DNA from: an uncultured Spirochaetaceae bacterium
GTDB taxonomy: Bacteria > Spirochaetota > Spirochaetia > Sphaerochaetales > Sphaerochaetaceae
NCBI GenBank assembly: GCA_944388955.1
Contig: CALXKJ010000006.1
Location: 1-64,000, forward strand
Direction: 5' to 3'
DNA: 64,000 nucleotides
Shown one piece after another: positions 1-64,000 of the stretch. The translations under genes and the position numbers were made by a program. Each line of letters starts with the position of its first letter. Within the stretch, counting starts at the first letter, position 1. The notes under the pieces are model-generated. The model had not been told where the DNA came from. It searched no databases and saw only the letters and a list, made by a program, of their open reading frames with translations.

Positions 1-72
1 TTCCGCTTTCCTTTTCACTTTTTTGTTCCTCCTGTGAAAAGGCCCATTTCATGTCTACCTTCAGGGGGTTAG

Positions 73-100
73 TTCAAAACGGGGGGGGGTAAGCTATCAT
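73..100 (+). promoter_or_regulatory. Candidate promoter containing a G9 homopolymer, upstream of the lipoprotein gene
   Basis: TTCAAA (73-78) and TATCAT (95-100) are separated by 16 bp that include nine consecutive G (81-89). The tract therefore fills the -35/-10 spacer, where adding or losing a G changes spacing. The -10 lies only 15 bp from the ATG, so transcription starting about 7 nt downstream would begin inside the Shine-Dalgarno region. The true start could differ, which lowers confidence in the exact hexamers but not in the G tract. Confidence 0.45.
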
Positions 101-115
101 GTAGGAGGAATTAGT

Positions 116-1084
116 ATGAAGAAAGTATTTGTTACTCTTCTTGCACTTTTCATGATTTTTGCATTTACAGCTTGTGATAACAGCATCCAGGAGCCTATTG
201 ACCCGCCAGCTGGATATACAGAGATTACGTCAGAAAACAATAACGTTGAGGCAATAAAAGCACTTATTGCGGATGAGTCTGTATTGGGTATTTGGTCAGA
301 GAATCAGATTGTAATTGAAACAAATGAGGCTCTTTCTGTTACCAGAAACTTTGGTTTCTACAATGTAGCTTTTGAAGCTGATTTGGAGGGAAAAGACCAT
401 CCGGTTTCAGATAACGAAACTACTGGTAAGACTCACGCAATCAACATCAGTGGAAATGATGTAACTGTTACAATTGAAAAAGTTAGTTTTAAGAATTATA
501 CACATGCACTGACAGTAAATGATGATAGTTCAGTGACACTTGTACTTGAAGATTCAAAATTTGATAATTGCTTCAAGGGACTTTATGCTGAAGGACTTGA
601 TAACCTTTATGTAGATGGTATTACCATGACTAATATGGGTATCGGCTCCGTTGCGTCTTCATCTGAAAATCCTACCGAGGCTGAAAAACAGGCAAGGTCT
701 GGATCAGGATTTGATATTAATCAGGTAGAGGCAGGAGCTAAAATTTCGATTCTTAATTCTACTTTCAACGGCTGTGGAGACCCTGCAGATAAAGATAAAG
801 CTGGTATTACATCTGGTGCTATTAAGATTAAGGTAAGAGGACCAGAGTATGAGCCAGACGCTAATGGCACTTTCAAATCTGTTGAAATAGATAACAACAA
901 GTTCAGTGGTAACAGATATGATGTTGTACTTGGAACAAGCAATAAAACAGAAACCTATCCAGAGAAGCTTGCTAAAGAAACTACTATTCAGAATTGTTCA
1001 CTCCAGGATAATTCCGGTAATAAATGGATAATCAAAGATGGTACGCTTGCAAAGGATGATACAACTGGCTCAGAGCAGAATTGA
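116..1084 (+). CDS. Predicted lipoprotein with a beta-helix-like body
   Basis: A 322-aa protein of unknown exact function, likely anchored to a membrane and facing outward. Residues 1-20 form a lipoprotein signal (MKK, a hydrophobic stretch, then FTAC), so Cys20 is the predicted lipidated residue. The body is rich in Asn, Asp, Thr, Ser and Val, with repeating strand-turn patterns such as NISGNDVTVTIEKVSF and DSKFDNCFKGLY, typical of right-handed parallel beta-helix proteins; no catalytic motif is recognised. A strong GGAGGAA lies 5-6 nt before the ATG. It stands alone, followed by a terminator and a convergent LysR gene. Its promoter region carries a G9 tract, a feature shared with the lipoprotein gene at 19351-20058. 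A surface adhesin or polysaccharide-binding role is only inference. Confidence 0.7.
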   Translation: MKKVFVTLLALFMIFAFTACDNSIQEPIDPPAGYTEITSENNNVEAIKALIADESVLGIWSENQIVIETNEALSVTRNFGFYNVAFEADLEGKDHPVSDNETTGKTHAINISGNDVTVTIEKVSFKNYTHALTVNDDSSVTLVLEDSKFDNCFKGLYAEGLDNLYVDGITMTNMGIGSVASSSENPTEAEKQARSGSGFDINQVEAGAKISILNSTFNGCGDPADKDKAGITSGAIKIKVRGPEYEPDANGTFKSVEIDNNKFSGNRYDVVLGTSNKTETYPEKLAKETTIQNCSLQDNSGNKWIIKDGTLAKDDTTGSEQN

Positions 1085-1123
1085 TAATCCGCATTTCAAT
1101 CCTTTTTTGAATAGATGATTTTT

Positions 1124-1154
1124 CCCCTCATTCATGACTCATTTGGATGAGGGG
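1124..1154 (+). terminator. Intrinsic terminator after the lipoprotein gene
   Basis: CCCCTCAT (1124-1131) and ATGAGGGG (1147-1154) form a perfect 8-bp stem. It is followed by a T-rich run (ATTTCTGTTTTGTTTT) on the plus strand. Confidence 0.8.
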
Positions 1155-1170
1155 ATTTCTGTTTTGTTTT

Positions 1171-2064
1171 CTATTGCTGGTTTTCTTGTGAGAATTCTTT
1201 CACAAGATTGATGAACTCCTCAATTCCACCTCGTATTGTTTTGTCTTTGTGGTAGACAATCCGCAAACGACGGCTGAAATCCATACCTTTGACAGAGAAT
1301 ATTGAGATGAATCCATTTTTGTATGCCTGTTCAATCAATCTGTAGGGTAGTACGGATATACCAATATCCTCCATTACAGCTTTCACGATTGCGGCTGTGC
1401 TTACAGATTCCCATATGGGCTCCACTCTGAATCCTATTCGCTCTGTTTCCCTGTCGAATATTGTCCTTGTTCCACTTCCTTGCTCACGTAAGAGGAAACG
1501 GCATTTTCTGAATACCGCAGGCTCTATGACTTCACCATCTTTGAAAGGACCGGATGATGAACATATCGGTACAAGTTTGTCATCAAGGAATTCCTCGCTG
1601 ATGAGCACATTGTTTCTGGGAATACCTTCCATCAGCACGATATCCAGGGTGTTCTTCAGCAATCCCTCCTCCAATATACCTGATTGATTTATCAGGGCAT
1701 GGATTTCCATCTTTGGATATCTGTTATGGAATTCTTTCACGAAGCTTGGGAGGAAGCATGTGCCGATTGTTATCGAAGTGCCTACGCGGAGAATACCTTC
1801 TTCATCCCAGCCCGATGTATTTCTTTCCATCTCATCGAGTATATCGATTGCTTTTCTGGCCGAAGCTGCAAAAGCTTTTCCCCCTTCAGTAAGCGTGAGC
1901 GATCTTCCAATCTTCTCGAATAGCTTTATGTTGTATTGCTTCTCTATTTCCTTCACAGCCTGGCTGACAGCGGGCTGTGTCATGTCCATTGTGATAGCTG
2001 CTTTTGTGAAACTGCATCCTTCGTCGACGATGCGGATGAGTATCTTCAGATTCCTTATATTCAT
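1171..2064 (-). CDS. LysR-family transcriptional regulator
   Basis: A 297-aa protein of normal LysR length. Residues 1-60 hold the winged helix-turn-helix (SFTKAAITMDMTQPAVSQAVKEIE pattern); the rest is the periplasmic-binding-protein-like effector domain. It is transcribed away from the two chrA genes across a 77-bp gap, the usual arrangement for a LysR protein controlling its divergent neighbour. A perfect 7-bp inverted repeat sits 4 bp upstream of its start codon, suggesting autoregulation. No Shine-Dalgarno sequence is visible, so the mRNA may be leaderless. The effector is unknown. Confidence 0.85.
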   Translation of the reverse strand: MNIRNLKILIRIVDEGCSFTKAAITMDMTQPAVSQAVKEIEKQYNIKLFEKIGRSLTLTEGGKAFAASARKAIDILDEMERNTSGWDEEGILRVGTSITIGTCFLPSFVKEFHNRYPKMEIHALINQSGILEEGLLKNTLDIVLMEGIPRNNVLISEEFLDDKLVPICSSSGPFKDGEVIEPAVFRKCRFLLREQGSGTRTIFDRETERIGFRVEPIWESVSTAAIVKAVMEDIGISVLPYRLIEQAYKNGFISIFSVKGMDFSRRLRIVYHKDKTIRGGIEEFINLVKEFSQENQQ

Positions 2065-2067
2065 AAT

Positions 2068-2083
2068 ATAAGTAAATACTTAT
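2068..2083. promoter_or_regulatory. Inverted repeat, candidate LysR operator
   Basis: ATAAGTA (2068-2074), AA, TACTTAT (2077-2083) is a perfect dyad in the gap between the divergent lysR-type and chrA genes. Position and symmetry fit an operator used by the adjacent LysR protein; binding is inferred. Confidence 0.5.
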
Positions 2084-2106
2084 GTTTATGATAATGTAAA
2101 TATGAT

Positions 2107-2135
2107 TTTACTAATCTTTTATAAAATAGTAGACT
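2107..2135 (+). promoter_or_regulatory. Candidate leaderless promoter of the chromate transporter pair
   Basis: TTTACT (2107-2112), 17 bp, TAGACT (2130-2135), then 6 nt to the ATG at 2142. No Shine-Dalgarno sequence is present, so the transcript probably begins at the start codon. The same TAGACT-N6-ATG occurs before the M18 peptidase gene. Confidence 0.45.
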
Positions 2136-2141
2136 CATGCC

Positions 2142-2705
2142 ATGAAAGAGAAAGCCCATAGATATCTTACGCTCTTCTTGACTACACTCGAGATTAGCGC
2201 ATTCACATTCGGTGGTGGTTATGTGATTATCCCACTGATGAGGAAGACCTTCGTCGGAAAGCTGAAATGGATTGAAGACAGCGAGATGCTCGATCTTGCC
2301 GCTATAGCGCAATCATCACCTGGTCCTATTGCAGTCAATGCCGCGATTCTTATCGGTTATAAATCCGGAGGTATTCCTGGTGCACTGCTGAGCATATTGG
2401 GTGCTGTACTGCCGCCGCTGGTGATCATATCTATAATCTCTGCTTTCTATCAGGCATTCAGAAGCAATAAATATGTATCGATGTGCATGACTGCTATGAG
2501 CGCTGGTGTTGCCGCCGTTGTCATCGATGTGGTTATTTCGATGGTCATAGATGTCCTGAAGATGAAGAGACTCCTTCCGCTTGCGATGCTTGTAATCACA
2601 TTCATTCTTGTCCAGTTCTTCAGCGTTAATATCATCATAATGATCTTCGCAGCTGGTGCTGTTGGTTACATTGATTATGCTTTGGGGAGGAAAAAGGCTA
2701 AATGA
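2142..2705 (+). CDS. chrA: Chromate transporter family protein, first half (ChrA domain)
   Basis: A 187-aa membrane protein of the CHR family, which exports chromate or related oxyanions. The diagnostic FGGGYVIIPLM segment is near residues 25-36 and SSPGPIAVNAA near 60-70, followed by several hydrophobic helices. It is a half-length, single-domain form whose partner is the next gene; the pair overlaps by 4 bp (ATGA), so they are co-translated. In short-CHR pairs the two proteins are thought to assemble with opposite topology. The divergent LysR gene is the likely regulator. The real substrate in an anaerobe is uncertain. Confidence 0.9.
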   Translation: MKEKAHRYLTLFLTTLEISAFTFGGGYVIIPLMRKTFVGKLKWIEDSEMLDLAAIAQSSPGPIAVNAAILIGYKSGGIPGALLSILGAVLPPLVIISIISAFYQAFRSNKYVSMCMTAMSAGVAAVVIDVVISMVIDVLKMKRLLPLAMLVITFILVQFFSVNIIIMIFAAGAVGYIDYALGRKKAK

Positions 2706-3256
2706 TTTATCTTGAACTTCTCTGGAGCTTCTTCCAGATCGGGCTTTTCAGCATCGGTGGCGGTTATGCAGCTATGCCTCTTATCCAGCATCAGGCTATT
2801 GATATCCACAACTGGCTCACAATGCAGAGTTTCGCTGACATCATGACAATCTCACAGATGACACCGGGTCCTATTGCCATTAACTGTGCGACTTTTGTCG
2901 GTATACAGGTTGCGGGGATTCCTGGAGCTTTAGTCGCTACATTCGGCTGTGTGCTTCCGTCTTCTATTATCGTTACGCTTCTGGCGTTCATCTATTATCG
3001 TTTCAAGGGAATAGATGCAGTTCAGAGCGTGCTTAAAGGTCTCCGCCCAGCTGTTGTTGCTATGATAGCTACTGCTGGCTTATCTCTGATGGCTATGGCT
3101 TTCTGTGGCTCAGATACATTCACAAGTGATGTGAATATCGAGAATGTTATTCTTTTTATTGTCGCTTTGCTTGTTCTCAGGATATGGAAGCTTAATCCTA
3201 TACTCGTGATGGTCTGTTCGGGAGTAATAGGGCTTCTTGCTGGTGTGATCCTATGA
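2702..3256 (+). CDS. chrA: Chromate transporter family protein, second half (ChrA domain)
   Basis: A 184-aa membrane protein paralogous to its upstream partner, with the matching motifs SIGGGYAAMPLIQ near residue 18 and TPGPIAINCATF near 54. It starts inside the stop region of the first half and ends shortly before a strong bidirectional hairpin. Together the two proteins equal one full-length ChrA. Transport of chromate or another oxyanion is inferred from family membership. Confidence 0.9.
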   Translation: MIYLELLWSFFQIGLFSIGGGYAAMPLIQHQAIDIHNWLTMQSFADIMTISQMTPGPIAINCATFVGIQVAGIPGALVATFGCVLPSSIIVTLLAFIYYRFKGIDAVQSVLKGLRPAVVAMIATAGLSLMAMAFCGSDTFTSDVNIENVILFIVALLVLRIWKLNPILVMVCSGVIGLLAGVIL

Positions 3257-3262
3257 TGATAA

Positions 3263-3280
3263 GAGGGGCCTCGGCCCCTC
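3263..3280. terminator. Hairpin terminator between convergent genes
   Basis: GAGGGGCC (3263-3270), TC, GGCCCCTC (3273-3280). The plus strand continues into a short T run (CAATTTTT). It separates chrA from the convergent oxidoreductase gene and may serve both. Confidence 0.7.
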
Positions 3281-3283
3281 ATC

Positions 3284-4276
3284 TCAATTTTTCAGCTCAT
3301 CTCCGAGCTTGATGTCCCATACTTTACGCATCGCGTCTGTTATGCGGAGGACCCGGAGTGTTTCAGACCATGGCATTGAAGGTGGCTCAATCTTTCCTTC
3401 GGCTATGCATTTTGCGGCTTCCTGAAGCTCGTACTCGTAGCCGTTTATCAGATGGGTCACCTTTATTGTTTTCTTCAGCACCGGAGGCCTGTCGTTGGAG
3501 AATATCCTTATTTCCTCAGGATTATTGACATTTGTGACTTCAATATAGCCTTCTGTGCCATTGATGAATCCAAAACGATTGGAGTTGCACTCTGCATCGA
3601 CTGTGAGTGTCGCTGTTGCACCTGAGTCGAATGAGAGCACGACAGTATTCCTTACGTCGACATTTCTGTCAGTCTTTGTGCAGAGGCCAGCCATTGATTT
3701 TATTTCATCGCCCTCGAGTGCCATAAGCGCGAAATTGAGAGGGTAGACTCCGAGATCCATCAGCGCTCCACCGCCAAGCTCCGGATTGGCTATTCTCTCC
3801 TTCTGAAGGATTCTATATGACAGATCCGCCGTGATACTTGTAACTCTGCCTATTATGCCTTCTTTTATTATGTCGTTGATGATTTTCCTTGAGGGCATGT
3901 ATCTTGTCCAGATTGCCTCTGCGACATAGAGATTCTTCTCTTTTGCGAGATTGAATACTTCCCTTGCCTCGTCTTCGTTCATGCAGAAAGCTTTCTCAGC
4001 AAGTACATGCTTTCCATGATTGAGAGCGTTTATGATCTCTTTTTTGTGGTGGGAGTGAGGTGTTGCTATATATACCAGATCCACATCCTTGTCATTGTAG
4101 AGATCCTCGTATGAGCCATATGCCTTTCCCACTGAGAATTCAGAAGCGAAAGCCTTGGCTTTATCTTGGTCGCGTGAAGCAACAGCCTCGATTTTCATTG
4201 TCTCTGGCATTGCATTCATTACAGGTGCCAGTTTTGCTGCGATACCGCCGCATCCTATGATTCCTATTCTGAGCAT
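3284..4276 (-). CDS. Gfo/Idh/MocA-family NAD(P)-dependent oxidoreductase
   Basis: A 330-aa cytoplasmic dehydrogenase. The N-terminal Rossmann fold is marked by GIIGCGGIA at residues 5-13, followed by YIATPHSHH and the HVLAEKAF segment that corresponds to the family EKP motif (here EKA). The C-terminal half is the alpha/beta substrate domain. It starts behind a clear AAGGAGTC. Substrates in this family are sugars, inositols or dihydrodiols; none is indicated by the neighbours, and it looks monocistronic. Confidence 0.85.
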   Translation of the reverse strand: MLRIGIIGCGGIAAKLAPVMNAMPETMKIEAVASRDQDKAKAFASEFSVGKAYGSYEDLYNDKDVDLVYIATPHSHHKKEIINALNHGKHVLAEKAFCMNEDEAREVFNLAKEKNLYVAEAIWTRYMPSRKIINDIIKEGIIGRVTSITADLSYRILQKERIANPELGGGALMDLGVYPLNFALMALEGDEIKSMAGLCTKTDRNVDVRNTVVLSFDSGATATLTVDAECNSNRFGFINGTEGYIEVTNVNNPEEIRIFSNDRPPVLKKTIKVTHLINGYEYELQEAAKCIAEGKIEPPSMPWSETLRVLRITDAMRKVWDIKLGDELKN

Positions 4277-4365
4277 TCAAGACTCCTTTTCTGGAAATTA
4301 TAGCGTTTCTTTAGTTGTGTGCATAATGCAATGTTTCATATATACTCGTAAAAGAGGAGATTGCT

Positions 4366-7300
4366 GTGGAGTCCCTTTTTTCTGGTTTTCAGTCCCTGCT
4401 TGAATCGCTTTCCAGCGAGAAGGCAGAAAAGAACATCTCGGAAGCACTGAATTATGTCAGGCTTGATTTCAGGAATCTTGGAGAGATTATAGGTCTTTAC
4501 CATCCTTTGGAAGTGCTCAAGATGGCTTCCTGGGAAGAGAGACGCATAGTAAGAACAAAAGCACATGACCCATTCGCTTCAGCTTCCGCGAGGCTTATGC
4601 CTGTTCTCCTTCAGTCAATCGTGCAGAGTACTTGCTTTGATGTTTCAAAAGGCATTTCATCAAATAGAGCAATCAAGGAGCGTGACTGGAGCCGCGTCAA
4701 GCAGCTTGTCGATGATGTCTCCAGAAGGCTTATAAGATGTCTTGAGAATTACACCGTTCTTGCTTTCAAAACGGAGAGAATCAGAAAAGAGGATGCCGAG
4801 CTTTTCCGAGATGCGCTATTCAATGAGATATTCCCTCCAGAGGAAGATACGGACAGAATAGAGAAGCTGTCATATATTGCATGCCTTGTGATGGAATCAG
4901 GGGGAAAAGACTGCTCTGAGCGCTATGGCGTGATTGCGGAGGAGATGACAGATGGCATGTATCGCATCTCGAAACGCGCTATAGAAGGTATAGATAAGCT
5001 TTCCGAGGATATTTCAATATATAAATCCGAGATGGAGACGCTTATTGCCCAGTTCAGAGTGTCGCATCCTGATACGACGCTGTCAGAAGATGACATCAGA
5101 AGCAGGATTGTAAGGGAGCAGGGCTGGGAGGATCGTGTATCCAGGCTGGCAGGAGAGCGTGATGGCTATGATCTTTATCGTCCAGATTTCGCTTGCAATC
5201 TCCCTTCGAATACATATAAGGTGCTTTCGGCAGCTCCCGGTACACTCGATATAAACGAGATGATGCTCAAAGGTGTATGGCCTGCGTCGATTTATCCATT
5301 CCTTCATTTCGGTGATATGTACTTCACATTCGTTGGCTCGCATCTTCAGACATATAGTACGAGAATATTGCAGGAAACTGCTGGCATGCTGCTCAGATAC
5401 AGTGATGCCGCGAAGGAAGGCTGCCTGAGAATATTCACAGAGACAGATGAAGAAGATGTATATTCTTTCGATGGCAATAAAGTGGACATGGTACTTCTTT
5501 CATCGCTGGAAGAAGTGAATGCATTCACATCCCCTGAGCTTTATTCCTCTAGGATCATGAGACGTAGCGAAGAGCTTAAGACCAAACCCAGGATTGGGCA
5601 TAAGATGCTCTTCGTTGATCCAGATAGCTTTGAAATACTTCATGATAATGGAAACAATGTATTCTCCACATCGCTCTACTTCCTCGTCAGATCATCTGAG
5701 AATGCAGATGAGAGGAGAGCTTTCTACTCAAAGATATTCGGAGAGCTGGAGATGCCTCAGCCAAGTGAGTATGACGTACTGCTTGAGGCTGATGAGAAGG
5801 CTGAGGAAGAAAAAGATGAGGAACTTCTTGATGACAGCACAACCGATGAATATGAGTATGAAGAGGCTGATGATGACGAGAAGGCCAAGGAGATTGAGGC
5901 GAAGGAGAAAGCTTTAGAGGAAGAGCTGCCACCTGCATATGAGGACTACGAGAGAAGCGTGGAAATCGAGAAATTATGCGATAAATATGCTCTTACGAGT
6001 GATATCATCAAACGCGACGAGGAAATGGATGAGGAATCTGAAGAGTATGAGCGCGAGTTCGATGATGATGAATTCGAGGATGATGCTTCCCAGCCTGATG
6101 ATTATGAGCCTGATGATATCCCTGTAGAGGAAGAAAAGCTTTATGATGAGGCTGAGAGAGATGACACATACGCTACGGAAGATGATCCTGATCAGCTTGA
6201 TTTCCTCGATGAGCTTTTCTCCGACGAGGAAAGACTCGAAGATGAGGAGCTTGTAGAAGAAGACGCGGAAGACTTCCAGAAGAGCGAGAATGAGGCTGAA
6301 AGTTTTGCGCATGATATAAAAGCTCCGACAGTATTTGCTGCAGGAGAAGCAGAAGAGGCTGATGATCCTCTCCAGGCAACAGACAGTAAGAGTACTCCTG
6401 ATACATTTGATATCTTCTCTGTGCTGAGAAAAACTCCTGCTGTGGATGAAACAGCAGAAACCCCGCTTGAAGAATCTGATACTCCAATAGAGGAAGCCAC
6501 AGCAGAAGAGTCTCCCGCAGATGAGGATGTTTTTGTCGTAGAGGAGGATTCTTCCTTTGAGATGAAAGCTCCGGCAGAGGAGGAAGCCCCAGCTGAGGAG
6601 GAAGCTCCAGCTGAGGAGGAAGCTCCAGCTGAGGAAGAAGCTCCGGCTGAGGAAGAAGCTCCGGCTGAGGAAGAAGCTCCGGCTGAGGAGGAAGCTCCGG
6701 CTGAGGAGGAAGCTCCGGCTGAGGAGGAAGCTCCGGCTGAGGAGGAAGCTCCGGCTGAGGAAGAAGCTCCGGCTGAGGAAGAAGCTCCGGCTGAGGAAGA
6801 AGCTCCGGCTGAGGAAGAAGCTCCAGCGGAGGAAGAAGCTCCAGCGGAGGAGGAAGCTCCAGCGGAGGAAGAAGCTCCAGCGGAGGAGGAAGCTCCAGCG
6901 GAGGAGGAAGCTCCAGCGGAGGAGGAAGCTCCGGCTGAAACGACTAGTTCTTTAATAGATAAAGGTCTGATACATGAGGAAGCTGGAGTCTTTGTCATGG
7001 GAGCCCCTGACAAAACACCTGATTATCCTGGAATCATAGGAAATATAGTCAGGAAAGTGGGTAATGGCAGCAGATTCGGTGCATTCCTTGCAGAATCAGA
7101 CGCATATATGATTGATTATCTTGAGAAAATCATACAATCGAGCTGGGAGAAGCAGAAGGCTGACGGCAAGGACAAGATGTTCTCAATCTTTGATTATTCG
7201 CTTTCTATTCTTGTTGCGGCTGATAAAGTCAAGGATGAGCTTAGAAAGGAAGAGCTTCTCAATAATGCGGGAGCGGTTATGTATTCCAGAGGAAAGGATT

Positions 7301-7446
7301 CATGGACAGCTCTTGTTCTTTCGATTGATAAGGATTTCACGCTTCAGGATGCATATGAGTGTAACATCTCTCCTTCGTCATTCTCTCCTTCAAACTGGAA
7401 GATCTGCCGCGTGATAGGCGAGCAGCTCATGAGGAGAGGAAGATGA
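4366..7446 (+). CDS. Large acidic cytoplasmic protein with 20 tandem APAEEE repeats, unknown function
   Basis: A 1026-aa protein that I do not recognise. The start is GTG at 4366 behind AGAGGAGA. No signal peptide or membrane segment is visible. Residues 1 to about 468 have mixed, apparently folded composition. About 469-734 are strongly acidic (Asp/Glu with many aromatic residues). Residues 735-854 are 20 exact APAEEE hexapeptides encoded by 18-bp units. Residues 855-1026 form a second apparently folded domain. The repeat should be an extended negatively charged linker between the two ends. The 3' end overlaps the next gene (ATGA), giving an operon with the phosphatase and HAD-RidA genes. 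An antisense reading frame across the repeat is a codon-bias artefact. Confidence 0.75.
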   Translation: MESLFSGFQSLLESLSSEKAEKNISEALNYVRLDFRNLGEIIGLYHPLEVLKMASWEERRIVRTKAHDPFASASARLMPVLLQSIVQSTCFDVSKGISSNRAIKERDWSRVKQLVDDVSRRLIRCLENYTVLAFKTERIRKEDAELFRDALFNEIFPPEEDTDRIEKLSYIACLVMESGGKDCSERYGVIAEEMTDGMYRISKRAIEGIDKLSEDISIYKSEMETLIAQFRVSHPDTTLSEDDIRSRIVREQGWEDRVSRLAGERDGYDLYRPDFACNLPSNTYKVLSAAPGTLDINEMMLKGVWPASIYPFLHFGDMYFTFVGSHLQTYSTRILQETAGMLLRYSDAAKEGCLRIFTETDEEDVYSFDGNKVDMVLLSSLEEVNAFTSPELYSSRIMRRSEELKTKPRIGHKMLFVDPDSFEILHDNGNNVFSTSLYFLVRSSENADERRAFYSKIFGELEMPQPSEYDVLLEADEKAEEEKDEELLDDSTTDEYEYEEADDDEKAKEIEAKEKALEEELPPAYEDYERSVEIEKLCDKYALTSDIIKRDEEMDEESEEYEREFDDDEFEDDASQPDDYEPDDIPVEEEKLYDEAERDDTYATEDDPDQLDFLDELFSDEERLEDEELVEEDAEDFQKSENEAESFAHDIKAPTVFAAGEAEEADDPLQATDSKSTPDTFDIFSVLRKTPAVDETAETPLEESDTPIEEATAEESPADEDVFVVEEDSSFEMKAPAEEEAPAEEEAPAEEEAPAEEEAPAEEEAPAEEEAPAEEEAPAEEEAPAEEEAPAEEEAPAEEEAPAEEEAPAEEEAPAEEEAPAEEEAPAEEEAPAEEEAPAEEEAPAEEEAPAEEEAPAETTSSLIDKGLIHEEAGVFVMGAPDKTPDYPGIIGNIVRKVGNGSRFGAFLAESDAYMIDYLEKIIQSSWEKQKADGKDKMFSIFDYSLSILVAADKVKDELRKEELLNNAGAVMYSRGKDSWTALVLSIDKDFTLQDAYECNISPSSFSPSNWKICRVIGEQLMRRGR
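6568..6927 (+). repeat. 18-bp minisatellite, 20 units, within the acidic protein gene
   Basis: Twenty uninterrupted 18-bp units, each encoding Ala-Pro-Ala-Glu-Glu-Glu, with only synonymous differences. Codon variants fall in blocks: units 2-4 use CCA GCT, 5-14 CCG GCT, 15-20 CCA GCG, with further GAG/GAA sub-blocks. This indicates growth by local duplication. Gains or losses keep the frame. Confidence 0.95.
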
Positions 7447-8210
7447 TGGATCTGAAAGTCCGTTTTGACAAAGCTCTGGAGATTGCGGATAAGGCTTCTG
7501 CTTTTCTTCTTTCGCATGAGAACCTCAGAAGCGAAATCAGTGAGAAGGGTACAAATGATTTCGTGACTGTCGCAGATAGGAAATGCGAGGAGCTTATCAT
7601 ATCCTCTATTCTTGAGGCCTTTCCCTCTGATTCGATATTCGGAGAGGAGAGCGGGAGGCATGGTGGCAGCAGAAACAGATGGATTATCGATCCAATTGAT
7701 GGCACTGTGGATTTCATGTCTTCCTTCCCTGATTACACCGTCTCAATAGCCTTTGAGGATGATAATGGTATCGCTTTCGGCGTTGTCGCTGTGCCAAGAC
7801 AGCATGAGGTATTCTCTGCATTCCGAGGGCAGGGCGCATTCCTCAATGGTAAGAGAATTCATACAGACGAGAGCACTCCAGTCTCGGAAACTGTAGCGAT
7901 TCTTGTTCCCCCGCATCGCTATCATAATCTTCTAGATGGTTATATGAAGCAGATGAGACGTTTCTATGAGACTGTCTCTGATATGCGCTCTCTCGGTTCT
8001 GCTGCTATATCGTTATGCTATGTCGCATCAGGAAGGGTGTCGATGTATTATGAGCTGGGTCTTCATCTTTATGATATTGCCGCCGGGCTTGTAATCCTCA
8101 GGGAGGCTGGCGGAAAGGTAACGCTTCTTTCTGATGATGAGGACTGGCTTGATGTTGCTGCGTCATGTACGGCATACCATGACAGGATGATGGAGATTAT
8201 CAATGATTAA
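7443..8210 (+). CDS. Inositol-monophosphatase-family phosphatase
   Basis: A 255-aa Mg-dependent phosphatase of the IMPase superfamily. Metal-binding motifs are visible: GEESG near residues 60-64 and DPIDGTVDF near 79-87, with a C-terminal YDIAAGLVILREAGG segment. The start overlaps the stop of the previous gene (ATGATGG; either ATG is possible), and the end overlaps the HAD-RidA gene, so it is mid-operon. Family members act on inositol phosphate, fructose-1,6-bisphosphate, PAP or histidinol phosphate. The his operon lies 1.3 kb downstream, but its HisB already carries a phosphatase domain, so a HisN role is not required. Confidence 0.85.
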   Translation: MMDLKVRFDKALEIADKASAFLLSHENLRSEISEKGTNDFVTVADRKCEELIISSILEAFPSDSIFGEESGRHGGSRNRWIIDPIDGTVDFMSSFPDYTVSIAFEDDNGIAFGVVAVPRQHEVFSAFRGQGAFLNGKRIHTDESTPVSETVAILVPPHRYHNLLDGYMKQMRRFYETVSDMRSLGSAAISLCYVASGRVSMYYELGLHLYDIAAGLVILREAGGKVTLLSDDEDWLDVAASCTAYHDRMMEIIND

Positions 8211-9228
8211 AGCTGTGCTTTTCGATTTTGACGGTACTGTCGCTGATTCATCCGAAGGTATCTTTCATACAGCTCTCTTCACTGTTGATAAACTCGGCAT
8301 AAAGAAGACTTATACAGATGAGGAACTCCGCCGTTTCGTCGGTCCACCATTGAGGCGTTGTTTTGTCGAGGCATTCAATCTTGATGAGTCGTTTCTGGAT
8401 GATGCAGTGAGAATATATAGAAAGGAGTATAGTCAGACAGGGATGCTTATGATGCACCTCTATCCTGGCTTGGAGAAGCTCCTTATAGAACTGAAGAAGC
8501 TTGGCATAAAGACTGGTATTGCTACATTCAAGACAGAGAGCCTTGTCAGGAAATGCCTTGCTAATTTAGGTATCCTCCACTATTTCTCTACCGTCCACGG
8601 CTCTGATGAGAAGGGGACTTTTTCCAAAGGTGATATCATAAACATGACGATTTCTGAACTCGGGGAGCAGCGTGAGGATATACTCATGGTTGGTGATACC
8701 GAGAACGACAGGAAGGGAGCCGCGGATGCAGAAGTGATGTTCCTTGGTGTCACTTATGGATTTGGCTTTGATGAGAATACAGAGGGCTTCGATACAGTTT
8801 CCTCTGTTCCGGATATACTTGATTACATTCTTAGGAGGAATATTATGATTGAACGCGTAGAGACAACAGCAGCACCTGCTGCTATCGGGCCATACAGCCA
8901 GGCTGTTAAAGCAAATGGCATGGTATTCGCTTCTGGACAGATTCCTATCGACCCTGCAACCGGTACGATAAAAGGTGAGAGCGCTGCAGAACAGGCGGAA
9001 CAGGTCTTCAGGAATATCAAGGCTGTGCTCAAGGCTGCCGGTACTGATATCACAAAAGTCGTGAAAGCAACAGTATTCCTTAAGAGCATGGATGATTTCG
9101 CTTCTGTTAATGAAGTCTATGCTAAAGCTTTCAGCGAGGCTCCTGTGCTTCCTGCCAGATCGGCTGTGGCTGTGAAGACGCTTCCGAAAGATGTTCAGGT
9201 TGAAGTTGAAGTCATAGCTCTAGCATAA
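8203..9228 (+). CDS. HAD hydrolase fused in frame to RidA
   Basis: A 341-aa two-domain protein. Residues 1-214 are a Gph-like HAD phosphatase: nucleophile motif FDFDGTVADS at 7-16, a helical cap, and VGDTENDRKGAADAE near 165. Residues 215-341 are a complete RidA (YjgF) enamine/imine deaminase of normal length, with IGPYSQAV and FASGQIPIDP near its start and LPKDVQVEVEVIA at its end. No stop codon separates them. An AGGAGGAA followed by ATG at 8845 lies exactly at the junction, so a free 127-aa RidA could also be made. RidA removes reactive 2-aminoacrylate arising from PLP enzymes. The gene closes the operon that starts at 4366. Confidence 0.85.
   Translation: MIKAVLFDFDGTVADSSEGIFHTALFTVDKLGIKKTYTDEELRRFVGPPLRRCFVEAFNLDESFLDDAVRIYRKEYSQTGMLMMHLYPGLEKLLIELKKLGIKTGIATFKTESLVRKCLANLGILHYFSTVHGSDEKGTFSKGDIINMTISELGEQREDILMVGDTENDRKGAADAEVMFLGVTYGFGFDENTEGFDTVSSVPDILDYILRRNIMIERVETTAAPAAIGPYSQAVKANGMVFASGQIPIDPATGTIKGESAAEQAEQVFRNIKAVLKAAGTDITKVVKATVFLKSMDDFASVNEVYAKAFSEAPVLPARSAVAVKTLPKDVQVEVEVIALA
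8833..8847 (+). promoter_or_regulatory. ridA: Internal Shine-Dalgarno and start codon for stand-alone RidA
   Basis: AGGAGGAA (8833-8840) sits 4-5 nt before an in-frame ATG at 8845, which would be residue 215 of the fusion. Translation from here gives a normal 127-aa RidA. A preserved consensus site inside a coding region is unexpected unless it is used, or until recently was. Confidence 0.6.
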
Positions 9229-9245
9229 ACTATGCTGTTTTCCCG

Positions 9246-9277
9246 AAGCTTCCAGCCTGAGTTCTGGAAGCTTTTTT
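9246..9277 (+). terminator. Intrinsic terminator after the HAD-RidA gene
   Basis: AAGCTTCCAG (9246-9255) and CTGGAAGCTT (9264-9273) form a perfect 10-bp stem with an 8-nt loop, followed by further T residues. It separates this operon from his. Confidence 0.92.
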
Positions 9278-9339
9278 GCATGCAAAATGCATGAATATCC
9301 TATTTTGTGAAAATATTACTGATGAAGCAGGATTTTCTG

Positions 9340-9368
9340 TTGACTTGCATTCCCTCTTCCTTTACCGT
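9340..9368 (+). promoter_or_regulatory. his operon promoter
   Basis: TTGACT (9340-9345), exactly 17 bp, TACCGT (9363-9368). The -35 matches consensus at five of six positions and the -10 at three. The ATG of the leader peptide begins 7 nt after the -10, so the transcript is predicted to start at, or within a base or two of, the leader start codon. Confidence 0.6.
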
Positions 9369-9374
9369 TTGAGC

Positions 9375-9422
9375 ATGGAAAGAGCAAAGAGACATCACCA
9401 CCATGCAGTTTTCAGATCATGA
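9375..9422 (+). CDS. hisL: Histidine operon leader peptide
   Basis: A 15-codon frame encoding MERAKRHHHHAVFRS and ending in TGA. Codons 7-10 (9393-9404) are four consecutive His codons, the hallmark of histidine attenuation peptides; the E. coli/Salmonella HisL has seven. It lies 30 nt upstream of an intrinsic terminator that is itself directly before hisG. There is no Shine-Dalgarno sequence; a -10 hexamer ends 6 nt before the ATG, so translation is probably leaderless. Ribosome stalling on the His codons under histidine starvation would free downstream RNA to disrupt the terminator. Too short for standard gene finders. Confidence 0.85.
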   Translation: MERAKRHHHHAVFRS

Positions 9423-9451
9423 AAGCCATGATGGGATTTTCTATAACTCAG

Positions 9452-9483
9452 GGATCTCCGTGGCGAGGTCCTTTTTTATTTTC
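9452..9483 (+). terminator. his attenuator (intrinsic terminator before hisG)
   Basis: GGATCTC (9452-9458) pairs with GAGGTCC (9465-9471), one G-U included, with loop CGTGGC and then TTTTTTATTTTC. It ends 12 nt before the hisG ATG. Upstream, AGATC (9414-9418, next to the leader stop codon) is complementary to GATCT in the 5' arm and could act as antiterminator. A second hairpin, ATCATG (9416-9421) with CATGAT (9427-9432), competes for the same bases. Confidence 0.8.
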
Positions 9484-9495
9484 TTAGGAGGCGTT

Positions 9496-10356
9496 ATGGA
9501 CGGAAGGATTATCGTAGCCATACAGAAGAGCGGGAGACTTTCAGAGAAGAGTCTTGAGATGATCAGGTCATGCGGTATTGATTTCTACGCAGACAGCAGG
9601 GCTCTGAAAGCCTCAGCTTCAGGATTCCCGCTGGATTTCCTCTTCGTGCGTGATGATGATATCCCAGGGTATGTATCAGATGGAGTTGCTGATATAGGCA
9701 TAGTTGGCAGAAACGAGCTGGATGAGTCGGGAATTGAGCTTGATGTGATACGGGATCTCGGCTTTGCATCATGCCGGCTCTCGATAGCTGCACCACCATC
9801 ATTCCCATATAGCAATCTTTCATCACTTGAAGGAAAGCGTATCGCGACGTCCTATCCGCGTATTCTTGAATCCATACTTTCCTCCAACGGCGTGAAAGCC
9901 ATACCGGTTGTAGTAGCTGGCTCTGTTGAGATTACAGTTGATGCTGGAATTGCAGACGCAATAGCTGATCTTGTGTCTACCGGAACGACGCTGAAGATGA
10001 ATGGCCTTGAGGAAAAGGAATGCATTTATCGCTCTTCCGCTGTTCTTGTTGCCCGTCCTGATATGGATAGCTGCAAGAAAGCGATTCTCAATAGTCTTCT
10101 TGAGCGTATGGATGCTGTCATGCTTGCCCGTCACAAGAAATATATTCTTTTCAATCTTCCGAAAAACAAGCTTCAGAAAGCTGCTGAGGTTATTGGCGGC
10201 ATGAAAAGCCCTACGGTGACGCCCCTGATGGATGACAATTGGATTTCTGTGCAATCTGCAGTTGATGAAAACCGATTCTGGGCAGTATTCGAGGAATTGA
10301 AGGCCCTTGGAGCGGAAGGAATACTCGTGATGAATATCGAGAAGATGACGGAGTGA
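9496..10356 (+). CDS. hisG: ATP phosphoribosyltransferase, long form
   Basis: Catalyses the first committed step of histidine synthesis, ATP plus PRPP to phosphoribosyl-ATP. The ATG at 9496 follows AGGAGG (9486-9491) and gives 286 aa beginning MDGRIIVAIQKSGRL; an open frame extends upstream but runs through the attenuator and is not credible. The PRPP-binding segment DLVSTGTTLKMNGL is near residue 160. Length indicates the hexameric long form with a C-terminal histidine-feedback domain, so no HisZ is needed, and none is present. First structural gene of the operon; the end overlaps the region of the hisD start. Confidence 0.96.
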   Translation: MDGRIIVAIQKSGRLSEKSLEMIRSCGIDFYADSRALKASASGFPLDFLFVRDDDIPGYVSDGVADIGIVGRNELDESGIELDVIRDLGFASCRLSIAAPPSFPYSNLSSLEGKRIATSYPRILESILSSNGVKAIPVVVAGSVEITVDAGIADAIADLVSTGTTLKMNGLEEKECIYRSSAVLVARPDMDSCKKAILNSLLERMDAVMLARHKKYILFNLPKNKLQKAAEVIGGMKSPTVTPLMDDNWISVQSAVDENRFWAVFEELKALGAEGILVMNIEKMTE

Positions 10357-10358
10357 TT

Positions 10359-11636
10359 ATGCTTGATTTCCTTGATTTTGATGAAAAGCTTCTCAGACGG
10401 CCCGCTGACAGCAATCCTGAACTCAGGAATACTGTCATGAATATTATTGATGATGTGAAAAAACGCGGGGATGAGGCTCTCTTTGATTATGCCGCTAGAT
10501 TTGATGGGAAGATTGAATCACTTTTCATCTCTCGTGATGAGATAGAGAAAGCAAGAGACGCAGTTCCTGACGATCTTAAGAAAGCTATTGACATGGCAAT
10601 GTGCAATATAAGGCGATTCCATGAGGCTGAAATGCCACAAGGTGAAACTGTAGAGACAGCAGAGGGCGTCGTGTGCTCACGCCGTATCGTCCCTATATCG
10701 CGATGCGGTTTGTATGTTCCGGGTGGAACAGCGCCTCTTGTATCCACAGTGCTTATGCTTGCAGTTCCCGCCTCCATTGCCGGATGCAGGGAAATCATGC
10801 TGGCAACACCGGCAAAGAATGGCAATGTAGATCCTGCCATTCTGTACGCGGCATCGGTTTCGGGTGTCACGAGTATCCTCGCAGTCGGAGGTGCTCATGC
10901 TATCGCGGCTATGGCTTATGGCACAGAAAGCGTCAAACGCTGTGATAAGATTTTCGGGCCCGGCAACAGCTTTGTCGCGGAAGCGAAGAAGATTGTCTCA
11001 GAAGACACCGCGATTGATATGGTTGCAGGTCCGTCGGAGGTCATGGTTGTCATAGACAGGACATCGAATCCTGTATATGCCGCTTCCGATCTCCTTTCAC
11101 AGGCTGAGCATGGCAGAGATAGCCAATCGATGCTTGTCATCAGGGCAGATGACAGAGCGGAAGCTGAAGCTATTTACGGCAAGGTCTATGAGGCAGTTAA
11201 TGCTGAGCTTGATCAGATAGGACGCCATGAGTTCATGCTGCCATCGCTCTCGCACTCATATGCTTTCCCTGTCTATAGTGATGAAGAAGCGTTGAATGTA
11301 GTGAACAGCTATGCGCCAGAGCATCTTATTATCAATACAGTAAACGCTGATGCGCTCTCTGAAGGTGTGGAGAATGCTGGCTCGGTCTTCATCGGTCCAT
11401 ATTCGCCTGAGTCCGCTGGGGACTACGCCTCAGGCACAAACCACACACTTCCAACTTCCGGCTGGGCTATATCTTCTTCCGGCGTCTCCGTTGATTCCTT
11501 CATAAAGAAGATAACAGTGCAGAAACTTACGAGAAAAGGCCTTGGGAATATAGCTGGAGCAATCCTTCGGCTCAGTGAGGCGGAAGGCTTACGAGCCCAT
11601 GGATATGCAGTGGAGGTCAGACTCAATGATAAATGA
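10359..11636 (+). CDS. hisD: Histidinol dehydrogenase
   Basis: Zinc- and NAD-dependent oxidation of L-histidinol to histidine, the last two steps of the pathway. About 425 aa, normal for the family. Characteristic segments are VPGGTAPLVSTVLM, HAIAAMAYGT, FGPGNSFVAEAKK and LSQAEHGRDSQ, the last containing zinc ligands. The ATG at 10359 is preferred because GGAG lies 5 nt upstream; a GTG at 10353 overlapping the hisG stop is the alternative. Its 3' end overlaps hisC by 11 bp. Confidence 0.96.
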   Translation: MLDFLDFDEKLLRRPADSNPELRNTVMNIIDDVKKRGDEALFDYAARFDGKIESLFISRDEIEKARDAVPDDLKKAIDMAMCNIRRFHEAEMPQGETVETAEGVVCSRRIVPISRCGLYVPGGTAPLVSTVLMLAVPASIAGCREIMLATPAKNGNVDPAILYAASVSGVTSILAVGGAHAIAAMAYGTESVKRCDKIFGPGNSFVAEAKKIVSEDTAIDMVAGPSEVMVVIDRTSNPVYAASDLLSQAEHGRDSQSMLVIRADDRAEAEAIYGKVYEAVNAELDQIGRHEFMLPSLSHSYAFPVYSDEEALNVVNSYAPEHLIINTVNADALSEGVENAGSVFIGPYSPESAGDYASGTNHTLPTSGWAISSSGVSVDSFIKKITVQKLTRKGLGNIAGAILRLSEAEGLRAHGYAVEVRLNDK

Positions 11637-12657
11637 GCTTCTCAACCCTTGGGTGCGTGACCTTGTTCCATATAGCACAGCACGTGATGAATTCTCCGGT
11701 GAAGCATCTGTCTATCTCGACGCAAATGAAAGCTGGTATGGGGACGGAGTCAACAGATACCCCGATCCGTTCTGCCGCGCTTTAAGACGGAAAATAGAGG
11801 AAAAGCTCTCAATTCCTTTTGATATGAGTGCGATAGGAAATGGCTCAGACGAAGTGATAGACCTTCTTATCAGGATGTTCTCAGCACCGGGGGACTCTAT
11901 CCTTATTTCCCGCCCGACATATGGCACATATTCAGTTTTCGCTAGGGCAAATGGCGTGAATGTTATCAATGTCCCGCTTCTGCCGACATTGGATTTGGAT
12001 GTTGATGGCATTCTCAGGACAATTGCTGAGAAGAGACCGAAAATCGTATTTGTATGTTCTCCTAACAATCCTACAGGGAAGGTATATCCGATAGAAGAAA
12101 TCAGGACGATTGCTGATAACAATCCTTTTATAACAGCTGTCGATGAAGCATATTCAGACTTCGCTGATGGCTTTGTATCGGCTATGACACTGATTGAATC
12201 CAATCCGCGCATCGCGGTACTCAAGACGTTCTCGAAAGCATATGGAAAAGCAGGTGCACGGCTTGGGCTTCTTGTTTCCCATCCTGATATCCAGAAGGCA
12301 TTCATGAAACTGAAAGCACCTTATAACGTTTCTCTGCTTAGTCAGCGCGAAGGCCTTGAAGCACTGTCTGATGAGGACTTTGATGCGCGTGTAAATGATA
12401 TAGTAAGGAGGCGTAACGAATTCTCAAAGTATCTCGGAACGCTTCCATATGTCATCAAAGTATATCCGTCGGAGGCTAATTTCATTCTTATCCGTGTCCC
12501 CGATGCGGTAGCTCTTTATGATTACCTTCTTTCTCTTGGAATCGTAGTACGCAACAGGTCTTCTGAGCCATTATTGGAGAACACGCTCCGTATAACCATA
12601 GGATCGGAAGATGAGATGAGAACTCTGAAGGAGGCACTCGATGCATATAAAGGATAA
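11626..12657 (+). CDS. hisC: Histidinol-phosphate aminotransferase
   Basis: PLP-dependent class I/II aminotransferase converting imidazole acetol phosphate to histidinol phosphate. The start at 11626 (MINELLNPWVRDL) has GGAGG 9 nt upstream and overlaps the end of hisD; the open frame begins earlier but without support. 343 aa. Visible motifs are DANESWYGD near the N-terminus, SPNNPTGK, DEAYSDF and the PLP-lysine segment TFSKAYGKAGARLG. Fourth gene of the leader-controlled operon. Confidence 0.95.
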   Translation: MINELLNPWVRDLVPYSTARDEFSGEASVYLDANESWYGDGVNRYPDPFCRALRRKIEEKLSIPFDMSAIGNGSDEVIDLLIRMFSAPGDSILISRPTYGTYSVFARANGVNVINVPLLPTLDLDVDGILRTIAEKRPKIVFVCSPNNPTGKVYPIEEIRTIADNNPFITAVDEAYSDFADGFVSAMTLIESNPRIAVLKTFSKAYGKAGARLGLLVSHPDIQKAFMKLKAPYNVSLLSQREGLEALSDEDFDARVNDIVRRRNEFSKYLGTLPYVIKVYPSEANFILIRVPDAVALYDYLLSLGIVVRNRSSEPLLENTLRITIGSEDEMRTLKEALDAYKG

Positions 12658-13774
12658 GAAGAAAGTCCTTTTCATAGACAGGGATGGTGTGATTGTCAAA
12701 GAACAGCAGGTGGATTCATATGAGAAAATCGAATACATCCCGCATGTCTTTGAAGCACTTCGTACCATATCCGATAAAGAAGATTATCTATTTGTGATGG
12801 TGTCGAACCAGGATGGTGTCGGTACTCCATCATTCCCATATGAAAGCTACATAGGGCCGATGGAGAGAATTCTTGAGACTCTTCGCGGCGAGCGCATCGT
12901 GTTTGATGATATCAATGTGGATTTCTCAATGCCTGAGGATGACGCGCCAACAAGAAAACCAAAGACGGCGATGATTGATCGCTATAGAAGTGATGAATAT
13001 GATATGGCAGCATCTTTCATGGTCGGAGATAGGCTTACCGATATGCTCCTGGCAAAGAATATGGGATGCCGAGGATTCCTTCTTGATAAGTCCCTGGACA
13101 TCCCTGATGAGTTAAAAAACACAGTAGCGCTTCAGACTGACAGCTGGCTTGATATCTCAGCTTACCTTGCTGGTGATGAGAGCCTCAGGATAAGAAAGGC
13201 GGTAGTAAGGAGGAAGACAAGGGAAACTGATATAGAGGTTTTACTGGCGCTTGATGGCACAGGCAGTGGTATGTACACCACAGGCATAGGATTCCTCGAT
13301 CATATGCTCAGCCAGATTATCCGCCATTCGCGTTTTGACATCGAAGGTCGCACGATAGGTGATCTTGAGGTGGATGAGCATCATACCACGGAAGATACAG
13401 CAATCGCGCTTGGCGAGGCTGTACTTGAAGCGCTCGGGGACAAGAGAGGCATAGAAAGGTATGGAAGCGAGGCTGTGATGATGGATGATACAATCGCTTT
13501 CGCGTCGATAGATTTCTCAGGCCGTCCTGATTTCATTTTCGATGCGTCCTTCACCATGGAAAGAATCGGGACATTCCCCTCGGAGCTGATACGCCATTTC
13601 TTCCGCTCGTTCAGTGCGGCAGCAAAGTGCAATCTATATCTTTCAGCAAGAGAGGGTGGAGACAGCCATCATACCGCGGAAGCGCTATTCAAGGCTTTTG
13701 CCCGCGCTATGCGGAAAGCTGTGAAGAGAATTCCGGGAGACAGTGCTCTTCCAAGTACAAAGGGGCTTCTATGA
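12641..13774 (+). CDS. hisB: Bifunctional histidinol-phosphatase / imidazoleglycerol-phosphate dehydratase
   Basis: 377 aa, two enzymes in one chain. Residues 1 to about 170 are a HAD phosphatase (FIDRDGVIV at 10-18, VSNQDGVG, SFMVGDRLTDM) that makes histidinol. Residues about 185-377 are the dehydratase, with metal-binding HHTTEDTAIALGEA and SHHTAEALFKAFARA. This fusion is typical of gammaproteobacterial and Bacteroidota his operons; many other bacteria use separate proteins. It overlaps hisC by 17 bp and hisH by 4 bp. Confidence 0.96.
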   Translation: MHIKDKKKVLFIDRDGVIVKEQQVDSYEKIEYIPHVFEALRTISDKEDYLFVMVSNQDGVGTPSFPYESYIGPMERILETLRGERIVFDDINVDFSMPEDDAPTRKPKTAMIDRYRSDEYDMAASFMVGDRLTDMLLAKNMGCRGFLLDKSLDIPDELKNTVALQTDSWLDISAYLAGDESLRIRKAVVRRKTRETDIEVLLALDGTGSGMYTTGIGFLDHMLSQIIRHSRFDIEGRTIGDLEVDEHHTTEDTAIALGEAVLEALGDKRGIERYGSEAVMMDDTIAFASIDFSGRPDFIFDASFTMERIGTFPSELIRHFFRSFSAAAKCNLYLSAREGGDSHHTAEALFKAFARAMRKAVKRIPGDSALPSTKGLL

Positions 13775-14364
13775 TAGCAGTCATCCGTTATAATGCGGGG
13801 AATATAAGGTCAGTGCTCAATGCTCTCAGCCGGCTTGGTTATGAGGGGGTGCTTACAGATGATCGAGATACAATACTCTCTGCCTCCCGTGTGATCTTTC
13901 CCGGTGTCGGCGAGGCGTCGTCTGCGATGAGCTATCTCAGAGAGCATGGACTGGATAATGTGATAAAGTCGATAGAAGCGCCATTTCTCGGTATATGCCT
14001 TGGTATGCAGCTTATGTGCTCATCATCCGACGAGGGAAATACCGAGTGCCTCGGGATTTTCCCCGATCGCGTAAAGCTCTTCCCCTCGGGCCGGGGCTAT
14101 AAGATTCCGCATATGGGCTGGAATACAATTGAGAAGAAGCCCTGTGATTTCTTCGCCGGGAATCGTGAAGAGGAATATATGTATTTTGTTCACTCATATT
14201 ATGTACCATATTCGGAATATTCTATTGCAACAACGATGTATGATGATATCTGCTTCACTTCTGCTATGCAAAAAGACAACTTCATCGGTATGCAATTCCA
14301 TCCCGAGAAAAGCGGAGAATCCGGAGCGAAGCTTCTTAAAGGATTTCTGGAGGGTGCCTCATGA
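13771..14364 (+). CDS. hisH: Imidazole glycerol phosphate synthase, glutaminase subunit
   Basis: Class I glutamine amidotransferase that supplies ammonia to HisF. The start is ATG 13771 (MIAVIRYNAGN), overlapping the hisB stop; the open frame to the left is part of hisB in another phase. 197 aa. The triad is visible: nucleophile Cys in FLGICLGMQLM and His/Glu in MQFHPEKSG. The stop overlaps the hisA start by 4 bp. Confidence 0.95.
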   Translation: MIAVIRYNAGNIRSVLNALSRLGYEGVLTDDRDTILSASRVIFPGVGEASSAMSYLREHGLDNVIKSIEAPFLGICLGMQLMCSSSDEGNTECLGIFPDRVKLFPSGRGYKIPHMGWNTIEKKPCDFFAGNREEEYMYFVHSYYVPYSEYSIATTMYDDICFTSAMQKDNFIGMQFHPEKSGESGAKLLKGFLEGAS

Positions 14365-15089
14365 TTGTCATACCCGCAATAGATATCATAGATGGCTCTG
14401 TTGTCAGGCTCACTGCAGGTGATTATTCACGGGTTTACGATTACAGTATTACGCCTGTTGAGGCTGCAAAACGTTTTGAAGATGGTGGGCTTGAGCATCT
14501 TCATGTTGTTGATCTTGATGGGGCTGAAGGTAAGGGCAGGCGGAATCTTAAGACGCTCGAGAAGATTGCAGCAGCTGTATCGATGAAGATTGATTTCGGA
14601 GGTGGTGTACGTAGCGCTGATGACGCCGCGGCTGCATTTTCTTCCGGTGCCTATGCTGTGAATATAGGCTCAATGGCAGTGAAGAATCCTGAGGAGACCA
14701 GAAAGCTTGGAGAGAAGTATCCTGGGCGGATCATCATCTCAGCAGATGTGAGAGGCGACTCAGTTGCTATCTCCGGCTGGAAAGAAGACAGCGGACTCTG
14801 CGTTATTGATTTCCTTTCGCGTTGCATTTCTGATGGCATCGCTTTCGCAGCTGTCACTGATATCTCTCGTGATGGAATGATGAGCGGTCCGTCGTCCGGT
14901 CTTTATAGAAAGCTCATTGATAAGCTTCCTTCGCTTAAGCTTATCGCGTCAGGCGGGGTTCGGGATAAAGCTGATCTTCTCAATCTTTCTGAGCTTGGTG
15001 TATATGGCGCCATAGTCGGAAAGGCATACTATGAAGGTTTCCTGACGATAAAGGAAATGAAGGAGGCTGAATGCTCGCGCGTAGGATAA
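14361..15089 (+). CDS. hisA: Phosphoribosylformimino-5-aminoimidazole carboxamide ribotide isomerase
   Basis: A (beta/alpha)8 isomerase of 242 aa, the fourth step of the pathway. [14 protein letters not shown] at the N-terminus contains the catalytic Asp, and [10 protein letters not shown] plus ASGGVRD phosphate-binding segments are present. It overlaps hisH by 4 bp and the hisF start by 19 bp, which suggests translational coupling. Confidence 0.95.
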
Positions 15090-15832
15090 TCCCATGCCTG
15101 GATGTGAAGGATGGACGTACTGTGAAAGGGGTGAATTTCGTAGCCCTCAGGGATGCAGGTTCTGCGGTGGAGCTTGCAGAAGCATATTCAGCAGCAGGTG
15201 CTGATGAGCTTGTCTTCCTCGATATAACAGCAACAAATGAGCGGAGAAAGACAATAACGGATCTTGTACGCGAGAGCGCGAGACGGATATCTATACCGTT
15301 TACGGTTGGAGGCGGTATCAGGAATGAAAGTGACGCCGCAGCTATTTTGGATGCTGGTGCTGATAAAGTCTCCGTGAATTCAGCGGCTATAAGAGAGCCT
15401 GATCTGATTTCGCATCTTGCTGGGCGCTTCGGCTCGCAATGTGTTGTCCTTGCCCTTGATGCGAGAATGAATAAGAACCTTCCTTCTGGCTATGAAGCTG
15501 TGGTCGATGGTGGAAGAACTCCGACGGGGCTTGATGCACTTGAGTGGGCAAAAAGAGCCGAAAGTCTTGGAGCTGGGGAGATTCTTCTTACATCGATGGA
15601 TAAAGATGGTACGAAAGACGGCTTTGAGTTATCGCTGACAAAGCTTATAAGCACATCGTGCGGCATTCCTGTAATCGCATCAGGAGGTGCTGGAAGTAAA
15701 GAGGATTTTCTTGATGTCTTTGAGGAAGGAAAGGCTGATGCTGCATTAGCAGCTTCTGTCTTCCATTTCCATGAGATAGAGATACAGGAACTGAAGACGT
15801 TCCTTCGTGCAAACGGTATTGCCGTGAGATAG
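15071..15832 (+). CDS. hisF: Imidazole glycerol phosphate synthase, cyclase subunit
   Basis: 253-aa (beta/alpha)8 cyclase partner of HisH that makes imidazole glycerol phosphate and [22 protein letters not shown] at the N-terminus carries the catalytic Asp, and [14 protein letters not shown] near the middle carries the second. It overlaps the end of hisA. The hisF ATG has AAGGAGGC about 8 nt upstream inside hisA. Confidence 0.96.
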
Positions 15833-15841
15833 GAGGTGTGT

Positions 15842-16450
15842 ATGGAAATTGATTTCAGAAAAGGCAATGGGCTCGTTCCTGCAATAGTGCAGGATGCTAT
15901 TACAGGCAAAGTGCTGATGCTTGGCTACATGAATGAGGAAGCATATAGAATCACAAAGGAGAAGAGGCTTGTCACTTTCTTCTCTCGCTCGAGGAATGTT
16001 CTCTGGACAAAAGGTGAGACAAGCGGCAATTATCTCAAGCTCCGCGATATGCTTATCGATTGCGATAAAGATACGATTCTTGTGAAGGCGATTCCGTCAG
16101 GTCCTGTATGCCATACAGGTGCTGATACATGCTTCGGAGAGAATAACAGACCTCAGGATGCGGAAGGCGATTCATTCCTTTTCTACCTTCAGGGTGTGAT
16201 TGAGGACCGCAAAGCACATCCGCAGGAAGGCTCGTACACAAATAAGCTTTTCTCACGCGGTATCAACAGAATTGCGCAGAAAGTCGGGGAAGAGGCAACA
16301 GAGCTTATCATAGAGGCCAAGGATGATAACAAGGAGCTCTTTCTGGGAGAGGCTGCCGACCTCATGTATCACTATCTAGTGCTTCTTGTTCAGAAAGGCT
16401 ATAGCCTCAGTGAAGTGATTGATGTGCTGAAATCCAGGCATAAAAGATAA
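15842..16450 (+). CDS. hisIE: Bifunctional phosphoribosyl-AMP cyclohydrolase / phosphoribosyl-ATP pyrophosphatase
   Basis: 202 aa, catalysing steps two and three of the pathway. ATG 15842 follows AGGAGG (15831-15836); an upstream GTG at 15836 would overlap that site and is unlikely. Residues 1 to about 105 are HisI, with [16 protein letters not shown] and the zinc-binding CHTGADTC. Residues about 110-202 are the all-alpha HisE pyrophosphatase ([15 protein letters not shown]). Last gene of the operon; a hairpin follows at once. Confidence 0.96.
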
Positions 16451-16470
16451 GCCGCACCTTTCGATGCGGC
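16451..16470. terminator. Bidirectional hairpin between hisIE and the MATE gene
   Basis: GCCGCA (16451-16456) and TGCGGC (16465-16470), loop CCTTTCGA. The minus strand runs on into TTATCTTTT, the plus strand into CCTCTTTC. It lies directly between the two convergent stop codons. Confidence 0.7.
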
Positions 16471-16476
16471 CCTCTT

Positions 16477-17835
16477 TCAGACAGAAGCTGGTATCGGTCT
16501 GACTTTCTTCCGGTAGACGTAGATGAAGAAGAGTATCGAGAGAGTAAGACCGACGCCTTCTGCTGTGATGAACGCGAACCATACGTTCTCCAGAATACCT
16601 GTAGCGGCGAGGAGCGAAGCGACAGGGAGAAGCACGACAAGCTGTCTGACGATTGAGACAATCATTGATGCATATCCGATTCCAGTAGCCTGGAAAAGTG
16701 ACGTAAGGCTTATTGATATAGCAGCTGGAATGAAACAGAGCGAGATAATCCGCAGTGCTGGAACTCCGATCTTGTCCATTTCCGCAGAAGCTGCGAAGAA
16801 TGACAGAAGAACCTGCGGGAGAAGCTGGAAGATCATGAAGCCAACGACCATTACGATTACGGAAATGAGAAGGCCAACGCGGAGTGTTTTCATCATTCTT
16901 TCCTTCTTCTTCGCGCCATAATTGAATGCGATGATAGGTATCATACCTGTCTGAAGTCCGAATACTGGCATGAAGATGAATGACTGAAGCTTGAAGTAAA
17001 CGCCAAGGACGGAAACCGCAGTTGCAGAGAAGGCAATCAGGATTGAATTAAGTGCGCTCACCATTATCGTGCTGACACTGTTCATGATGATAGTGGGGAC
17101 ACCTACTGCATAGATTTCCTTGATAATCCTACCTGATGGTCTGAAATGCCTGAAAGAGAAGTGAAGCTTCACGAATTTGTTCCTGCTGAGGAAGTAGAGT
17201 GCGGCGAACATTGATACGATCTGGCCGATTACAGTGGCAATCGCGGCACCGCTGACACCCATTCCAAACGCGAAGATGAAGACTGGATCGAGGATTATAT
17301 TCGTAATAGCGCCAAGCGACTGAGTGATCATCGGATGGATTGAGTCGCCTGTTGCCTGCATGATTCTCTCTGCGGTGATATCAATGAAGATACCGAAAGA
17401 GAATATAAGGCATATACCCGCATACTGCGTTGATAGCTTCAGAAGCTCAGGATCATCTGTGAATAGGGAGAGGAAAGGCTTTGTTCCGAAAATGCCGAAG
17501 AGAGCAAAGAGAAGCCATGTGACAAGAGCGAGGAAGATTCCGTTATCCGCGGCTTTCTCAGCTTCGTCATGCCTTCTTTCGCCAAGTTTCCTTGCAAGGT
17601 ACGAATTGACGCCGACTGCGGTTCCGATTCCGAAAGCAATCATCAGATTCTGCAATGGGAATGCCAGTGATACGGCTGTCAGCGATGCTTCCGATACTCT
17701 CGCGACGAAGATTGAGTCAACGACATTGTAGAGTGCCTGGATGAGCATGCTGAGCATCAATGGCAACGATATTTTCATGATAAGCCTTGGGATAGGTTCA
17801 TATCCCATGATATTCTGCTTGACTTCTGTTTCCAT
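16477..17835 (-). CDS. MATE-family efflux transporter
   Basis: 452-aa inner-membrane multidrug/oligosaccharidyl-lipid superfamily protein with about 12 hydrophobic helices in two halves. The MATE N-terminus (IPRLIMKISLPLMLSMLIQALYN) and the mid-protein VPTIIMNS and FNYGAKK segments are visible. Drug or metabolite export driven by Na+ or H+ is the family role. No Shine-Dalgarno sequence is seen before its ATG. One of four MATE genes in the window. Confidence 0.9.
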   Translation of the reverse strand: METEVKQNIMGYEPIPRLIMKISLPLMLSMLIQALYNVVDSIFVARVSEASLTAVSLAFPLQNLMIAFGIGTAVGVNSYLARKLGERRHDEAEKAADNGIFLALVTWLLFALFGIFGTKPFLSLFTDDPELLKLSTQYAGICLIFSFGIFIDITAERIMQATGDSIHPMITQSLGAITNIILDPVFIFAFGMGVSGAAIATVIGQIVSMFAALYFLSRNKFVKLHFSFRHFRPSGRIIKEIYAVGVPTIIMNSVSTIMVSALNSILIAFSATAVSVLGVYFKLQSFIFMPVFGLQTGMIPIIAFNYGAKKKERMMKTLRVGLLISVIVMVVGFMIFQLLPQVLLSFFAASAEMDKIGVPALRIISLCFIPAAISISLTSLFQATGIGYASMIVSIVRQLVVLLPVASLLAATGILENVWFAFITAEGVGLTLSILFFIYVYRKKVRPIPASV

Positions 17836-17976
17836 GGAATATGGATATAACTGATAAAAGAATATATTGCAACTCTATAGGGAAGATGATTCTATTTCAC
17901 ATTCTCATCGTATCGTGTATATTGGAAACGAGGGCTGCCGGCCCTGTTTTGCAAATTCCAGAAACGGAGGCGAGTC

Positions 17977-19275
17977 ATGATAGTTTCCAAATTCGGTGGA
18001 AGCAGTGTTGCAGATGATATTCAGATAAGAAAGGTAAAAGAGATACTCGAGAGCGATGATAGACGCCGCATTGCTGTTGTATCAGCTCCAGGCAAGAGAA
18101 ATAAGGAAGATCAGAAAATCACGGATCTACTTTATAAATGCAATAGCATGGTTCAGAAAGGACAGACATGCCGTCCTGTATTCAATGAGATCTCAAAGCG
18201 ATTTGTTCAGATAGCCCAGAAGCTCCATATCGATGATGTGAAGGTCTCAGAGAAGCTTGACGATATAAGATGCATGATAGATGCCGGCCGTGGTGCTGAT
18301 TACGCAGCTTCAAGAGGGGAGTACCTCTCAGCTCTTATAATCAGTGAGTTCCTTGGCTGGGAATTCCTTGATGCCCAGGATGTCATCGTTATTAACCAGG
18401 ATTCGACAGTCAATGAAACGACATATCAGAAACTTGCAGAGAAGCTCGCCCCTGAGAAGAGATATGTGATTCCTGGTTTCTATGGGGAGACAGAGCAGGG
18501 AGTGCTTAAGACATTCACACGCGGTGGTTCTGACATAACAGGCTCAATTGTAGCAAGAGCTGTGAATGCGGAGCTTTATGAGAACTGGACTGACGTGTCT
18601 GGCATTTACCGCGCGGATCCCAGAATCGTGGAGGATGCTGAAGTCATTCCGGAGCTCTCATACAAGGAAGTGAGAGAGCTTTCTGATGTCGGTGCCACAG
18701 TCTTCCATGAGGAAGCGATTGCCCCGATTTACGGAATGGGAATCCCTATTGTCGTCAAGAACACGAATAAACCGGAGGATCCTGGTACAAAGATTGTTTC
18801 CTCTGATGATATCAAGGGACCTTGTGGCGTTTCAGCCCGTGGCGGACTGTCTCGTATAAGACTTAGAAAACTCATGCTATTCAAGAAGTATGGAATGAGG
18901 CATGCACTTCTTACGATGCTCCATATCTTCGGCATCAGACCATGCTATTCGCTTTTCGGCATTGACAGCATTGTCTGGTTCTTTGATTCTAAGATGGCAA
19001 GTGACAGCGTGTGCCAGGCCATGTGCGAGCGTCTGACAAAGGAATTCGGGCTGGATGCAATCACAGTAGATCATGGTCATGCGATTCTCGGTATTGCCGG
19101 TGGTGATATGGATACATCCGATGTATATCTTGATGCGGCAACCACGCTGAGAGAGAGCAATATCGAGACGACATTCGTGAACTATGGCTCCTCCGATGCC
19201 TCTGTTCTTATAGGAATAAAGGAAGAGCAGGCTGCGGATGCGGTAAAGGCTGTCTATAAGAAGCTGTTCTCCTGA
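17977..19275 (+). CDS. lysC: Aspartate kinase
   Basis: 432-aa monofunctional aspartokinase, first step to lysine, threonine and methionine. KFGGSSV at residues 5-11, FTRGGSDITGSIVA near 180, and ENWTDVSGIYRADPRI follow the family. The C-terminal about 140 residues should be the two ACT domains for feedback control. It has CGGAGG upstream. The leader contains a small hairpin (AGGGC at 17931-17935 with GCCCT at 17941-17945, then GTTTT), which might be a weak attenuator; no known riboswitch is recognised. Confidence 0.92.
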   Translation: MIVSKFGGSSVADDIQIRKVKEILESDDRRRIAVVSAPGKRNKEDQKITDLLYKCNSMVQKGQTCRPVFNEISKRFVQIAQKLHIDDVKVSEKLDDIRCMIDAGRGADYAASRGEYLSALIISEFLGWEFLDAQDVIVINQDSTVNETTYQKLAEKLAPEKRYVIPGFYGETEQGVLKTFTRGGSDITGSIVARAVNAELYENWTDVSGIYRADPRIVEDAEVIPELSYKEVRELSDVGATVFHEEAIAPIYGMGIPIVVKNTNKPEDPGTKIVSSDDIKGPCGVSARGGLSRIRLRKLMLFKKYGMRHALLTMLHIFGIRPCYSLFGIDSIVWFFDSKMASDSVCQAMCERLTKEFGLDAITVDHGHAILGIAGGDMDTSDVYLDAATTLRESNIETTFVNYGSSDASVLIGIKEEQAADAVKAVYKKLFS

Positions 19276-19299
19276 TTTAACGTAAAAGATTCAATAAAA

Positions 19300-19324
19300 G
19301 TGGCCAGCTGTCTTTGCTGGCCAC
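19300..19324 (-). terminator. Intrinsic terminator downstream of the second lipoprotein gene
   Basis: GTGGCCAGC (19300-19308) and GCTGGCCAC (19316-19324), a perfect 9-bp stem. On the minus strand it is followed by TTTTATTGAATCTTTT. It also lies just after lysC on the plus strand, where the trailing sequence is less T-rich. Confidence 0.85.
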
Positions 19325-19350
19325 GATATTTCTGATAAAGGGCAGGCTAC

Positions 19351-20058
19351 TTATTCTTTCGTTACGGTGTAGATTGTTTCACCATCTGCTGTAGTAGAAG
19401 TAGTTGTGTAGCCTTTTTCCATGAAACTATTTCCTTCACCTTCTGCTGCATTATCTGCAGGATCGAAATTTACAAATTGTCCACCAGTAACGACAATTGT
19501 AGCTGTTCCATTTTTTCTGTTATCATCATAGAGATTCAAAACAAATTCATATGGCTTACTTGGATCACCTGGATAAACCTGCTGTATTGAGTATTTTCCA
19601 CCTTTTATCTCGGCAGAACCCTGTGACACATAAACCGAATGGATATTGCCAATGAACTCTCCGTTCTCTATGGTAAGCTTTCCTTTATCCTGAACATCAA
19701 CGGCATAGCAATCATCCCTAAGTGCTGCGATCTTACCTTCACCTGTGATTGTAAGATTGCCATTTTCGTGAACCGAAATGATTGACCAATTACCCGCGCT
19801 TTCATTCCAGATTGCTGTTGAGTTTGACAAAGTCTTACCATTCATATCGAGTGTTACTGCTCTTCTGACAACAAGCGGAGCTTCTACATTGATATCTTTA
19901 TCGAGCATAACTATATCATCTGTTCCCTCAAGGGCAGATACAAGATCTTCGTACGTTGAAACACTCGCTGTTGTGACAGTATTATCGTCGCACGATGCCA
20001 ATACAGTCATGAGAAGCGTTAGAACAATTAAAAATACTGAAATTCTGTGAGACTTCAT
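19351..20058 (-). CDS. Predicted lipoprotein with a beta-helix-like body
   Basis: 235 aa, unknown function. Residues 1-23 are a lipoprotein signal ending LASC, so Cys23 is the predicted lipidated residue. The remainder shows beta-strand ladder patterns (GNLTITGEGKI, GKLTIENGEFIGN, GSAEIKGGKYSI, ATIVVTGGQFVNF) of the pectate-lyase-like or right-handed beta-helix type. A good AGGAGG lies before the ATG. The gene is isolated between terminators. Its promoter has a C9 tract (G9 on the other strand), as does the lipoprotein gene at the left edge of the window; both may be phase-variable surface proteins. Confidence 0.75.
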   Translation of the reverse strand: MKSHRISVFLIVLTLLMTVLASCDDNTVTTASVSTYEDLVSALEGTDDIVMLDKDINVEAPLVVRRAVTLDMNGKTLSNSTAIWNESAGNWSIISVHENGNLTITGEGKIAALRDDCYAVDVQDKGKLTIENGEFIGNIHSVYVSQGSAEIKGGKYSIQQVYPGDPSKPYEFVLNLYDDNRKNGTATIVVTGGQFVNFDPADNAAEGEGNSFMEKGYTTTSTTADGETIYTVTKE

Positions 20059-20085
20059 ATTTACCTCCTGTAAGCCTGTATTTGT

Positions 20086-20116
20086 ATTGTACAGTACCGG
20101 GGGGGGGTAGTAGCAA
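20086..20116 (-). promoter_or_regulatory. Promoter with a C9 tract in the -35/-10 spacer
   Basis: On the minus strand TTGCTA (20111-20116) is followed by a 19-bp spacer containing nine C (20099-20107 in plus coordinates), then TACAAT (20086-20091). The start of transcription would be near 20079, leaving room for the AGGAGG at 20064-20069. At nine C the spacer is 2 bp longer than the optimal 17; seven C would give 17. Confidence 0.6.
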
Positions 20117-20336
20117 GCGTATAATTGCCCTTTTACCCAACAACTTAAAGAAAGTTTTATGTGCTTGAATCAGTGTATTCTTATTAAATTCCAGAATGGA
20201 TATTGGAATCTTATATCCTTTTCGGCAGGGTAGTCTCCTGCTGCTTTACTTATAGAAACTCTGATATTCCAAGGGACGACTATACCATGTTCTTGGAATC
20301 AGACTGGAGTTTAGAGCAATCAAATTGACAGAAAGA
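20117..20336. other. Non-coding interval with two related dyads
   Basis: This is the main part of the only gene-free stretch longer than 300 bp (20059-20379). I see no credible gene or RNA family. It contains ATTCCA (20188-20193)/TGGAAT (20204-20209) and a stronger ATTCCAAG (20266-20273)/CTTGGAAT (20292-20299), two dyads of similar sequence about 80 bp apart. Their meaning is unclear. Confidence 0.4.
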
Positions 20337-20360
20337 ATGCAGCTACCGAAGCAGCTGCAT
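20337..20360 (-). terminator. Terminator after the MsmX-like ATPase gene
   Basis: ATGCAGCT (20337-20344) and AGCTGCAT (20353-20360), a perfect 8-bp stem. The minus strand continues TCTTTCTGTC, only a moderate T run. Confidence 0.65.
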
Positions 20361-20379
20361 CTCTTCGAATCCTCTAAGA

Positions 20380-21474
20380 TTAGCGGATTCTTACCTCTGT
20401 ATCGAGATCGAAGAATCTTGCCTTCTCCATATTCACGATAAGAGCTACCTTCTCATCCGGCTGAGGAATAACGGAAGGATCGATCTTTCCGACAACCTTT
20501 GCCTTGGATGTGGATACATAAACCTGAGTCTCGGATCCAAGTGGCTCAACAACAGATACGTGACCATTGATTGTCTTGCCAGGAATCTCCTGATGAGAGA
20601 ACTCAACGTCCTCAGGTCTGATTCCGAATGTAACTTCCTTGCCGATGTATGGCTGGAGGAACTTAGCCTGTGCAGGTGTAACTTCGAGCTTGAATGTACC
20701 CTCGTTCACATAGACCTTGTCTCCTTCCTTCTCGACCTGAGTTACGAGGAAGTTCATGGGTGGTGATCCGATGAAGCCTGCGACAAACTTGTTGTCTGGC
20801 TCGTTGTAAAGCTCCATTGGTCCACCAATCTGCTGGATGACACCAAGCTTCATAACAACGATCTTGTCAGCCATTGTGAGAGCCTCAACCTGGTCATGTG
20901 TAACATAGATCATTGTAGCCTTGAGTCTGTTGTGGAGACCTGAAATCTCAGCTCTCATCTGAACTCTGAGCTTTGCGTCGAGGTTTGAAAGTGGCTCGTC
21001 GAAGAGGAAGACCTTCGGCTTGCGGACGATTGCACGACCTACAGCAACACGCTGTCTCTGACCACCAGAGAGGGCCTTTGGCTTTCTGTCAAGAAGTGCC
21101 TCAATGTCGAGGATCTTTGCAGCTTCCTTAACGCGCTGGTCAATCTGATCCTTTGGGAACTTCCTGATCTTGAGACCGAATGCCATGTTGTCATAGACAG
21201 TCATGTGAGGATAGAGAGCATAGTTCTGGAAAACCATTGCGATGTCTCTGTCTTTTGGCGGAACGTCGTTCATGAGCTTGCCGTCAATATAGAGCTCACC
21301 AGAGGAGATATCCTCAAGGCCAGCAACCATTCTAAGCGTTGTGGACTTTCCACAGCCTGACGGGCCAACGAGAACAACGAATTCCTGATCCTTGATGTCG
21401 ACGTTGACGTTATCAACAGCCTTGACTCCGCCATCGTAGATCTTGCAGATATTCTTAAGTAATACTTCTGCCAT
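20380..21474 (-). CDS. msmX: Carbohydrate ABC transporter ATP-binding protein (MsmX/UgpC type)
   Basis: 364-aa cytoplasmic ATPase. Walker A GPSGCGKST near residue 38, Q-loop VFQNYALYPHMT, signature LSGGQRQRVAVGRA, Walker B VFLFDEPLSNLDAK, then a C-terminal TOBE/OB regulatory domain typical of the MalK/UgpC/MsmX group. It is encoded alone, with its own terminator and no adjacent permease. MsmX-type ATPases are known to serve several sugar importers, and the importer at 32065-35167 lacks an ATPase gene, so this protein is the likely energiser. That pairing is inference. Confidence 0.93.
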   Translation of the reverse strand: MAEVLLKNICKIYDGGVKAVDNVNVDIKDQEFVVLVGPSGCGKSTTLRMVAGLEDISSGELYIDGKLMNDVPPKDRDIAMVFQNYALYPHMTVYDNMAFGLKIRKFPKDQIDQRVKEAAKILDIEALLDRKPKALSGGQRQRVAVGRAIVRKPKVFLFDEPLSNLDAKLRVQMRAEISGLHNRLKATMIYVTHDQVEALTMADKIVVMKLGVIQQIGGPMELYNEPDNKFVAGFIGSPPMNFLVTQVEKEGDKVYVNEGTFKLEVTPAQAKFLQPYIGKEVTFGIRPEDVEFSHQEIPGKTINGHVSVVEPLGSETQVYVSTSKAKVVGKIDPSVIPQPDEKVALIVNMEKARFFDLDTEVRIR

Positions 21475-21629
21475 TCACTGCTCCTTTTTCTTGGATACTT
21501 CGATGTTAAGTCCTCTGTGGATGTGAAGTAAAGGATTAATTAAAGTTTTTGGGCTTGTTTTTTCGATAAAAAGCGTGGAAAATCATGTTTTGATGACTAA
21601 TCATACTGATTTGGTCAAAAAGAGGAATT

Positions 21630-22214
21630 ATGCCTAAGATATACAGTGATACAGAGAAGAAGAATATCCGTGACGCACTCAGACGTGAGGCTGGAAAGTG
21701 TCTCCATCAATATGGTGTCAGAAAGACGACTGTTGACGAACTTGTACGCCGTGTCGCGATACCAAAAGGGACTTTCTATCTCTTTTATCCATCGAAGGAG
21801 GCGCTCTTCTTCGATTTGCTTGAGAGCTTTTATGCGGAGACAGAGGAGACTTACCCCGAGATGCTTCAGGAAATCGATGAGAATCATATCGTCACGAGCC
21901 TTACCGATATCTTCTGTACAATCATAATGCGTTTCTATCATGCGGGCCTTTACTGGTTTCTCGATGGGGCAGAGCTTGAACTTGTGCTTAGACGTCTTCC
22001 GGAAGGCACGATGGAGAGAATCACAAAGATTGAAAGCAATGTAATTCATGAGCTTTTTTCATATTTCGCTATCGAAGATGAGGATGATATCAGGGCATTT
22101 ACTGCATCGTACGATGCTCTTTTTCATCTCCTGCTTGAAGCGGAGAGTATTCCGGAGATGGAAAAAGCCCTCCGATTTCTCATCAGAGGGCTTGTGCTTC
22201 AGATGGTTGAATGA
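21630..22214 (+). CDS. TetR/AcrR-family transcriptional regulator
   Basis: 194 aa. The N-terminal helix-turn-helix (CLHQYGVRKTTVDELVRRVAIPKGTFYLFYPSKEALFFDL pattern, residues about 20-60) is clearly TetR; the C-terminal ligand domain is divergent, as usual. GAGGAA precedes the ATG. Divergent from the MsmX-like gene across about 155 bp, where I found no convincing operator. Its stop codon directly abuts that of the convergent CorC-like gene. Target and ligand unknown. Confidence 0.85.
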   Translation: MPKIYSDTEKKNIRDALRREAGKCLHQYGVRKTTVDELVRRVAIPKGTFYLFYPSKEALFFDLLESFYAETEETYPEMLQEIDENHIVTSLTDIFCTIIMRFYHAGLYWFLDGAELELVLRRLPEGTMERITKIESNVIHELFSYFAIEDEDDIRAFTASYDALFHLLLEAESIPEMEKALRFLIRGLVLQMVE

Positions 22215-23582
22215 TTATTCAGCCTCAGTATCCTTTGCAGTTTCTTCCTTGCTGCCTTCTTCACTTCCATCTGTCTCAGACTCATCTGCTTTCTCCACGA
22301 TGGCTTCCTCGATGCGCCTGTCCTCGATCTTCGTCACATGGATTCTGAGCCCATTTACAGTCACATTGAGCTCTGTGCCGTCTTCAGGAATCTGAGAGAG
22401 GGTGGAGAGTACCATGCCGCCTATAGTGTCATAATCCTCATTCTCCTCAATCTCTATCCCCGTCTCATCTGAGAAGTCAGAGAGAAGCAGCGAGCCGCTT
22501 ACTTTCCACACTCCGTCGCCAATCTTTGTTATCTCAGCTTCTTCCTGAGGGTCGAATTCGTCGTAGATATTTCCGACAATCTCCTCTAGAAGATCTTCAA
22601 GCGTTATGATACCGACACTCTGGCCATACTCATCGACAACGATAGCTATGTGCGTCTTCTTCTCCTGCATGTCGGAGAAAAGCTTATCTGCGTGGATTGA
22701 ATCAGGGACAAGGTATGCAGGTCTCAGAAGCTCTTTTATTGACTTATGCTCACCTGAGTTGAGGTTGATGAGGAAATCACGTGCGTTGAGGATTCCCAGA
22801 ATGTCGTTTTTGTCCTCACCATAGACTGGGAAACGTGAAAGACCGGAATCCTTTATCGTGTCGAGTATCTCCGTAGATGGCGTATCAATCTGGAAGGAAA
22901 CAACATCCGGCTCCCTTGTCATGATTTCTGTCACACTGATGTCATTGAATTCGAATACATTCTGTATCCATTCCTTCTCATCTTCCTCGATGGAGCCTGA
23001 CTCTCCGCCGGCATCGACCATCAGCTTTATATCATCTTCCGTGACTGAATCATCTTCCTTGCCGTCATTCATGCGGCAGATGCGCAAGACAAGATTCGTC
23101 GTCGCTGTGAGCAGCCATACAGCGGGGCGCATGATCTTCGCTGTCGCTGTTATGACACCAGCAGAGAACTTCGCTACAGCGAATGATTTCTGCTGCGCCA
23201 CTCTCTTTGGTACAAGCTCGCCGAAGATAAGCGTAAAGAATGATATTATGAGCGTGATAACGATAATCGAAATCGTACCTGCAACCCCATCTGGAAGTCC
23301 TATGTTGATAAATAGCGGCTTGATATAAACGGCAAGGTTATCAGCAGCGAAAGCTGAACCAAGGAAGCCCGCAAGCGTGATACCAATCTGTATCGTAGAC
23401 AGGAAGCTTGTAGGATTTTCTGCCATCTTCAGAAGTCTTGGGGCATATCTATCCCCATCCTCAGCCATCTTCTTGAGCTTTGTTGTATTGAGGGAAACGA
23501 CTGCAATCTCCGTCGCTGCGAAGAATGCGTTTATTGCTATAAGTATAATCTGCAGTAATATCTGCTGTGCTAATGACATCAT
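22215..23582 (-). CDS. CNNM/CorC-type hemolysin-family membrane protein
   Basis: 455 aa. Residues 1 to about 190 are a CNNM (DUF21) membrane domain (FFAATEIAVVSLNTTKLKKM, FGELVPKRVAQQ). About 210-335 are two CBS domains (VTEIMTREPDVV, SRFPVYGEDKNDILGILNARDFL), and about 355-430 a CorC/HlyC domain. The acidic tail ends the protein. Family members are implicated in Mg2+ or other cation efflux rather than true haemolysis. AAAGGAGA is present before the ATG pair at the start. No terminator separates it from the convergent tetR-type gene. Confidence 0.92.
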   Translation of the reverse strand: MMSLAQQILLQIILIAINAFFAATEIAVVSLNTTKLKKMAEDGDRYAPRLLKMAENPTSFLSTIQIGITLAGFLGSAFAADNLAVYIKPLFINIGLPDGVAGTISIIVITLIISFFTLIFGELVPKRVAQQKSFAVAKFSAGVITATAKIMRPAVWLLTATTNLVLRICRMNDGKEDDSVTEDDIKLMVDAGGESGSIEEDEKEWIQNVFEFNDISVTEIMTREPDVVSFQIDTPSTEILDTIKDSGLSRFPVYGEDKNDILGILNARDFLINLNSGEHKSIKELLRPAYLVPDSIHADKLFSDMQEKKTHIAIVVDEYGQSVGIITLEDLLEEIVGNIYDEFDPQEEAEITKIGDGVWKVSGSLLLSDFSDETGIEIEENEDYDTIGGMVLSTLSQIPEDGTELNVTVNGLRIHVTKIEDRRIEEAIVEKADESETDGSEEGSKEETAKDTEAE

Positions 23583-23829
23583 GAATCTCCTTTATTCTTG
23601 TTTTCTGTGGTTTTACTGCATCCATCAGAGGAGGAGCTTCATGCACATACGCGATAAATGCGGAGGCACATCCGTATCTTCTGTTATTGGTTTACTGCCA
23701 GGGCCTTCGTCCACTTGCTGTCTTTTTTCCTTTGCACAACCTGTGCGAGATGAATTAACTATAATAATAAGCATTACATCTTGCCGTCGTCAATTATTTA
23801 AGCCTCTTCATCATAGGTAAACTTAAGCG

Positions 23830-23835
23830 CATAAT
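23830..23835 (+). promoter_or_regulatory. Candidate leaderless -10 element for the AbrB-maturase pair
   Basis: CATAAT (five of six matches to TATAAT) lies exactly 6 nt before the ATG at 23842, with no Shine-Dalgarno sequence. A weak TTCATC is 17 bp upstream (23807-23812). Confidence 0.5.
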
Positions 23836-23841
23836 GGCGTT

Positions 23842-24099
23842 ATGATTGTAAAGCTGGGAAAAAGCGGTGAAATACGGATTCCTCAATCTGTAATCAGGAA
23901 GCATGGATTTAAGGAAGGTGACAGCTTTTCTCTTTCAGAAGAGAATGGCATTCTGACTATCACTTCGCTGAGAAAGCGTGACCCGCTTATGGATATCCCG
24001 ATTTCAGAGATAAGCGCCTGGCTTGCTGATTCGGGAATCGATGAGGAGAGCCGTAAGCGCATTCTCCATGGCTGGAAAGACGAGAGGAAAAAGCGATGA
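23842..24099 (+). CDS. AbrB/SpoVT-type DNA-binding protein
   Basis: 85 aa. Residues 1 to about 50 match the swapped-hairpin AbrB fold shared by transition-state regulators and MazE-like antitoxins (VKLGKSGEIRIPQSVIRKHGFKEGDSF). The C-terminal about 35 residues are charged and helical. It overlaps the radical-SAM gene by 4 bp (ATGA), so the two are co-translated. No toxin gene follows, which argues against a simple antitoxin and for an autoregulator of the maturase operon. Probably translated from a leaderless message. Confidence 0.8.
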   Translation: MIVKLGKSGEIRIPQSVIRKHGFKEGDSFSLSEENGILTITSLRKRDPLMDIPISEISAWLADSGIDEESRKRILHGWKDERKKR

Positions 24100-25205
24100 A
24101 ATACATGGATCTTCTGATTAAACCCGCTTCTGGGCGATGCAATATGCACTGTGCATATTGTTTTTATCGCGATGAGACGGAGAACAGGACTGTTGATGAT
24201 TACGGCATGATGACAGAAGAAACCACAAGAGCTCTCATTGACAGGGCTTATGCTGAGGCCGATTCCGTGCGTTTTATGTTCCAGGGAGGAGAACCCACTC
24301 TCCGTGGTCTGCCATTCTTCCAGTCCTTCGTTTCCTATGCATTGGAAAATGGACTTGCCTCGTTCGCACTCCAGACAAATGGCACTCTCATCAATGATGA
24401 ATGGATAGCTTTCCTTCGCGATAATGATTTTCTCGTGGGCCTTTCTATCGATGGTGATGGAAAGACTCATGATGCGTATAGAAAAGGTGCCAATGGAAAA
24501 GGCACTTTCAAGCGTGTCTTTGAGACATCGAGAAAGCTGATAAATGCAGGAGTTAAGCTTAATTCGCTTGTAACAGTCACGGAGAAAGGCGCTCGTGATG
24601 CGCGTTCGGTATATTCATTCCTGAAGCGTAATGGCATGAGGTATCAGCAGTATATTCCATGCATAGATCCCATAGGGGAGGAAGGGCTTCCATATTCCCT
24701 CACGCCTGAAGCATATGGCAGATTTCTCATCTCATTATTCCATCTCTATTATTCCGACTGGAAGAAAGGTGATTATGTCTCTATCCGCTATTTTGACAAT
24801 CTCGTTTTGATGCTTACGGGTGAGGAAGCGGAGGAATGCGGTATGAATGGAATCTGCTCATCGTCTTTCACTATCGAGGCGGATGGCTCTGTCTATCCTT
24901 GTGACTTCTATGTTCTGGATGAATATAGGCTGGGCAATGTGGTGACTGATACATTCGCTTCTCTTGCGGAAAAAAGGAATGAATCAGGATTTGTATCAGC
25001 TTCCATGAAAAAGGATCCAGAATGCCTTGCTTGCAGATTCCATCCGCTATGCAATGGCGGATGCCGCAGGAATAGGGAGAACTTCAGCACAGGGGTGATT
25101 GAAAGAAACAGATTCTGCATTTCTTACAGAAAATTCTTCTCCGAATGCCTTCCATTGCTCTTGGAAATGGCTGAAAGCGAGAAGGCGATGAGAAGAAAAG
25201 TATAA
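24096..25205 (+). CDS. Anaerobic sulfatase-maturating enzyme (radical SAM, SPASM)
   Basis: 369-aa radical-SAM enzyme. The SAM-cluster motif CNMHCAYC (CxxxCxxC) lies near residues 14-21, followed by the FMFQGGEPTLRG glycine-rich segment. The C-terminal third has many Cys (CGMNGICSSSF, YPCDFYV, CLACRFHPLCNGGCRRNRENF), the SPASM region binding two auxiliary 4Fe-4S clusters. anSMEs oxidise the active-site Cys or Ser of sulfatases to formylglycine without oxygen. A Cys-type sulfatase is encoded 1.2 kb downstream, supporting the assignment. It shares an operon with the AbrB-type gene. Confidence 0.9.
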   Translation: MKYMDLLIKPASGRCNMHCAYCFYRDETENRTVDDYGMMTEETTRALIDRAYAEADSVRFMFQGGEPTLRGLPFFQSFVSYALENGLASFALQTNGTLINDEWIAFLRDNDFLVGLSIDGDGKTHDAYRKGANGKGTFKRVFETSRKLINAGVKLNSLVTVTEKGARDARSVYSFLKRNGMRYQQYIPCIDPIGEEGLPYSLTPEAYGRFLISLFHLYYSDWKKGDYVSIRYFDNLVLMLTGEEAEECGMNGICSSSFTIEADGSVYPCDFYVLDEYRLGNVVTDTFASLAEKRNESGFVSASMKKDPECLACRFHPLCNGGCRRNRENFSTGVIERNRFCISYRKFFSECLPLLLEMAESEKAMRRKV

Positions 25206-25298
25206 ATATATTTGGATTTTATCTGAATCTTTATCTCAATTTATTCCGATTGCGCCGGCATAACCTCGGATTTAACATGATAACAAGGAGTTTTATCT

Positions 25299-26402
25299 AT
25301 GATAACGAGACCTGATTCGCCGCTTGGATATGCACTTGCTGCGGCAGAGACGATGATGAGGAAGTTCAAGGCAGAGGATCTGCCTCCGAAGGGCCATTTC
25401 CATTACCACCAGGGTGTCTTTCTCTCTGGCATGCTCAAGACGTCAGCTCTTACCGGTCGTGATGATATATTCGCTTATGCGAAGGATTGGATTGATTCAG
25501 TCTTCAATGATGATGGAAGCGCGAAGGATGTCAGCTACGGTGATCTTGATGACATACAGCCTGGTATTCTTCTTTATCCGATTTATGACAGGACAAAGGA
25601 TGAGAAATACAGGAAGGAGATGGATTTTGTCATCGGCGAGTATCTTGCATGCCCAAAATGCCAGAATGGTGGTCTCTATCATAAGGTAAGGCTTACTGGT
25701 CAGATGTGGCTTGATGGTCTTTACATGGCCGGTCCATTCGTTTCTGAATATGGCCGCCGCTTTGGGCATCCTGAGTATATCGAGGATATATATCATGAGA
25801 TTCTCACGATGAGAAAAGTGAATGAGGATCCTGTAACCGGTCTCTGGTACCATGCGTGGGATGAGACGAAGACTGCGGAGTGGGCAGACAGCGTTACCGG
25901 GCACTCTCATGAGTTCTGGGGTCGCTCAATCGGCTGGGTTCCTGTCGCTATTCTTGATGTCATGGATCAGATGGATTCTTCCGACCCACGCTGGAAGACT
26001 CTTGGTGATACCGCTGCAGATCTTCTCAATGCTGTAATGAAGTTCCAGGGTGAGGATGGCAGATGGTATCAGGTGGTGGATAAGATTCATGAAAAGGGCA
26101 ACTGGCCTGAGAATTCATGTTCATCACTCTTCGCCGCCGCTATAGCAAAGGCTGTGAGATATGGTGTCCTTCCAAAGGAAGCGGCTACATCAGCTCATAA
26201 GGCATTCAAAGGTGTTTCAGAGTCACTCGGATTCACTGAAGACGGAAATCTTGAGGTCGGCAATGTCTGTATCGGAACAGGTGTCGGTGATTATGATTTC
26301 TATATCCAGAGACCATGTTCTGTGAATGATCTTCATGGAGTCGGAGCATTCCTTCTGATGTGTGCTTCCATGGAGGAGCTCAGGAGATGGGAAAATGGCT
26401 GA
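25299..26402 (+). CDS. Glycoside hydrolase family 105, unsaturated uronyl hydrolase
   Basis: 367-aa (alpha/alpha)6 enzyme related to B. subtilis YteR/YesR. It removes the 4,5-unsaturated uronic acid left on oligosaccharides by lyases. Visible landmarks are HYHQGVFLSGM, MWLDGLYMAGPF (the Asp is the expected catalytic acid), GLWYHAWDE and HEFWGRSIGWVPVAI. No signal peptide, so cytoplasmic. AAGGAG lies upstream. It is the first gene of a tight four-gene run in which each gene overlaps or nearly touches the next. GH88 is the nearest alternative family. Confidence 0.87.
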   Translation: MITRPDSPLGYALAAAETMMRKFKAEDLPPKGHFHYHQGVFLSGMLKTSALTGRDDIFAYAKDWIDSVFNDDGSAKDVSYGDLDDIQPGILLYPIYDRTKDEKYRKEMDFVIGEYLACPKCQNGGLYHKVRLTGQMWLDGLYMAGPFVSEYGRRFGHPEYIEDIYHEILTMRKVNEDPVTGLWYHAWDETKTAEWADSVTGHSHEFWGRSIGWVPVAILDVMDQMDSSDPRWKTLGDTAADLLNAVMKFQGEDGRWYQVVDKIHEKGNWPENSCSSLFAAAIAKAVRYGVLPKEAATSAHKAFKGVSESLGFTEDGNLEVGNVCIGTGVGDYDFYIQRPCSVNDLHGVGAFLLMCASMEELRRWENG

Positions 26403-27846
26403 GGCTGAGAATCTTCTGCTGATTCAGGTCGATGAGTGGCCTGGTTATCTTCTCGGCGCGGAAGGACGCTCTCCTGTTATGACTCCCACCCTCGATGCGC
26501 TTGCGGAGGGTGGAATCAGATTCACCAATTGCCAGAGCTCCTGTCCTGTATGCATTCCAGCACGCCGCTCTCTAATGACTGGCACATATCCGTCAACGCA
26601 TGGTGACAGGGTTTATTCAGATCACATGCCGATGCCCGATATGGAAACCCTCGCAGGAGCTTTCAGGAAAGCCGGATTCCAGACATATGCAGTAGGAAAG
26701 CTTCATGTCTATCCTCAGAGAAGCAGAATCGGATTCGATGACTGCATCCTCATGGAGGAAGGCCGCTATGAGATGGGCTCCATAGATGATTACCAGATCT
26801 GGTTAGGGGAACATGGCTACACGGGTCGTGAGTTCGAGCATGCCATGGGCAATAACACATATTACACAAGGCCATGGCATCTGCCAGATGAGACTCATCC
26901 TACCGTATGGGCAACTGATATGATGTGCCGCACTATAATGCGCAGGGATCCGGATCGTCCTTTCTTCTACTATATGTCCTATCAGTTCCCGCATCCGCCG
27001 CTTGTGCCTCTTCAGAGCTATCTTGATATGTATGATCTCGATGAGATCGAGGTTCCTGAAGCGGAGGACGATGACTGGAATGGCAGATATGATGTCCTCA
27101 GGTTCTTCACTGATGACGGTAAGGCTTACAGTCATAAGGAGAAGAAACTCGCGCTCCGTGCTTTCTATGCGCAATGCACGCTTATCGATCACCAGATAAG
27201 AAGAATCATAGGCACTCTCAGGGAGAATGGACTTCTCGACAAGACTGTCATAGGTTTCGTAAGTGACCATGGTGACATGCTCTTCAATCATGGCATGGTA
27301 GCAAAGCGTGTTTTCTACAATGAGTCATCCAACGTCCCATTCATTCTGTCTGGAAAACCGCTTGAGAAATACAGAGGCACTGTGACAGACAAGCTCTGCT
27401 CGCTTGAGGATATCATGCCGACACTTCTCAATATCTTCTCCATCCCAGTTCCGGATACAGTGGAAGGAATCGATATTCTTTCTGAAGATAAGCCAATGCT
27501 CTTTGGTGAGATTTCAGAAGGAATCAAAGCGACGAGGATGGCAACAGACGGTCGTTTCAAGCTCATCTATTACCCATATGGGAATGTGAAACAGCTCTTT
27601 GATATCTCTGCAGATCCAGGTGAACATCATGATCTTTCTGGCATGGAGGAATATGCCGGAATCGAGGAGAAGCTTGAGAAATACCTTATCAGCAATCTTC
27701 ATGGCAAAGATGATCTGGAATGGGTGAAAGATGGAAAGCTCGCTGGCTATCCAGCAGATGGAAGGAAACTTCCATTCAGCTATGATCTTGTGAATCAGAG
27801 AGGCCTTCATTGGCCACTCCCGTCAGAGTACAAGAAGACACTTTAG
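26395..27846 (+). CDS. Formylglycine-dependent sulfatase, Cys type, cytoplasmic
   Basis: 483 aa starting at ATG 26395, which overlaps the GH105 gene by 8 bp and has AGGAG upstream; an earlier in-frame start is unsupported. The alkaline-phosphatase-superfamily N-terminus is typical (LLLIQVDEW, then the formylglycine site CIPARRSLMTG with CxPxR near residue 50, and GKLHVYPQRSRIGFDD); the metal site VSDHGDM appears later. It hydrolyses sulfate esters, presumably on an imported oligosaccharide. No signal peptide, whereas most bacterial polysaccharide sulfatases are exported. Maturation is expected from the upstream radical-SAM enzyme. Substrate unknown. Confidence 0.9.
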   Translation: MAEAENLLLIQVDEWPGYLLGAEGRSPVMTPTLDALAEGGIRFTNCQSSCPVCIPARRSLMTGTYPSTHGDRVYSDHMPMPDMETLAGAFRKAGFQTYAVGKLHVYPQRSRIGFDDCILMEEGRYEMGSIDDYQIWLGEHGYTGREFEHAMGNNTYYTRPWHLPDETHPTVWATDMMCRTIMRRDPDRPFFYYMSYQFPHPPLVPLQSYLDMYDLDEIEVPEAEDDDWNGRYDVLRFFTDDGKAYSHKEKKLALRAFYAQCTLIDHQIRRIIGTLRENGLLDKTVIGFVSDHGDMLFNHGMVAKRVFYNESSNVPFILSGKPLEKYRGTVTDKLCSLEDIMPTLLNIFSIPVPDTVEGIDILSEDKPMLFGEISEGIKATRMATDGRFKLIYYPYGNVKQLFDISADPGEHHDLSGMEEYAGIEEKLEKYLISNLHGKDDLEWVKDGKLAGYPADGRKLPFSYDLVNQRGLHWPLPSEYKKTL

Positions 27847-27855
27847 GAGGTGTGC

Positions 27856-28515
27856 ATGCCGAAGCTCATATATTCCAATAAGCTTTCATGTCCGGAGGAC
27901 GTGAAGGACTTCATTCTCGAGGGCTCTGCTGATATCTCATTCGTTGACGGCAAAATGCGGATGGAGAATGCAATAAGCCCGGAAGCTGGACAGAAAGCCA
28001 ACTATGTTTTCTGGTGTCCCGAGGTATTCCCTTCGGATGTTGAGATTTCCTGGTCATTCAGACCTATAAAGGAGCCTGGGCTTGCTATGATGTTCTTCTC
28101 GGCAATGGGCAGGAACGGAAAGCCTATAACCGATTCATCCTTGCAGAAAAGGACAGGGGAATACAACCTCTATCATCATGGGGATATCAATGCATTCCAT
28201 GTCTCATACTTCCGGAGGAAGGAGAAGGATGAAAGGGAATTCCATACATGCAATCTCCGCAAAAGCTATGGTTTCTATCTTGTAGCTCAGGGCGGGGATC
28301 CAATCCCGGATGCCGCTGATGCAGCGGAGTCTTACAGGATAAAGATACAGAAGAAGGGTACAGATGTCCGTTTCTCGATAAATGATCTCGAGCTCTTCGT
28401 CTTCCACGATGACGGGAAGGAATATGGCCCGCTTCTCACTGGAGGCTCGATAGGCTTCAGGCAGCTCGCGCCGATGATTGGCGAGTATTCTGATCTGGAG
28501 GTTTATGCATTATGA
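27856..28515 (+). CDS. DUF1961 family protein (YesU-like)
   Basis: 219 aa. The ATG at 27856 follows AGGAGG (27845-27850); an earlier GTG overlaps that site. The jelly-roll-like composition and segments (FWCPEVFPSDVEISWSFRP, GEYNLYHHGDINAFHVSYFRR, GGSIGFRQLAPM) match DUF1961, whose B. subtilis member YesU lies in the rhamnogalacturonan cluster. Enzyme activity of the family is not established to my knowledge. No signal peptide. It is translationally coupled to the next gene by a 4-bp overlap. Confidence 0.75.
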   Translation: MPKLIYSNKLSCPEDVKDFILEGSADISFVDGKMRMENAISPEAGQKANYVFWCPEVFPSDVEISWSFRPIKEPGLAMMFFSAMGRNGKPITDSSLQKRTGEYNLYHHGDINAFHVSYFRRKEKDEREFHTCNLRKSYGFYLVAQGGDPIPDAADAAESYRIKIQKKGTDVRFSINDLELFVFHDDGKEYGPLLTGGSIGFRQLAPMIGEYSDLEVYAL

Positions 28516-31097
28516 AGATGCACCTTCTCAAAGGCCGCAACCGCTCTGGTTATGCGGTCTTTTCTACAATCTGGAATAAAGGTGAAGTGAAAGACGGTGA
28601 GTGCTTCACTCTCACTGACTCAGAAGGAAAAAAGATCCCTGTACAGTCGAGGACGGCCGCTTACTATCCTGATGGCTCAGTCAAATGGGCATTCCATGCA
28701 GCTGACACTAACGCCCTTACCGATGAGATAACCATTGAGAAAGGCGGTAATGCCCCTCTCGATAAGCTCCAGATTTCAGAAGATGAGGAAGCTATCAGGA
28801 TAAAAGGCCATCATCTTTCATTCACTGCTCCAAAAGAAGGTGGGCATGTGCTTGAGGATATCTCCATAGATAGTCGCACTATCTCGCCTTGGGCTGATCT
28901 TCCGCTTGTTATGGAAGAGCATGATGGAAACGTTATCCGCCGTGTAGATTACATGACTGATGTGAAAAGCGCTGTGCTGGAAGTATCAGGACCGATTTAT
29001 GCCACAGTTGCAATACGCGGAATACATCGCTCTGAATCAGGCAGAAAGCTCATTCCTTTCATTCTCCGTGTTTCCATAGGCTATGAATCGGAGAAGCTCG
29101 ACATCGAGCACACGATGATTCTCGATGTGGATGCTGAGCATGATTTCCTTAAAGGGCTTGGCATGCGCTTTGCTGTGAAAATGTCGGGAATGAATGCTAA
29201 TAGGCATTTTGAGACGCTTCTCGATCATGGTGTCTTCCACGAGTGCTCTGATCTTCTTCTCACATGGCGTCCCAAACCCGATATCCCGCGCTATGAAGCT
29301 CAGCTGAGAGGCGAGCGGGTGGAAGAGAGTCAGGAGCTTTCTGATTCAATCCCGTCATGGGACAGCTGGATGCTCTATCAGGCAGGGCCTGAAGGCTTCT
29401 CCATAAGGAAGAAGACAGGAATCAGGAATGTCTCATCGATTCCTGCTTGTTATGGCCATAGAGCACCAGGTGCTGTGGCTGTCGGCTCAGAGAATGGCTC
29501 TCTGATGCTTCTTGCTTCAGACTTCTGGGAAAGATTTCCTGCATCATTATGGGCTGAGGACGTGACAAAGGATGAAGCTAAGCTTTCATTCTGGTTTATC
29601 ACGCCAGATGCGGAAGCCTATGATTTCAGGCATTATACTGACACAGGTTATGACCAGACGTATTATGAGGGCTTCCCTGTAAAGGGTGGAGATCCTGATG
29701 GGATTGCTTCCACAACACGCTTCAGCGTGATGCCTTCTCTGGATATCATTCCATCTGAAGAGAAGATGGCGAAAGCGTCTGCAGAGACAAGAAAGCCCGC
29801 TGTCTATGTTCTGATGCCTGAGGAGTATCATAAAAAGCGTGCATTCGGCTACTGGTCGCTTCCAAGCCGTTCAACTGAGATGGAAAACTGGGTTGAAGAC
29901 CAGCTTGAGAAAGCTTTTGACTTCTGCAGGAAAGAAATCGAAAGAAGATCATGGTATGGCTACTTCAACTATGGTGACTTCATGCACACCTATGATGAAT
30001 TCCGCCATGTCTGGCGCTATGACATGGGTGGATATGCCTGGCAGAACACCGAGCTGTGTCCTACATACTGGCTGTGGCTTTATTTCCTTAGAACTGGACG
30101 TGAAGATGTCTTCTCGATAGCGGAGGCGATGGTCCGTCATACTTCGGAGACGGATATTTACCACAGCGGCAGATTCCTCGGCTTAGGCTCAAGGCACAAT
30201 GTCATCCATTGGGGATGCTCATGCAAAGAAGCAAGAATCGCCATGGCAGGCCATGACCGTTTCTGCTATTACCTGACTGGGGATCCCCGGCTTGGAGAGG
30301 TCATGGAGGAAGTGAAGGATGCTGAGACAGCACTGCTTGAGACAGATCCTCTACGGTTCTTCTATGACAGAAATGAGATGGAATATCCTACACATGCGAG
30401 AAGCGGCCCTGACTGGTCCGCGCTTGTCTCCAACTGGATGACGGAGTGGGAGAGACATAACGACAAGCGTTATCTCGATAAAATACAGGCTGGTATAGAG
30501 ACAATAGCCAAGGCTCCGCTCCGCCTTGTTTCCGGCCCTGATTTCGAGTTCGATCCCGCTACATGCCGTCTCAGGTATATCGGGGAGCGCACTACAGGGG
30601 GCACACATCTCCAGGTATGCCTTGGCGCTTCTGAGATATGGACTGAGCTTGCTATTCTTCTCGATAATCCGGAGTGGAGCGACATGGTTGCCGAGCTTGG
30701 AAGATTCTACTATCTCGACAGAGATGAGCAGATTAAGGCTTCAGACGGAATAATAGGGGACAGGGCTTTCACGCTTCCATTCATGGCAGCTGCAATCGCG
30801 GCATATGGCGCGAAGCATTATGATGACCATGAAACGGGAAGAAAGGTCTGGCGTAATCTCTTCGGTCTCATAATGAAGGAAGGGGTGATAGACGGCTTCA
30901 CACCGCATATTGAGAAGAACGCTGGAAACCAGGCTGAGCTTGAAGAGCTCGGCTGGGCTAAGACGAATCTCTTCTCGCAGTGGTGTCTCAATGCAATCGT
31001 CGCTCTCGATTTTGTCCGTGATGATATGCCCAGAACCCTTGAGAAAGCGCTGGAACTCGTGAAGGATTATCCTGCGGATCTTTTCCATTCATCATAA
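28512..31097 (+). CDS. PL26/YetA-like exo-rhamnogalacturonan lyase family protein
   Basis: 861-aa protein whose N-terminus (SGYAVFSTIWNKGEV, PVQSRTAAYYPDGSVKWAF) and long alpha-helical C-terminus (WSALVSNWMTEWERHNDKRY) match the three-domain PcRGLX/YetA architecture: RIFT barrel, central beta-sandwich, alpha/alpha toroid. The characterised Penicillium enzyme of this type releases unsaturated galacturonosyl-rhamnose from rhamnogalacturonan I, the substrate class of GH105. No signal peptide, so it would act on imported fragments. Last gene of the run; a strong terminator follows. The family match is from remembered motifs; activity is inferred. Confidence 0.72.
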   Translation: MKMHLLKGRNRSGYAVFSTIWNKGEVKDGECFTLTDSEGKKIPVQSRTAAYYPDGSVKWAFHAADTNALTDEITIEKGGNAPLDKLQISEDEEAIRIKGHHLSFTAPKEGGHVLEDISIDSRTISPWADLPLVMEEHDGNVIRRVDYMTDVKSAVLEVSGPIYATVAIRGIHRSESGRKLIPFILRVSIGYESEKLDIEHTMILDVDAEHDFLKGLGMRFAVKMSGMNANRHFETLLDHGVFHECSDLLLTWRPKPDIPRYEAQLRGERVEESQELSDSIPSWDSWMLYQAGPEGFSIRKKTGIRNVSSIPACYGHRAPGAVAVGSENGSLMLLASDFWERFPASLWAEDVTKDEAKLSFWFITPDAEAYDFRHYTDTGYDQTYYEGFPVKGGDPDGIASTTRFSVMPSLDIIPSEEKMAKASAETRKPAVYVLMPEEYHKKRAFGYWSLPSRSTEMENWVEDQLEKAFDFCRKEIERRSWYGYFNYGDFMHTYDEFRHVWRYDMGGYAWQNTELCPTYWLWLYFLRTGREDVFSIAEAMVRHTSETDIYHSGRFLGLGSRHNVIHWGCSCKEARIAMAGHDRFCYYLTGDPRLGEVMEEVKDAETALLETDPLRFFYDRNEMEYPTHARSGPDWSALVSNWMTEWERHNDKRYLDKIQAGIETIAKAPLRLVSGPDFEFDPATCRLRYIGERTTGGTHLQVCLGASEIWTELAILLDNPEWSDMVAELGRFYYLDRDEQIKASDGIIGDRAFTLPFMAAAIAAYGAKHYDDHETGRKVWRNLFGLIMKEGVIDGFTPHIEKNAGNQAELEELGWAKTNLFSQWCLNAIVALDFVRDDMPRTLEKALELVKDYPADLFHSS

Positions 31098-31103
31098 TCA
31101 ATC

Positions 31104-31139
31104 AGGGTTGTTCAAAAGCTTATGCTTCTGAGCAACCCT
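31104..31139 (+). terminator. Intrinsic terminator after the lyase gene
   Basis: AGGGTTGTTCA (31104-31114) pairs with TGAGCAACCCT (31129-31139) over 11 positions with one wobble. TTTCT follows. Confidence 0.8.
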
Positions 31140-31199
31140 TTCTACCGCTAATGGCAATCATTCTGGTGTTTCTAGATTTTGTCTTAATAATGATAGAAT

Positions 31200-31218
31200 T
31201 ATGCTAGAAAATAGCATA
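31200..31218. promoter_or_regulatory. Palindromic operator candidate of the toxin-antitoxin operon
   Basis: TATGCTA (31200-31206), GAAAA, TAGCATA (31212-31218): a perfect dyad about 50 bp upstream of the antitoxin start. This is where Phd/YefM antitoxins normally bind to repress their own operon. Confidence 0.6.
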
Positions 31219-31268
31219 TATTATGTATTGATTGATAATATTCTGAGATGAATGTGGAGGTTTGCATG

Positions 31269-31529
31269 ATGAATATCAGACCTGTTACAGATCTCCGGAA
31301 TAAGTTTTCCGAGATTGAGCAGATGGTCAGCGAGGGCGAGCCCGTATATCTTACGAAGAATGGATACGGTACGATGGTAGTGCTCAGTATTGATGAATAT
31401 TCGAACATGATTTCCATGATTGATGCAAAGCTTGCTGAATCTGAGATGATTGCCAATGCAACATCTAAGAGATACTCGCACGATGAGGTGTTCGGCAGAA
31501 TCAGAGAGTTTATCGATAATGGCAGATGA
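31269..31529 (+). CDS. Phd/YefM-family antitoxin
   Basis: 86 aa beginning MNIRPVTDLRNKFSEIE, with TGGAGG 8 nt upstream; an ATG 3 bp earlier or at 31248 is possible. The N-terminal half is the Phd/YefM DNA-binding fold (DLRNKFSEIEQMVSEGEPVYLTKNG), and the C-terminal half is a flexible acidic toxin-binding tail. The toxin starts 11 bp before its stop. The antitoxin should neutralise the toxin and, with it, repress at the upstream palindrome. Confidence 0.88.
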   Translation: MNIRPVTDLRNKFSEIEQMVSEGEPVYLTKNGYGTMVVLSIDEYSNMISMIDAKLAESEMIANATSKRYSHDEVFGRIREFIDNGR

Positions 31530-31833
31530 GCAGAAAGTAAGATACCTACCAACATTCTATTATGATTTACTTTCCACAGTTACGTATATCAAAGATGTAC
31601 TGATGAATCCTGCTGCAGCCCGGCAGCTTGTAAATGATGTGGAATCCACTATTCTTGAGACATCTAAGAATCCAGGAATATTCGAGCCGTATCGAGCAGA
31701 AAGGAAACTTGAAAAAACATATTATCGAGTAAAGGTTCGGAATTATTACATATTCTATACAATTGAAGAAGATGGGATAATGGAAGTCTGTCGTCTGGTC
31801 TATGCAAGGAGCATGCTCCGTCCTTGGCAATGA
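31519..31833 (+). CDS. RelE/ParE-superfamily toxin
   Basis: 104 aa. The start is ATG 31519 inside the antitoxin gene; the longer open frame is the antitoxin in another phase. It shows the small RelE/ParE fold pattern: N-terminal helix with YDLLSTVTYIKDVL, central RQLVNDVESTILETSKNPG, then strands KTYYRVKVRNYYIFYTIEED and a C-terminal VYARSML. Whether it cleaves mRNA (RelE) or poisons gyrase (ParE) cannot be told from sequence. The pair sits inside the carbohydrate locus between the lyase and importer operons. Confidence 0.85.
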   Translation: MADEQKVRYLPTFYYDLLSTVTYIKDVLMNPAAARQLVNDVESTILETSKNPGIFEPYRAERKLEKTYYRVKVRNYYIFYTIEEDGIMEVCRLVYARSMLRPWQ

Positions 31834-32026
31834 GGGCTCTATCCAATTAGATAGCTTGGAAATCATTAATATCAAGCATAGCTGACTCCCTGTCTCTTTT
31901 GAGATACAGCCATCATGCTGAGCATAACTCATCGAATAGAATGCCCGTGCATTGGGGTATCTTGCATTGAGTGCTGAGTAAATCCCTCTCATTCAAAAGC
32001 AATAATCAAAGTTTCGAATGAAAACA

Positions 32027-32042
32027 GGCCTCCGAAGAGGCC
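32027..32042 (-). terminator. Terminator after the sugar-binding protein gene
   Basis: GGCCTC (32027-32032), CGAA, GAGGCC (32037-32042). On the minus strand this reads GGCCTC-TTCG-GAGGCC followed by TGTTTTC, with a stable UUCG-type loop. Confidence 0.75.
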
Positions 32043-32064
32043 CGTTGCTGTTAGGCTCCAGCTA

Positions 32065-33393
32065 TTACTGCTGTGACTGCATGTAAAGCTGATAGTTCTT
32101 GTTAAGCTGAGTAAGCTGAGCTGCCCAGCTGTCGAGGAACTCTTTTGCGTCTCTCTGTCCAAGGATGACTTCCTGGAGACCTCTCTCTGCGAAATTCGTG
32201 TGGAGATCTGCCCAGCCTGGCATGTTGAACGGAAGAGTTACAAGTACGCAGTTTCCAGAAAGGAGTGCGTCTGCAGCCTGCTTCATCTGAGGAATATCAG
32301 CAACCCATTCATCCTGCAGAGCCTGTGTGTTTGTAGGAATCTGGCCGATTTCTCTGTTGAAGTAGCTTGTTGCCTCGTGGCTGTTTACGAAAGAAATCCA
32401 TCTGAAAGCTTCCTCTGGGTGCTTGCTGTCTGCGAAGATTACGTTGCATGTAGCGCCATTGGAAACGATGACCTCTGTATCTTCGAGGGACTTTACAGCG
32501 GAAAGAGCTGTGAAGTTCTCTGGTCCGAGTGTGTCAGCGTGCTGGCCATATGAGCCAAGGTTGTGGAACATGATAGCGGCAGAACCTGAATCGAATTCAG
32601 CAATCATCTCATTAACACCGTTTGTGATGTCACTCTCAGCTGTTGCATTCATATAAAGATCTGCGAAAGCCTCAAGGAATTCAACGTGCTCAGGTGCATT
32701 GATTGTTGCGTTGCCATTCTCGTCGAATGAGTTCGCGATTCCTGAATACATATAGAGCATCTGCTCAAGCTGCTGTGATGAGCCAGCGCCGCCGCGGAGA
32801 GCGAATCCATACTGTCCCTTTGACTTGTCTGTGAGCTTGTATGCTGCATCGAAGATAGACATCCAGTCGTCTGGGATTTCCATTCCAGCTTCCTCGAACA
32901 TCTTTGTGTTGTACCATACAGCAGGAAGTGTCTGGCTGAATGCCATACCGTATGTCTTGCCATTAGGATCCATCATCCTGATTGATTCCTGTGCTATGTC
33001 AAGAAGGTACTGGCTTCCATCCCATGCTGCGATGTAATCATCAAGTGCAAGGAGACCCTTCTGAACGATGAAATCGCTCATCCATGTCTGTGTGATGATA
33101 CCGCAGTCAGGAGCTGTATGAGACTGTACTGCGAGACTGTATTTTGACTTTGCCTCTGAGTTCGGGACTGGTACGAAGTTTACCTTGATGTCCGGGTTCT
33201 CAGCTTCAAACTCAGCGATGAGATTTGTGAAGATCTCTGTTCTGATAGGGGAGGCGTTGTTATCCCAATAAGTGATCTCGACAACACCATTCTCTGTCTC
33301 GGCAGCCGCTTCATTCGACTCCTTTTTGCCTCCTGCGAAGGCCATCATTGTCCCGAGCATCAGGACAATAAGAATAGTCAATGCTTTCTTCAT
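32065..33393 (-). CDS. Sugar ABC transporter substrate-binding protein
   Basis: 442-aa exported binding protein of family 1. The signal peptide is MKKALTILIVLMLGTMMAFA followed by GGKKES, a form common in spirochaete solute-binding proteins. The mature part has VVEITYWDNNASP, NPDIKVNFVPVPNSEAKSKY and the WYNTKMFEEAGM hinge segment seen in oligosaccharide binders. It is the last gene of a three-gene operon (permease, permease, binding protein), reversed from the usual order. Context suggests rhamnogalacturonan-type or sulfated uronic oligosaccharides as ligand. Confidence 0.93.
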   Translation of the reverse strand: MKKALTILIVLMLGTMMAFAGGKKESNEAAAETENGVVEITYWDNNASPIRTEIFTNLIAEFEAENPDIKVNFVPVPNSEAKSKYSLAVQSHTAPDCGIITQTWMSDFIVQKGLLALDDYIAAWDGSQYLLDIAQESIRMMDPNGKTYGMAFSQTLPAVWYNTKMFEEAGMEIPDDWMSIFDAAYKLTDKSKGQYGFALRGGAGSSQQLEQMLYMYSGIANSFDENGNATINAPEHVEFLEAFADLYMNATAESDITNGVNEMIAEFDSGSAAIMFHNLGSYGQHADTLGPENFTALSAVKSLEDTEVIVSNGATCNVIFADSKHPEEAFRWISFVNSHEATSYFNREIGQIPTNTQALQDEWVADIPQMKQAADALLSGNCVLVTLPFNMPGWADLHTNFAERGLQEVILGQRDAKEFLDSWAAQLTQLNKNYQLYMQSQQ

Positions 33394-33411
33394 TTTTATA
33401 ACTCCTTTATA

Positions 33412-34245
33412 TTAGCCTTTTACTGCACCGCCAAGTCCATTCACCAGATACTTCTGGAGATATGCGAACAGCAGTACAGGAATACTCATTGCGATGATTG
33501 CACCTGCAGCAAGTGCACCATACTCGACGTTATACTCACCCTGCATCATTCTCAGTCCGATAGGAATCGTATACTTTGATGCATCGCTGAGGAACATAAG
33601 GGAGAAGAGGAATTCATTCCAGATACCGATGAATGAGAATGCACCGCATGTCACGATACCAGGAACAAGCATCGGGATGACGATTCTGACGACACCTCCG
33701 AATCTTGAGCAGCCGTCAATCTGGGCAGCTTCCTCAAGTGAATATGGAATGCCTGTTATGAAGCCTCTCATGAGAACTGTTATGAACGGGAAGTTCAGCG
33801 TGATACATACCAGAGCAACCGATGTGAGTGTTCCTACAAGCCCGACTTTATTGAAAGTATCGAAAAGAGGGATAAGGAGCACTGCGTGAGGGATGAACTG
33901 GATACAGAGCACCATGCCCATGAAAAGTATCTTTCCCTTGAACTTATAGCGTGCGAGCGCATAACCGGCCATTATGGCGATGACACAGATGAAGAATACC
34001 GATGCCAGTGAGACCTTGAGTGAGTTGAGGAAGTAGAGGCTGAAGTTTGAGGCAACCCAGGCTTCCGAATAGTTCTCGAGCGTGAACGGGTTAGGTATGT
34101 ACTGGACCGGGCGCTGGAGAATACCAGCATCTGTCTTCAGAGATGTTGCTATTGCCCAGTAGATCGGGAGGAGTACGAATATCGAGATGATGATAAGCGG
34201 CAGCCATCTGAGAAACACTGCTTCTCTTGTTCTTCTAGCATTCAT
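33412..34245 (-). CDS. Carbohydrate ABC transporter permease (MalG/YesQ type)
   Basis: 277-aa inner-membrane protein with about six helices. The ATPase-contact EAA loop is visible as EEAAQIDGCSRFGGVVRIVIPML near residue 190. It starts directly after its partner permease (1-bp gap) and 18 bp before the binding-protein gene, which has its own Shine-Dalgarno sequence. Together with the other permease it forms the translocation pore. Confidence 0.93.
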   Translation of the reverse strand: MNARRTREAVFLRWLPLIIISIFVLLPIYWAIATSLKTDAGILQRPVQYIPNPFTLENYSEAWVASNFSLYFLNSLKVSLASVFFICVIAIMAGYALARYKFKGKILFMGMVLCIQFIPHAVLLIPLFDTFNKVGLVGTLTSVALVCITLNFPFITVLMRGFITGIPYSLEEAAQIDGCSRFGGVVRIVIPMLVPGIVTCGAFSFIGIWNEFLFSLMFLSDASKYTIPIGLRMMQGEYNVEYGALAAGAIIAMSIPVLLFAYLQKYLVNGLGGAVKG

Positions 34246-34246
34246 A

Positions 34247-35167
34247 TCAGTTTTCCTCCTTTCCGAATCTGGTTATCTTCAGATAGATGACAGCGAATAT
34301 AGCCAGGATGATGAAGCAGATTACAGACATGGCTGAACCATAACCGTAATTCGTCGACTTCGTTGCCTGGTTTGCAAGAAGGATGCTGACCGTTGTCGTT
34401 CTTCCGACAGGACCACCACCTGTAAGGCTGTATATAAGGTCAACGCTGTTGAATTCGTTGACAGTCCTGAGAAGCGTTGTGAGAACGATTGTCTCCTTAA
34501 GCTGCGGTACTGTGATGTGGATAAGGGACTGCCATCTGTTAGCACCATCGATCTTGCCAGCTTCATAGAGCTCTGTAGGGATGCTCTGCATAGCTGCAAG
34601 GAGGCTGATTGCGAAGAATGGGACACCTCTCCAAAGCTCAGCGAGGATAAGCGAAGGAAGCGCTGTAGATGGATTTGAAATCCAGGCTTTGCCAGTCTCG
34701 ATGAGTCCGACTTTCATCAGCAGATCATTGAGAATACCGATGTTCTGGTTATAGATGAGATTCCAGAGAACAGCTGTAAGAACACCTGACATGGCCCATG
34801 GTATGAAGATAAGTGCTCTGAAGAAGCCTCTTGCCTTGAATTTCTGGTTAAGCAGCAGCGCAATGATAAGACCAAGCGTGAACTGGAGGATAACCTCCCA
34901 GAAAACCCACTTGAGTGATACAAGCATTGCCTGCCAGAACTCTGAGCCTGTAATGATTGCGACGAAATTGCCGAACCCCTTGAATCCATTGAGCCATGGC
35001 ATAACAGGGTTGTAATCATAGAAGCTGAGTCGGAATACATACCCGATTGGATATACCATGAATATAAGGACAAGAAGTACTGGTGGCAGAAGTAAAAGAT
35101 ATGGAGCTAAGTTGCGCTTTTTCTTTGCTTTCACAAGCGCAGGCGTAGCTGTTTCTGTCTTTTTCAT
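34247..35167 (-). CDS. Carbohydrate ABC transporter permease (MalF/YesP type)
   Basis: 306 aa from the ATG at 35167, which follows GGAGAGA; the open frame extends 22 codons further but without support. It has six hydrophobic helices and the EAA loop YEAGKIDGANRWQSLIHITVPQL near residue 220. First gene of the importer operon, divergent from the YesMN-type sensor and regulator genes, which probably control it. No ATPase gene accompanies the operon; the MsmX-like protein at 20380-21474 is the candidate. Confidence 0.93.
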   Translation of the reverse strand: MKKTETATPALVKAKKKRNLAPYLLLLPPVLLVLIFMVYPIGYVFRLSFYDYNPVMPWLNGFKGFGNFVAIITGSEFWQAMLVSLKWVFWEVILQFTLGLIIALLLNQKFKARGFFRALIFIPWAMSGVLTAVLWNLIYNQNIGILNDLLMKVGLIETGKAWISNPSTALPSLILAELWRGVPFFAISLLAAMQSIPTELYEAGKIDGANRWQSLIHITVPQLKETIVLTTLLRTVNEFNSVDLIYSLTGGGPVGRTTTVSILLANQATKSTNYGYGSAMSVICFIILAIFAVIYLKITRFGKEEN

Positions 35168-35193
35168 GAAAAGTTCTCTCCTTGTGACCGATA

Positions 35194-35213
35194 AATCTAT
35201 GAAAACATAGATT
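35194..35213. promoter_or_regulatory. Perfect 20-bp palindromic element upstream of the importer operon
   Basis: AATCTATG (35194-35201), AAAA, CATAGATT (35206-35213), 26 bp upstream of the first permease start. It may be an operator or a 5'-UTR hairpin of the importer transcript. Confidence 0.5.
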
Positions 35214-35231
35214 GCCCGGATTTCAATCAAC

Positions 35232-35259
35232 AATATTTAGAGTGTTTTATAGAATATTT
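35232..35259. promoter_or_regulatory. Direct repeat, candidate AraC-type response-regulator site
   Basis: Two AATATTT copies (35232-35238 and 35253-35259) are spaced 21 bp start to start, two helical turns. They lie in the divergent region between the importer and the yesMN-type genes. AraC-family regulators commonly bind direct repeats at this spacing. Confidence 0.4.
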
Positions 35260-35329
35260 GAAATGTTTATATGGTTTAAGAAAGTTGTGGAAATCAAATG
35301 ATTCTCCACGTATCATCTTGAAAGAAATA

Positions 35330-37063
35330 ATGAAAAAGAGCGCAAGGCACACTCCAAAATCTGTTTGGAATATAACATTCTATTCGGTGATAATCCTATC
35401 AGCAGTCGCGTTGCTGTTTCTTGCGCTTGTATTCATTCTTTCGTCTTTTCAGCAGCATAGACAGATGAAGGATACTGCCTATGCGGTTCTGGGACAGATA
35501 ACAGGAAGCATTGAATCTGGTCTTACATCGCTTCGTGGAGAGACGGCAGAGGTCCTCATGAGCCTTCCTTATTACCAGCTGGAGAGTGCGGTGGAGAATA
35601 ACGAGCTGCCTGTTGATCCTAACGTCTACTATTCCGTTTATCAGGATTTCAGGAATTATACTGAGTCATCCAATCTTGTGGAGTCTTTCATGCTTTACGT
35701 CGCTAGGGGAATGATCAGGGCTTCATGGCGTTCGGACTATACAGCAGTCTCCACAGTTGACTTCTCCTATGAGGATTATATCGGCAAGGATGCTCTCTGG
35801 ATTGCTCCTGAAACAGTACTCCCGCTTGGAATGCATGATGGTGGGCGAGGCGCGCTTGGTCTTATGTATCTTATCGGGAAGCCTGACTCAGAAGAGCATG
35901 GCTTCGTGCTATTTGAGGCTTCTGATGACCTTCTGAAAGGTAATGCCGACTATGCGAGGATAACGCCTTCAAGCCATTTCTTCATAATATGCGGGGGAAA
36001 GAATATCTTCTCGGATGCGGTGGTGCCTGAAATCGGGAATCCATACATCAGCGATTCATTCAGAGAGAATGGCTACATCTATTTCTATCAGCCTGTGGAA
36101 CTTGATGATCTTGATGTACCGCTCGGTGTGCTTGCGGCTGTTCCGTATTCAGAGATGGTTGCTGATCAGCGCATACTCCTCATTGCATTCTTTATGATGG
36201 CTGTGGCCCTGGCTTTCTTCGCTGTATATCTATATAAGACGATGCAGATGGGGCTGACAGAGCCTGTACAGCGGCTCAAAAGCAAGATCAGTACGCTTGA
36301 GGAGAATAATTTCATCAGCAATGAGAGGATATCTGGCGGACTTGAGATTGAGATGATAGATAATTCAATCGATGAGCTTGCGAAGCGTATCCGCACGCTT
36401 ATAGATGAGCTGAATACCGAGATGGACAACAGACGGGTGGCGGAGCTCAATATCCTGACAGCGCAGATCAATCCTCATTTTCTCTACAATGCGCTTGATG
36501 TGATTTACCAGCTGTGTACGATTGGTGAGATAAAGGAAGCTCAGATGATGACTTCAGAACTTGCCCAGTTCTACCGTATCGGTGTGTCAAAGGGCGGGAA
36601 TATCATCAGTCTCGCCGATGAGATAGAGCATGTGAGAATGTATCTCTCGATTATGAAGACGCGTTTCGGGGACTTCACATTCGAGATTGATTTCCCTGAA
36701 TATCTTGGTCGATATCGGACAGTCAAGACAATTCTCCAGCCGATTGCCGAGAATGCGATATACCATGGCATACGGCCACGCAGGAGCGGTGGCACTGTCC
36801 TGATAAAAGCCTCAAAGAGAGACGATGAGATAACCATAACAGTATCAGATGACGGTGTAGGCATTTCACTGCCAGAGCTTTCTTATATCAAGACAGCACT
36901 CAGGCAGGGAATGAAGCAGGAACCGGGTAAGCTGTATGGGCTTGTCAATGTCAATGAGAGAATCAGGATGACATACATAGATAAAGGAAGCTACGGAATC
37001 GATATTGAAAGCGTGCTTGATGAAGGCACCACAGTCACAATAACATTTCCAGCCGTGGAGTGA
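35330..37063 (+). CDS. YesM-type sensor histidine kinase
   Basis: 577 aa from ATG 35330; the frame opens with a TTG 24 codons earlier but the ATG directly precedes a typical N-terminus. A membrane helix at about 13-38, an extracytoplasmic sensor region of about 240 residues, a second helix at about 280-300, and a HAMP linker. The LytS/YesM-type kinase core has NPHFLYNALDVI near 380 (phospho-His), NAIYHGI near 474 and DDGVGI near 507. It pairs with the response regulator 3 bp downstream. Such systems sense extracytoplasmic oligosaccharides and induce their importers; the divergent importer is the likely target. Confidence 0.93.
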   Translation: MKKSARHTPKSVWNITFYSVIILSAVALLFLALVFILSSFQQHRQMKDTAYAVLGQITGSIESGLTSLRGETAEVLMSLPYYQLESAVENNELPVDPNVYYSVYQDFRNYTESSNLVESFMLYVARGMIRASWRSDYTAVSTVDFSYEDYIGKDALWIAPETVLPLGMHDGGRGALGLMYLIGKPDSEEHGFVLFEASDDLLKGNADYARITPSSHFFIICGGKNIFSDAVVPEIGNPYISDSFRENGYIYFYQPVELDDLDVPLGVLAAVPYSEMVADQRILLIAFFMMAVALAFFAVYLYKTMQMGLTEPVQRLKSKISTLEENNFISNERISGGLEIEMIDNSIDELAKRIRTLIDELNTEMDNRRVAELNILTAQINPHFLYNALDVIYQLCTIGEIKEAQMMTSELAQFYRIGVSKGGNIISLADEIEHVRMYLSIMKTRFGDFTFEIDFPEYLGRYRTVKTILQPIAENAIYHGIRPRRSGGTVLIKASKRDDEITITVSDDGVGISLPELSYIKTALRQGMKQEPGKLYGLVNVNERIRMTYIDKGSYGIDIESVLDEGTTVTITFPAVE

Positions 37064-37066
37064 GAT

Positions 37067-38242
37067 ATGAATGTTCTTTATGTAGATGACGAGATAATAG
37101 CCAGAAAAAGCATGAAGGTCATAATTCCCTGGGAGGAACATGGATGGACATTGATGGAGACAGCCAAAGATGGTATCGAGGCGCTGGATTTCATGCGTAT
37201 CAACCGTCCTGATGTTGTCATCTCTGATGTGAAGATGCCTATTATGGATGGTCTGCAGATGGCGCAGATTGCGATGGAATACTATCCGGAGATGAAATTC
37301 ATATTCCTCTCGGGCTATGAGGATTTCGCATATGCAAAAGAAGCTCTTCGTCTCAATGCTGTTGATTATCTTGTGAAACCTGTCAGTCCTGAAGCCCTTA
37401 TAGCGGTACTGGAGAAGACTGAAAAGCTTTATCTGAGGGATGAGCGCATAAACCGTGTGGTGACAGAGAGTTTCCCAGCTCTTCGCAGAAGCTATGTCCA
37501 GAGCTTTATGGATAAGAATTTCGCAGATGCTGATGACAATTTCTTCTCTTCCCTTGAGCTTTTCCTGGATAACGGCTATGCCGCTACGGGTTTCGTGGAA
37601 ATCGATGGTGAGCTTACTCCCAGAATCAGGGGGAAGCTGCGCACTATTCCTGACATGCTTGCTCTAGCGCATCCCGGCTCATTCTTCATGCTTATGGATA
37701 CAGACCAGCTGTTCTTCATCTATACTGCAAGCGGAACTGCGACGGAGACGGAATTTGCCGAGAAGCTGCAGTCACTGGAGGATGAGATGACGATACTCTT
37801 CCAGTCTGTGACATCGCTCAAGCCTGTCTATTATCGTGGGGCGGCGGTGAAGTCGCTTTCTGATATAAGCATATCCTATCGTAGTGCAGTCTCGAAGCGC
37901 AGCAGTCGCCTTGAAGACGCGATGTACCGCATAAGACATTATGTTGATGAGAATTATCCCGATGCGGGGCTGTCACTGACGGGAATAGCTGACAGATTCG
38001 GAATCAATCATTGCTATCTTACGAGCCTTTTCAAGGAGAAATTCGGAATCAACCTGTATGACTATCTCATCAACGTGAGGATGGAGAAAGCCGGAGAGCT
38101 TCTCCGTGAAACGAATCTGAGAAGCTATGAGATTTCCGATAAAGTCGGTTACAGCAACAGCCAGTATTTCAGCCTGAGTTTCAAGAAGCACTTTGGCTGT
38201 ACTGCAACGGAATACAGACTTAAATACAGAAAAACTGAATAG
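37067..38242 (+). CDS. YesN-type response regulator with AraC output domain
   Basis: 391 aa. Receiver domain at residues 1-120 with the acidic pair in VDDEIIARKS, phospho-acceptor Asp in PDVVISDVKMPIMDG near 54, and Lys in YLVKPVS near 104. After a divergent linker, the C-terminal about 100 residues are two AraC helix-turn-helix units (LSLTGIADRFGINHCYLTSLFKEKFGINLYDYL, then IAS-like SYEISDKVGYSNSQYFSLSFKKHFG). Co-transcribed with the sensor; the GH106-like gene follows 20 bp later and may be in the same operon. Confidence 0.93.
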   Translation: MNVLYVDDEIIARKSMKVIIPWEEHGWTLMETAKDGIEALDFMRINRPDVVISDVKMPIMDGLQMAQIAMEYYPEMKFIFLSGYEDFAYAKEALRLNAVDYLVKPVSPEALIAVLEKTEKLYLRDERINRVVTESFPALRRSYVQSFMDKNFADADDNFFSSLELFLDNGYAATGFVEIDGELTPRIRGKLRTIPDMLALAHPGSFFMLMDTDQLFFIYTASGTATETEFAEKLQSLEDEMTILFQSVTSLKPVYYRGAAVKSLSDISISYRSAVSKRSSRLEDAMYRIRHYVDENYPDAGLSLTGIADRFGINHCYLTSLFKEKFGINLYDYLINVRMEKAGELLRETNLRSYEISDKVGYSNSQYFSLSFKKHFGCTATEYRLKYRKTE

Positions 38243-38262
38243 AGTCATTTTTAGGAGGCGTT

Positions 38263-41181
38263 ATGGAAAACAGATTCAGGATTGCTCCTTTCTGGTTCTG
38301 GAATGGAAAGATCACAGAAGAGGGCATCAGGCGTGATATAAAAGAAATGAAGGATAAAGGCATGTCCGGATTTCTCATTCATCCAAGACAGGGACTTGAA
38401 ATACCATATCTTTCCTCGGAATTCTTCTCGCTTGTCGAATACGCTGTCGAAGAAGGGAAGCGTCAGGGGCTTGAAGTCTGGTTCTATGATGAGTTTCCTT
38501 ACCCGAGTGCGGCAAGTGCAGGACAGGTCGTGCTTGAGCATCCTGAGTATGCGGTACTTGAGCTTGTGAGGACGGAATCGGAAGGAAAGGGCGGAAGCAT
38601 ATCTGTCACAGTTCCATGGAGCCGGCTCCTCTCCGCAAAGGCATACAGGATGCATAATGGGGATATAAAATGGGATGAATGCATCGATATTCTTCCAGAT
38701 GCCGGTGTTGTCTATGGGGAGGATGTTTTCCAGCTTTCCGGACTTACTCATTACACAAGAAAGAGATATTTCCAGAGTGGGCTTGAGTGGCGTATCGATA
38801 GCACTCTTCCAGAAGGCGAGTGGAAGATTATTGTGATCTCCGAACGCGAAATGCGGGATTTTAAGTACTTTGTCACATTCCCTGACCCCCTCAAGAAAGA
38901 CGCTGTCAAGGAATTCCTGAGAACGACTCATGAGCGCTATGCAGCCCGCACTGCGATTGCCCGTGAATTCGGTAAGTCCATAGGTGGTTTCTTCACAGAT
39001 GAGGTAACCGCATTCCCTCCAGGAGAGCCTTGGTCGCATGAGATTGTGGACTATGTGGAAAAGCATGACGCTATAGATCTCATCGCCTCGCTTCCAGCAC
39101 TGTATTACGATAGCTACCCCGATGCAAGCCGTGTCAGATATGCATACTGGAATGCCGCCTCCGAGCTATTCTTCGAAAGCTATGACAAAGCAGTTCTCGA
39201 GTGGTGCCATGAGCACAACCTTGAGTATATATGCGAAAAGCCTATTCTCCGCTCAAAGGAGACTTCTCTTATTGATATCCCTGGTATCGATACAGCCCAT
39301 TCAAAAGCAGGCTCGATAAAGGATATCGTTGAGGCCAGGTACAGGGGAAATGGCAAGATCGTCTCCTCCGGAGCTCATTTCTATCACAAGAAAGGTACGC
39401 TTTGTGAGCCATTCCATTCAGTTGGCTGGGGGATGACGCTTCAGGATATGAAATGGGCTCTCGACTGGCTCTCTGTCGTAGGGATTAAGTGGTTTATCCC
39501 TCATGCCGCGTATTACACGACAGCCTCGCTTAGAAAACATGACGCCGCGCCGTCATCATTCCGCCAGATGCCTTGGTGGAAGCATTATGGGCTTTTATCC
39601 GAGCATGCTGATAAGCTTGTCTCCTTCAATGAGAAGAAAAGGGTTGTGAAACTCCTTCTCATAGATCCTATGACATCGGTATGGACAAGCTCCGGAGATG
39701 AGAAGAAGCGGCTTGATGAAGATTTCGCCGCATTGCAGAATGCGCTTCTTGCCAGATGCGTTGATTATTATATCGCTGATCAGGATCTTGTTGCTGATGC
39801 AGTTATTGATGATGGTGCCATGATTATAAATGGCGAGCGCTGGGAGACTGTTGTCTTCCCATTCATGAAGAATGCTGAGACAGGGGCGGCCCGGAAGATG
39901 AAGGAGTTCGTCGATAAGGGAGGCAATGGAGTGTTTGTATCGCTCCTTCCTTATGAGAGCATTTCAGATGGCTGTGCTGATGTGTTCCATAGTGAGAAAG
40001 GTAAAGCGATGCATGAGGCGTATGTCCGAAGGGAAAACCCAGAGGATTTCAAGGAAGGCAATACGTATTTCTTCGGCTCTATTGATTCTGCTGTTTCCTA
40101 TCTCTCTTCTGTGATAAGCATGCCTTACACAGTTTCCGGAAGTCTTTATGATTCCGGTGCTATACGCTCATTCATAGCAGAAGACGGAAACGCATATGAT
40201 CTTTTTATCATGAATCTCTCCTCCGCAAGCGGAAGCGTGACCGTGAAATACAGAGACAGGGAAATCGATATCCCTCTATCACGCTTCGAATCGGTTTTCA
40301 TCCATGACGGTGAGATTCCGGAGAAGAAAGAAGCTTACCCTGTTGATATCTCCAGACCAATGAAGCAGAAGGCGATGAACATGAACGCGCTCAGGCTTGG
40401 CAAATGGATGATGTCAATTGATGGCTCAGAAAGAAAGGAAGTCGATGCGGTAGCACTATATGAAGCTTCCGAAGAAGCTGGGATCTCGCTTCCATCAGTC
40501 GGCACATATGCCTTCGGCTGTCCGAAAGTGATGGCGATGAAGGAATGCGCTGTCGATTATGAATTCTCTTTCATGGTTGATAATGGAGCACTCTCTGATG
40601 ACATCTTCCTCATGATGGAGCCTGACTCGATAGAAGGAAAAGATATCGTAATCCGCGTGAATGGAAACGAAGTCTCGGATTTCACTCCAGTTTTATCATT
40701 CCTGCCTGAAAGTCTCTCGCTTAAGATAACCGGACTCATTAAGGAGGGTATGAACAGCGTTGCAGTCTCCCTTGTCACAGATAAGACATATGGAGGTCTA
40801 CGCAATCCTCTTTATATCGCAGGTGATTTCGGTGTCTTCAGAAAGGATGGTGTGTGGACACTGACTTCCCTTCCCGATGAGGGGTCGCCTCTTGATAGGA
40901 TCTCATCAGGACTTCCTTTCTATAGCGGTGATGTATCATATGAGTTTGAGATACCGGAGAATGCAAAGGCGATAGAAATCGCGAATGAGGAATTCGAGGA
41001 TTCTGCATCGCTCTCTACTGATGGTATGGACTCCGGCGCTGTGGCATGGTCCCCATACATTTTCCCACTTCCTCATACTCATGGCAGGAAAGCTGTGCTT
41101 ACTGTCACAAACACGCTGCTCTCATTATTTGAGGGAGAAGTCTATGACAGGAAGAGTGACAGGAATGTGAGCATTGAATAA
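38263..41181 (+). CDS. GH106-like glycoside hydrolase (putative alpha-L-rhamnosidase)
   Basis: 972 aa, AGGAGG 5-6 nt before the ATG, no signal peptide. The N-terminus has the pattern APFWFWNGKIT...GFLIHPRQGLEIPYLS...VWFYDEFPYPSAAS shared by large glycosidases annotated as GH106 or GH2-like alpha-L-rhamnosidases. The acidic segment GGFFTDEVTAFPP follows. The C-terminal about 200 residues look like a GH2-type sugar-binding beta-sandwich (ITGLIKEGMNSVAVSLV, LYIAGDFGVF). Position directly after the two-component genes and opposite the importer fits removal of rhamnose from imported oligosaccharides. Family membership is from remembered motifs; specificity is inference. Confidence 0.72.
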   Translation: MENRFRIAPFWFWNGKITEEGIRRDIKEMKDKGMSGFLIHPRQGLEIPYLSSEFFSLVEYAVEEGKRQGLEVWFYDEFPYPSAASAGQVVLEHPEYAVLELVRTESEGKGGSISVTVPWSRLLSAKAYRMHNGDIKWDECIDILPDAGVVYGEDVFQLSGLTHYTRKRYFQSGLEWRIDSTLPEGEWKIIVISEREMRDFKYFVTFPDPLKKDAVKEFLRTTHERYAARTAIAREFGKSIGGFFTDEVTAFPPGEPWSHEIVDYVEKHDAIDLIASLPALYYDSYPDASRVRYAYWNAASELFFESYDKAVLEWCHEHNLEYICEKPILRSKETSLIDIPGIDTAHSKAGSIKDIVEARYRGNGKIVSSGAHFYHKKGTLCEPFHSVGWGMTLQDMKWALDWLSVVGIKWFIPHAAYYTTASLRKHDAAPSSFRQMPWWKHYGLLSEHADKLVSFNEKKRVVKLLLIDPMTSVWTSSGDEKKRLDEDFAALQNALLARCVDYYIADQDLVADAVIDDGAMIINGERWETVVFPFMKNAETGAARKMKEFVDKGGNGVFVSLLPYESISDGCADVFHSEKGKAMHEAYVRRENPEDFKEGNTYFFGSIDSAVSYLSSVISMPYTVSGSLYDSGAIRSFIAEDGNAYDLFIMNLSSASGSVTVKYRDREIDIPLSRFESVFIHDGEIPEKKEAYPVDISRPMKQKAMNMNALRLGKWMMSIDGSERKEVDAVALYEASEEAGISLPSVGTYAFGCPKVMAMKECAVDYEFSFMVDNGALSDDIFLMMEPDSIEGKDIVIRVNGNEVSDFTPVLSFLPESLSLKITGLIKEGMNSVAVSLVTDKTYGGLRNPLYIAGDFGVFRKDGVWTLTSLPDEGSPLDRISSGLPFYSGDVSYEFEIPENAKAIEIANEEFEDSASLSTDGMDSGAVAWSPYIFPLPHTHGRKAVLTVTNTLLSLFEGEVYDRKSDRNVSIE

Positions 41182-41190
41182 TGCATGAAT

Positions 41191-41224
41191 AGGAGCCCTT
41201 TCTTCTTCAAGAACAAGGGCTCCT
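41191..41224 (+). terminator. Terminator after the GH106-like gene
   Basis: AGGAGCCCTT (41191-41200) and AAGGGCTCCT (41215-41224), a perfect 10-bp stem with a 14-nt loop; the following sequence is poor in T on the plus strand. Confidence 0.6.
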
Positions 41225-41263
41225 CCTGTCCATGCAGAAGAGCCTGGAGTGTATATAATAAAG

Positions 41264-41288
41264 AAAGCTCTCCTCGAAAGAGAGCTTT
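41264..41288 (-). terminator. Terminator of the tRNA-Gly transcript
   Basis: AAAGCTCTC (41264-41272) and GAGAGCTTT (41280-41288), a perfect 9-bp stem directly downstream of the tRNA on the minus strand and followed there by CTTTATT. Confidence 0.8.
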
Positions 41289-41290
41289 TA

Positions 41291-41362
41291 AGCGACTGAC
41301 GGGAATCGGACCCGCTTCTTATGCTTGGGAAGCATAGGTAATAACCATTATACGACAGTCGC
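41291..41362 (-). tRNA. tRNA-Gly (anticodon CCC)
   Basis: A full cloverleaf on the minus strand: acceptor GCGACTG/CAGTCGC, discriminator U, D-arm GTATAATGGTTATTAC, anticodon stem TATGC/GCATA with loop TTCCCAA, so anticodon CCC reading GGG. The 3' CCA is not encoded. The T arm is GCGGG/CCCGT with loop TCCGATT, where position 55, nearly always U (pseudouridine), is C. The rest matches bacterial tRNA-Gly. The only tRNA in the window. Confidence 0.93.
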
Positions 41363-41416
41363 AATCTGGTCTTGAGAATAAACGTTTTTGCTATAAAACG
41401 CAAGCTGAGGATTGAT

Positions 41417-42784
41417 ATGGACGAGCAGAAGAGATTGGCACACTACAGGAAAATGACGGAGACTCCGGTTCCGCGTCTCATATGGAAATTAGCCATACCG
41501 ACGATTATCAGTATGCTGATATCATCGATATACAATACAGCAGATACATTCTTCGTCTCTCAGCTTGGCACAAGCGCTGCCGGTGCTGTCGGCGTTGTCT
41601 TTTCCGTCATGGCAATAATCCAGGCTATCGGATTTACAATCGGCATGGGTGCTGGCAATATCCTTTCACGCGAGCTTGGCGCGAAAGAGGATGAGAATGC
41701 TACCGTCACTGCAAGTACAGGGTTTGCGTTCGCGCTCGTGCTTTCTCTTATTCTTTCAATATGCGGTCTTGTATTCCTTAAAGGCCTGATGAGGATTCTC
41801 GGAGCCACTGAGACAATCCTTCCATACGCTGAGGCATATGCGCGCTACATCTTCCTTGGATGCCCTGTGATGTGCCTGTCATTCGTGCTCAATAACTATC
41901 TCAGGGCAGAAGGAAAGGCGATGTATGGTATGGTCGGAATCACAGTCGGAGGATTGCTGAATATCGTGCTTGACCCGATATTCATCTTCTCGTTTGGATT
42001 CGGAACGGCAGGGGCTGCTATGGCTACAGCGCTTTCTCAGCTTATTTCATTCTGCATCCTTCTTTCATTCTTCCTCTGCGGAAAGAGCAGTGTAAGGATA
42101 TCTTTCAGGAAAGTCTCGGCAGATTTCCATCTCTATCTCCGTATAGTCGTCATAGGTCTTCCTACATTGATGAGACAAGGTCTGGCTTCAATTGCTTCTG
42201 TGGCTCTCAATGTCGCGGCGGCAGCCTTTGGCGATGCGGCAGTTGCCGCGATGAGCATCACCGGACGTATAATGATGTTCGCATTCTCCGCCATGCTCGG
42301 ATTCGGACAGGGTTTCCAGCCTGTTGCATCTTTCAATTTTGGCGCTAAACGTTACGACAGGGTGCGGGAAGCGACGAAGTATACTGCAATTACAGGGACG
42401 CTCATCATGCTTGCTGTCTCTGTCATATGCATTATACTCGCACCTTCTATAATGCGCGTGTTCCGTCGTGATGATCTTGAAGTGATAGCGATAGGAACAT
42501 ATGCTCTACGCGTACAGGCTCTGCTATTGCCTCTTACAGGTCTCGTTACGGCTACGAATATGGGACTTCAGTCCACAGGACAGGCTCTTCCTGCAACAGT
42601 GCTCGCGATGGCAAGGCAGGGAATCTTCTTCATTCCGCTGATTCTGATTCTCCCTGTCTTCCTTGGCATAAGGGGTGTCGCGCTCAGTCAGCCCATCAGC
42701 GATGGACTTACAGCTGTAATCGCTATCTTTTTCTTCTCATCCTTCATGCGTATGCTGAAAAAAGAAGCGGAGAAACAGAGCTGA
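41417..42784 (+). CDS. MATE-family efflux transporter
   Basis: 455 aa from ATG 41417 (MDEQKRLAHYRKM), with GAGG upstream; the frame opens earlier at a TTG without support. TPVPRLIWKLAIPTIISMLISSIYNTADTFF is the standard MATE first helix, and the second-half VIGLPTLMRQG and FNFGAKRYDR segments are present. Twelve predicted helices. It ends 18 bp before manA. Substrate unknown. Confidence 0.9.
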   Translation: MDEQKRLAHYRKMTETPVPRLIWKLAIPTIISMLISSIYNTADTFFVSQLGTSAAGAVGVVFSVMAIIQAIGFTIGMGAGNILSRELGAKEDENATVTASTGFAFALVLSLILSICGLVFLKGLMRILGATETILPYAEAYARYIFLGCPVMCLSFVLNNYLRAEGKAMYGMVGITVGGLLNIVLDPIFIFSFGFGTAGAAMATALSQLISFCILLSFFLCGKSSVRISFRKVSADFHLYLRIVVIGLPTLMRQGLASIASVALNVAAAAFGDAAVAAMSITGRIMMFAFSAMLGFGQGFQPVASFNFGAKRYDRVREATKYTAITGTLIMLAVSVICIILAPSIMRVFRRDDLEVIAIGTYALRVQALLLPLTGLVTATNMGLQSTGQALPATVLAMARQGIFFIPLILILPVFLGIRGVALSQPISDGLTAVIAIFFFSSFMRMLKKEAEKQS

Positions 42785-42786
42785 TG

Positions 42787-42795
42787 TGTTATACT
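42787..42795 (+). promoter_or_regulatory. Extended -10 promoter of manA, leaderless
   Basis: TGT-TATACT: TG (42787-42788) one base before TATACT (42790-42795), an extended -10. Seven nt then separate it from the ATG at 42803, with no Shine-Dalgarno sequence. Confidence 0.55.
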
Positions 42796-42802
42796 TCACT
42801 GT

Positions 42803-43963
42803 ATGGAAATCAGGCGCATTAAAGGAATAGTCAAGGATTACGCTTGGGGCAATAAGGATTTCATTCCTTCGCTCATCGGTGGATATACAGATAAGCCGCA
42901 GGCAGAACTGTGGCTCGGAACGCATCCTGCGGGGGATGCTGTCTTGGATGACGGCTCAAAGCTTTCATCCCTCATATACAGCGACAAGTCGTTTCTGGGA
43001 AAAGACTGGAATCGTTTTTCCGGGCATCTGCCGCTTCTCATGAAGATACTGGCGATAGATAAGCCTCTCTCTCTGCAGTGCCATCCAGATAAAGCGCAGG
43101 CTGTCAGTGGATGGAATAGGGAAGCTGATGCAAGAGCAAAAGGCGAGCCATGCTCTTACAGTGATGACAACCCGAAATGCGAGATGTTCCTCGCTCTCTC
43201 GCCGGTTACCGCAATGTGTGGATTCCGCCCACTGGAGGTTATCAAGGCAGATCTTGCGGCTATTGTCCCATCTTCTTACGGCAGGACTATAATGGCACTC
43301 TCGTCATCTATAAAGAATCTCTTTATGTCTCTGTTCGCACTTGATGGGAATGAGAAGAAGATAATACTCGAGGAACTTGCCTCCAGTCTTTCAGCATCCA
43401 CATCATCATCCTGGGATGGTCTTTTCATGACGCGTGAGGGCGTTGCCAGGAAATGCCTATCAGAGCATCCGGGGGATATCGGATGCATTTTCCCATATCT
43501 TCTCAATATCGTGCACCTCAGAATCGGGGAGGCGTTGCCTATCGTCCCTGACACGCTTCACGCATATGTCTATGGAAATGGCGTGGAGCTGATGAACGCC
43601 TCAGATAATGTGCTTAGAGGAGGTCTCACACCAAAGCGCATTGACCTTCCGGAACTCGAGCGAGTGATGAGCTTTGATGAGTACAATGCAGTCAAATGCA
43701 CAGTTTCGGAAGATGGATTTGGCCGAAGGTGCTATTCTTCTCCCTCTCCTGATTTCCGTCTGCTCTCAGCGGGAACAGGGATCTATGAGATAAAAGATGA
43801 TTCAATCGCCATCGCAATCGTGACAGAAGGCAGTGTGCGATTCTCCTCAAAGGGTGAGTCCCTTATCCTCTCCAAAGGAGAGGCTGCCGTGATTCCCGCT
43901 TCCTATGATTACACGATGAATGTGCGTGGAGAAATCTTCATCTCGGAGGTGCCAGATGCTTAA
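42803..43963 (+). CDS. manA: Mannose-6-phosphate isomerase, class I
   Basis: 386-aa zinc enzyme interconverting mannose-6-phosphate and fructose-6-phosphate. It opens with MEIRRIKGIVKDYAWGNKDFIP; metal-ligand and active-site segments are AELWLGTHPAG, LSLQCHPDKAQA and PDTLHAYVYGNGVELMNASDNVLRGGLTPKR, the last characteristic of class I. It overlaps the next gene by 8 bp. A leaderless promoter in the 18-bp gap after the MATE gene suggests its own transcription. Confidence 0.94.
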   Translation: MEIRRIKGIVKDYAWGNKDFIPSLIGGYTDKPQAELWLGTHPAGDAVLDDGSKLSSLIYSDKSFLGKDWNRFSGHLPLLMKILAIDKPLSLQCHPDKAQAVSGWNREADARAKGEPCSYSDDNPKCEMFLALSPVTAMCGFRPLEVIKADLAAIVPSSYGRTIMALSSSIKNLFMSLFALDGNEKKIILEELASSLSASTSSSWDGLFMTREGVARKCLSEHPGDIGCIFPYLLNIVHLRIGEALPIVPDTLHAYVYGNGVELMNASDNVLRGGLTPKRIDLPELERVMSFDEYNAVKCTVSEDGFGRRCYSSPSPDFRLLSAGTGIYEIKDDSIAIAIVTEGSVRFSSKGESLILSKGEAAVIPASYDYTMNVRGEIFISEVPDA

Positions 43964-45236
43964 CAGAAAGAGGATAGATATCCTGCTGGAACGTGAAATC
44001 ATCGAGGCGATGGGGTGTACGGAGCCTGCGGCGGCAGCTCTTGCAGGCGCCAAGGCGGCAGAGCTTTTCGGCATGAAGCCTGAGCGAGGAGAAGCTGTCG
44101 TGTCACCTAATATGATGAAGAATGCCATGGGCGTATCTATTCCGAATACTTCGCTTCATGGCATCAAAGCCGCGGTATCGCTGGGAATTGCAATTCATCG
44201 TTCTTCATATGGTCTTTCCGTACTTTCTACTGTTACAGATAAGGAGAGGGAAGAGGCGGCGCTGTTTCCTCTCTCAGTCAGTATAGATGAGAGCGCTCCA
44301 TCCCTTTACGTGAAAGTCACAGTGTACGGACAGGGGCATTCAGCTTCTGCTACGATTTCAGGCGAACATGACCGATTCACCTCCCTTGAGCTTGACGGGC
44401 GTGTGCTTTCAGAGGCTCCTATGTTCTTTCCTGAATGCCAGTCTTTTTCAGAAGACACATTCCTTTCGACTCTCACAATCGCGGATGTGGTGGAATACGC
44501 ATCATCGCTTTCAGAGAATATAAAGGCGCTGTTGAGAAAAGCGGTTGAGGAAAACTCCGCTATAAGCAATGAAGGTCTCACTCACGACTGGGGACTTTCC
44601 GTCGGCAAGATCATGTCTGAGTCTCTTCCGGAGACACCTCATACGCTCTCCGAAGTCTTTTCAAAAGCCGCAGCTGCAGCCGCGGCAGGCTCGGATGCAA
44701 GAATGTCTGGCTCTCCTCTTCCTGTTATGATCAACTCAGGTTCAGGGAATCAGGGGATAACAGTCACTGTACCTGTGCGTATTGTCTCGGAATATCTTCA
44801 TAAGAGTGAGAGTGAGATGCTTTCAGCAGTTGCAATCAGCGAGCTGGTGGGGCTTGTGCTTACAAGCTTCAAGGACAGGCTCTCTGCGCTCTGCGGGGCT
44901 TTCACTGCTGCTATAGGCACTGCGTGTGCTTATTCATATCTCCTTGGAGGCGATATATCTATACTGGATGCGACCATCAACAACATGGTTGGAAATCTCT
45001 CTGGAATCATATGTGATGGAGCGAAGGACACATGTGCTCTTAAGATCTACACATCACTTATGGCTGCAGCTGCCGCTTCAAGTCTTGCCCTTCATGGGAA
45101 AAGAGCAGGAGGTGAGGCTGGAATAGTCGGAGATGACTCGCTCTCTTCAATAGATCACCTGACAAGGATTTCCCATGAAGGCATGGAGGAGACTAACAGA
45201 ACGATTATCCGCATCATGCTTGAGAAGAACAGATGA
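43956..45236 (+). CDS. L-cysteine desulfidase / L-serine dehydratase alpha family (CyuA, UPF0597)
   Basis: 426 aa from ATG 43956, with CGGAGG upstream; the longer frame lies inside manA. MGCTEPAAAALAGAKAAE near residue 19 is the family signature, whose Cys is the catalytic or Fe-S residue in the characterised archaeal cysteine desulfidase. SGSGNQGITVTVPV mid-protein and a Cys-rich C-terminal half (SGIICDGAKDTCALK) also fit. The family converts cysteine to pyruvate, sulfide and ammonia, or deaminates serine; which one is undetermined. Overlaps manA by 8 bp and the exonuclease gene by 4 bp. Confidence 0.85.
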   Translation: MLNRKRIDILLEREIIEAMGCTEPAAAALAGAKAAELFGMKPERGEAVVSPNMMKNAMGVSIPNTSLHGIKAAVSLGIAIHRSSYGLSVLSTVTDKEREEAALFPLSVSIDESAPSLYVKVTVYGQGHSASATISGEHDRFTSLELDGRVLSEAPMFFPECQSFSEDTFLSTLTIADVVEYASSLSENIKALLRKAVEENSAISNEGLTHDWGLSVGKIMSESLPETPHTLSEVFSKAAAAAAAGSDARMSGSPLPVMINSGSGNQGITVTVPVRIVSEYLHKSESEMLSAVAISELVGLVLTSFKDRLSALCGAFTAAIGTACAYSYLLGGDISILDATINNMVGNLSGIICDGAKDTCALKIYTSLMAAAAASSLALHGKRAGGEAGIVGDDSLSSIDHLTRISHEGMEETNRTIIRIMLEKNR

Positions 45237-45802
45237 TCTATACCGCAATAGATTTCGAGACAGCCGCTTCCTCATCGGCGAGCGCGTGCTCTATAGGGCT
45301 TGTGAGAATGGATGGGGAAGGGGAAGTTCTTGACCAGTACTATTCTCTTATACGACCGAAATCGAGCGCTTTCTCTCCTGTGTGCTTCTCGATTCATCAT
45401 CTCGATCCGGTAGATATATTATCATCTCCGACAATCGCGGAGCTGTGGCCTGATATAAAAGCTTTCATCTCAGATTACCCATTAGTCGCCCATAATGCGA
45501 ATTTCGATATGAAAGTACTCCGTGATTCTCTTGCATCGTGGGGTATTGAATGCATTCATAACGAATACTTCTGCACGCTCTCTCTTTCAAGAAGACTTTG
45601 GAAAGGAAAGCATTCCTATTCGCTTTGCGCGCTCACAGCAGAGCTTGGATGGGAGTATGATGCCCATAACGCGCTCTCGGATGCTCTTATGTGCGGGCGT
45701 CTGTTCTCAAGACTCTGCGGTATGAATATCATTGATGACGATACAGCCTCCGCATTCTTCAGAAGGGTATATAGAGACAGAAGCTATCCTAAGCGGATCT
45801 GA
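45233..45802 (+). CDS. DEDDh 3'-5' exonuclease (DNA polymerase III epsilon-like)
   Basis: 189 aa. The three Exo motifs are visible: TAIDFETA at residues 3-10, VAHNANFDMKVL near 84, and HNALSDALMCGRLF near 142 with the catalytic His/Asp. Stand-alone proteins of this size are proofreading-like or repair nucleases, not necessarily DnaQ. Its start overlaps the cyuA-like stop (ATGA), and its 3' end overlaps the convergent PAP2 gene by 14 bp. Confidence 0.88.
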   Translation: MIYTAIDFETAASSSASACSIGLVRMDGEGEVLDQYYSLIRPKSSAFSPVCFSIHHLDPVDILSSPTIAELWPDIKAFISDYPLVAHNANFDMKVLRDSLASWGIECIHNEYFCTLSLSRRLWKGKHSYSLCALTAELGWEYDAHNALSDALMCGRLFSRLCGMNIIDDDTASAFFRRVYRDRSYPKRI

Positions 45803-46739
45803 CATCTCTTCCCATAAGCCCTATTGATACAGCTAACAGAGGATAGAGATATGTGCTGTAGAGTCCTATGATAAGGAAAAGAAGATTCTCAGATGCGGCA
45901 TGCGGCAGAGGAATTGCATTCACGCCAAGCGCAACTGGAATAAGAATCGCTATACCGACAGCAAAACGTATCGCTTTCAGTCCAGGTCTGCCTTTTGCGG
46001 GGTCTGATGAGATTGTCTTTCTGTCGAGATAGAATCCGAATATCGCGCCAGCAGCAATAGAAGCATTAGAGGCAAGGTCGCTGAATGCCATGCTGTCTAT
46101 TTCGGTGAAGACCAGAAGGAGAGTCAGAATAAGCGCTGCCAGAAATGCGATAAGGCCGTATGTGAATGTGAATATCAGATAGGCGCGTCTGTTATCGTAT
46201 AACCTTGATGTGAATGCAGTCATGCCTATAGCTATGATAACCCCTATCGCTGTTCCTATGAGTGTATCAAGCGGCCAGTGCACACCAAGATACATCCTCG
46301 ATACCGGCACCATGATGATTGCTATCAAGGAAATGAGAAGGATCCACCATTTTCTGAAGCATGCGGCAATTGACGCATAGAATGAACCAGAAGTTGTGCT
46401 ATGCCCAGAAGGGAATGAGTATCCGGTTGCTGTCTCTACACGGCGTGCATCGATAAGCTCACTGTATACCTGGAATGGGCGAGGAACACGGAATATCGCT
46501 TTCAGAGTCTGTGAGACAAGAAGCGCGCTGAGAAGCGATAGCGCGACCACTACAGCCTTTTTGCGGCTGACGCACCATGAGAGGATGAGCAGCACGATAA
46601 GGGGAACCGCGATTTCCCCCAGCATCGTGAAGCATTCCATGATGATATCTAGAAGAGGATTTCCTATCCTCTGGAAAAACAACAGAATCGAAAGCTGCAT
46701 GAATAAAGGATAAATGAGAGGATTTGAAGAATCAATCAT
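45789..46739 (-). CDS. PAP2-family phosphatase, membrane-bound
   Basis: 316 aa from the ATG at 46739, which overlaps the upstream EamA stop; a TTG 15 bp earlier is possible. The three PAP2 motifs are complete: KAIFRVPRP, YSFPSGHSTTSG and SRMYLGVHWPLDTLIG. About nine hydrophobic helices, more than the minimal six, with a C-terminal membrane extension. It should dephosphorylate a lipid phosphate such as undecaprenyl pyrophosphate, facing the periplasm. Co-transcribed with the EamA gene. Confidence 0.9.
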   Translation of the reverse strand: MIDSSNPLIYPLFMQLSILLFFQRIGNPLLDIIMECFTMLGEIAVPLIVLLILSWCVSRKKAVVVALSLLSALLVSQTLKAIFRVPRPFQVYSELIDARRVETATGYSFPSGHSTTSGSFYASIAACFRKWWILLISLIAIIMVPVSRMYLGVHWPLDTLIGTAIGVIIAIGMTAFTSRLYDNRRAYLIFTFTYGLIAFLAALILTLLLVFTEIDSMAFSDLASNASIAAGAIFGFYLDRKTISSDPAKGRPGLKAIRFAVGIAILIPVALGVNAIPLPHAASENLLFLIIGLYSTYLYPLLAVSIGLMGRDVRSA

Positions 46740-47589
46740 CCTTTCTGTTCGCAATGAACATCAGGAACGCCATCAGTATGATGATTCCATACCCAAGGAA
46801 GCTCCAGGTGTCTGGAATCTGTGAGAAAGCAATCCATCCAAGAATAGCCGAGAATATAACCTGCGAATAATCATAGACGGAAATCTCTCTCGCTGGAGCG
46901 AACCTGTAAGCAGCGGTGATGGCAAACTGTCCTGAAGCGGCAGCAGAGCCTGCAAGTATGAGGATGATGAACTGCCTGATTGTCATCGGATGATAATCAA
47001 AGATGAGATACGGGAGTGTGACAAGACTTGAGAACGCGGAGAAAAAGAGTACTATGACAGAGCCCCTGACATCGCGTTTCCCAAGCGCTCTTACAGCTGT
47101 ATATGCACCGCCAGCCCCTATTCCTCCTGCAAAACCGATAAGCGAAGCTGCTAGATTCTGGTTGCTGAATGTCGGGCGTATTATGAAGAGACTGCCAATG
47201 AATGCGCCTATGACAATCAGCATTTTCTTCATTGAGATTCCTTCTTTGAGGAATATGAAAGAGAATAATAGAGTGAAAAACGGTGACATCTTGTTCAGCA
47301 TTGTCGCATCTGAAAGTATGAGGTGATCAACCGCGTAGAAATTGCCAAGAATGCCTATCGTACCCGCTACGGAGCGTATGATGAGAAGAGGAATATCATC
47401 TTTCTTTATTGAGATGCTTTTCCTCTCTGAGATGACTATCGCCAGAGCGACCAATGCTGCTATCGCATTTCTGAAGAAGCTTTTCTCAATCGATGGCAGA
47501 TCTCCAGAAAGCCTCACGAACATGTTCATGGCTGCAAATGAGAATGCAGATATCAATATGCATATGATTCCTTTTGCTCTTCTTTCCAT
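46732..47589 (-). CDS. EamA/DMT-superfamily transporter
   Basis: 285 aa from the ATG at 47589 (MERRAKGIICILISAFSF); a GTG 18 bp upstream is in frame. Ten hydrophobic helices in two EamA repeats (FAAMNMFVRLSGDLPSIEKSFFRN, then VIFSAILGWIAFSQIPDTWSFLG). Exports or imports a small metabolite; the substrate is not predictable. A TGA-TACCAT extended -10 lies 8 nt upstream of the start, with no Shine-Dalgarno sequence. Divergent from the choloylglycine-hydrolase-family gene. Confidence 0.88.
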   Translation of the reverse strand: MERRAKGIICILISAFSFAAMNMFVRLSGDLPSIEKSFFRNAIAALVALAIVISERKSISIKKDDIPLLIIRSVAGTIGILGNFYAVDHLILSDATMLNKMSPFFTLLFSFIFLKEGISMKKMLIVIGAFIGSLFIIRPTFSNQNLAASLIGFAGGIGAGGAYTAVRALGKRDVRGSVIVLFFSAFSSLVTLPYLIFDYHPMTIRQFIILILAGSAAASGQFAITAAYRFAPAREISVYDYSQVIFSAILGWIAFSQIPDTWSFLGYGIIILMAFLMFIANRKDD

Positions 47590-47685
47590 ATTGGCAGATG
47601 GTATCACAATGAGGCTCTCTGCAACTATGGGAAACTTTGTTCGACGGATTTCGTTTTTGGGGTTACACTTAGATAGGAGGCGTTT

Positions 47686-48753
47686 ATGAAAAAACGTTTA
47701 CTTTCACTTTTTGTGCTTTTGATGTTCTCAATCGGTACAATCTTTGCCTGCTCGTCATTCTCATGGCATACCGAAGATGGTCTCCATCTACTAGGCCGTA
47801 CATATGATATGTTCGGAGATCTTTCTGGAAACAGGATAACAGTCGTGGCTCCTGGCTATGAGCTTGCCACTTCACCATCAGGGACTGAAACGACAGTCAC
47901 GATGGAGCATGGGTTTATAGGCAACGGTATTCTTGGCTCCACTGCGCCTATCATGACAGATGGCATGAATGACCAGGGGCTTATGGGGTGTCTTCTCAAC
48001 TTCCCTCGATATGGTTATTACAACACACAGGAGAAGGAAGGCAATCTTGATCTCCATCCTGCATTCTTTGTTCCTTATATCCTTGGAACCTGCGCCACTC
48101 TTGATGATGTAGAGGAGGCCGTAAAGCATATCAATCTCACAGATGAGCTTATCTTCGGTGCTCATATGTCAGTCCATTACATCTTCTCCGATGGAAGCGG
48201 GGAAGCTATAATCATTGAGCCAGATGAAGGTGGAATAACAGTTCACAGGAATACTATTGGCGTTATGGCCAATGCGCCGGATTACAACTGGCAGAAGACG
48301 AACCTGAAGAATTATGTAGCGGTATCGAATCTCGACACTCCGCCTCTTGAGCTTCTTGGAGAGACAATCCAGCCATTCGGTAATGGTACAGGTGGCAGCT
48401 TCGGACTTCCAGGAGGATACTCATCACCTGCAAGGTTTGTCCGTCTTGCATTCGCGAAGCAGTTCGCACCGCTTGGAAAGGATGAGGTTGATGGCGTAAC
48501 AAGGATGTTCCACACATTCGCTGTTGTTGATATCCCAGACGGAATGCTCAGAGAGAGTGCTGAGACAACAGATGCGGAGCAGTCTCTTTGCACCGCTGTG
48601 ATGTGCTCTGAAAGCCATACATACTATTTCGCACCAGCGACAAACAGACGTATCTCAGCATATAACGTTGATAACGCGCTCAAAGCTATGGGCGATGAGA
48701 AGATAGCTTATTACCCGATACCTGTCGAGGATGATATAAGCTACGTAATCTGA
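47686..48753 (+). CDS. Choloylglycine hydrolase / penicillin V acylase family (Ntn hydrolase), exported
   Basis: 355 aa. The signal peptide (residues 1-20, MKKRLLSLFVLLMFSIGTIFA) is predicted to be cut just before Cys, exposing the N-terminal nucleophile of CSSFSWHTEDG. The family Arg in LLGRTYDM and Asp/Asn elements in MTDGMNDQGLMG follow. Members deconjugate bile salts or hydrolyse N-acyl bonds in penicillin V and acyl-homoserine lactones; sequence alone does not choose. The cleavage context also resembles a weak lipobox, so lipidation is a less likely alternative that would block the nucleophile. AGGAGG precedes the ATG; a terminator follows. Confidence 0.87.
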   Translation: MKKRLLSLFVLLMFSIGTIFACSSFSWHTEDGLHLLGRTYDMFGDLSGNRITVVAPGYELATSPSGTETTVTMEHGFIGNGILGSTAPIMTDGMNDQGLMGCLLNFPRYGYYNTQEKEGNLDLHPAFFVPYILGTCATLDDVEEAVKHINLTDELIFGAHMSVHYIFSDGSGEAIIIEPDEGGITVHRNTIGVMANAPDYNWQKTNLKNYVAVSNLDTPPLELLGETIQPFGNGTGGSFGLPGGYSSPARFVRLAFAKQFAPLGKDEVDGVTRMFHTFAVVDIPDGMLRESAETTDAEQSLCTAVMCSESHTYYFAPATNRRISAYNVDNALKAMGDEKIAYYPIPVEDDISYVI

Positions 48754-48771
48754 GTTTTCAGGATTTTCAGA

Positions 48772-48802
48772 AGAGCCACGGCATCAGGCATGCAGTGGCT
48801 CT
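48772..48802 (+). terminator. Terminator after the choloylglycine-hydrolase-family gene
   Basis: AGAGCCAC (48772-48779) and GTGGCTCT (48795-48802), a perfect 8-bp stem followed by TTTAAG. It separates the gene from the convergent MATE gene. Confidence 0.75.
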
Positions 48803-48819
48803 TTTAAGTGTGGAAAGAC

Positions 48820-50157
48820 TCAGTGCTTGGCTGTTTTCCATTTTCCTTTTCTGTATTCCAGCCCTGATATCATCCAATTCGCTGCCCAGCCGATAGGTAC
48901 TGCGATCCAAACCATCTCCACACCGAAACGTGGTGCCCCGACAAAGGCTACTATGACTCTGATGGAGAGATTCACTAGATTCGCTATTGTGAACATTGTC
49001 ATATCCCCAGCGCCTCTGAGAAGACCGTCGGTAATCATCTTGAAACCGATAAGTGCGAAGAACCAGCCCATGAATGACAAGTATCCGGTACCTGTCGCCA
49101 TTGCCGCTGCAGTCCCTTCGCTTCCTATGAAGAGTTTTATAATCCAGATGTTCACAGTCTCAAGAGGAATCATGATGAGAATAGCGAGTACTGCCACGAT
49201 GAGATACGATGCATGATAGCCTTTCACTACACGCTCAGTTTTATCAGCTCCGAGATTCTGCGCCGTGTATGAGCTCATCGCATTTCCCATGGCAGACATT
49301 GGTACAACAGCAATGCTTTCGATTCTCATCGCTGCTGAGAAACCTGCAAGGACTTCAGAGCCGAAGCTATTGACTACGCTTTGCACAAGCATCATGCCTA
49401 TCGATACGGTAGACTGCTGGAGTATGGACGGAAGAGCTATAAGAGAGATGGTCCTGAAAAGCTCTGACGACCAGATTCTCTCGTTCTTCTCGTTGAATGC
49501 GGAGAGCGTCCTAAGAAGTACCATGAATGATATGATTGCGGAAATCCCCTGTGCAATCAGGGTGGCCCAAGCCGCTCCATCCACACCCATCCCGAGATTT
49601 CTGACCATGTAGATATCGAGGAAGATATTGAGAATTGATGAGAATATGAGCAGGAAAAGGGGTATCTTCGATTTCCCGAGGGCGTTGAACATCGATGCCA
49701 GCACATTGTACATGAAAAGAAAAGGCAATCCCAGAAAATATATTCTCAGATAGCTTATGGCGTCCGCAAGAATATCTTCGGGCGTGTTGAGAGCGCTCAT
49801 GATCTCAGGGCTGAATATATAGCCAATCATGCCAAGAATAATCGACAGAACCAGGAATGTGATAAGGCTCGTGCTTATAGCGCTCTTCATCATTCCGTAT
49901 CTCTTTGCACCGAATGCACGGCTTGCAACGACAGATGCGCCGATTCCCCCTCCGATTGCTATTGATATGAAGACTGTTGTGAGCGCGTAGGAGGCGCCTA
50001 CTGCCGCAAGCGCTTTCTCTCCTACAAAGCGTCCTACGATTACAGAGTCTGCCATCGTATAGAATTGCTGGAAGAGATTCCCGAGCATCATCGGCAGCGC
50101 GAAGATGATAAGCGCCGAGATAGGTGTTCTATGTATAAGGTATTCTGAGTCTTTCAT
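48820..50157 (-). CDS. MATE-family efflux transporter
   Basis: 445 aa, MATE/NorM-like with the NTD motif PISALIIFALPMMLGNLFQQFYTMADSVIVGRFVGEKALAAVGA and the second half FSAAMRIESIAVVPMSAMGNAMSSYTAQNLGADK. It overlaps the stop of the upstream M18 peptidase gene by 4 bp, forming a two-gene operon. Substrate unknown. Confidence 0.9.
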   Translation of the reverse strand: MKDSEYLIHRTPISALIIFALPMMLGNLFQQFYTMADSVIVGRFVGEKALAAVGASYALTTVFISIAIGGGIGASVVASRAFGAKRYGMMKSAISTSLITFLVLSIILGMIGYIFSPEIMSALNTPEDILADAISYLRIYFLGLPFLFMYNVLASMFNALGKSKIPLFLLIFSSILNIFLDIYMVRNLGMGVDGAAWATLIAQGISAIISFMVLLRTLSAFNEKNERIWSSELFRTISLIALPSILQQSTVSIGMMLVQSVVNSFGSEVLAGFSAAMRIESIAVVPMSAMGNAMSSYTAQNLGADKTERVVKGYHASYLIVAVLAILIMIPLETVNIWIIKLFIGSEGTAAAMATGTGYLSFMGWFFALIGFKMITDGLLRGAGDMTMFTIANLVNLSIRVIVAFVGAPRFGVEMVWIAVPIGWAANWMISGLEYRKGKWKTAKH

Positions 50158-51437
50158 CGTGCGAAAAATACCTTTGCAAGATTGAATAAGGGTTTTGCAT
50201 CCCTTGTTCCTGCAGTCTCATAAGGGGAGTGCATCGCAAGCTGTGCCGCTCCTATGTCCACACTTGGTATGCTTACCTGTTCCTGGGAGAGATTACCAAG
50301 CGTTGAGCCCCCTGGGATATCGGAATTATTCGCGAAATACTGATATGGGATTCTATTGTCTTCCAACAGGCATCTGAGGAAGCTGGCGCTTTCCGCATCT
50401 GTTGTGTACTTCTGTGCTGCGCTGAATTTTATAGCCACTCCGCCATTCATCCTTGGCTTGTTGGTCACATCGCATTTTTCAGCATAGCATGGATGAAGCG
50501 CATGGCAGTTATCGGCACTTATGAGGTGGGAAGAAGCGAGCAGCATCGCTTTTCCTTCCTCATCGATTGAGAGCGAAAGCGCTATTCTCGTGATGGTTGT
50601 CCTAAGGAAATCCGAGAGAGCACCCTGCTTTGTTCCGCTTCCTACTTCTTCGTTGTCAAAGAGTGCCGCAATTGCAATCGTACTGCCATAACCAGCTTTC
50701 ACCAATCCATCAATCGATGTGAATGCGCACATGAGATCATCAATCCTTGGAGAAGAGAAGAACTCCCCATCAAGCCCCCATATTGCACCTTTTTCCTTTG
50801 GATATAGGAAGAGATCATATTCAAGAAGATTATCCTCAGCAGTCTCTATATTCTCAGCAAGGGCTTTCCTGAATCGAGCATTCTCAAAACCTTCCGCAAA
50901 GAGTGGTGCGATTTCCTTCTGCACGCTGTATGCGTGTCCTTCATTCACTTTCCTGTCCATGTGGATAGCAAGTGATGGAAGCATAACAAATGGGCGCTGA
51001 AAATCCACAAGGCGTTCTTCATAGCCGTTCCCATTCCTTACATACGCTCTTCCTGCGATAGAAAGCGGTCTGTCAAACCATGGGGCTATCAAAGCACCGC
51101 CATAGCCTTCTGTATTGAGCGTGGTGTAGAGAGAAGATGCGGAAATCTCAGGATTTGTCTTCACCCTGAATGATGGGCTGTCTGTATGGGATGCGATAAT
51201 CGAGAAGGATTGCGGTTTCTCTTCGGGAACCCGGAATGCAATCATTGCCGAGCTGTTGCGTGTCACGAAGTATGACTTTCCTCTTTCAATCTTCCATCGT
51301 CTCTTCTCGTCGAGCTTCTGGAATCCATCAGCAATAAGCATGTCAGAGATATTCTTCACCGCATGGAAGCCTGTAGGGCTTTTTTCGATGAAAGCTATGA
51401 GTTTTTCTGTATATTCCTTGTCTGTTTCAGTGTGCAT
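50154..51437 (-). CDS. M18-family aspartyl aminopeptidase
   Basis: 427-aa cytoplasmic dinuclear zinc peptidase. The metal sites are visible: SHTDSPSFRVK near residue 90, GLDGEFFSSPRIDDLMC near 230, FDNEEVGSGTKQGA near 262 and a C-terminal AMHSPYETAGTRD. It removes N-terminal acidic residues from peptides. It is translated from an ATG with a TAGACT -10 exactly 6 nt upstream, probably leaderless. Divergent from ung across 79 bp. Confidence 0.93.
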   Translation of the reverse strand: MHTETDKEYTEKLIAFIEKSPTGFHAVKNISDMLIADGFQKLDEKRRWKIERGKSYFVTRNSSAMIAFRVPEEKPQSFSIIASHTDSPSFRVKTNPEISASSLYTTLNTEGYGGALIAPWFDRPLSIAGRAYVRNGNGYEERLVDFQRPFVMLPSLAIHMDRKVNEGHAYSVQKEIAPLFAEGFENARFRKALAENIETAEDNLLEYDLFLYPKEKGAIWGLDGEFFSSPRIDDLMCAFTSIDGLVKAGYGSTIAIAALFDNEEVGSGTKQGALSDFLRTTITRIALSLSIDEEGKAMLLASSHLISADNCHALHPCYAEKCDVTNKPRMNGGVAIKFSAAQKYTTDAESASFLRCLLEDNRIPYQYFANNSDIPGGSTLGNLSQEQVSIPSVDIGAAQLAMHSPYETAGTRDAKPLFNLAKVFFAR

Positions 51438-51443
51438 GGAAAG

Positions 51444-51449
51444 AGTCTA
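51444..51449 (-). promoter_or_regulatory. Candidate leaderless -10 of the M18 peptidase gene
   Basis: On the minus strand TAGACT, then 6 nt, then the ATG at 51437. The same hexamer and spacing occur before chrA at 2142. Confidence 0.45.
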
Positions 51450-51481
51450 GCGCGATGTGTCATTTTCGGGAATATAATGCT

Positions 51482-51510
51482 TTCATCTGTGGCAGAATCT
51501 GCTTTAAGAT
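51482..51510 (+). promoter_or_regulatory. Candidate leaderless promoter of ung
   Basis: TTCATC (51482-51487), 17 bp, TAAGAT (51505-51510), 6 nt, then the ATG at 51517. No Shine-Dalgarno sequence. A separate TATAAT at about 51473-51478 could give a longer leader instead. Confidence 0.4.
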
Positions 51511-51516
51511 GCATTC

Positions 51517-52176
51517 ATGATACATGTTGGAAATGACTGGCAGCCAATCTTCGATGCCGAACAGAGCAAGCCTTATTATCTTGAGCTGAGAGCTTTTCTC
51601 AAAGAAGAATACAGAACAAAGACTGTCTTCCCTCCGATGGGAGAGATATTCAATGCCTTCGCGCTTACTGGCTTTTCAGATACCAGAGTAGTTATCGTGG
51701 GACAGGATCCATACCATGAGAAGAATCAGGCAATGGGCCTTTCATTCTCTGTCAGGGAAGGTGTCGTGGAGCCTCCATCACTCAGGAATATACATAAGGA
51801 AATCATCAGCGAAGGCGTGGAGCAGGGCCTCTGGTCCTCTGATCTCACGCGCTGGGCAGAGCAGGGGGTGCTTCTTATCAACAGCACGCTCACTGTTGTC
51901 GAGCATAAGGCTGCATCGCACGCGGGCAAGGGCTGGGAAACATTCACAGATAATGCGATAAAGCTTCTTGGCTCCGATGCAAAGCCCCGCGTCTTCATGC
52001 TCTGGGGAAGCTATGCAAGAAGCAAGAAGGCTCTGATTTCAAATCCTGCCCATCTCGTGCTTGAGTCCGCCCATCCAAGTCCTCTGAGCGCTTTCAATGG
52101 CTTTTTCGGCAATAATCATTTCAGAGCCTGCAATGAATTCCTGAAGAAGAATGGGTATCCCCCGATATACTGGTGA
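51517..52176 (+). CDS. ung: Uracil-DNA glycosylase
   Basis: 219-aa family 1 enzyme that removes uracil from DNA in base-excision repair. The water-activating loop VVIVGQDPYHEKNQAMGLSFSV near residue 62, LLINSTLTVVEHKAASH mid-protein, and the DNA-intercalation loop ESAHPSPLSAFNGFFG near the C-terminus are all intact. Divergent from the M18 gene; alkaline phosphatase follows 89 bp later with its own promoter. Confidence 0.97.
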   Translation: MIHVGNDWQPIFDAEQSKPYYLELRAFLKEEYRTKTVFPPMGEIFNAFALTGFSDTRVVIVGQDPYHEKNQAMGLSFSVREGVVEPPSLRNIHKEIISEGVEQGLWSSDLTRWAEQGVLLINSTLTVVEHKAASHAGKGWETFTDNAIKLLGSDAKPRVFMLWGSYARSKKALISNPAHLVLESAHPSPLSAFNGFFGNNHFRACNEFLKKNGYPPIYW

Positions 52177-52230
52177 AATCTTAACAGAAAAATAATATCT
52201 TCTGCCTTTTCATATAATATCGATGGAGTA

Positions 52231-52244
52231 GTCTACCCGTAGAC
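52231..52244. promoter_or_regulatory. Palindrome in the alkaline phosphatase leader
   Basis: GTCTAC-CC-GTAGAC, a perfect 6-bp dyad 12 bp downstream of TATAAT (52213-52218) and about 21 bp before the ATG at 52266. It may be an operator or a short mRNA hairpin; the bound factor is unknown. Confidence 0.45.
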
Positions 52245-52265
52245 GATCCTATTGGGAGGACCATT

Positions 52266-53729
52266 ATGAAAAGGATTTTAACTGTTTTTATGACAGCGAT
52301 TCTCGCGCTTCAGCTTGTTTCAGCAGGGGCAGCGGGGGAGACTGAGACGACTATCCGCCAGATGGCGGAGGATGCTCAGCCTAAGTATGTCTTCATGTTC
52401 ATCGGCGATGGAATGAGTTCACCTCAGATCAACTCAGCGCAGATTTACAATGGATGCAACGAGCCTGGACTTATCGACCTCAAGGAGCTTACATTCACAC
52501 AGTTCCCTGTTGTCGGTCTGCAGTACACGCAGGACGCGACATCATTCGCCCCTGATTCAGCCAGCACAGCTACATCGCTCTCTTCTGGATTCAAGACGCA
52601 TAGCGGTGTTATTGGAATGGGAATCGACAAAGTCACGAAAGGCACGACAATCGCGGAGATGCTCCGTGATAAAGGCTGGAAGATCGGTATCGTATCTACT
52701 GTAACAATCAACCATGCAACACCTGCTGCTTACTATGCACATGTAGCATCGAGAAATGATTATTACGAGATTGGACTGCAGATGGCTGCATCTGACTTCG
52801 ACTATTTCGCAGGCGGCTCAGTGAATCAGGCAGATAACGGAGATAAGTCAATCTATGAGGTACTTGAGGATAATGGATATCTTGTGACAAATGACCGTGA
52901 CACGATCCTCAGCCTCAACGCAGATAGCGGTAAAGTCTATGCTTACAGCCCGGTCCTTCAGGATGATGGTGCTATGATGTACGCTATCGATGCAGAAGAG
53001 GATCAGCTCCAGCTCAAGGATTTCGTGAGAAAGGGAATCGATGTCCTCGATAACGAGACAGGATTCTTCATGATGGTTGAATCAGGAAAGATCGACTGGG
53101 CAGGACACGCAAATGACGCTGTTGCCAACATCCACGACACACTCGCATTCGATGAAGCAATCCAGGTCGCTGTGGATTTCGCCAAGAATCATCCAGATGA
53201 AACACTCATTATCGTTACAGGCGATCACGAGACAGGTGGTATGACAATCGGATATGCAGCAACAGGCTACAACACAGCATTCGCTCTCCTGAGAAACCAG
53301 AAGTGCTCATTCGTGGCATTCGATGAGATGGTCGCTGACAGAATCGCTGAAGGTGGATTCACATTCGAAGTTCTTATGGACATGGTGAATGAGAACTTCG
53401 GTCTTGCGGCTCCTGGTGAGACAGCTGCTGATGAGGCTCTTGTGATGAATGACTATGAATATAGCCGCCTTCAGAAGGCATATGATGATGCCATGAGTGG
53501 AAATACAGATGGATATGAGGAGTCACTCCTTTACGGTGGTTACAACCCGATTTCAGTGACACTCACGCATATCATCAACAACAAGGCTGGTATCGGCTGG
53601 ACAAGCTATGCTCACACAGGTCTTCCGGTTCCTGTATACGCATATGGAGAGGGCGCTGAGGCTTTCATCGGAAGCTATGACAACACTCAGGTTGCTCTCC
53701 GCCTGATGGATCTTACCGACGCTAGGTGA
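52266..53729 (+). CDS. Alkaline phosphatase, exported
   Basis: 487 aa. The signal peptide spans residues 1 to about 20 (MKRILTVFMTAILALQLVSA). Core motifs are VFMFIGDGMSSPQ with metal-binding Asp48, PDSASTATSL with nucleophile Ser98, GIVSTVTINHATPAAYYAH, and TGDHETGGM. A periplasmic metal-dependent phosphomonoesterase that frees phosphate. A strong GGGAGGA lies before the ATG, and a near-consensus TATAAT is upstream. No Pho-box was recognised. Confidence 0.93.
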   Translation: MKRILTVFMTAILALQLVSAGAAGETETTIRQMAEDAQPKYVFMFIGDGMSSPQINSAQIYNGCNEPGLIDLKELTFTQFPVVGLQYTQDATSFAPDSASTATSLSSGFKTHSGVIGMGIDKVTKGTTIAEMLRDKGWKIGIVSTVTINHATPAAYYAHVASRNDYYEIGLQMAASDFDYFAGGSVNQADNGDKSIYEVLEDNGYLVTNDRDTILSLNADSGKVYAYSPVLQDDGAMMYAIDAEEDQLQLKDFVRKGIDVLDNETGFFMMVESGKIDWAGHANDAVANIHDTLAFDEAIQVAVDFAKNHPDETLIIVTGDHETGGMTIGYAATGYNTAFALLRNQKCSFVAFDEMVADRIAEGGFTFEVLMDMVNENFGLAAPGETAADEALVMNDYEYSRLQKAYDDAMSGNTDGYEESLLYGGYNPISVTLTHIINNKAGIGWTSYAHTGLPVPVYAYGEGAEAFIGSYDNTQVALRLMDLTDAR

Positions 53730-53746
53730 GGATTATATAGATACAC

Positions 53747-53764
53747 GGGGAGCTCCGGCTCCCC
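53747..53764 (+). terminator. Terminator between alkaline phosphatase and YibE/F genes
   Basis: GGGGAGC (53747-53753), TCCG, GCTCCCC (53758-53764), then ATTTTCTTG. The next start codon is only 13 bp away, so the T run overlaps its translation-initiation region. Confidence 0.8.
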
Positions 53765-53777
53765 ATTTTCTTGTTAT

Positions 53778-54917
53778 ATGGAATTAAAGAGAAATAGAAA
53801 GGATATAGCATTCATACTGTCGTTCATTGTCGCATCCCTGATCCTTATCATGATTCCCACGGGATTTGAGCGTGCAATCTATGTCAATGCTACAGGTGCG
53901 AAGGCGGAGATTCTCTCCACCGATGATAGAGGGATTATCCAGACAGGGCTTTTCCGTACCGGTGATCAGCGCTGTACTGTACGCGTGCTGTCCGGGGAAC
54001 ACAAAGGACTCGAGATGGATGGCATAAATCTTCTTTCTGGAAGCCTTAAGGATGATAAGGTTTTCGTTCCCGGTGATATCGCGTGGGTGCTTATCGAGCG
54101 CGATACCGATGGCAATCCTATATTCATAAACCTTATTGATTACTATCGCATCGGTACAGAATGGGTGCTTCTGGCAGTTTTTGCCGCTGTTCTTGTCGTG
54201 TTTGCAGGCCTGAGGGGAATAAGGATGATGCTCTCATTCATATTCGCGTTCCTCTCAATCTGGAAGCTCCTTATACCATCAGTTCTCAAAGGTGCGTCCC
54301 CATTTCTGATGTGCACGCTGACTCTGATGCTGCTTACAGTAGTGACTCTTCCTATGGTTTCTGGAGTGAACAGGAGATCGCTTGCGGCTATTTCAGGCGC
54401 TCTTCTCAGTATTGCCATGACTCTTCTGCTATCGCTTCTCACGACAGATATCCTTCGTATACATGGCTCAGTCCTTGAAGGAAGTGAGTCATTGCTCTAT
54501 TCAGGTTTCATGACGCTGGATCTCACATCACTTTTCACTGGCGTCGTGTGCTTGAGCGCTGGAGGTGCCATCATGGATCTCTCTATCGATGTTTCTGCAG
54601 CGATGTGGGAAGTGAAGGAGCATTCTCAGTCTATCAGTGTGAAAGAGCTCTTCCAGTCTGCGATGGAAGTCGGAAGAGCAGGGGTAGGGACACAGATTAC
54701 CACGCTTCTTCTTGCATACATGGGGAGCTATCTTACGGTAATGATGGTCTATATGGCGCAGGCGACACCAATTCCCAACATATTCACTTCGAAAGCGATA
54801 GCTGCAGAGATACTGCAGACACTTGTCGGTGCTATGGGGATTGTCATGGTGACGCCCCTTACCGCTTTAATGGGTATCCTTCTTTTCAAGGGGAGAGCAG
54901 TCCCAGTCAAAGCCTGA
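53778..54917 (+). CDS. YibE/F-family membrane protein
   Basis: 379 aa. One N-terminal helix, an extracytoplasmic domain of about 110 residues (residues 30-130), then about seven helices (WVLLAVFAAVLVVFAGLRGIRMMLSFIFAFL). The C-terminal block GGAIMDLSIDVSAAMWEVKEHSQSISVKELFQSAMEVGRAGVGTQ is typical of YibE/F. Function of the family is not established. No Shine-Dalgarno sequence. The last 51 bp overlap the 3' end of the convergent butyrate kinase gene. Confidence 0.85.
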   Translation: MELKRNRKDIAFILSFIVASLILIMIPTGFERAIYVNATGAKAEILSTDDRGIIQTGLFRTGDQRCTVRVLSGEHKGLEMDGINLLSGSLKDDKVFVPGDIAWVLIERDTDGNPIFINLIDYYRIGTEWVLLAVFAAVLVVFAGLRGIRMMLSFIFAFLSIWKLLIPSVLKGASPFLMCTLTLMLLTVVTLPMVSGVNRRSLAAISGALLSIAMTLLLSLLTTDILRIHGSVLEGSESLLYSGFMTLDLTSLFTGVVCLSAGGAIMDLSIDVSAAMWEVKEHSQSISVKELFQSAMEVGRAGVGTQITTLLLAYMGSYLTVMMVYMAQATPIPNIFTSKAIAAEILQTLVGAMGIVMVTPLTALMGILLFKGRAVPVKA

Positions 54918-56000
54918 GAAAACAGGCTGACCTGTATATCGATGTGCTTCTTTCCTGCCATTCAGGACTTCAAGCACAGCTTCAGCCATCGCTTCCTGTT
55001 CAACTTCTCCTTTGTAGACATGGATAGGAGCGATGAAGCTGCATCGTTTCCTTATCCCTTCCACGATATCATCAAAGCGTACAAGACCACCTGTGAGGAG
55101 AATCGCATCCACATCCCCTGACAGCACAGCACTCATCTCACCGATACTCTTTGCAATCTGGTAAATCATCGCATTCCATATCAGTGTCGCTTTCCTGTCT
55201 CCATTATCCACAAGGGAGTGTATCTTATTTGAATCCGATGTGCCGAAGAGGCTTGCGAAGCCTCCTGAACGGCAGCACAGGTCTTTCACGCTCTGTACTC
55301 CGTTCTTCTCCATATAAGCGGCAAGCTCCAATGCCGGTATCGAGCCGATTCTTGTCGGTGTGAACGCGCCTTCTCCACCAGCGCCTTCTGTGCAATCTAT
55401 CATCCTGCCATTTATATGGGCTCCGATAGTTATGCCGCCATCGATATGTGCAATGATAAGTTTCAATTTCTCATACTCAGTGCCGATTTCAGCGGCATAT
55501 TTTCTGGCGATGCCTTTCTGGTTGAGAACATGACTCTGTGCTCGTCTGTATATGCCTTTGATTCCGGTTATGCGTGCTATGTCATCAAGCTCGTCCACAT
55601 TTGTCGGATCGACTGTGTACATCGGCTTGCCGTATTCAATCCCGAAAGAGTAGGCAAGCATGACTCCGAGCTTAGCGGGGTGGTCACTTCCGCCTTTATC
55701 GTCTTTCGTATCCTCGTATAGCCTTCTGTCTATTATCATGACGCCTTCAGGCTGTGAATATGCGCATCCGCCCCGGCCAATGAAGATATCGATGCTTTCG
55801 ATGCTTATGTCATGCTTTCTGAGAATCTCAAGTACAACATCCCGCCGCATCCCGAGCTGGTCATTGACTGTCGGAAAGCTCAGAAGAAGAGGAGCATCGT
55901 GGAAGACACTCTCTGTGAATATATTCCAATCGTCATCGAAGACACTGATCTTCGTTGATGTCGATCCTGGATTTATGACAAGAAGTCTGTATCCGCTCAT
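54867..56000 (-). CDS. buk: Butyrate kinase (acetate/butyrate kinase family)
   Basis: 377 aa from the ATG at 56000 (MSGYRLLVINPGSTSTKISVF). The ASKHA signatures are clear: NPGSTSTK near residue 10, FIGRGGCAYSQPEG, IAHIDGGITIGAH, and ILLTGGLVRFDD. It makes butyrate and ATP from butyryl phosphate, or phosphorylates branched acids in reverse. No phosphotransbutyrylase gene is nearby. The C-terminal about 20 residues extend past the usual end and are antisense to yibE/F. TATCAT lies 6 nt before the ATG with no Shine-Dalgarno sequence, so it is probably leaderless. Confidence 0.9.
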   Translation of the reverse strand: MSGYRLLVINPGSTSTKISVFDDDWNIFTESVFHDAPLLLSFPTVNDQLGMRRDVVLEILRKHDISIESIDIFIGRGGCAYSQPEGVMIIDRRLYEDTKDDKGGSDHPAKLGVMLAYSFGIEYGKPMYTVDPTNVDELDDIARITGIKGIYRRAQSHVLNQKGIARKYAAEIGTEYEKLKLIIAHIDGGITIGAHINGRMIDCTEGAGGEGAFTPTRIGSIPALELAAYMEKNGVQSVKDLCCRSGGFASLFGTSDSNKIHSLVDNGDRKATLIWNAMIYQIAKSIGEMSAVLSGDVDAILLTGGLVRFDDIVEGIRKRCSFIAPIHVYKGEVEQEAMAEAVLEVLNGRKEAHRYTGQPVFSGFDWDCSPLEKKDTH

Positions 56001-56006
56001 GGCTAT

Positions 56007-56012
56007 ATGATA
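56007..56012 (-). promoter_or_regulatory. TATCAT-N6-ATG element of buk
   Basis: The minus strand reads TATCAT-ATAGCC-ATG. The 14-nt AGCTATCATATAGC that includes it is repeated before the Y-family polymerase gene at 59100. Confidence 0.5.
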
Positions 56013-56014
56013 GC

Positions 56015-57181
56015 TCAACTGTGGATGAGTTTCCTGTACAATTCATTGATTTCCCTCGTGGCATCGGAGAAATTCCTGTAGAGTGTACGTCTTGCATTCT
56101 CTCCGACTGTCTTCCTAAGGCTGTCATCTGAAAGAATCCTCTCGATATATCCGGCATATGATAGCGCGTCAGGTGCTGAGATAAAGCCATTGAAACCGTC
56201 TCTGATTCCCTCGCTGGTGACTGAGTCGATGAATAAGCATGGCAACGAATGTGCAGCAGCCTCTCTTTTTACGAGACATGACGTGTCATACAGCGATGCG
56301 AAAAGGAATAAATCCGCGGCTGAGTAGAATGCAGATATATCATCCCTGCTGGATGCGATTCCATAGAAGATGACATTATCCTCGAGATCGTATTCATGGG
56401 TCATCCTCTCGTATTTCTTCCTGTCCTCGCCGTCGCCGACGAAAACCATCTGGAAATCTATATTCCTCTCCTTCAGTATCCTCAGGCTGCTGATGATGAG
56501 CAGTATATTCTTCTTGTCACTATGCTGACCAACGAAGAGGAGTATCGGACGCGTCTTGGCTTTCAGGCCCAGAAGCGAGAGCGCGCGGGCTATGTTCTCC
56601 TTTTCTTTTTCCGGAGTCGGGATTTCCATATCAGTGGCATTCTCTATGATGATGACATCGCCTTTGTAGCCATAACTATGCAGTACCTCAGCGCTTCTGT
56701 GGTTTGGTGCTATGACAGCATCGGCTGAGCTGTAATGACGTACAAGATACCGTGTCAGAATATATGCGATAAGCCTGCTATGTGTGAAACCTAGGATATC
56801 TTTTTTAAACTGGCTGTGGAATGTCGTCACATGGGGTATGTGTTTCTTTCTTGCAACCCTTGCGCCGAATGCGCCGACCGAGAATGGCGAATGAGTGTGG
56901 ATGATATCGAAATCCATTTCCATCACTTTCTTTTCGATATCCTTCTTCATGATTGATATCCCATACGCCCCGAGCCTTTTGAGTGGTGCCATAGGAAAGC
57001 GTATGACATCTGGATTCTTATCATCGGAATTGCCAGTCTTCGTACTGTATGTGGTTATGATCTTTACATCATAGCCGTATTCATCCCGTAGTATTCTCTC
57101 GTAGTTCTTCACAACCTGCCCAACACCATCCATGAGAGGAGGGTAAGCTTCGGAAAATTCACCAGCAATCAGTTTTCTCAT
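56015..57181 (-). CDS. Glycosyltransferase family 4
   Basis: 388 aa, GT-B fold. The N-terminal domain has YPPLMDGVGQVVKNYERIL and DIIHTHSPFSVGAFG; the C-terminal nucleotide-sugar domain has LLFVGQHSDKKNILLIISSL, NVIFYGIASSRDDI and the KREAAAHSLPCLFID acidic motif. It resembles alpha-mannosyl- and diacylglycerol-glucosyltransferases. It ends 14 bp before the buk start and is likely upstream of it in transcription. TATCAT lies exactly 6 nt before its ATG. Confidence 0.9.
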   Translation of the reverse strand: MRKLIAGEFSEAYPPLMDGVGQVVKNYERILRDEYGYDVKIITTYSTKTGNSDDKNPDVIRFPMAPLKRLGAYGISIMKKDIEKKVMEMDFDIIHTHSPFSVGAFGARVARKKHIPHVTTFHSQFKKDILGFTHSRLIAYILTRYLVRHYSSADAVIAPNHRSAEVLHSYGYKGDVIIIENATDMEIPTPEKEKENIARALSLLGLKAKTRPILLFVGQHSDKKNILLIISSLRILKERNIDFQMVFVGDGEDRKKYERMTHEYDLEDNVIFYGIASSRDDISAFYSAADLFLFASLYDTSCLVKREAAAHSLPCLFIDSVTSEGIRDGFNGFISAPDALSYAGYIERILSDDSLRKTVGENARRTLYRNFSDATREINELYRKLIHS

Positions 57182-57187
57182 GGTTTC

Positions 57188-57193
57188 ATGATA
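57188..57193 (-). promoter_or_regulatory. TATCAT-N6-ATG element of the glycosyltransferase gene
   Basis: The minus strand reads TATCAT-GAAACC-ATG, with no Shine-Dalgarno sequence between. Confidence 0.5.
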
Positions 57194-57241
57194 ATCAAAC
57201 GCAAGGCATATTTACATAGTATTTGTTGCCATATTCAGGGA

Positions 57242-57616
57242 TTAGTTAATTTTGATAGTGAAAATCTCATCGAATGATATGACATGACTACCAAGATGGA
57301 TTGCCTTATTCACGCTGTCTATTCCCGATACTTTGCCTTCAATGCTCTGATAGAGCTTTTTGTCGCTATCGAAATATACGATGCATGCATCGTCGTCCTT
57401 TCTGATACGGCTGAGCGTTTCGTTTACTTCCCGTATAGAGTCCTCAATCAGTGCGGCCTTCTCATCTTTCAGTTTTCCGGCTTCATTTATCACGTCATTG
57501 TATCCTGTGAGTGCCGCAAAGGGCGCGAACTGCGCGGCTCTGTCTATGCGAGGCATTGGAGGATGTTTTTGGGACACATGCGGTTTATGGTTGATAATAT
57601 CGTCGTATTCACTCAC
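57242..57616 (-). CDS. YolD-like protein
   Basis: 124 aa starting with GTG, overlapping the polymerase stop by 4 bp (GTGA). The segment PPMPRIDRAAQFAPFAALTGYNDVINEAGKL is the signature of the YolD-like family, and the C-terminal part is a small beta domain. In Firmicutes yolD-like genes accompany Y-family polymerases (UvrX, YqjW); here the gene follows the polymerase. Its molecular role is unknown, but tight coupling implies a polymerase accessory or regulator. Confidence 0.85.
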   Translation of the reverse strand: MSEYDDIINHKPHVSQKHPPMPRIDRAAQFAPFAALTGYNDVINEAGKLKDEKAALIEDSIREVNETLSRIRKDDDACIVYFDSDKKLYQSIEGKVSGIDSVNKAIHLGSHVISFDEIFTIKIN

Positions 57617-59100
57617 GCTTTGTGTCCTCCTATCTGCCTGTTTCTCTCAATTGCGGTTGCACCTTCCTCATAATCCATCGCTCTGAGAAGCGAGTTTTTC
57701 CCGAAGCGATCTTTTATCGCGATTGTCGTCTCCTGCAGCCTTCTTTCGCGCGCAGCCCGCGCCTCCGCGTCAGCTCTTCTGACAGCCATCTCATTCTCAT
57801 CATCGAAAAGATCTGGCTGGATGATTTTCTCTGGTATCTCATCCTCCGGAAGTACGGAGAGGGCCGCAATCGTGAGACGCCTGATAAGAAGCGATGGATT
57901 TATAATCCTTCTGTAGAGATTGACTGCGCATTTGATTATCAGAGAAGAAGAGGAGGTGTAATCGTCCATCATTTCGCTTCCATGGGCGCTCTTTGGTATG
58001 TCGCGGCCATAGAAGTCCTTCTTCACGTCTCCTTTATATCCTTCATGGTCAAGGTTCTCCACATCATAGCCGACTGTGAGCATCAGCTGATTCGCCTTGA
58101 GTTTTTTCCTGAGGAGATCTGATGAGAGCGAGTCCGCCATTTCCTTGACGATAAGCTCAGCTTTCTCTGCGCTATATGGACATGAAAGCACCTGCCCGGA
58201 GCCGACGCTTGAGGATGATGGCCTGTATTCCTTTATATCCTTCATCGTGCAAGGCTCTACACCCCACGCATGGTCGATAAGCAGCTCTGCATTGACACCG
58301 AAGAGTGAGTAGAGCAGCTCTTCATTCTTCTCAGAGCATCTTGCTATGTCTCCCATTGTATAAAGTCCATGCGCCTCGAGCTTCTTTCCATATCCTCTGC
58401 CGACACGCCAGAAATCCGTAACAGGCCTATGGGACCATAGCTCCTTCCTGTAAGTCATCTCATCTAGCTTCGCTATCCTGACGCCATTCCCGTCAGCCTT
58501 GATATGCTTTGCCATGATATCCATAGCGATTTTCGCAAGATACAGATTCGTGCCGATACCGGCAGTCGCGGTTATGCCTGTCTTTCCCAGTATCTCCAGA
58601 ATCATATCCATGGCCAGCTTTTCCGGTGTTGTCCGGTAGAGTGTGAGATAATCAGTGGCATCTATGAATACCTCGTCGATAGAGTATACATGTATATCCT
58701 CTGGCGCTATGAAGGAAAGGTATATTCTGTATATATCCGCGCTGTATTTCATATACATGGCCATCTGAGGTGGCGCGATTATAAAATCAAGGCTCAATTC
58801 ACTATGCGCTTTAAGCTCCTTGTTCGAGTATGATTTCCCAGCGAAACCGAATGGAGGAGTATGCTTTGAGCGCTCCGTGTTTATCTCTTTGCGTTTCTCT
58901 TTCGCTTCAAACAGGCGGCATCTGCCTGGCAATCCGTATGACTTCAGGGATGGGGATACTGCCAGGCATATTGTCTTGTCTGTACGGCTTTCATCAGCAA
59001 CGACAAGATTCGTATCGAGTGGATCAAGACCGCGCTCCCGGCATTCAACGGATGCGTAGAATGATTTGAGGTCTATGGCGATGTATGTGCGGTCTTCCAT
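57613..59100 (-). CDS. Y-family DNA polymerase (UmuC/UvrX type)
   Basis: 495-aa translesion polymerase. The catalytic acidic residues are in TYIAIDLKSFYASVECRERG at the N-terminus and YSIDEVFIDATDYL near residue 140; helix-hairpin-helix (KKLEAHGLYTMGDIARC) and little-finger regions follow. It matches the YqjW/UvrX branch better than DinB. It copies damaged DNA with low fidelity. No LexA box recognised. TATCAT lies 6 nt before the ATG; it is divergent from the SDR gene across 57 bp. Confidence 0.92.
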   Translation of the reverse strand: MEDRTYIAIDLKSFYASVECRERGLDPLDTNLVVADESRTDKTICLAVSPSLKSYGLPGRCRLFEAKEKRKEINTERSKHTPPFGFAGKSYSNKELKAHSELSLDFIIAPPQMAMYMKYSADIYRIYLSFIAPEDIHVYSIDEVFIDATDYLTLYRTTPEKLAMDMILEILGKTGITATAGIGTNLYLAKIAMDIMAKHIKADGNGVRIAKLDEMTYRKELWSHRPVTDFWRVGRGYGKKLEAHGLYTMGDIARCSEKNEELLYSLFGVNAELLIDHAWGVEPCTMKDIKEYRPSSSSVGSGQVLSCPYSAEKAELIVKEMADSLSSDLLRKKLKANQLMLTVGYDVENLDHEGYKGDVKKDFYGRDIPKSAHGSEMMDDYTSSSSLIIKCAVNLYRRIINPSLLIRRLTIAALSVLPEDEIPEKIIQPDLFDDENEMAVRRADAEARAARERRLQETTIAIKDRFGKNSLLRAMDYEEGATAIERNRQIGGHKA

Positions 59101-59106
59101 AGCTAT

Positions 59107-59112
59107 ATGATA
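59107..59112 (-). promoter_or_regulatory. TATCAT-N6-ATG element of the Y-family polymerase gene
   Basis: The minus strand reads AGC-TATCAT-ATAGCT-ATG. AGCTAT-CAT-ATAGCT is also a perfect 6-bp dyad, so it could double as an operator. Confidence 0.5.
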
Positions 59113-59122
59113 GCTGAAACTA

Positions 59123-59151
59123 TTGAGAATGAGTGAATGCTGGCGTACATT
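59123..59151 (+). promoter_or_regulatory. Leaderless promoter of the SDR gene
   Basis: TTGAGA (59123-59128, five of six consensus matches), exactly 17 bp, TACATT (59146-59151), 6 nt, then the ATG at 59158. Confidence 0.55.
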
Positions 59152-59157
59152 GTTTTC

Positions 59158-59961
59158 ATGAAAAAGGCATTTGGCACCAATGTTCTCGTAACTGGCGCGT
59201 CAAGCGGTATAGGGAAGTCGATAGCAGAGCTCTTTGCGAAGAATGGATACACGGTCTACGCAATCAGCCGCTCCATAGAGGAATGCACTATAGACATGGG
59301 AATGGGGAGACTCCGCCAGATCCGATGCGATGTGACTGATGAAGATTCGATTCTCGCTCTCAGAGCACGCATTGATAAGCTTTCGATTATCATCCATGCC
59401 GCGGGATGCGGAATCGCAGGAAGCGCGGAGGATGTTGATGCTGCGCTAGCGCGAAAACAGCTGGAAGTGAATTATCTCGGCCCAATTGCAATCAATCATG
59501 CATTTCTGCCACTTCTGAGGGAGAATGAGCGCTCTCTGATTATCTTCATTTCCAGTATTGCAGGCCGCATTCCTATTCCTTTCCAGAGCCATTATTCGTC
59601 ATCGAAATATGCATTGGAAGCATATGCTGAAGCCCTTGATATGGAAGCCCGTCCATTTGGGGTGCGTACAGTTCTCCTTGAGCCAGGAGACACAAAGACA
59701 GGTTTCACTTCCAGTCGTCAGAAATATATTCCTGACGACTCTCCGTACAAAGCGGCGGCAGAGAAGGCTATCTCGAGGATGGAAAGGGATGAGATGAATG
59801 GCAGAAGTCCTGAAACCGTTGCACGCATGGCTCTTAAAGCAGCTTCCAGACGCAATCCACCTGTAAGAAAGCCGATTGGAATCATGTACTCAATGCTTAT
59901 GATTCTTCCCCGTATTCTTCCGCAGAAGCTGATCCATCGCATACTCATGGCAATGTATTGA
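59158..59961 (+). CDS. Short-chain dehydrogenase/reductase
   Basis: 267 aa from ATG 59158 (MKKAFGTNVLVTGASSGIG), chosen because a good promoter ends 6 nt upstream; an ATG at 59137 is in frame. The NAD(P) site is TGASSGIG near residue 12, the NAG-like segment is HAAGCG, and the catalytic Ser/Tyr/Lys lie in FISSIAG and HYSSSKYALEAYAE. An extended C-terminus (FGVRTVLLEPGDTKTGF) is typical of classical SDRs acting on lipids or sugars. Substrate unknown. Confidence 0.9.
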   Translation: MKKAFGTNVLVTGASSGIGKSIAELFAKNGYTVYAISRSIEECTIDMGMGRLRQIRCDVTDEDSILALRARIDKLSIIIHAAGCGIAGSAEDVDAALARKQLEVNYLGPIAINHAFLPLLRENERSLIIFISSIAGRIPIPFQSHYSSSKYALEAYAEALDMEARPFGVRTVLLEPGDTKTGFTSSRQKYIPDDSPYKAAAEKAISRMERDEMNGRSPETVARMALKAASRRNPPVRKPIGIMYSMLMILPRILPQKLIHRILMAMY

Positions 59962-59978
59962 TGTATCGCGTTTTCTGA

Positions 59979-60007
59979 TTGCATTGCTTATTGCCAAGGC
60001 TTATCAT
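59979..60007 (+). promoter_or_regulatory. Leaderless promoter of the MATE gene
   Basis: TTGCAT (59979-59984), exactly 17 bp, TATCAT (60002-60007), GCAGCC, then the ATG at 60014. No Shine-Dalgarno sequence. Confidence 0.6.
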
Positions 60008-60013
60008 GCAGCC

Positions 60014-61390
60014 ATGGAAAAAGAAGTCAGAGCCAAGAGAACTATGGATATGCTCAGCGGCTCTCTTTTCGATAAGCTTCTCATCTTCGCAATCCCGCTT
60101 GCTCTGAGCAGTATCCTTCAGCAGCTTTTCACTTCTGTGGATGTCGCTGTTGTCGGGCATTTTGCAGAGAATCCCGCAGTGGCAACAGCCGCAGTGGGAT
60201 GCAATGGGCCTGTAATCAATCTGATCATCAATCTCTTTGTTGGGATATCAATAGGGGCCAATGTAGTCATTTCGAACTATATAGGAGAGGGGAGCCGGGA
60301 GAAAATCGGCAGTGCTGTTCATAGCGCGATGTCCATTGCCATTATCAGCGGTGTATTCATTCTTGTTCTTGGGCTTGCTGTGGCTGAGCCTGTGCTGTCT
60401 ATGATGAATACACCTGAAAGTGTTAAGCATTACGCTGTCGAGTATCTGAGAATCTATTCGCTGGGAATGCCATTTGTGATGGTCTATAACTTCGGTGCCG
60501 CGATTCTCCGGAGTATAGGCGATACAAGACGTCCTCTTATCTGTCTTGTTTTCTCAGGTGTTCTTAATGCGCTTCTCAATCTCTTTCTCGTGATAGTCTT
60601 CCATCTTGATGTTGCAGGCGTTGCTATAGCCACTGTGATTTCCAATGGCGTCAGCGCATCTATGATCTTCGTGTTCCTCATGAGAGAGAAGAATGAGATT
60701 CATCTGGATATAAAGCGTTTGAGGATCTCCAGACAGGTTGCGCTGAGAATGATGAAGATAGGCATTCCAGCAGGATTGCAGAGCATGGTCTTCTCTCTTT
60801 CGAATGTCATAATACAGTCAGTGCTCAATGGTTTCGGAACTGCCGCAGTAGCAGGGTCGGCTGTGTCTCTGAATTATGAGAACTTCTCGTACTTCATAAT
60901 CTCGGCGTTCACCCAGACTGCGGTAACATTCACAAGCCAGAATTTCGGTGCACGGAATTATGAGAGATGCAAGCGGGTTTTCAGGCTCTGTATGGCTTCT
61001 GCAATCGTTCTTACGGGTATGATGAGCTGGACATTCATCCTTGGCCGCGATTTCTTCATCTCAATCTTTACCAATGATCCTGAAGTTGCCAGATATGCTG
61101 CGATAAGGCTTATGATGATTCTATCTCTCAATATTCTTTCCAATACATATGAGATAGGAGGAGCTTCACTAAGGGGTATAGGCTATTCGATGACTCCTGC
61201 GATTCTTACTGTCTTCGGAACTTGTGTCTTCCGCCTCCTCTGGGCTTATACGATATGCCGCATGTATCCAAGCTTTGATGTGCTTATCGCTGTCTATCCG
61301 ATTTCATGGGTTCTGACAGGGAGCGCGGTGCTTATCGCGTATTTCGCTATACGGAAAAGAGTATTCTCAGCACCGCGTCGGCTGGTGTGA
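60014..61390 (+). CDS. MATE-family efflux transporter
   Basis: 458 aa from ATG 60014 (MEKEVRAKRTMDMLSGSL); the frame opens at a TTG 30 bp earlier that overlaps the promoter. SLFDKLLIFAIPLALSSILQQLFTSVDVAVVGHFAE is the MATE helix 1 region, and NFGARNYERCKRVF marks the second half. Twelve predicted helices. Its start lies 52 bp after the SDR stop and appears to have its own promoter. Confidence 0.9.
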   Translation: MEKEVRAKRTMDMLSGSLFDKLLIFAIPLALSSILQQLFTSVDVAVVGHFAENPAVATAAVGCNGPVINLIINLFVGISIGANVVISNYIGEGSREKIGSAVHSAMSIAIISGVFILVLGLAVAEPVLSMMNTPESVKHYAVEYLRIYSLGMPFVMVYNFGAAILRSIGDTRRPLICLVFSGVLNALLNLFLVIVFHLDVAGVAIATVISNGVSASMIFVFLMREKNEIHLDIKRLRISRQVALRMMKIGIPAGLQSMVFSLSNVIIQSVLNGFGTAAVAGSAVSLNYENFSYFIISAFTQTAVTFTSQNFGARNYERCKRVFRLCMASAIVLTGMMSWTFILGRDFFISIFTNDPEVARYAAIRLMMILSLNILSNTYEIGGASLRGIGYSMTPAILTVFGTCVFRLLWAYTICRMYPSFDVLIAVYPISWVLTGSAVLIAYFAIRKRVFSAPRRLV

Positions 61391-61392
61391 AA

Positions 61393-61412
61393 AATGCGGG
61401 TTTCCCCGCATT
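61393..61412 (-). terminator. Terminator of the flavodoxin gene
   Basis: AATGCGGG (61393-61400) and CCCGCATT (61405-61412) with a 4-nt loop. The minus strand continues with a T run (CATTTTTCAC), so it terminates the minus-strand gene; it also lies just after the MATE gene. Confidence 0.85.
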
Positions 61413-61414
61413 CC

Positions 61415-61918
61415 TCATATAAGTCCTGAATCCTGAAGATACTTGCTGATTCTCTTTTCCGCGCCTTCTTCGTCGGAGTGCACGATTGAGCCTTTTATGG
61501 CAAGGCCTTTCCTGATATCAGCCGTTGGGTATGCTTCCTTGAGCATCCTTTCCATATATCCAAGACCGTTGTCCTCATGTGTGCATACTGGATAAACGGA
61601 GATGCCATCTAACGTGAGGTTATCAAGGAGCGTGTACATAGCCATCGGAAGATCTCCCCACCAGTTCGGATAGACAAGCACTATGCTGTCAACTCCATCC
61701 ATCTGCGGATAATCCATTATCTCAGGTCTAGCGTTGCTTTCTCTTTCACTTCTGGCTTTCTTATTGAGTTCTTCAGCATCCTCTGGATATGGAGCAGAAG
61801 GTCGCACGGTGAAAAGTGAGCCACCTGTCTTTCCGCTTATAATCCTGGCAAGTTTTCCTGTGCTCCCATCAGGCTCTGGTGAACCGCTTTTAGAAAAGCA
61901 TGCAATTAGTATAGACAT
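61415..61918 (-). CDS. Flavodoxin-family protein
   Basis: 167 aa with the flavodoxin alpha/beta pattern: ILIACFSKSG...GSTGKLARIIS (FMN phosphate loop), VDSIVLVYPNWWGDLPMAMYTLLD (isoalloxazine loop) and PVCTHEDNGLGYMERML. This is the long-insert flavodoxin_4 type, used as a small redox carrier or reductase. GGAGGAA lies upstream. Monocistronic. Confidence 0.85.
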   Translation of the reverse strand: MSILIACFSKSGSPEPDGSTGKLARIISGKTGGSLFTVRPSAPYPEDAEELNKKARSERESNARPEIMDYPQMDGVDSIVLVYPNWWGDLPMAMYTLLDNLTLDGISVYPVCTHEDNGLGYMERMLKEAYPTADIRKGLAIKGSIVHSDEEGAEKRISKYLQDSGLI

Positions 61919-61967
61919 ATATTCCTCCGCATTGATGATATACCATCAATGACGTGGTGGGAAAGCA

Positions 61968-62558
61968 TCAGATGTGTATTCGTCTGCCTATCCAGGAGAC
62001 AGCTGGTCCTACTGTGAATGCCATTATGACAGTGCCGATTGTCAGAGAGCCGGAGGCGATTAGGCCTATTGCTATGGCTATGAAATCCCAGGCCATCCGC
62101 AAAGCATAGAAGGGTATTGGGATGTGCTCGCTTGCCATTGCTGGAATCGTGTCAAATGGAGCTAGACCGAGGCCAGCATTCATATAGAGCGCTGCGGATA
62201 CAAGGAATAGGACAAGAGCAATTGCGAATGTAATAGTCCTGTATGGCTGGGCAGTGAATATTTCAGATGAAAGGTATTTTCCCTCGAGGAATGTACAGAA
62301 ATCTGATGTGTAGCCAATAAGCGTCATATTTGCGATTGTCCCGATGCCAATCATTTTCCGTCCCCAGATAATCTCGGGAATGAATAAGATTGCATTGATT
62401 GTCAGCATGACTGAGCCCAGTGACATATTTAAGCGGGATGCGACAGAGGCGTTCATGAAGGATGATGTATCCGTTCCATATCCGACGCCAAGGAGGAATG
62501 AGAGGAATATTCCCATTCCTATGACACCTGTAAACATCAGCATGATTTTCCTTCGCAT
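61968..62558 (-). CDS. YczE/YitT-like membrane protein
   Basis: 196 aa from the ATG at 62558 with GGAGAAG upstream; the longer frame is unsupported. Five to six helices and the family segment NAGLGLAPFDTIPAMASEHIPIPF. The role of the family is poorly known. LrgB lies 107 bp upstream on the same strand, with no clear link. Confidence 0.75.
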   Translation of the reverse strand: MRRKIMLMFTGVIGMGIFLSFLLGVGYGTDTSSFMNASVASRLNMSLGSVMLTINAILFIPEIIWGRKMIGIGTIANMTLIGYTSDFCTFLEGKYLSSEIFTAQPYRTITFAIALVLFLVSAALYMNAGLGLAPFDTIPAMASEHIPIPFYALRMAWDFIAIAIGLIASGSLTIGTVIMAFTVGPAVSWIGRRIHI

Positions 62559-62664
62559 TGTCTTCTCCAAAAGGATTATAAGCAGAAATGCATGCATTCC
62601 GTCTATTGTTGTTATTATCGACGGCATTAACACATGGGGAAAATCCGCAAGCTGACTGCAGTTT

Positions 62665-63348
62665 TCAGAACAGCAGAAGCGAGAGTATGACAGTGATAAT
62701 CCCAGACATCACAAGCGCAATTGATGAGAGTGCGCCCTGAACTTCTCCAAGTTCTATGGCTTTGCTTGTTCCGACTGCATGGCTCGCGCTTCCGAAAGCC
62801 ATGCCCGATGCTATCTCATTCCTGATCCTGAATGCTTTGATGAGAACAGGACCGATTATGCTTCCTGTTATTCCTGTTATTATCACGGAGAGGACAGTAA
62901 GCGATTCAATACCGCCAAGGTTCTGCGATACAGCAATTGCCATTGGGGTTGTGATGCTCTTCGGAATAAGTGACATCGTTATCTCATCAGAAAGTCCGAA
63001 TAATTTTGAGAGCGTAAGTACGATGAGTATTGATGACAATGAGCCTGCAAGGCTTCCTGCTGTGACAGAAAGAATATGTTTCTTCAGTAAATCCCTCTGC
63101 CTGTAGATTGTTATCGCGAGCACCGCTGTGGCAGGGGATAGAAACATGTTGATGATGTCGCCGCCATTGTCATACCACTCCAATGGAATACCTGTAACAA
63201 GAAGCAGCGGTATGATAATCAGATAAGATATGAGAAGCGGATTGAGAAGCGCCAGCTTTGTCTTTCTGTTTATCCAGCATCCAATGCTGTATGCAGCTAT
63301 GGATAAGGTTATCCCGAAAAATGGTGATGCGAATACTGTTTCCATCAT
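62665..63348 (-). CDS. lrgB: LrgB-family protein
   Basis: 227-aa membrane protein. The LrgB pattern is intact: NPLLISYLIIIPLL, FLSPATAVLAITIYRQRDLLKKH, SLIPKSITTPMAIAVSQNLGG and FGSASHAVGTSKAIELGEVQGALSS. Partner of the holin-like LrgA just upstream (4-bp overlap). The pair modulates murein hydrolase activity in Firmicutes and has been linked to pyruvate or glycolate transport in other organisms; function here is open. Confidence 0.93.
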   Translation of the reverse strand: MMETVFASPFFGITLSIAAYSIGCWINRKTKLALLNPLLISYLIIIPLLLVTGIPLEWYDNGGDIINMFLSPATAVLAITIYRQRDLLKKHILSVTAGSLAGSLSSILIVLTLSKLFGLSDEITMSLIPKSITTPMAIAVSQNLGGIESLTVLSVIITGITGSIIGPVLIKAFRIRNEIASGMAFGSASHAVGTSKAIELGEVQGALSSIALVMSGIITVILSLLLF

Positions 63349-63704
63349 TTCTCTTTTCTCTCCTCAAAGCGCATCACGAGGCTGACTGTCCCCGCTGTGA
63401 TAAGAAAGACGAGAACTGTAGACAGTATTGAGATGAGCAGAAACTGCCACCATATCGATGAAATCGTATCGAAATGCTCTATAACCTTCACTCCAGCTGG
63501 AATGAAGAAGAAAGCCATGTTCGAAAGCAGGAAGTCACTTTTCTCCTTTATGTGGTCAATCCTGAGTATTCCCGAAAATAGAGCGGCAAGCAGCAACAGC
63601 ATTGCGGCTATAGCTGAAGGAAACGGAAAAGGGAGCAATGCACTGACGATTTCTCCCATCAGACATAGAAAGAATATGATTGCAATCTGATAAAGTATCT
63701 TCAT
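63345..63704 (-). CDS. lrgA: LrgA/CidA-family holin-like protein
   Basis: 119 aa with four hydrophobic helices and the LrgA motif PFPSAIAAMLLLLAALFSGIL, then DFLLSNMAFFFIPAGVKVIEHFD. First gene of the lrgAB pair. No Shine-Dalgarno sequence is visible before its ATG; a TG-rich TAAATT element lies about 18 nt upstream on the minus strand. Divergent from the amino-acid ABC ATPase gene. Confidence 0.92.
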   Translation of the reverse strand: MKILYQIAIIFFLCLMGEIVSALLPFPFPSAIAAMLLLLAALFSGILRIDHIKEKSDFLLSNMAFFFIPAGVKVIEHFDTISSIWWQFLLISILSTVLVFLITAGTVSLVMRFEERKEK

Positions 63705-63787
63705 GTTGGCCCGGTCAGGAAATTTATCACAGAAGCTGCTTTTTCTGCTACATATCTTTTTCCATTAATCGGTAAAAAATAATCTGT

Positions 63788-63880
63788 AATAGGTAGCCCC
63801 TGTCGGAAAATGCTGATACTATCGGGGTGGGATATATCTGGAGGCTAAGGGGAAACCCGTAGACAGTGAATCACTATTTG
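63788..63880 (+). promoter_or_regulatory. Structured leader before the amino-acid ABC ATPase gene, unclassified
   Basis: AATAG (63788-63792) pairs with CTATT (63874-63878), and CTGTC (63800-63804) with GACAG (63862-63866), leaving a symmetric 7/7 internal loop. The enclosed 57 nt contain GGG-AAA-CCC and further G-rich stems. A T run (TTTTTT) follows at 63881-63886, just before the Shine-Dalgarno AAGGAAG. This resembles a riboswitch-like leader, but no known class was matched. Confidence 0.35.
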
Positions 63881-63897
63881 TTTTTTAAGGAAGTGCA

Positions 63898-64000
63898 ATG
63901 ATAGAGATCAAGCACCTGAGAAAAGTATTTGATGATGACACAATCCCGCTGAAAGACATTGACGTAACAATTAACGACGGCGATGTGATTTCCATCATCG
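63898..64000 (+). CDS. Amino-acid ABC transporter ATP-binding protein (partial, runs off the window)
   Basis: The first 34 codons only. MIEIKHLRKVF...PLKDIDVTINDGDVISII is the N-terminus of the polar amino-acid importer ATPases (GlnQ/HisP type), cut just before the Walker A motif. AAGGAAG lies upstream. The structured leader suggests metabolite control of this transporter. Confidence 0.8.
   Translation, partial: MIEIKHLRKVFDDDTIPLKDIDVTINDGDVISII

Follow-up and report, generated by a model that had tools for sequence, protein, structure and literature searches.

A predicted histidine attenuator with a probably leaderless leader peptide before the his operon of spirochaetes

Introduction

Histidine attenuation is known from Proteobacteria, and Lopatovskaya et al. 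reportedly made a wide survey of attenuation in 2010. In the enterobacterial form, represented by hisL and the Rfam family His_leader, a short leader with a His run and an alternative pairing opposed to a terminator lie before hisG; in E. coli, a conventional 5' UTR stands before hisL. Leader-peptide attenuators of his and hisS, with His-run leaders and terminator/antiterminator structures, have been predicted in Firmicutes, in the B. cereus group, Peptostreptococcaceae and Erysipelotrichales (PMC9413887, PMC2965389). In Flavobacteriaceae a structured element occurs 5' of hisG, and leader-peptide attenuation is hinted at for amino-acid operons (PMC9723704).

Attenuator leaders that begin at the 5' end of the message have been described for other amino acids. 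The leader ORFs trpL1, leuL1/2 and ilvL of Streptomyces lividans start at the mapped transcription start (PMC8079986), poly-Cys ORFs of mycobacteria are leaderless attenuator leaders according to work cited in PMC9031893, and the 14-residue trpL leader of Sinorhizobium meliloti has an ATG that coincides with the RNA 5' end (PMC7298713). Among 18 spirochaete genomes, 6 have been inferred to contain leaderless genes, at 1.8-6.9% of genes (PMC3160421).

Here we describe a 64,000-nucleotide stretch of DNA (the window) that forms part of the 2.1-Mb genome of a gut spirochaete of the Candidatus Ornithospirochaeta type, together with corresponding loci from related genomes. From sequence comparison and modelled folding we propose, with a probability of about 0.8, that a ribosome-mediated transcription attenuator sensing histidyl-tRNA controls the his operon of these organisms on a leaderless message.

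Results

The window carries a complete his operon, hisGDC(NB)HAF(IE), on the forward strand, in the gene order of the enterobacterial operon. The first gene, hisG (9496-10356), encodes a long-form ATP phosphoribosyltransferase with a regulatory C-terminal domain (TIGR00070, TIGR03455), and is followed by hisD, hisC, a fused hisNB, hisH, hisA, hisF and a fused hisIE (10359-16450). Its ATG at 9496 has a Shine-Dalgarno (SD) sequence, AGGAGG, at 9487-9492. The closest named records of HisG are those of Candidatus Ornithospirochaeta stercoravium (87% identity) and Ca. O. avicola (68%), in agreement with the spirochaete host named in the original prediction, which had been made from the letters of the window. 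Upstream, a Rid-family gene is set apart from the his unit by its own intrinsic terminator (9245-9275, forward strand), an 11-bp stem of -15.7 kcal/mol (z -3.95) with a T-run after it. Further upstream, a 1026-residue ORF (4366-7446) contains a long array of about 20 copies of the hexapeptide AEEEAP, preceded by an acidic region.

Between the Rid-family terminator and hisG the forward strand bears, in order, (i) a -35 box TTGACT (9340-9345), (ii) after a 17-nt spacer, a -10 box TACCGT (9363-9368) that ends 6 nt upstream of an ATG at 9375, (iii) a leader ORF of 15 codons, MERAKRHHHHAVFRS (9375-9422, stop codon at 9420-9422), containing four consecutive His codons, CAT CAC CAC CAT (9393-9404; segment 1), and (iv) an intrinsic terminator (9450-9477) with a stem-loop at 9450-9473 and a T-run at 9472-9477 (-11.6 kcal/mol). 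The ORF is short and strings together codons for the amino acid that the operon makes, as expected of an attenuator leader, and all of these elements are present in the sequence as originally described; the distance from terminator to hisG, given there as 12 nt, is actually 18 nt from the end of the T-run to the hisG ATG.

To establish the distribution of this arrangement, we looked for HisG in 60 genomes, of which 36 belong to the genus, and in GTDB contigs. Long-form hisG occurred in 31 genomes of the genus, 29 of which have a His leader; four contigs bring the number of leaders to 33, and a His-run leader accompanies 33 of the 35 long-hisG loci of the genus. Outside the genus, seven of eight long-hisG spirochaete loci have one (L032-L035 and L065-L067, the exception being L036). 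The comparison with relatives, through which the original prediction could have failed, thus found both the His run (33 genus leaders) and the terminator hairpin (40 of 40 spirochaete leaders) conserved. The His run is kept even as neighbouring residues vary, and the leader features persist across loci whose HisG identity falls to about 50-60%. Trained on 23 leaders, a covariance model found at most one copy per genome, adjoining hisG, including in six genomes outside its training set. The first three codons of the leader, ATGGAAAGA (MER; 9375-9383 in the window), are nearly invariant across much of the genus, and may serve leaderless initiation.

Two sister genomes (G025 and G018; loci L017 and L021) have no leader, and their hisG directly follows another gene; at L017 an inverted repeat, AGGAGGCATGCTAGAGATTAGAATCCTCCT, precedes hisG. 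Four further loci (L038-L041, in G032, G013, G005 and G022) gave only a short-form HisG match, with another gene before it and no His leader; the preceding gene is perhaps HisZ. Two alternative his systems, long hisG with a leader and the type of L038-L041, are thus seen inside one genus. In the window's own genome no trpE was found, and no leader peptide was seen before ilvC-leuA.

The promoter was sought as the best -35/-10 pair in each upstream region, the end of the -10 box being allowed to fall 2-15 nt before the leader ATG; ATG starts only were considered. All 33 genus leaders have a TTGAC -35 box, a spacer of 17 or 18 nt, and exactly 6 nt between the -10 box and the ATG. These leaders are related by descent and do not represent 33 independent events. 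Outside the genus the distance is 6 or 7 nt in five of seven leaders, the promoters of L034 and L035 lying at other distances from the ATG. Among 30 distinct promoter regions, pairwise identity was 0.90 for the -35 box and 0.69 for the -10 box, against 0.36 for the spacer, 0.38 for the discriminator and 0.33 for the 20 nt upstream of the -35 box. Because the promoter is kept in all 33 genus leaders, and terminators occur in all 40 spirochaete leaders, the arrangement is more than a chance match.

Sigma-70 promoters initiate transcription about 7 nt after the -10 box, favouring a purine that follows a pyrimidine. Given the 6-nt distance and the C or T found at position -1 in 30 of 30 distinct promoter regions, +1 is placed on the A of the leader ATG. 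These features strongly support the prediction that his transcription starts at 9375, where the original prediction had put it. An SD-like motif was found in the 20 nt before the start in none of the 40 leaders, as opposed to 37 of 40 hisG genes; the leader, opening on an AUG free of any such motif as had been noted for the window, is very probably leaderless. Longer in-frame leaders starting upstream (for example ATGTACCGT, across the -10 box) occur in some species; they are not conserved and were rejected.

The same boxes admit another account, in which the attenuator is real and transcription starts further upstream (for example by 20-60 nt), leaving a 5' UTR devoid of an SD sequence, with TTGAC/TACCGT a fortuitous match or a secondary promoter. 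TACCGT is indeed a poor -10 box, agreeing with TATAAT at only three of six positions, for which reason a consensus promoter scan gave no match at TTGACT/TACCGT; and SD-less initiation on leadered mRNAs exists. Against this account, conservation upstream of the ATG is confined to the two boxes, their spacing to it is identical in all 33 genus leaders while the sequence just before the -35 box has diverged, and the strong terminator at 9245-9275 should let little transcription through from further upstream. We regard an upstream start as unlikely, and retain the start at the leader ATG.

The layout TTGAC-TAnnnT-ATG occurs at 36 sites in the window's genome compared with 12 in a reversed control; the distance to the ATG peaks at 6 nt, and several sites open long frames. 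Long frames whose ATG follows promoter boxes by a few nucleotides, for example at L136, L138, L140, L145, L148 and position 59158 of the window, suggest that leaderless genes are common in the organism.

In all 40 spirochaete leaders a terminator lies between leader and hisG, and the 5' arm and loop of that terminator can pair with a segment located at the leader stop codon or immediately behind it. In the window this segment 2, GCCATGATGGGATTTTC (9425-9441), directly follows the leader stop and forms the 5' side of the antiterminator; segment 3, GGGATCTCCGTGGC (9451-9464), comprises the terminator 5' arm and loop and forms the 3' side. The pairing is kept while its letters vary, as GCCA/UGGC in the window's clade, CCAGA/UCUGG in L023-L028 and GAAGUGCG/CGCAUUUC in L032 and L034. 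The original prediction had proposed a different antiterminator, between the AGATC beside the leader stop codon and GATCT in the terminator arm. AGATC is indeed present, at 9414-9418, but the AGATC/GATCT pairing occurs only in the window (L001) and in its nearest relative (L002), and the conserved pairing is that of segments 2 and 3. The His codons themselves pair with segment 2 when not covered (segment 1:2), and the stop codon lies within a few nucleotides of segment 2.

Since MAFFT alignments A1 and A2 misplace the terminator 5' arm between clades, column-wise counting of covariation was replaced by per-sequence pairing with shuffle and swap controls. In 17 representatives, segments 2 and 3 of the same leader paired at a mean of -15.3 kcal/mol, compared with -11.6 kcal/mol when partners were exchanged between leaders (p=5e-5). 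The window's own antiterminator (9425-9464) has an energy of -13.3 kcal/mol against -11.6 for the terminator. Equilibrium folding of the complete leader nevertheless favoured the terminator in nearly every ribosome state, so that the choice would have to be kinetic; full-length equilibrium folding being therefore uninformative, we folded truncated transcripts, in a crude co-transcriptional model where the transcript ended before the terminator 3' arm and a ribosome was placed at given positions.

In this model the window's antiterminator had a probability of 0.19 on naked RNA, 0.85 when the ribosome stood at the His codons and 0.38 when it stood at the stop codon; medians over the 40 leaders were 0.14, 0.71 and 0.31. 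The same crude model gave (naked, stalled and stop) 0.20, 0.36 and 0.14 for E. coli trp and 0.05, 0.56 and 0.52 for E. coli his. The median switch was 0.40, as against 0.15 in shuffled sequences; individually, only 9 of 40 leaders lay beyond their shuffles at p<=0.05. Little switching was seen in genus members L012, L019 and L020, and L067 was weak too. In silico, then, the antiterminator excludes the terminator and is within reach of a stalled ribosome, and the modelled folding changes over in the way that attenuation demands.

Parts, geometry, conservation and mutually exclusive pairings, as shown by sequence and comparison, fit the following sequence of events. RNA polymerase would start at the A of the leader ATG, and a ribosome would load on the 5'-terminal AUG independently of an SD sequence. 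When charged His-tRNA is short, the ribosome would stall at 9393-9404, covering segment 1 and leaving segment 2 free for segment 3, so that the terminator is blocked and polymerase reads through into hisG. With histidine plentiful, the ribosome would reach the stop codon at 9420-9422, its footprint lying over the start of segment 2, and the hairpin at 9450-9473 would terminate transcription. If the leader is not translated, segment 1 would pair with segment 2 and the terminator would form as well.

A terminator-controlled leader could also answer to another sensor, such as an RNA-binding protein, T-box-like sensing of tRNA or a small molecule, the His run being incidental. In Firmicutes and Actinobacteria, his genes are regulated by T-boxes (PMC9413887), and full-length equilibrium folding by itself shows no switch. 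An Rfam scan of the leader, however, at gathering and at permissive thresholds, gave no relevant match, and none to the T-box covariance model; the persistence of the His run amid changing residues and the few nucleotides between stop codon and segment 2 further argue against such a sensor, which we consider very improbable. Least credible is a constitutive partial terminator beside a non-functional short ORF: attenuation is read here from sequence and modelled folding, but ORF, His codons, promoter spacing and two exclusive pairings would hardly all be kept at HisG identities of about 50-60%. Histidine attenuation, as originally proposed, thus remains the favoured reading of the conserved His-run leaders, terminators and exclusive pairings.

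Discussion

The spirochaete his attenuator is a further case of a known attenuator type, for which the combination of histidine, a leaderless start and a spirochaete host was not found in the literature searched. The original prediction knew of no precedent for the combination. That judgement holds for the whole, in that no earlier description of spirochaete his leader peptides was found in the open-access literature; it does not hold for leaderless attenuator leaders as such, which are known from Streptomyces, Sinorhizobium and mycobacteria.

The enterobacterial system is among the closest known. It differs in that the spirochaete ATG stands at the predicted +1, in having seven His codons as opposed to three or four, and in that the spirochaete leader RNA, only about 103 nt long, matches no Rfam family (His_leader gave no hit at E<=10). 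The leaderless leaders of Actinobacteria likewise stand before amino-acid genes, some with Rho-independent terminators (PMC8079986, PMC9031893), but concern other amino acids in another phylum, and the S. lividans list includes no his leader. Sinorhizobium trpL senses Trp in an alphaproteobacterium, where the peptide and the terminated transcript both work in trans. The Firmicutes attenuators are likened here by description, and no leaderless arrangement is reported for them in the available portions of their sources; the Flavobacteriaceae hisG element differs in its Bacteroidota promoter type and in its peptide sequences.

If the proposal holds, ribosome-mediated histidine attenuation extends to Spirochaetota, and the comparison suggests that leaderless attenuator leaders are not limited to Actinobacteria and Sinorhizobium. 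The large comparative set, with its strictly fixed distance from promoter to AUG, permits a direct test between two possibilities: that leaderless initiation is simply tolerated, or that attenuation requires it to couple ribosome and polymerase in time.

The origin of the arrangement may lie outside the phylum. In a HisG tree with an E. coli reference, the long-form HisGs of spirochaetes, L036 apart, fall into a single group (support 97/82) that adjoins Bacteroidales HisG (96/90), among Bacteroidota sequences. Many Cytophagales hisG genes have His-rich leaders; 40 of these had a TAnnTTTG box near the ATG, located 6-10 nt upstream of it in 36, mostly with TTG 22 nt further up, so that near-leaderless his leaders occur outside the spirochaetes too. 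In two Bacteroidales leaders (MIHHHSI) the start lies 17-18 nt after the box. The peptides of Cytophagales and spirochaetes show no resemblance, and the near-leaderless leader may have come along with hisG or may have evolved on two occasions. Tentatively, and at somewhat less than even odds, we envisage one class of his attenuator spanning Spirochaetota and Cytophagales, in which (near-)leaderless initiation is fixed and selected, the promoter being locked to the leader AUG so that a ribosome loads once the RNA 5' end emerges, and which would have reached spirochaetes with a Bacteroidota-type hisG.

Among the Bacteroidota hisG loci (L070-L128), Cytophagales leaders are conserved and end in HHFHHSS. 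They often show TCCTCC-stop-GGAGGA around the stop codon and no obvious U-tract terminator, and their mechanism may be different.
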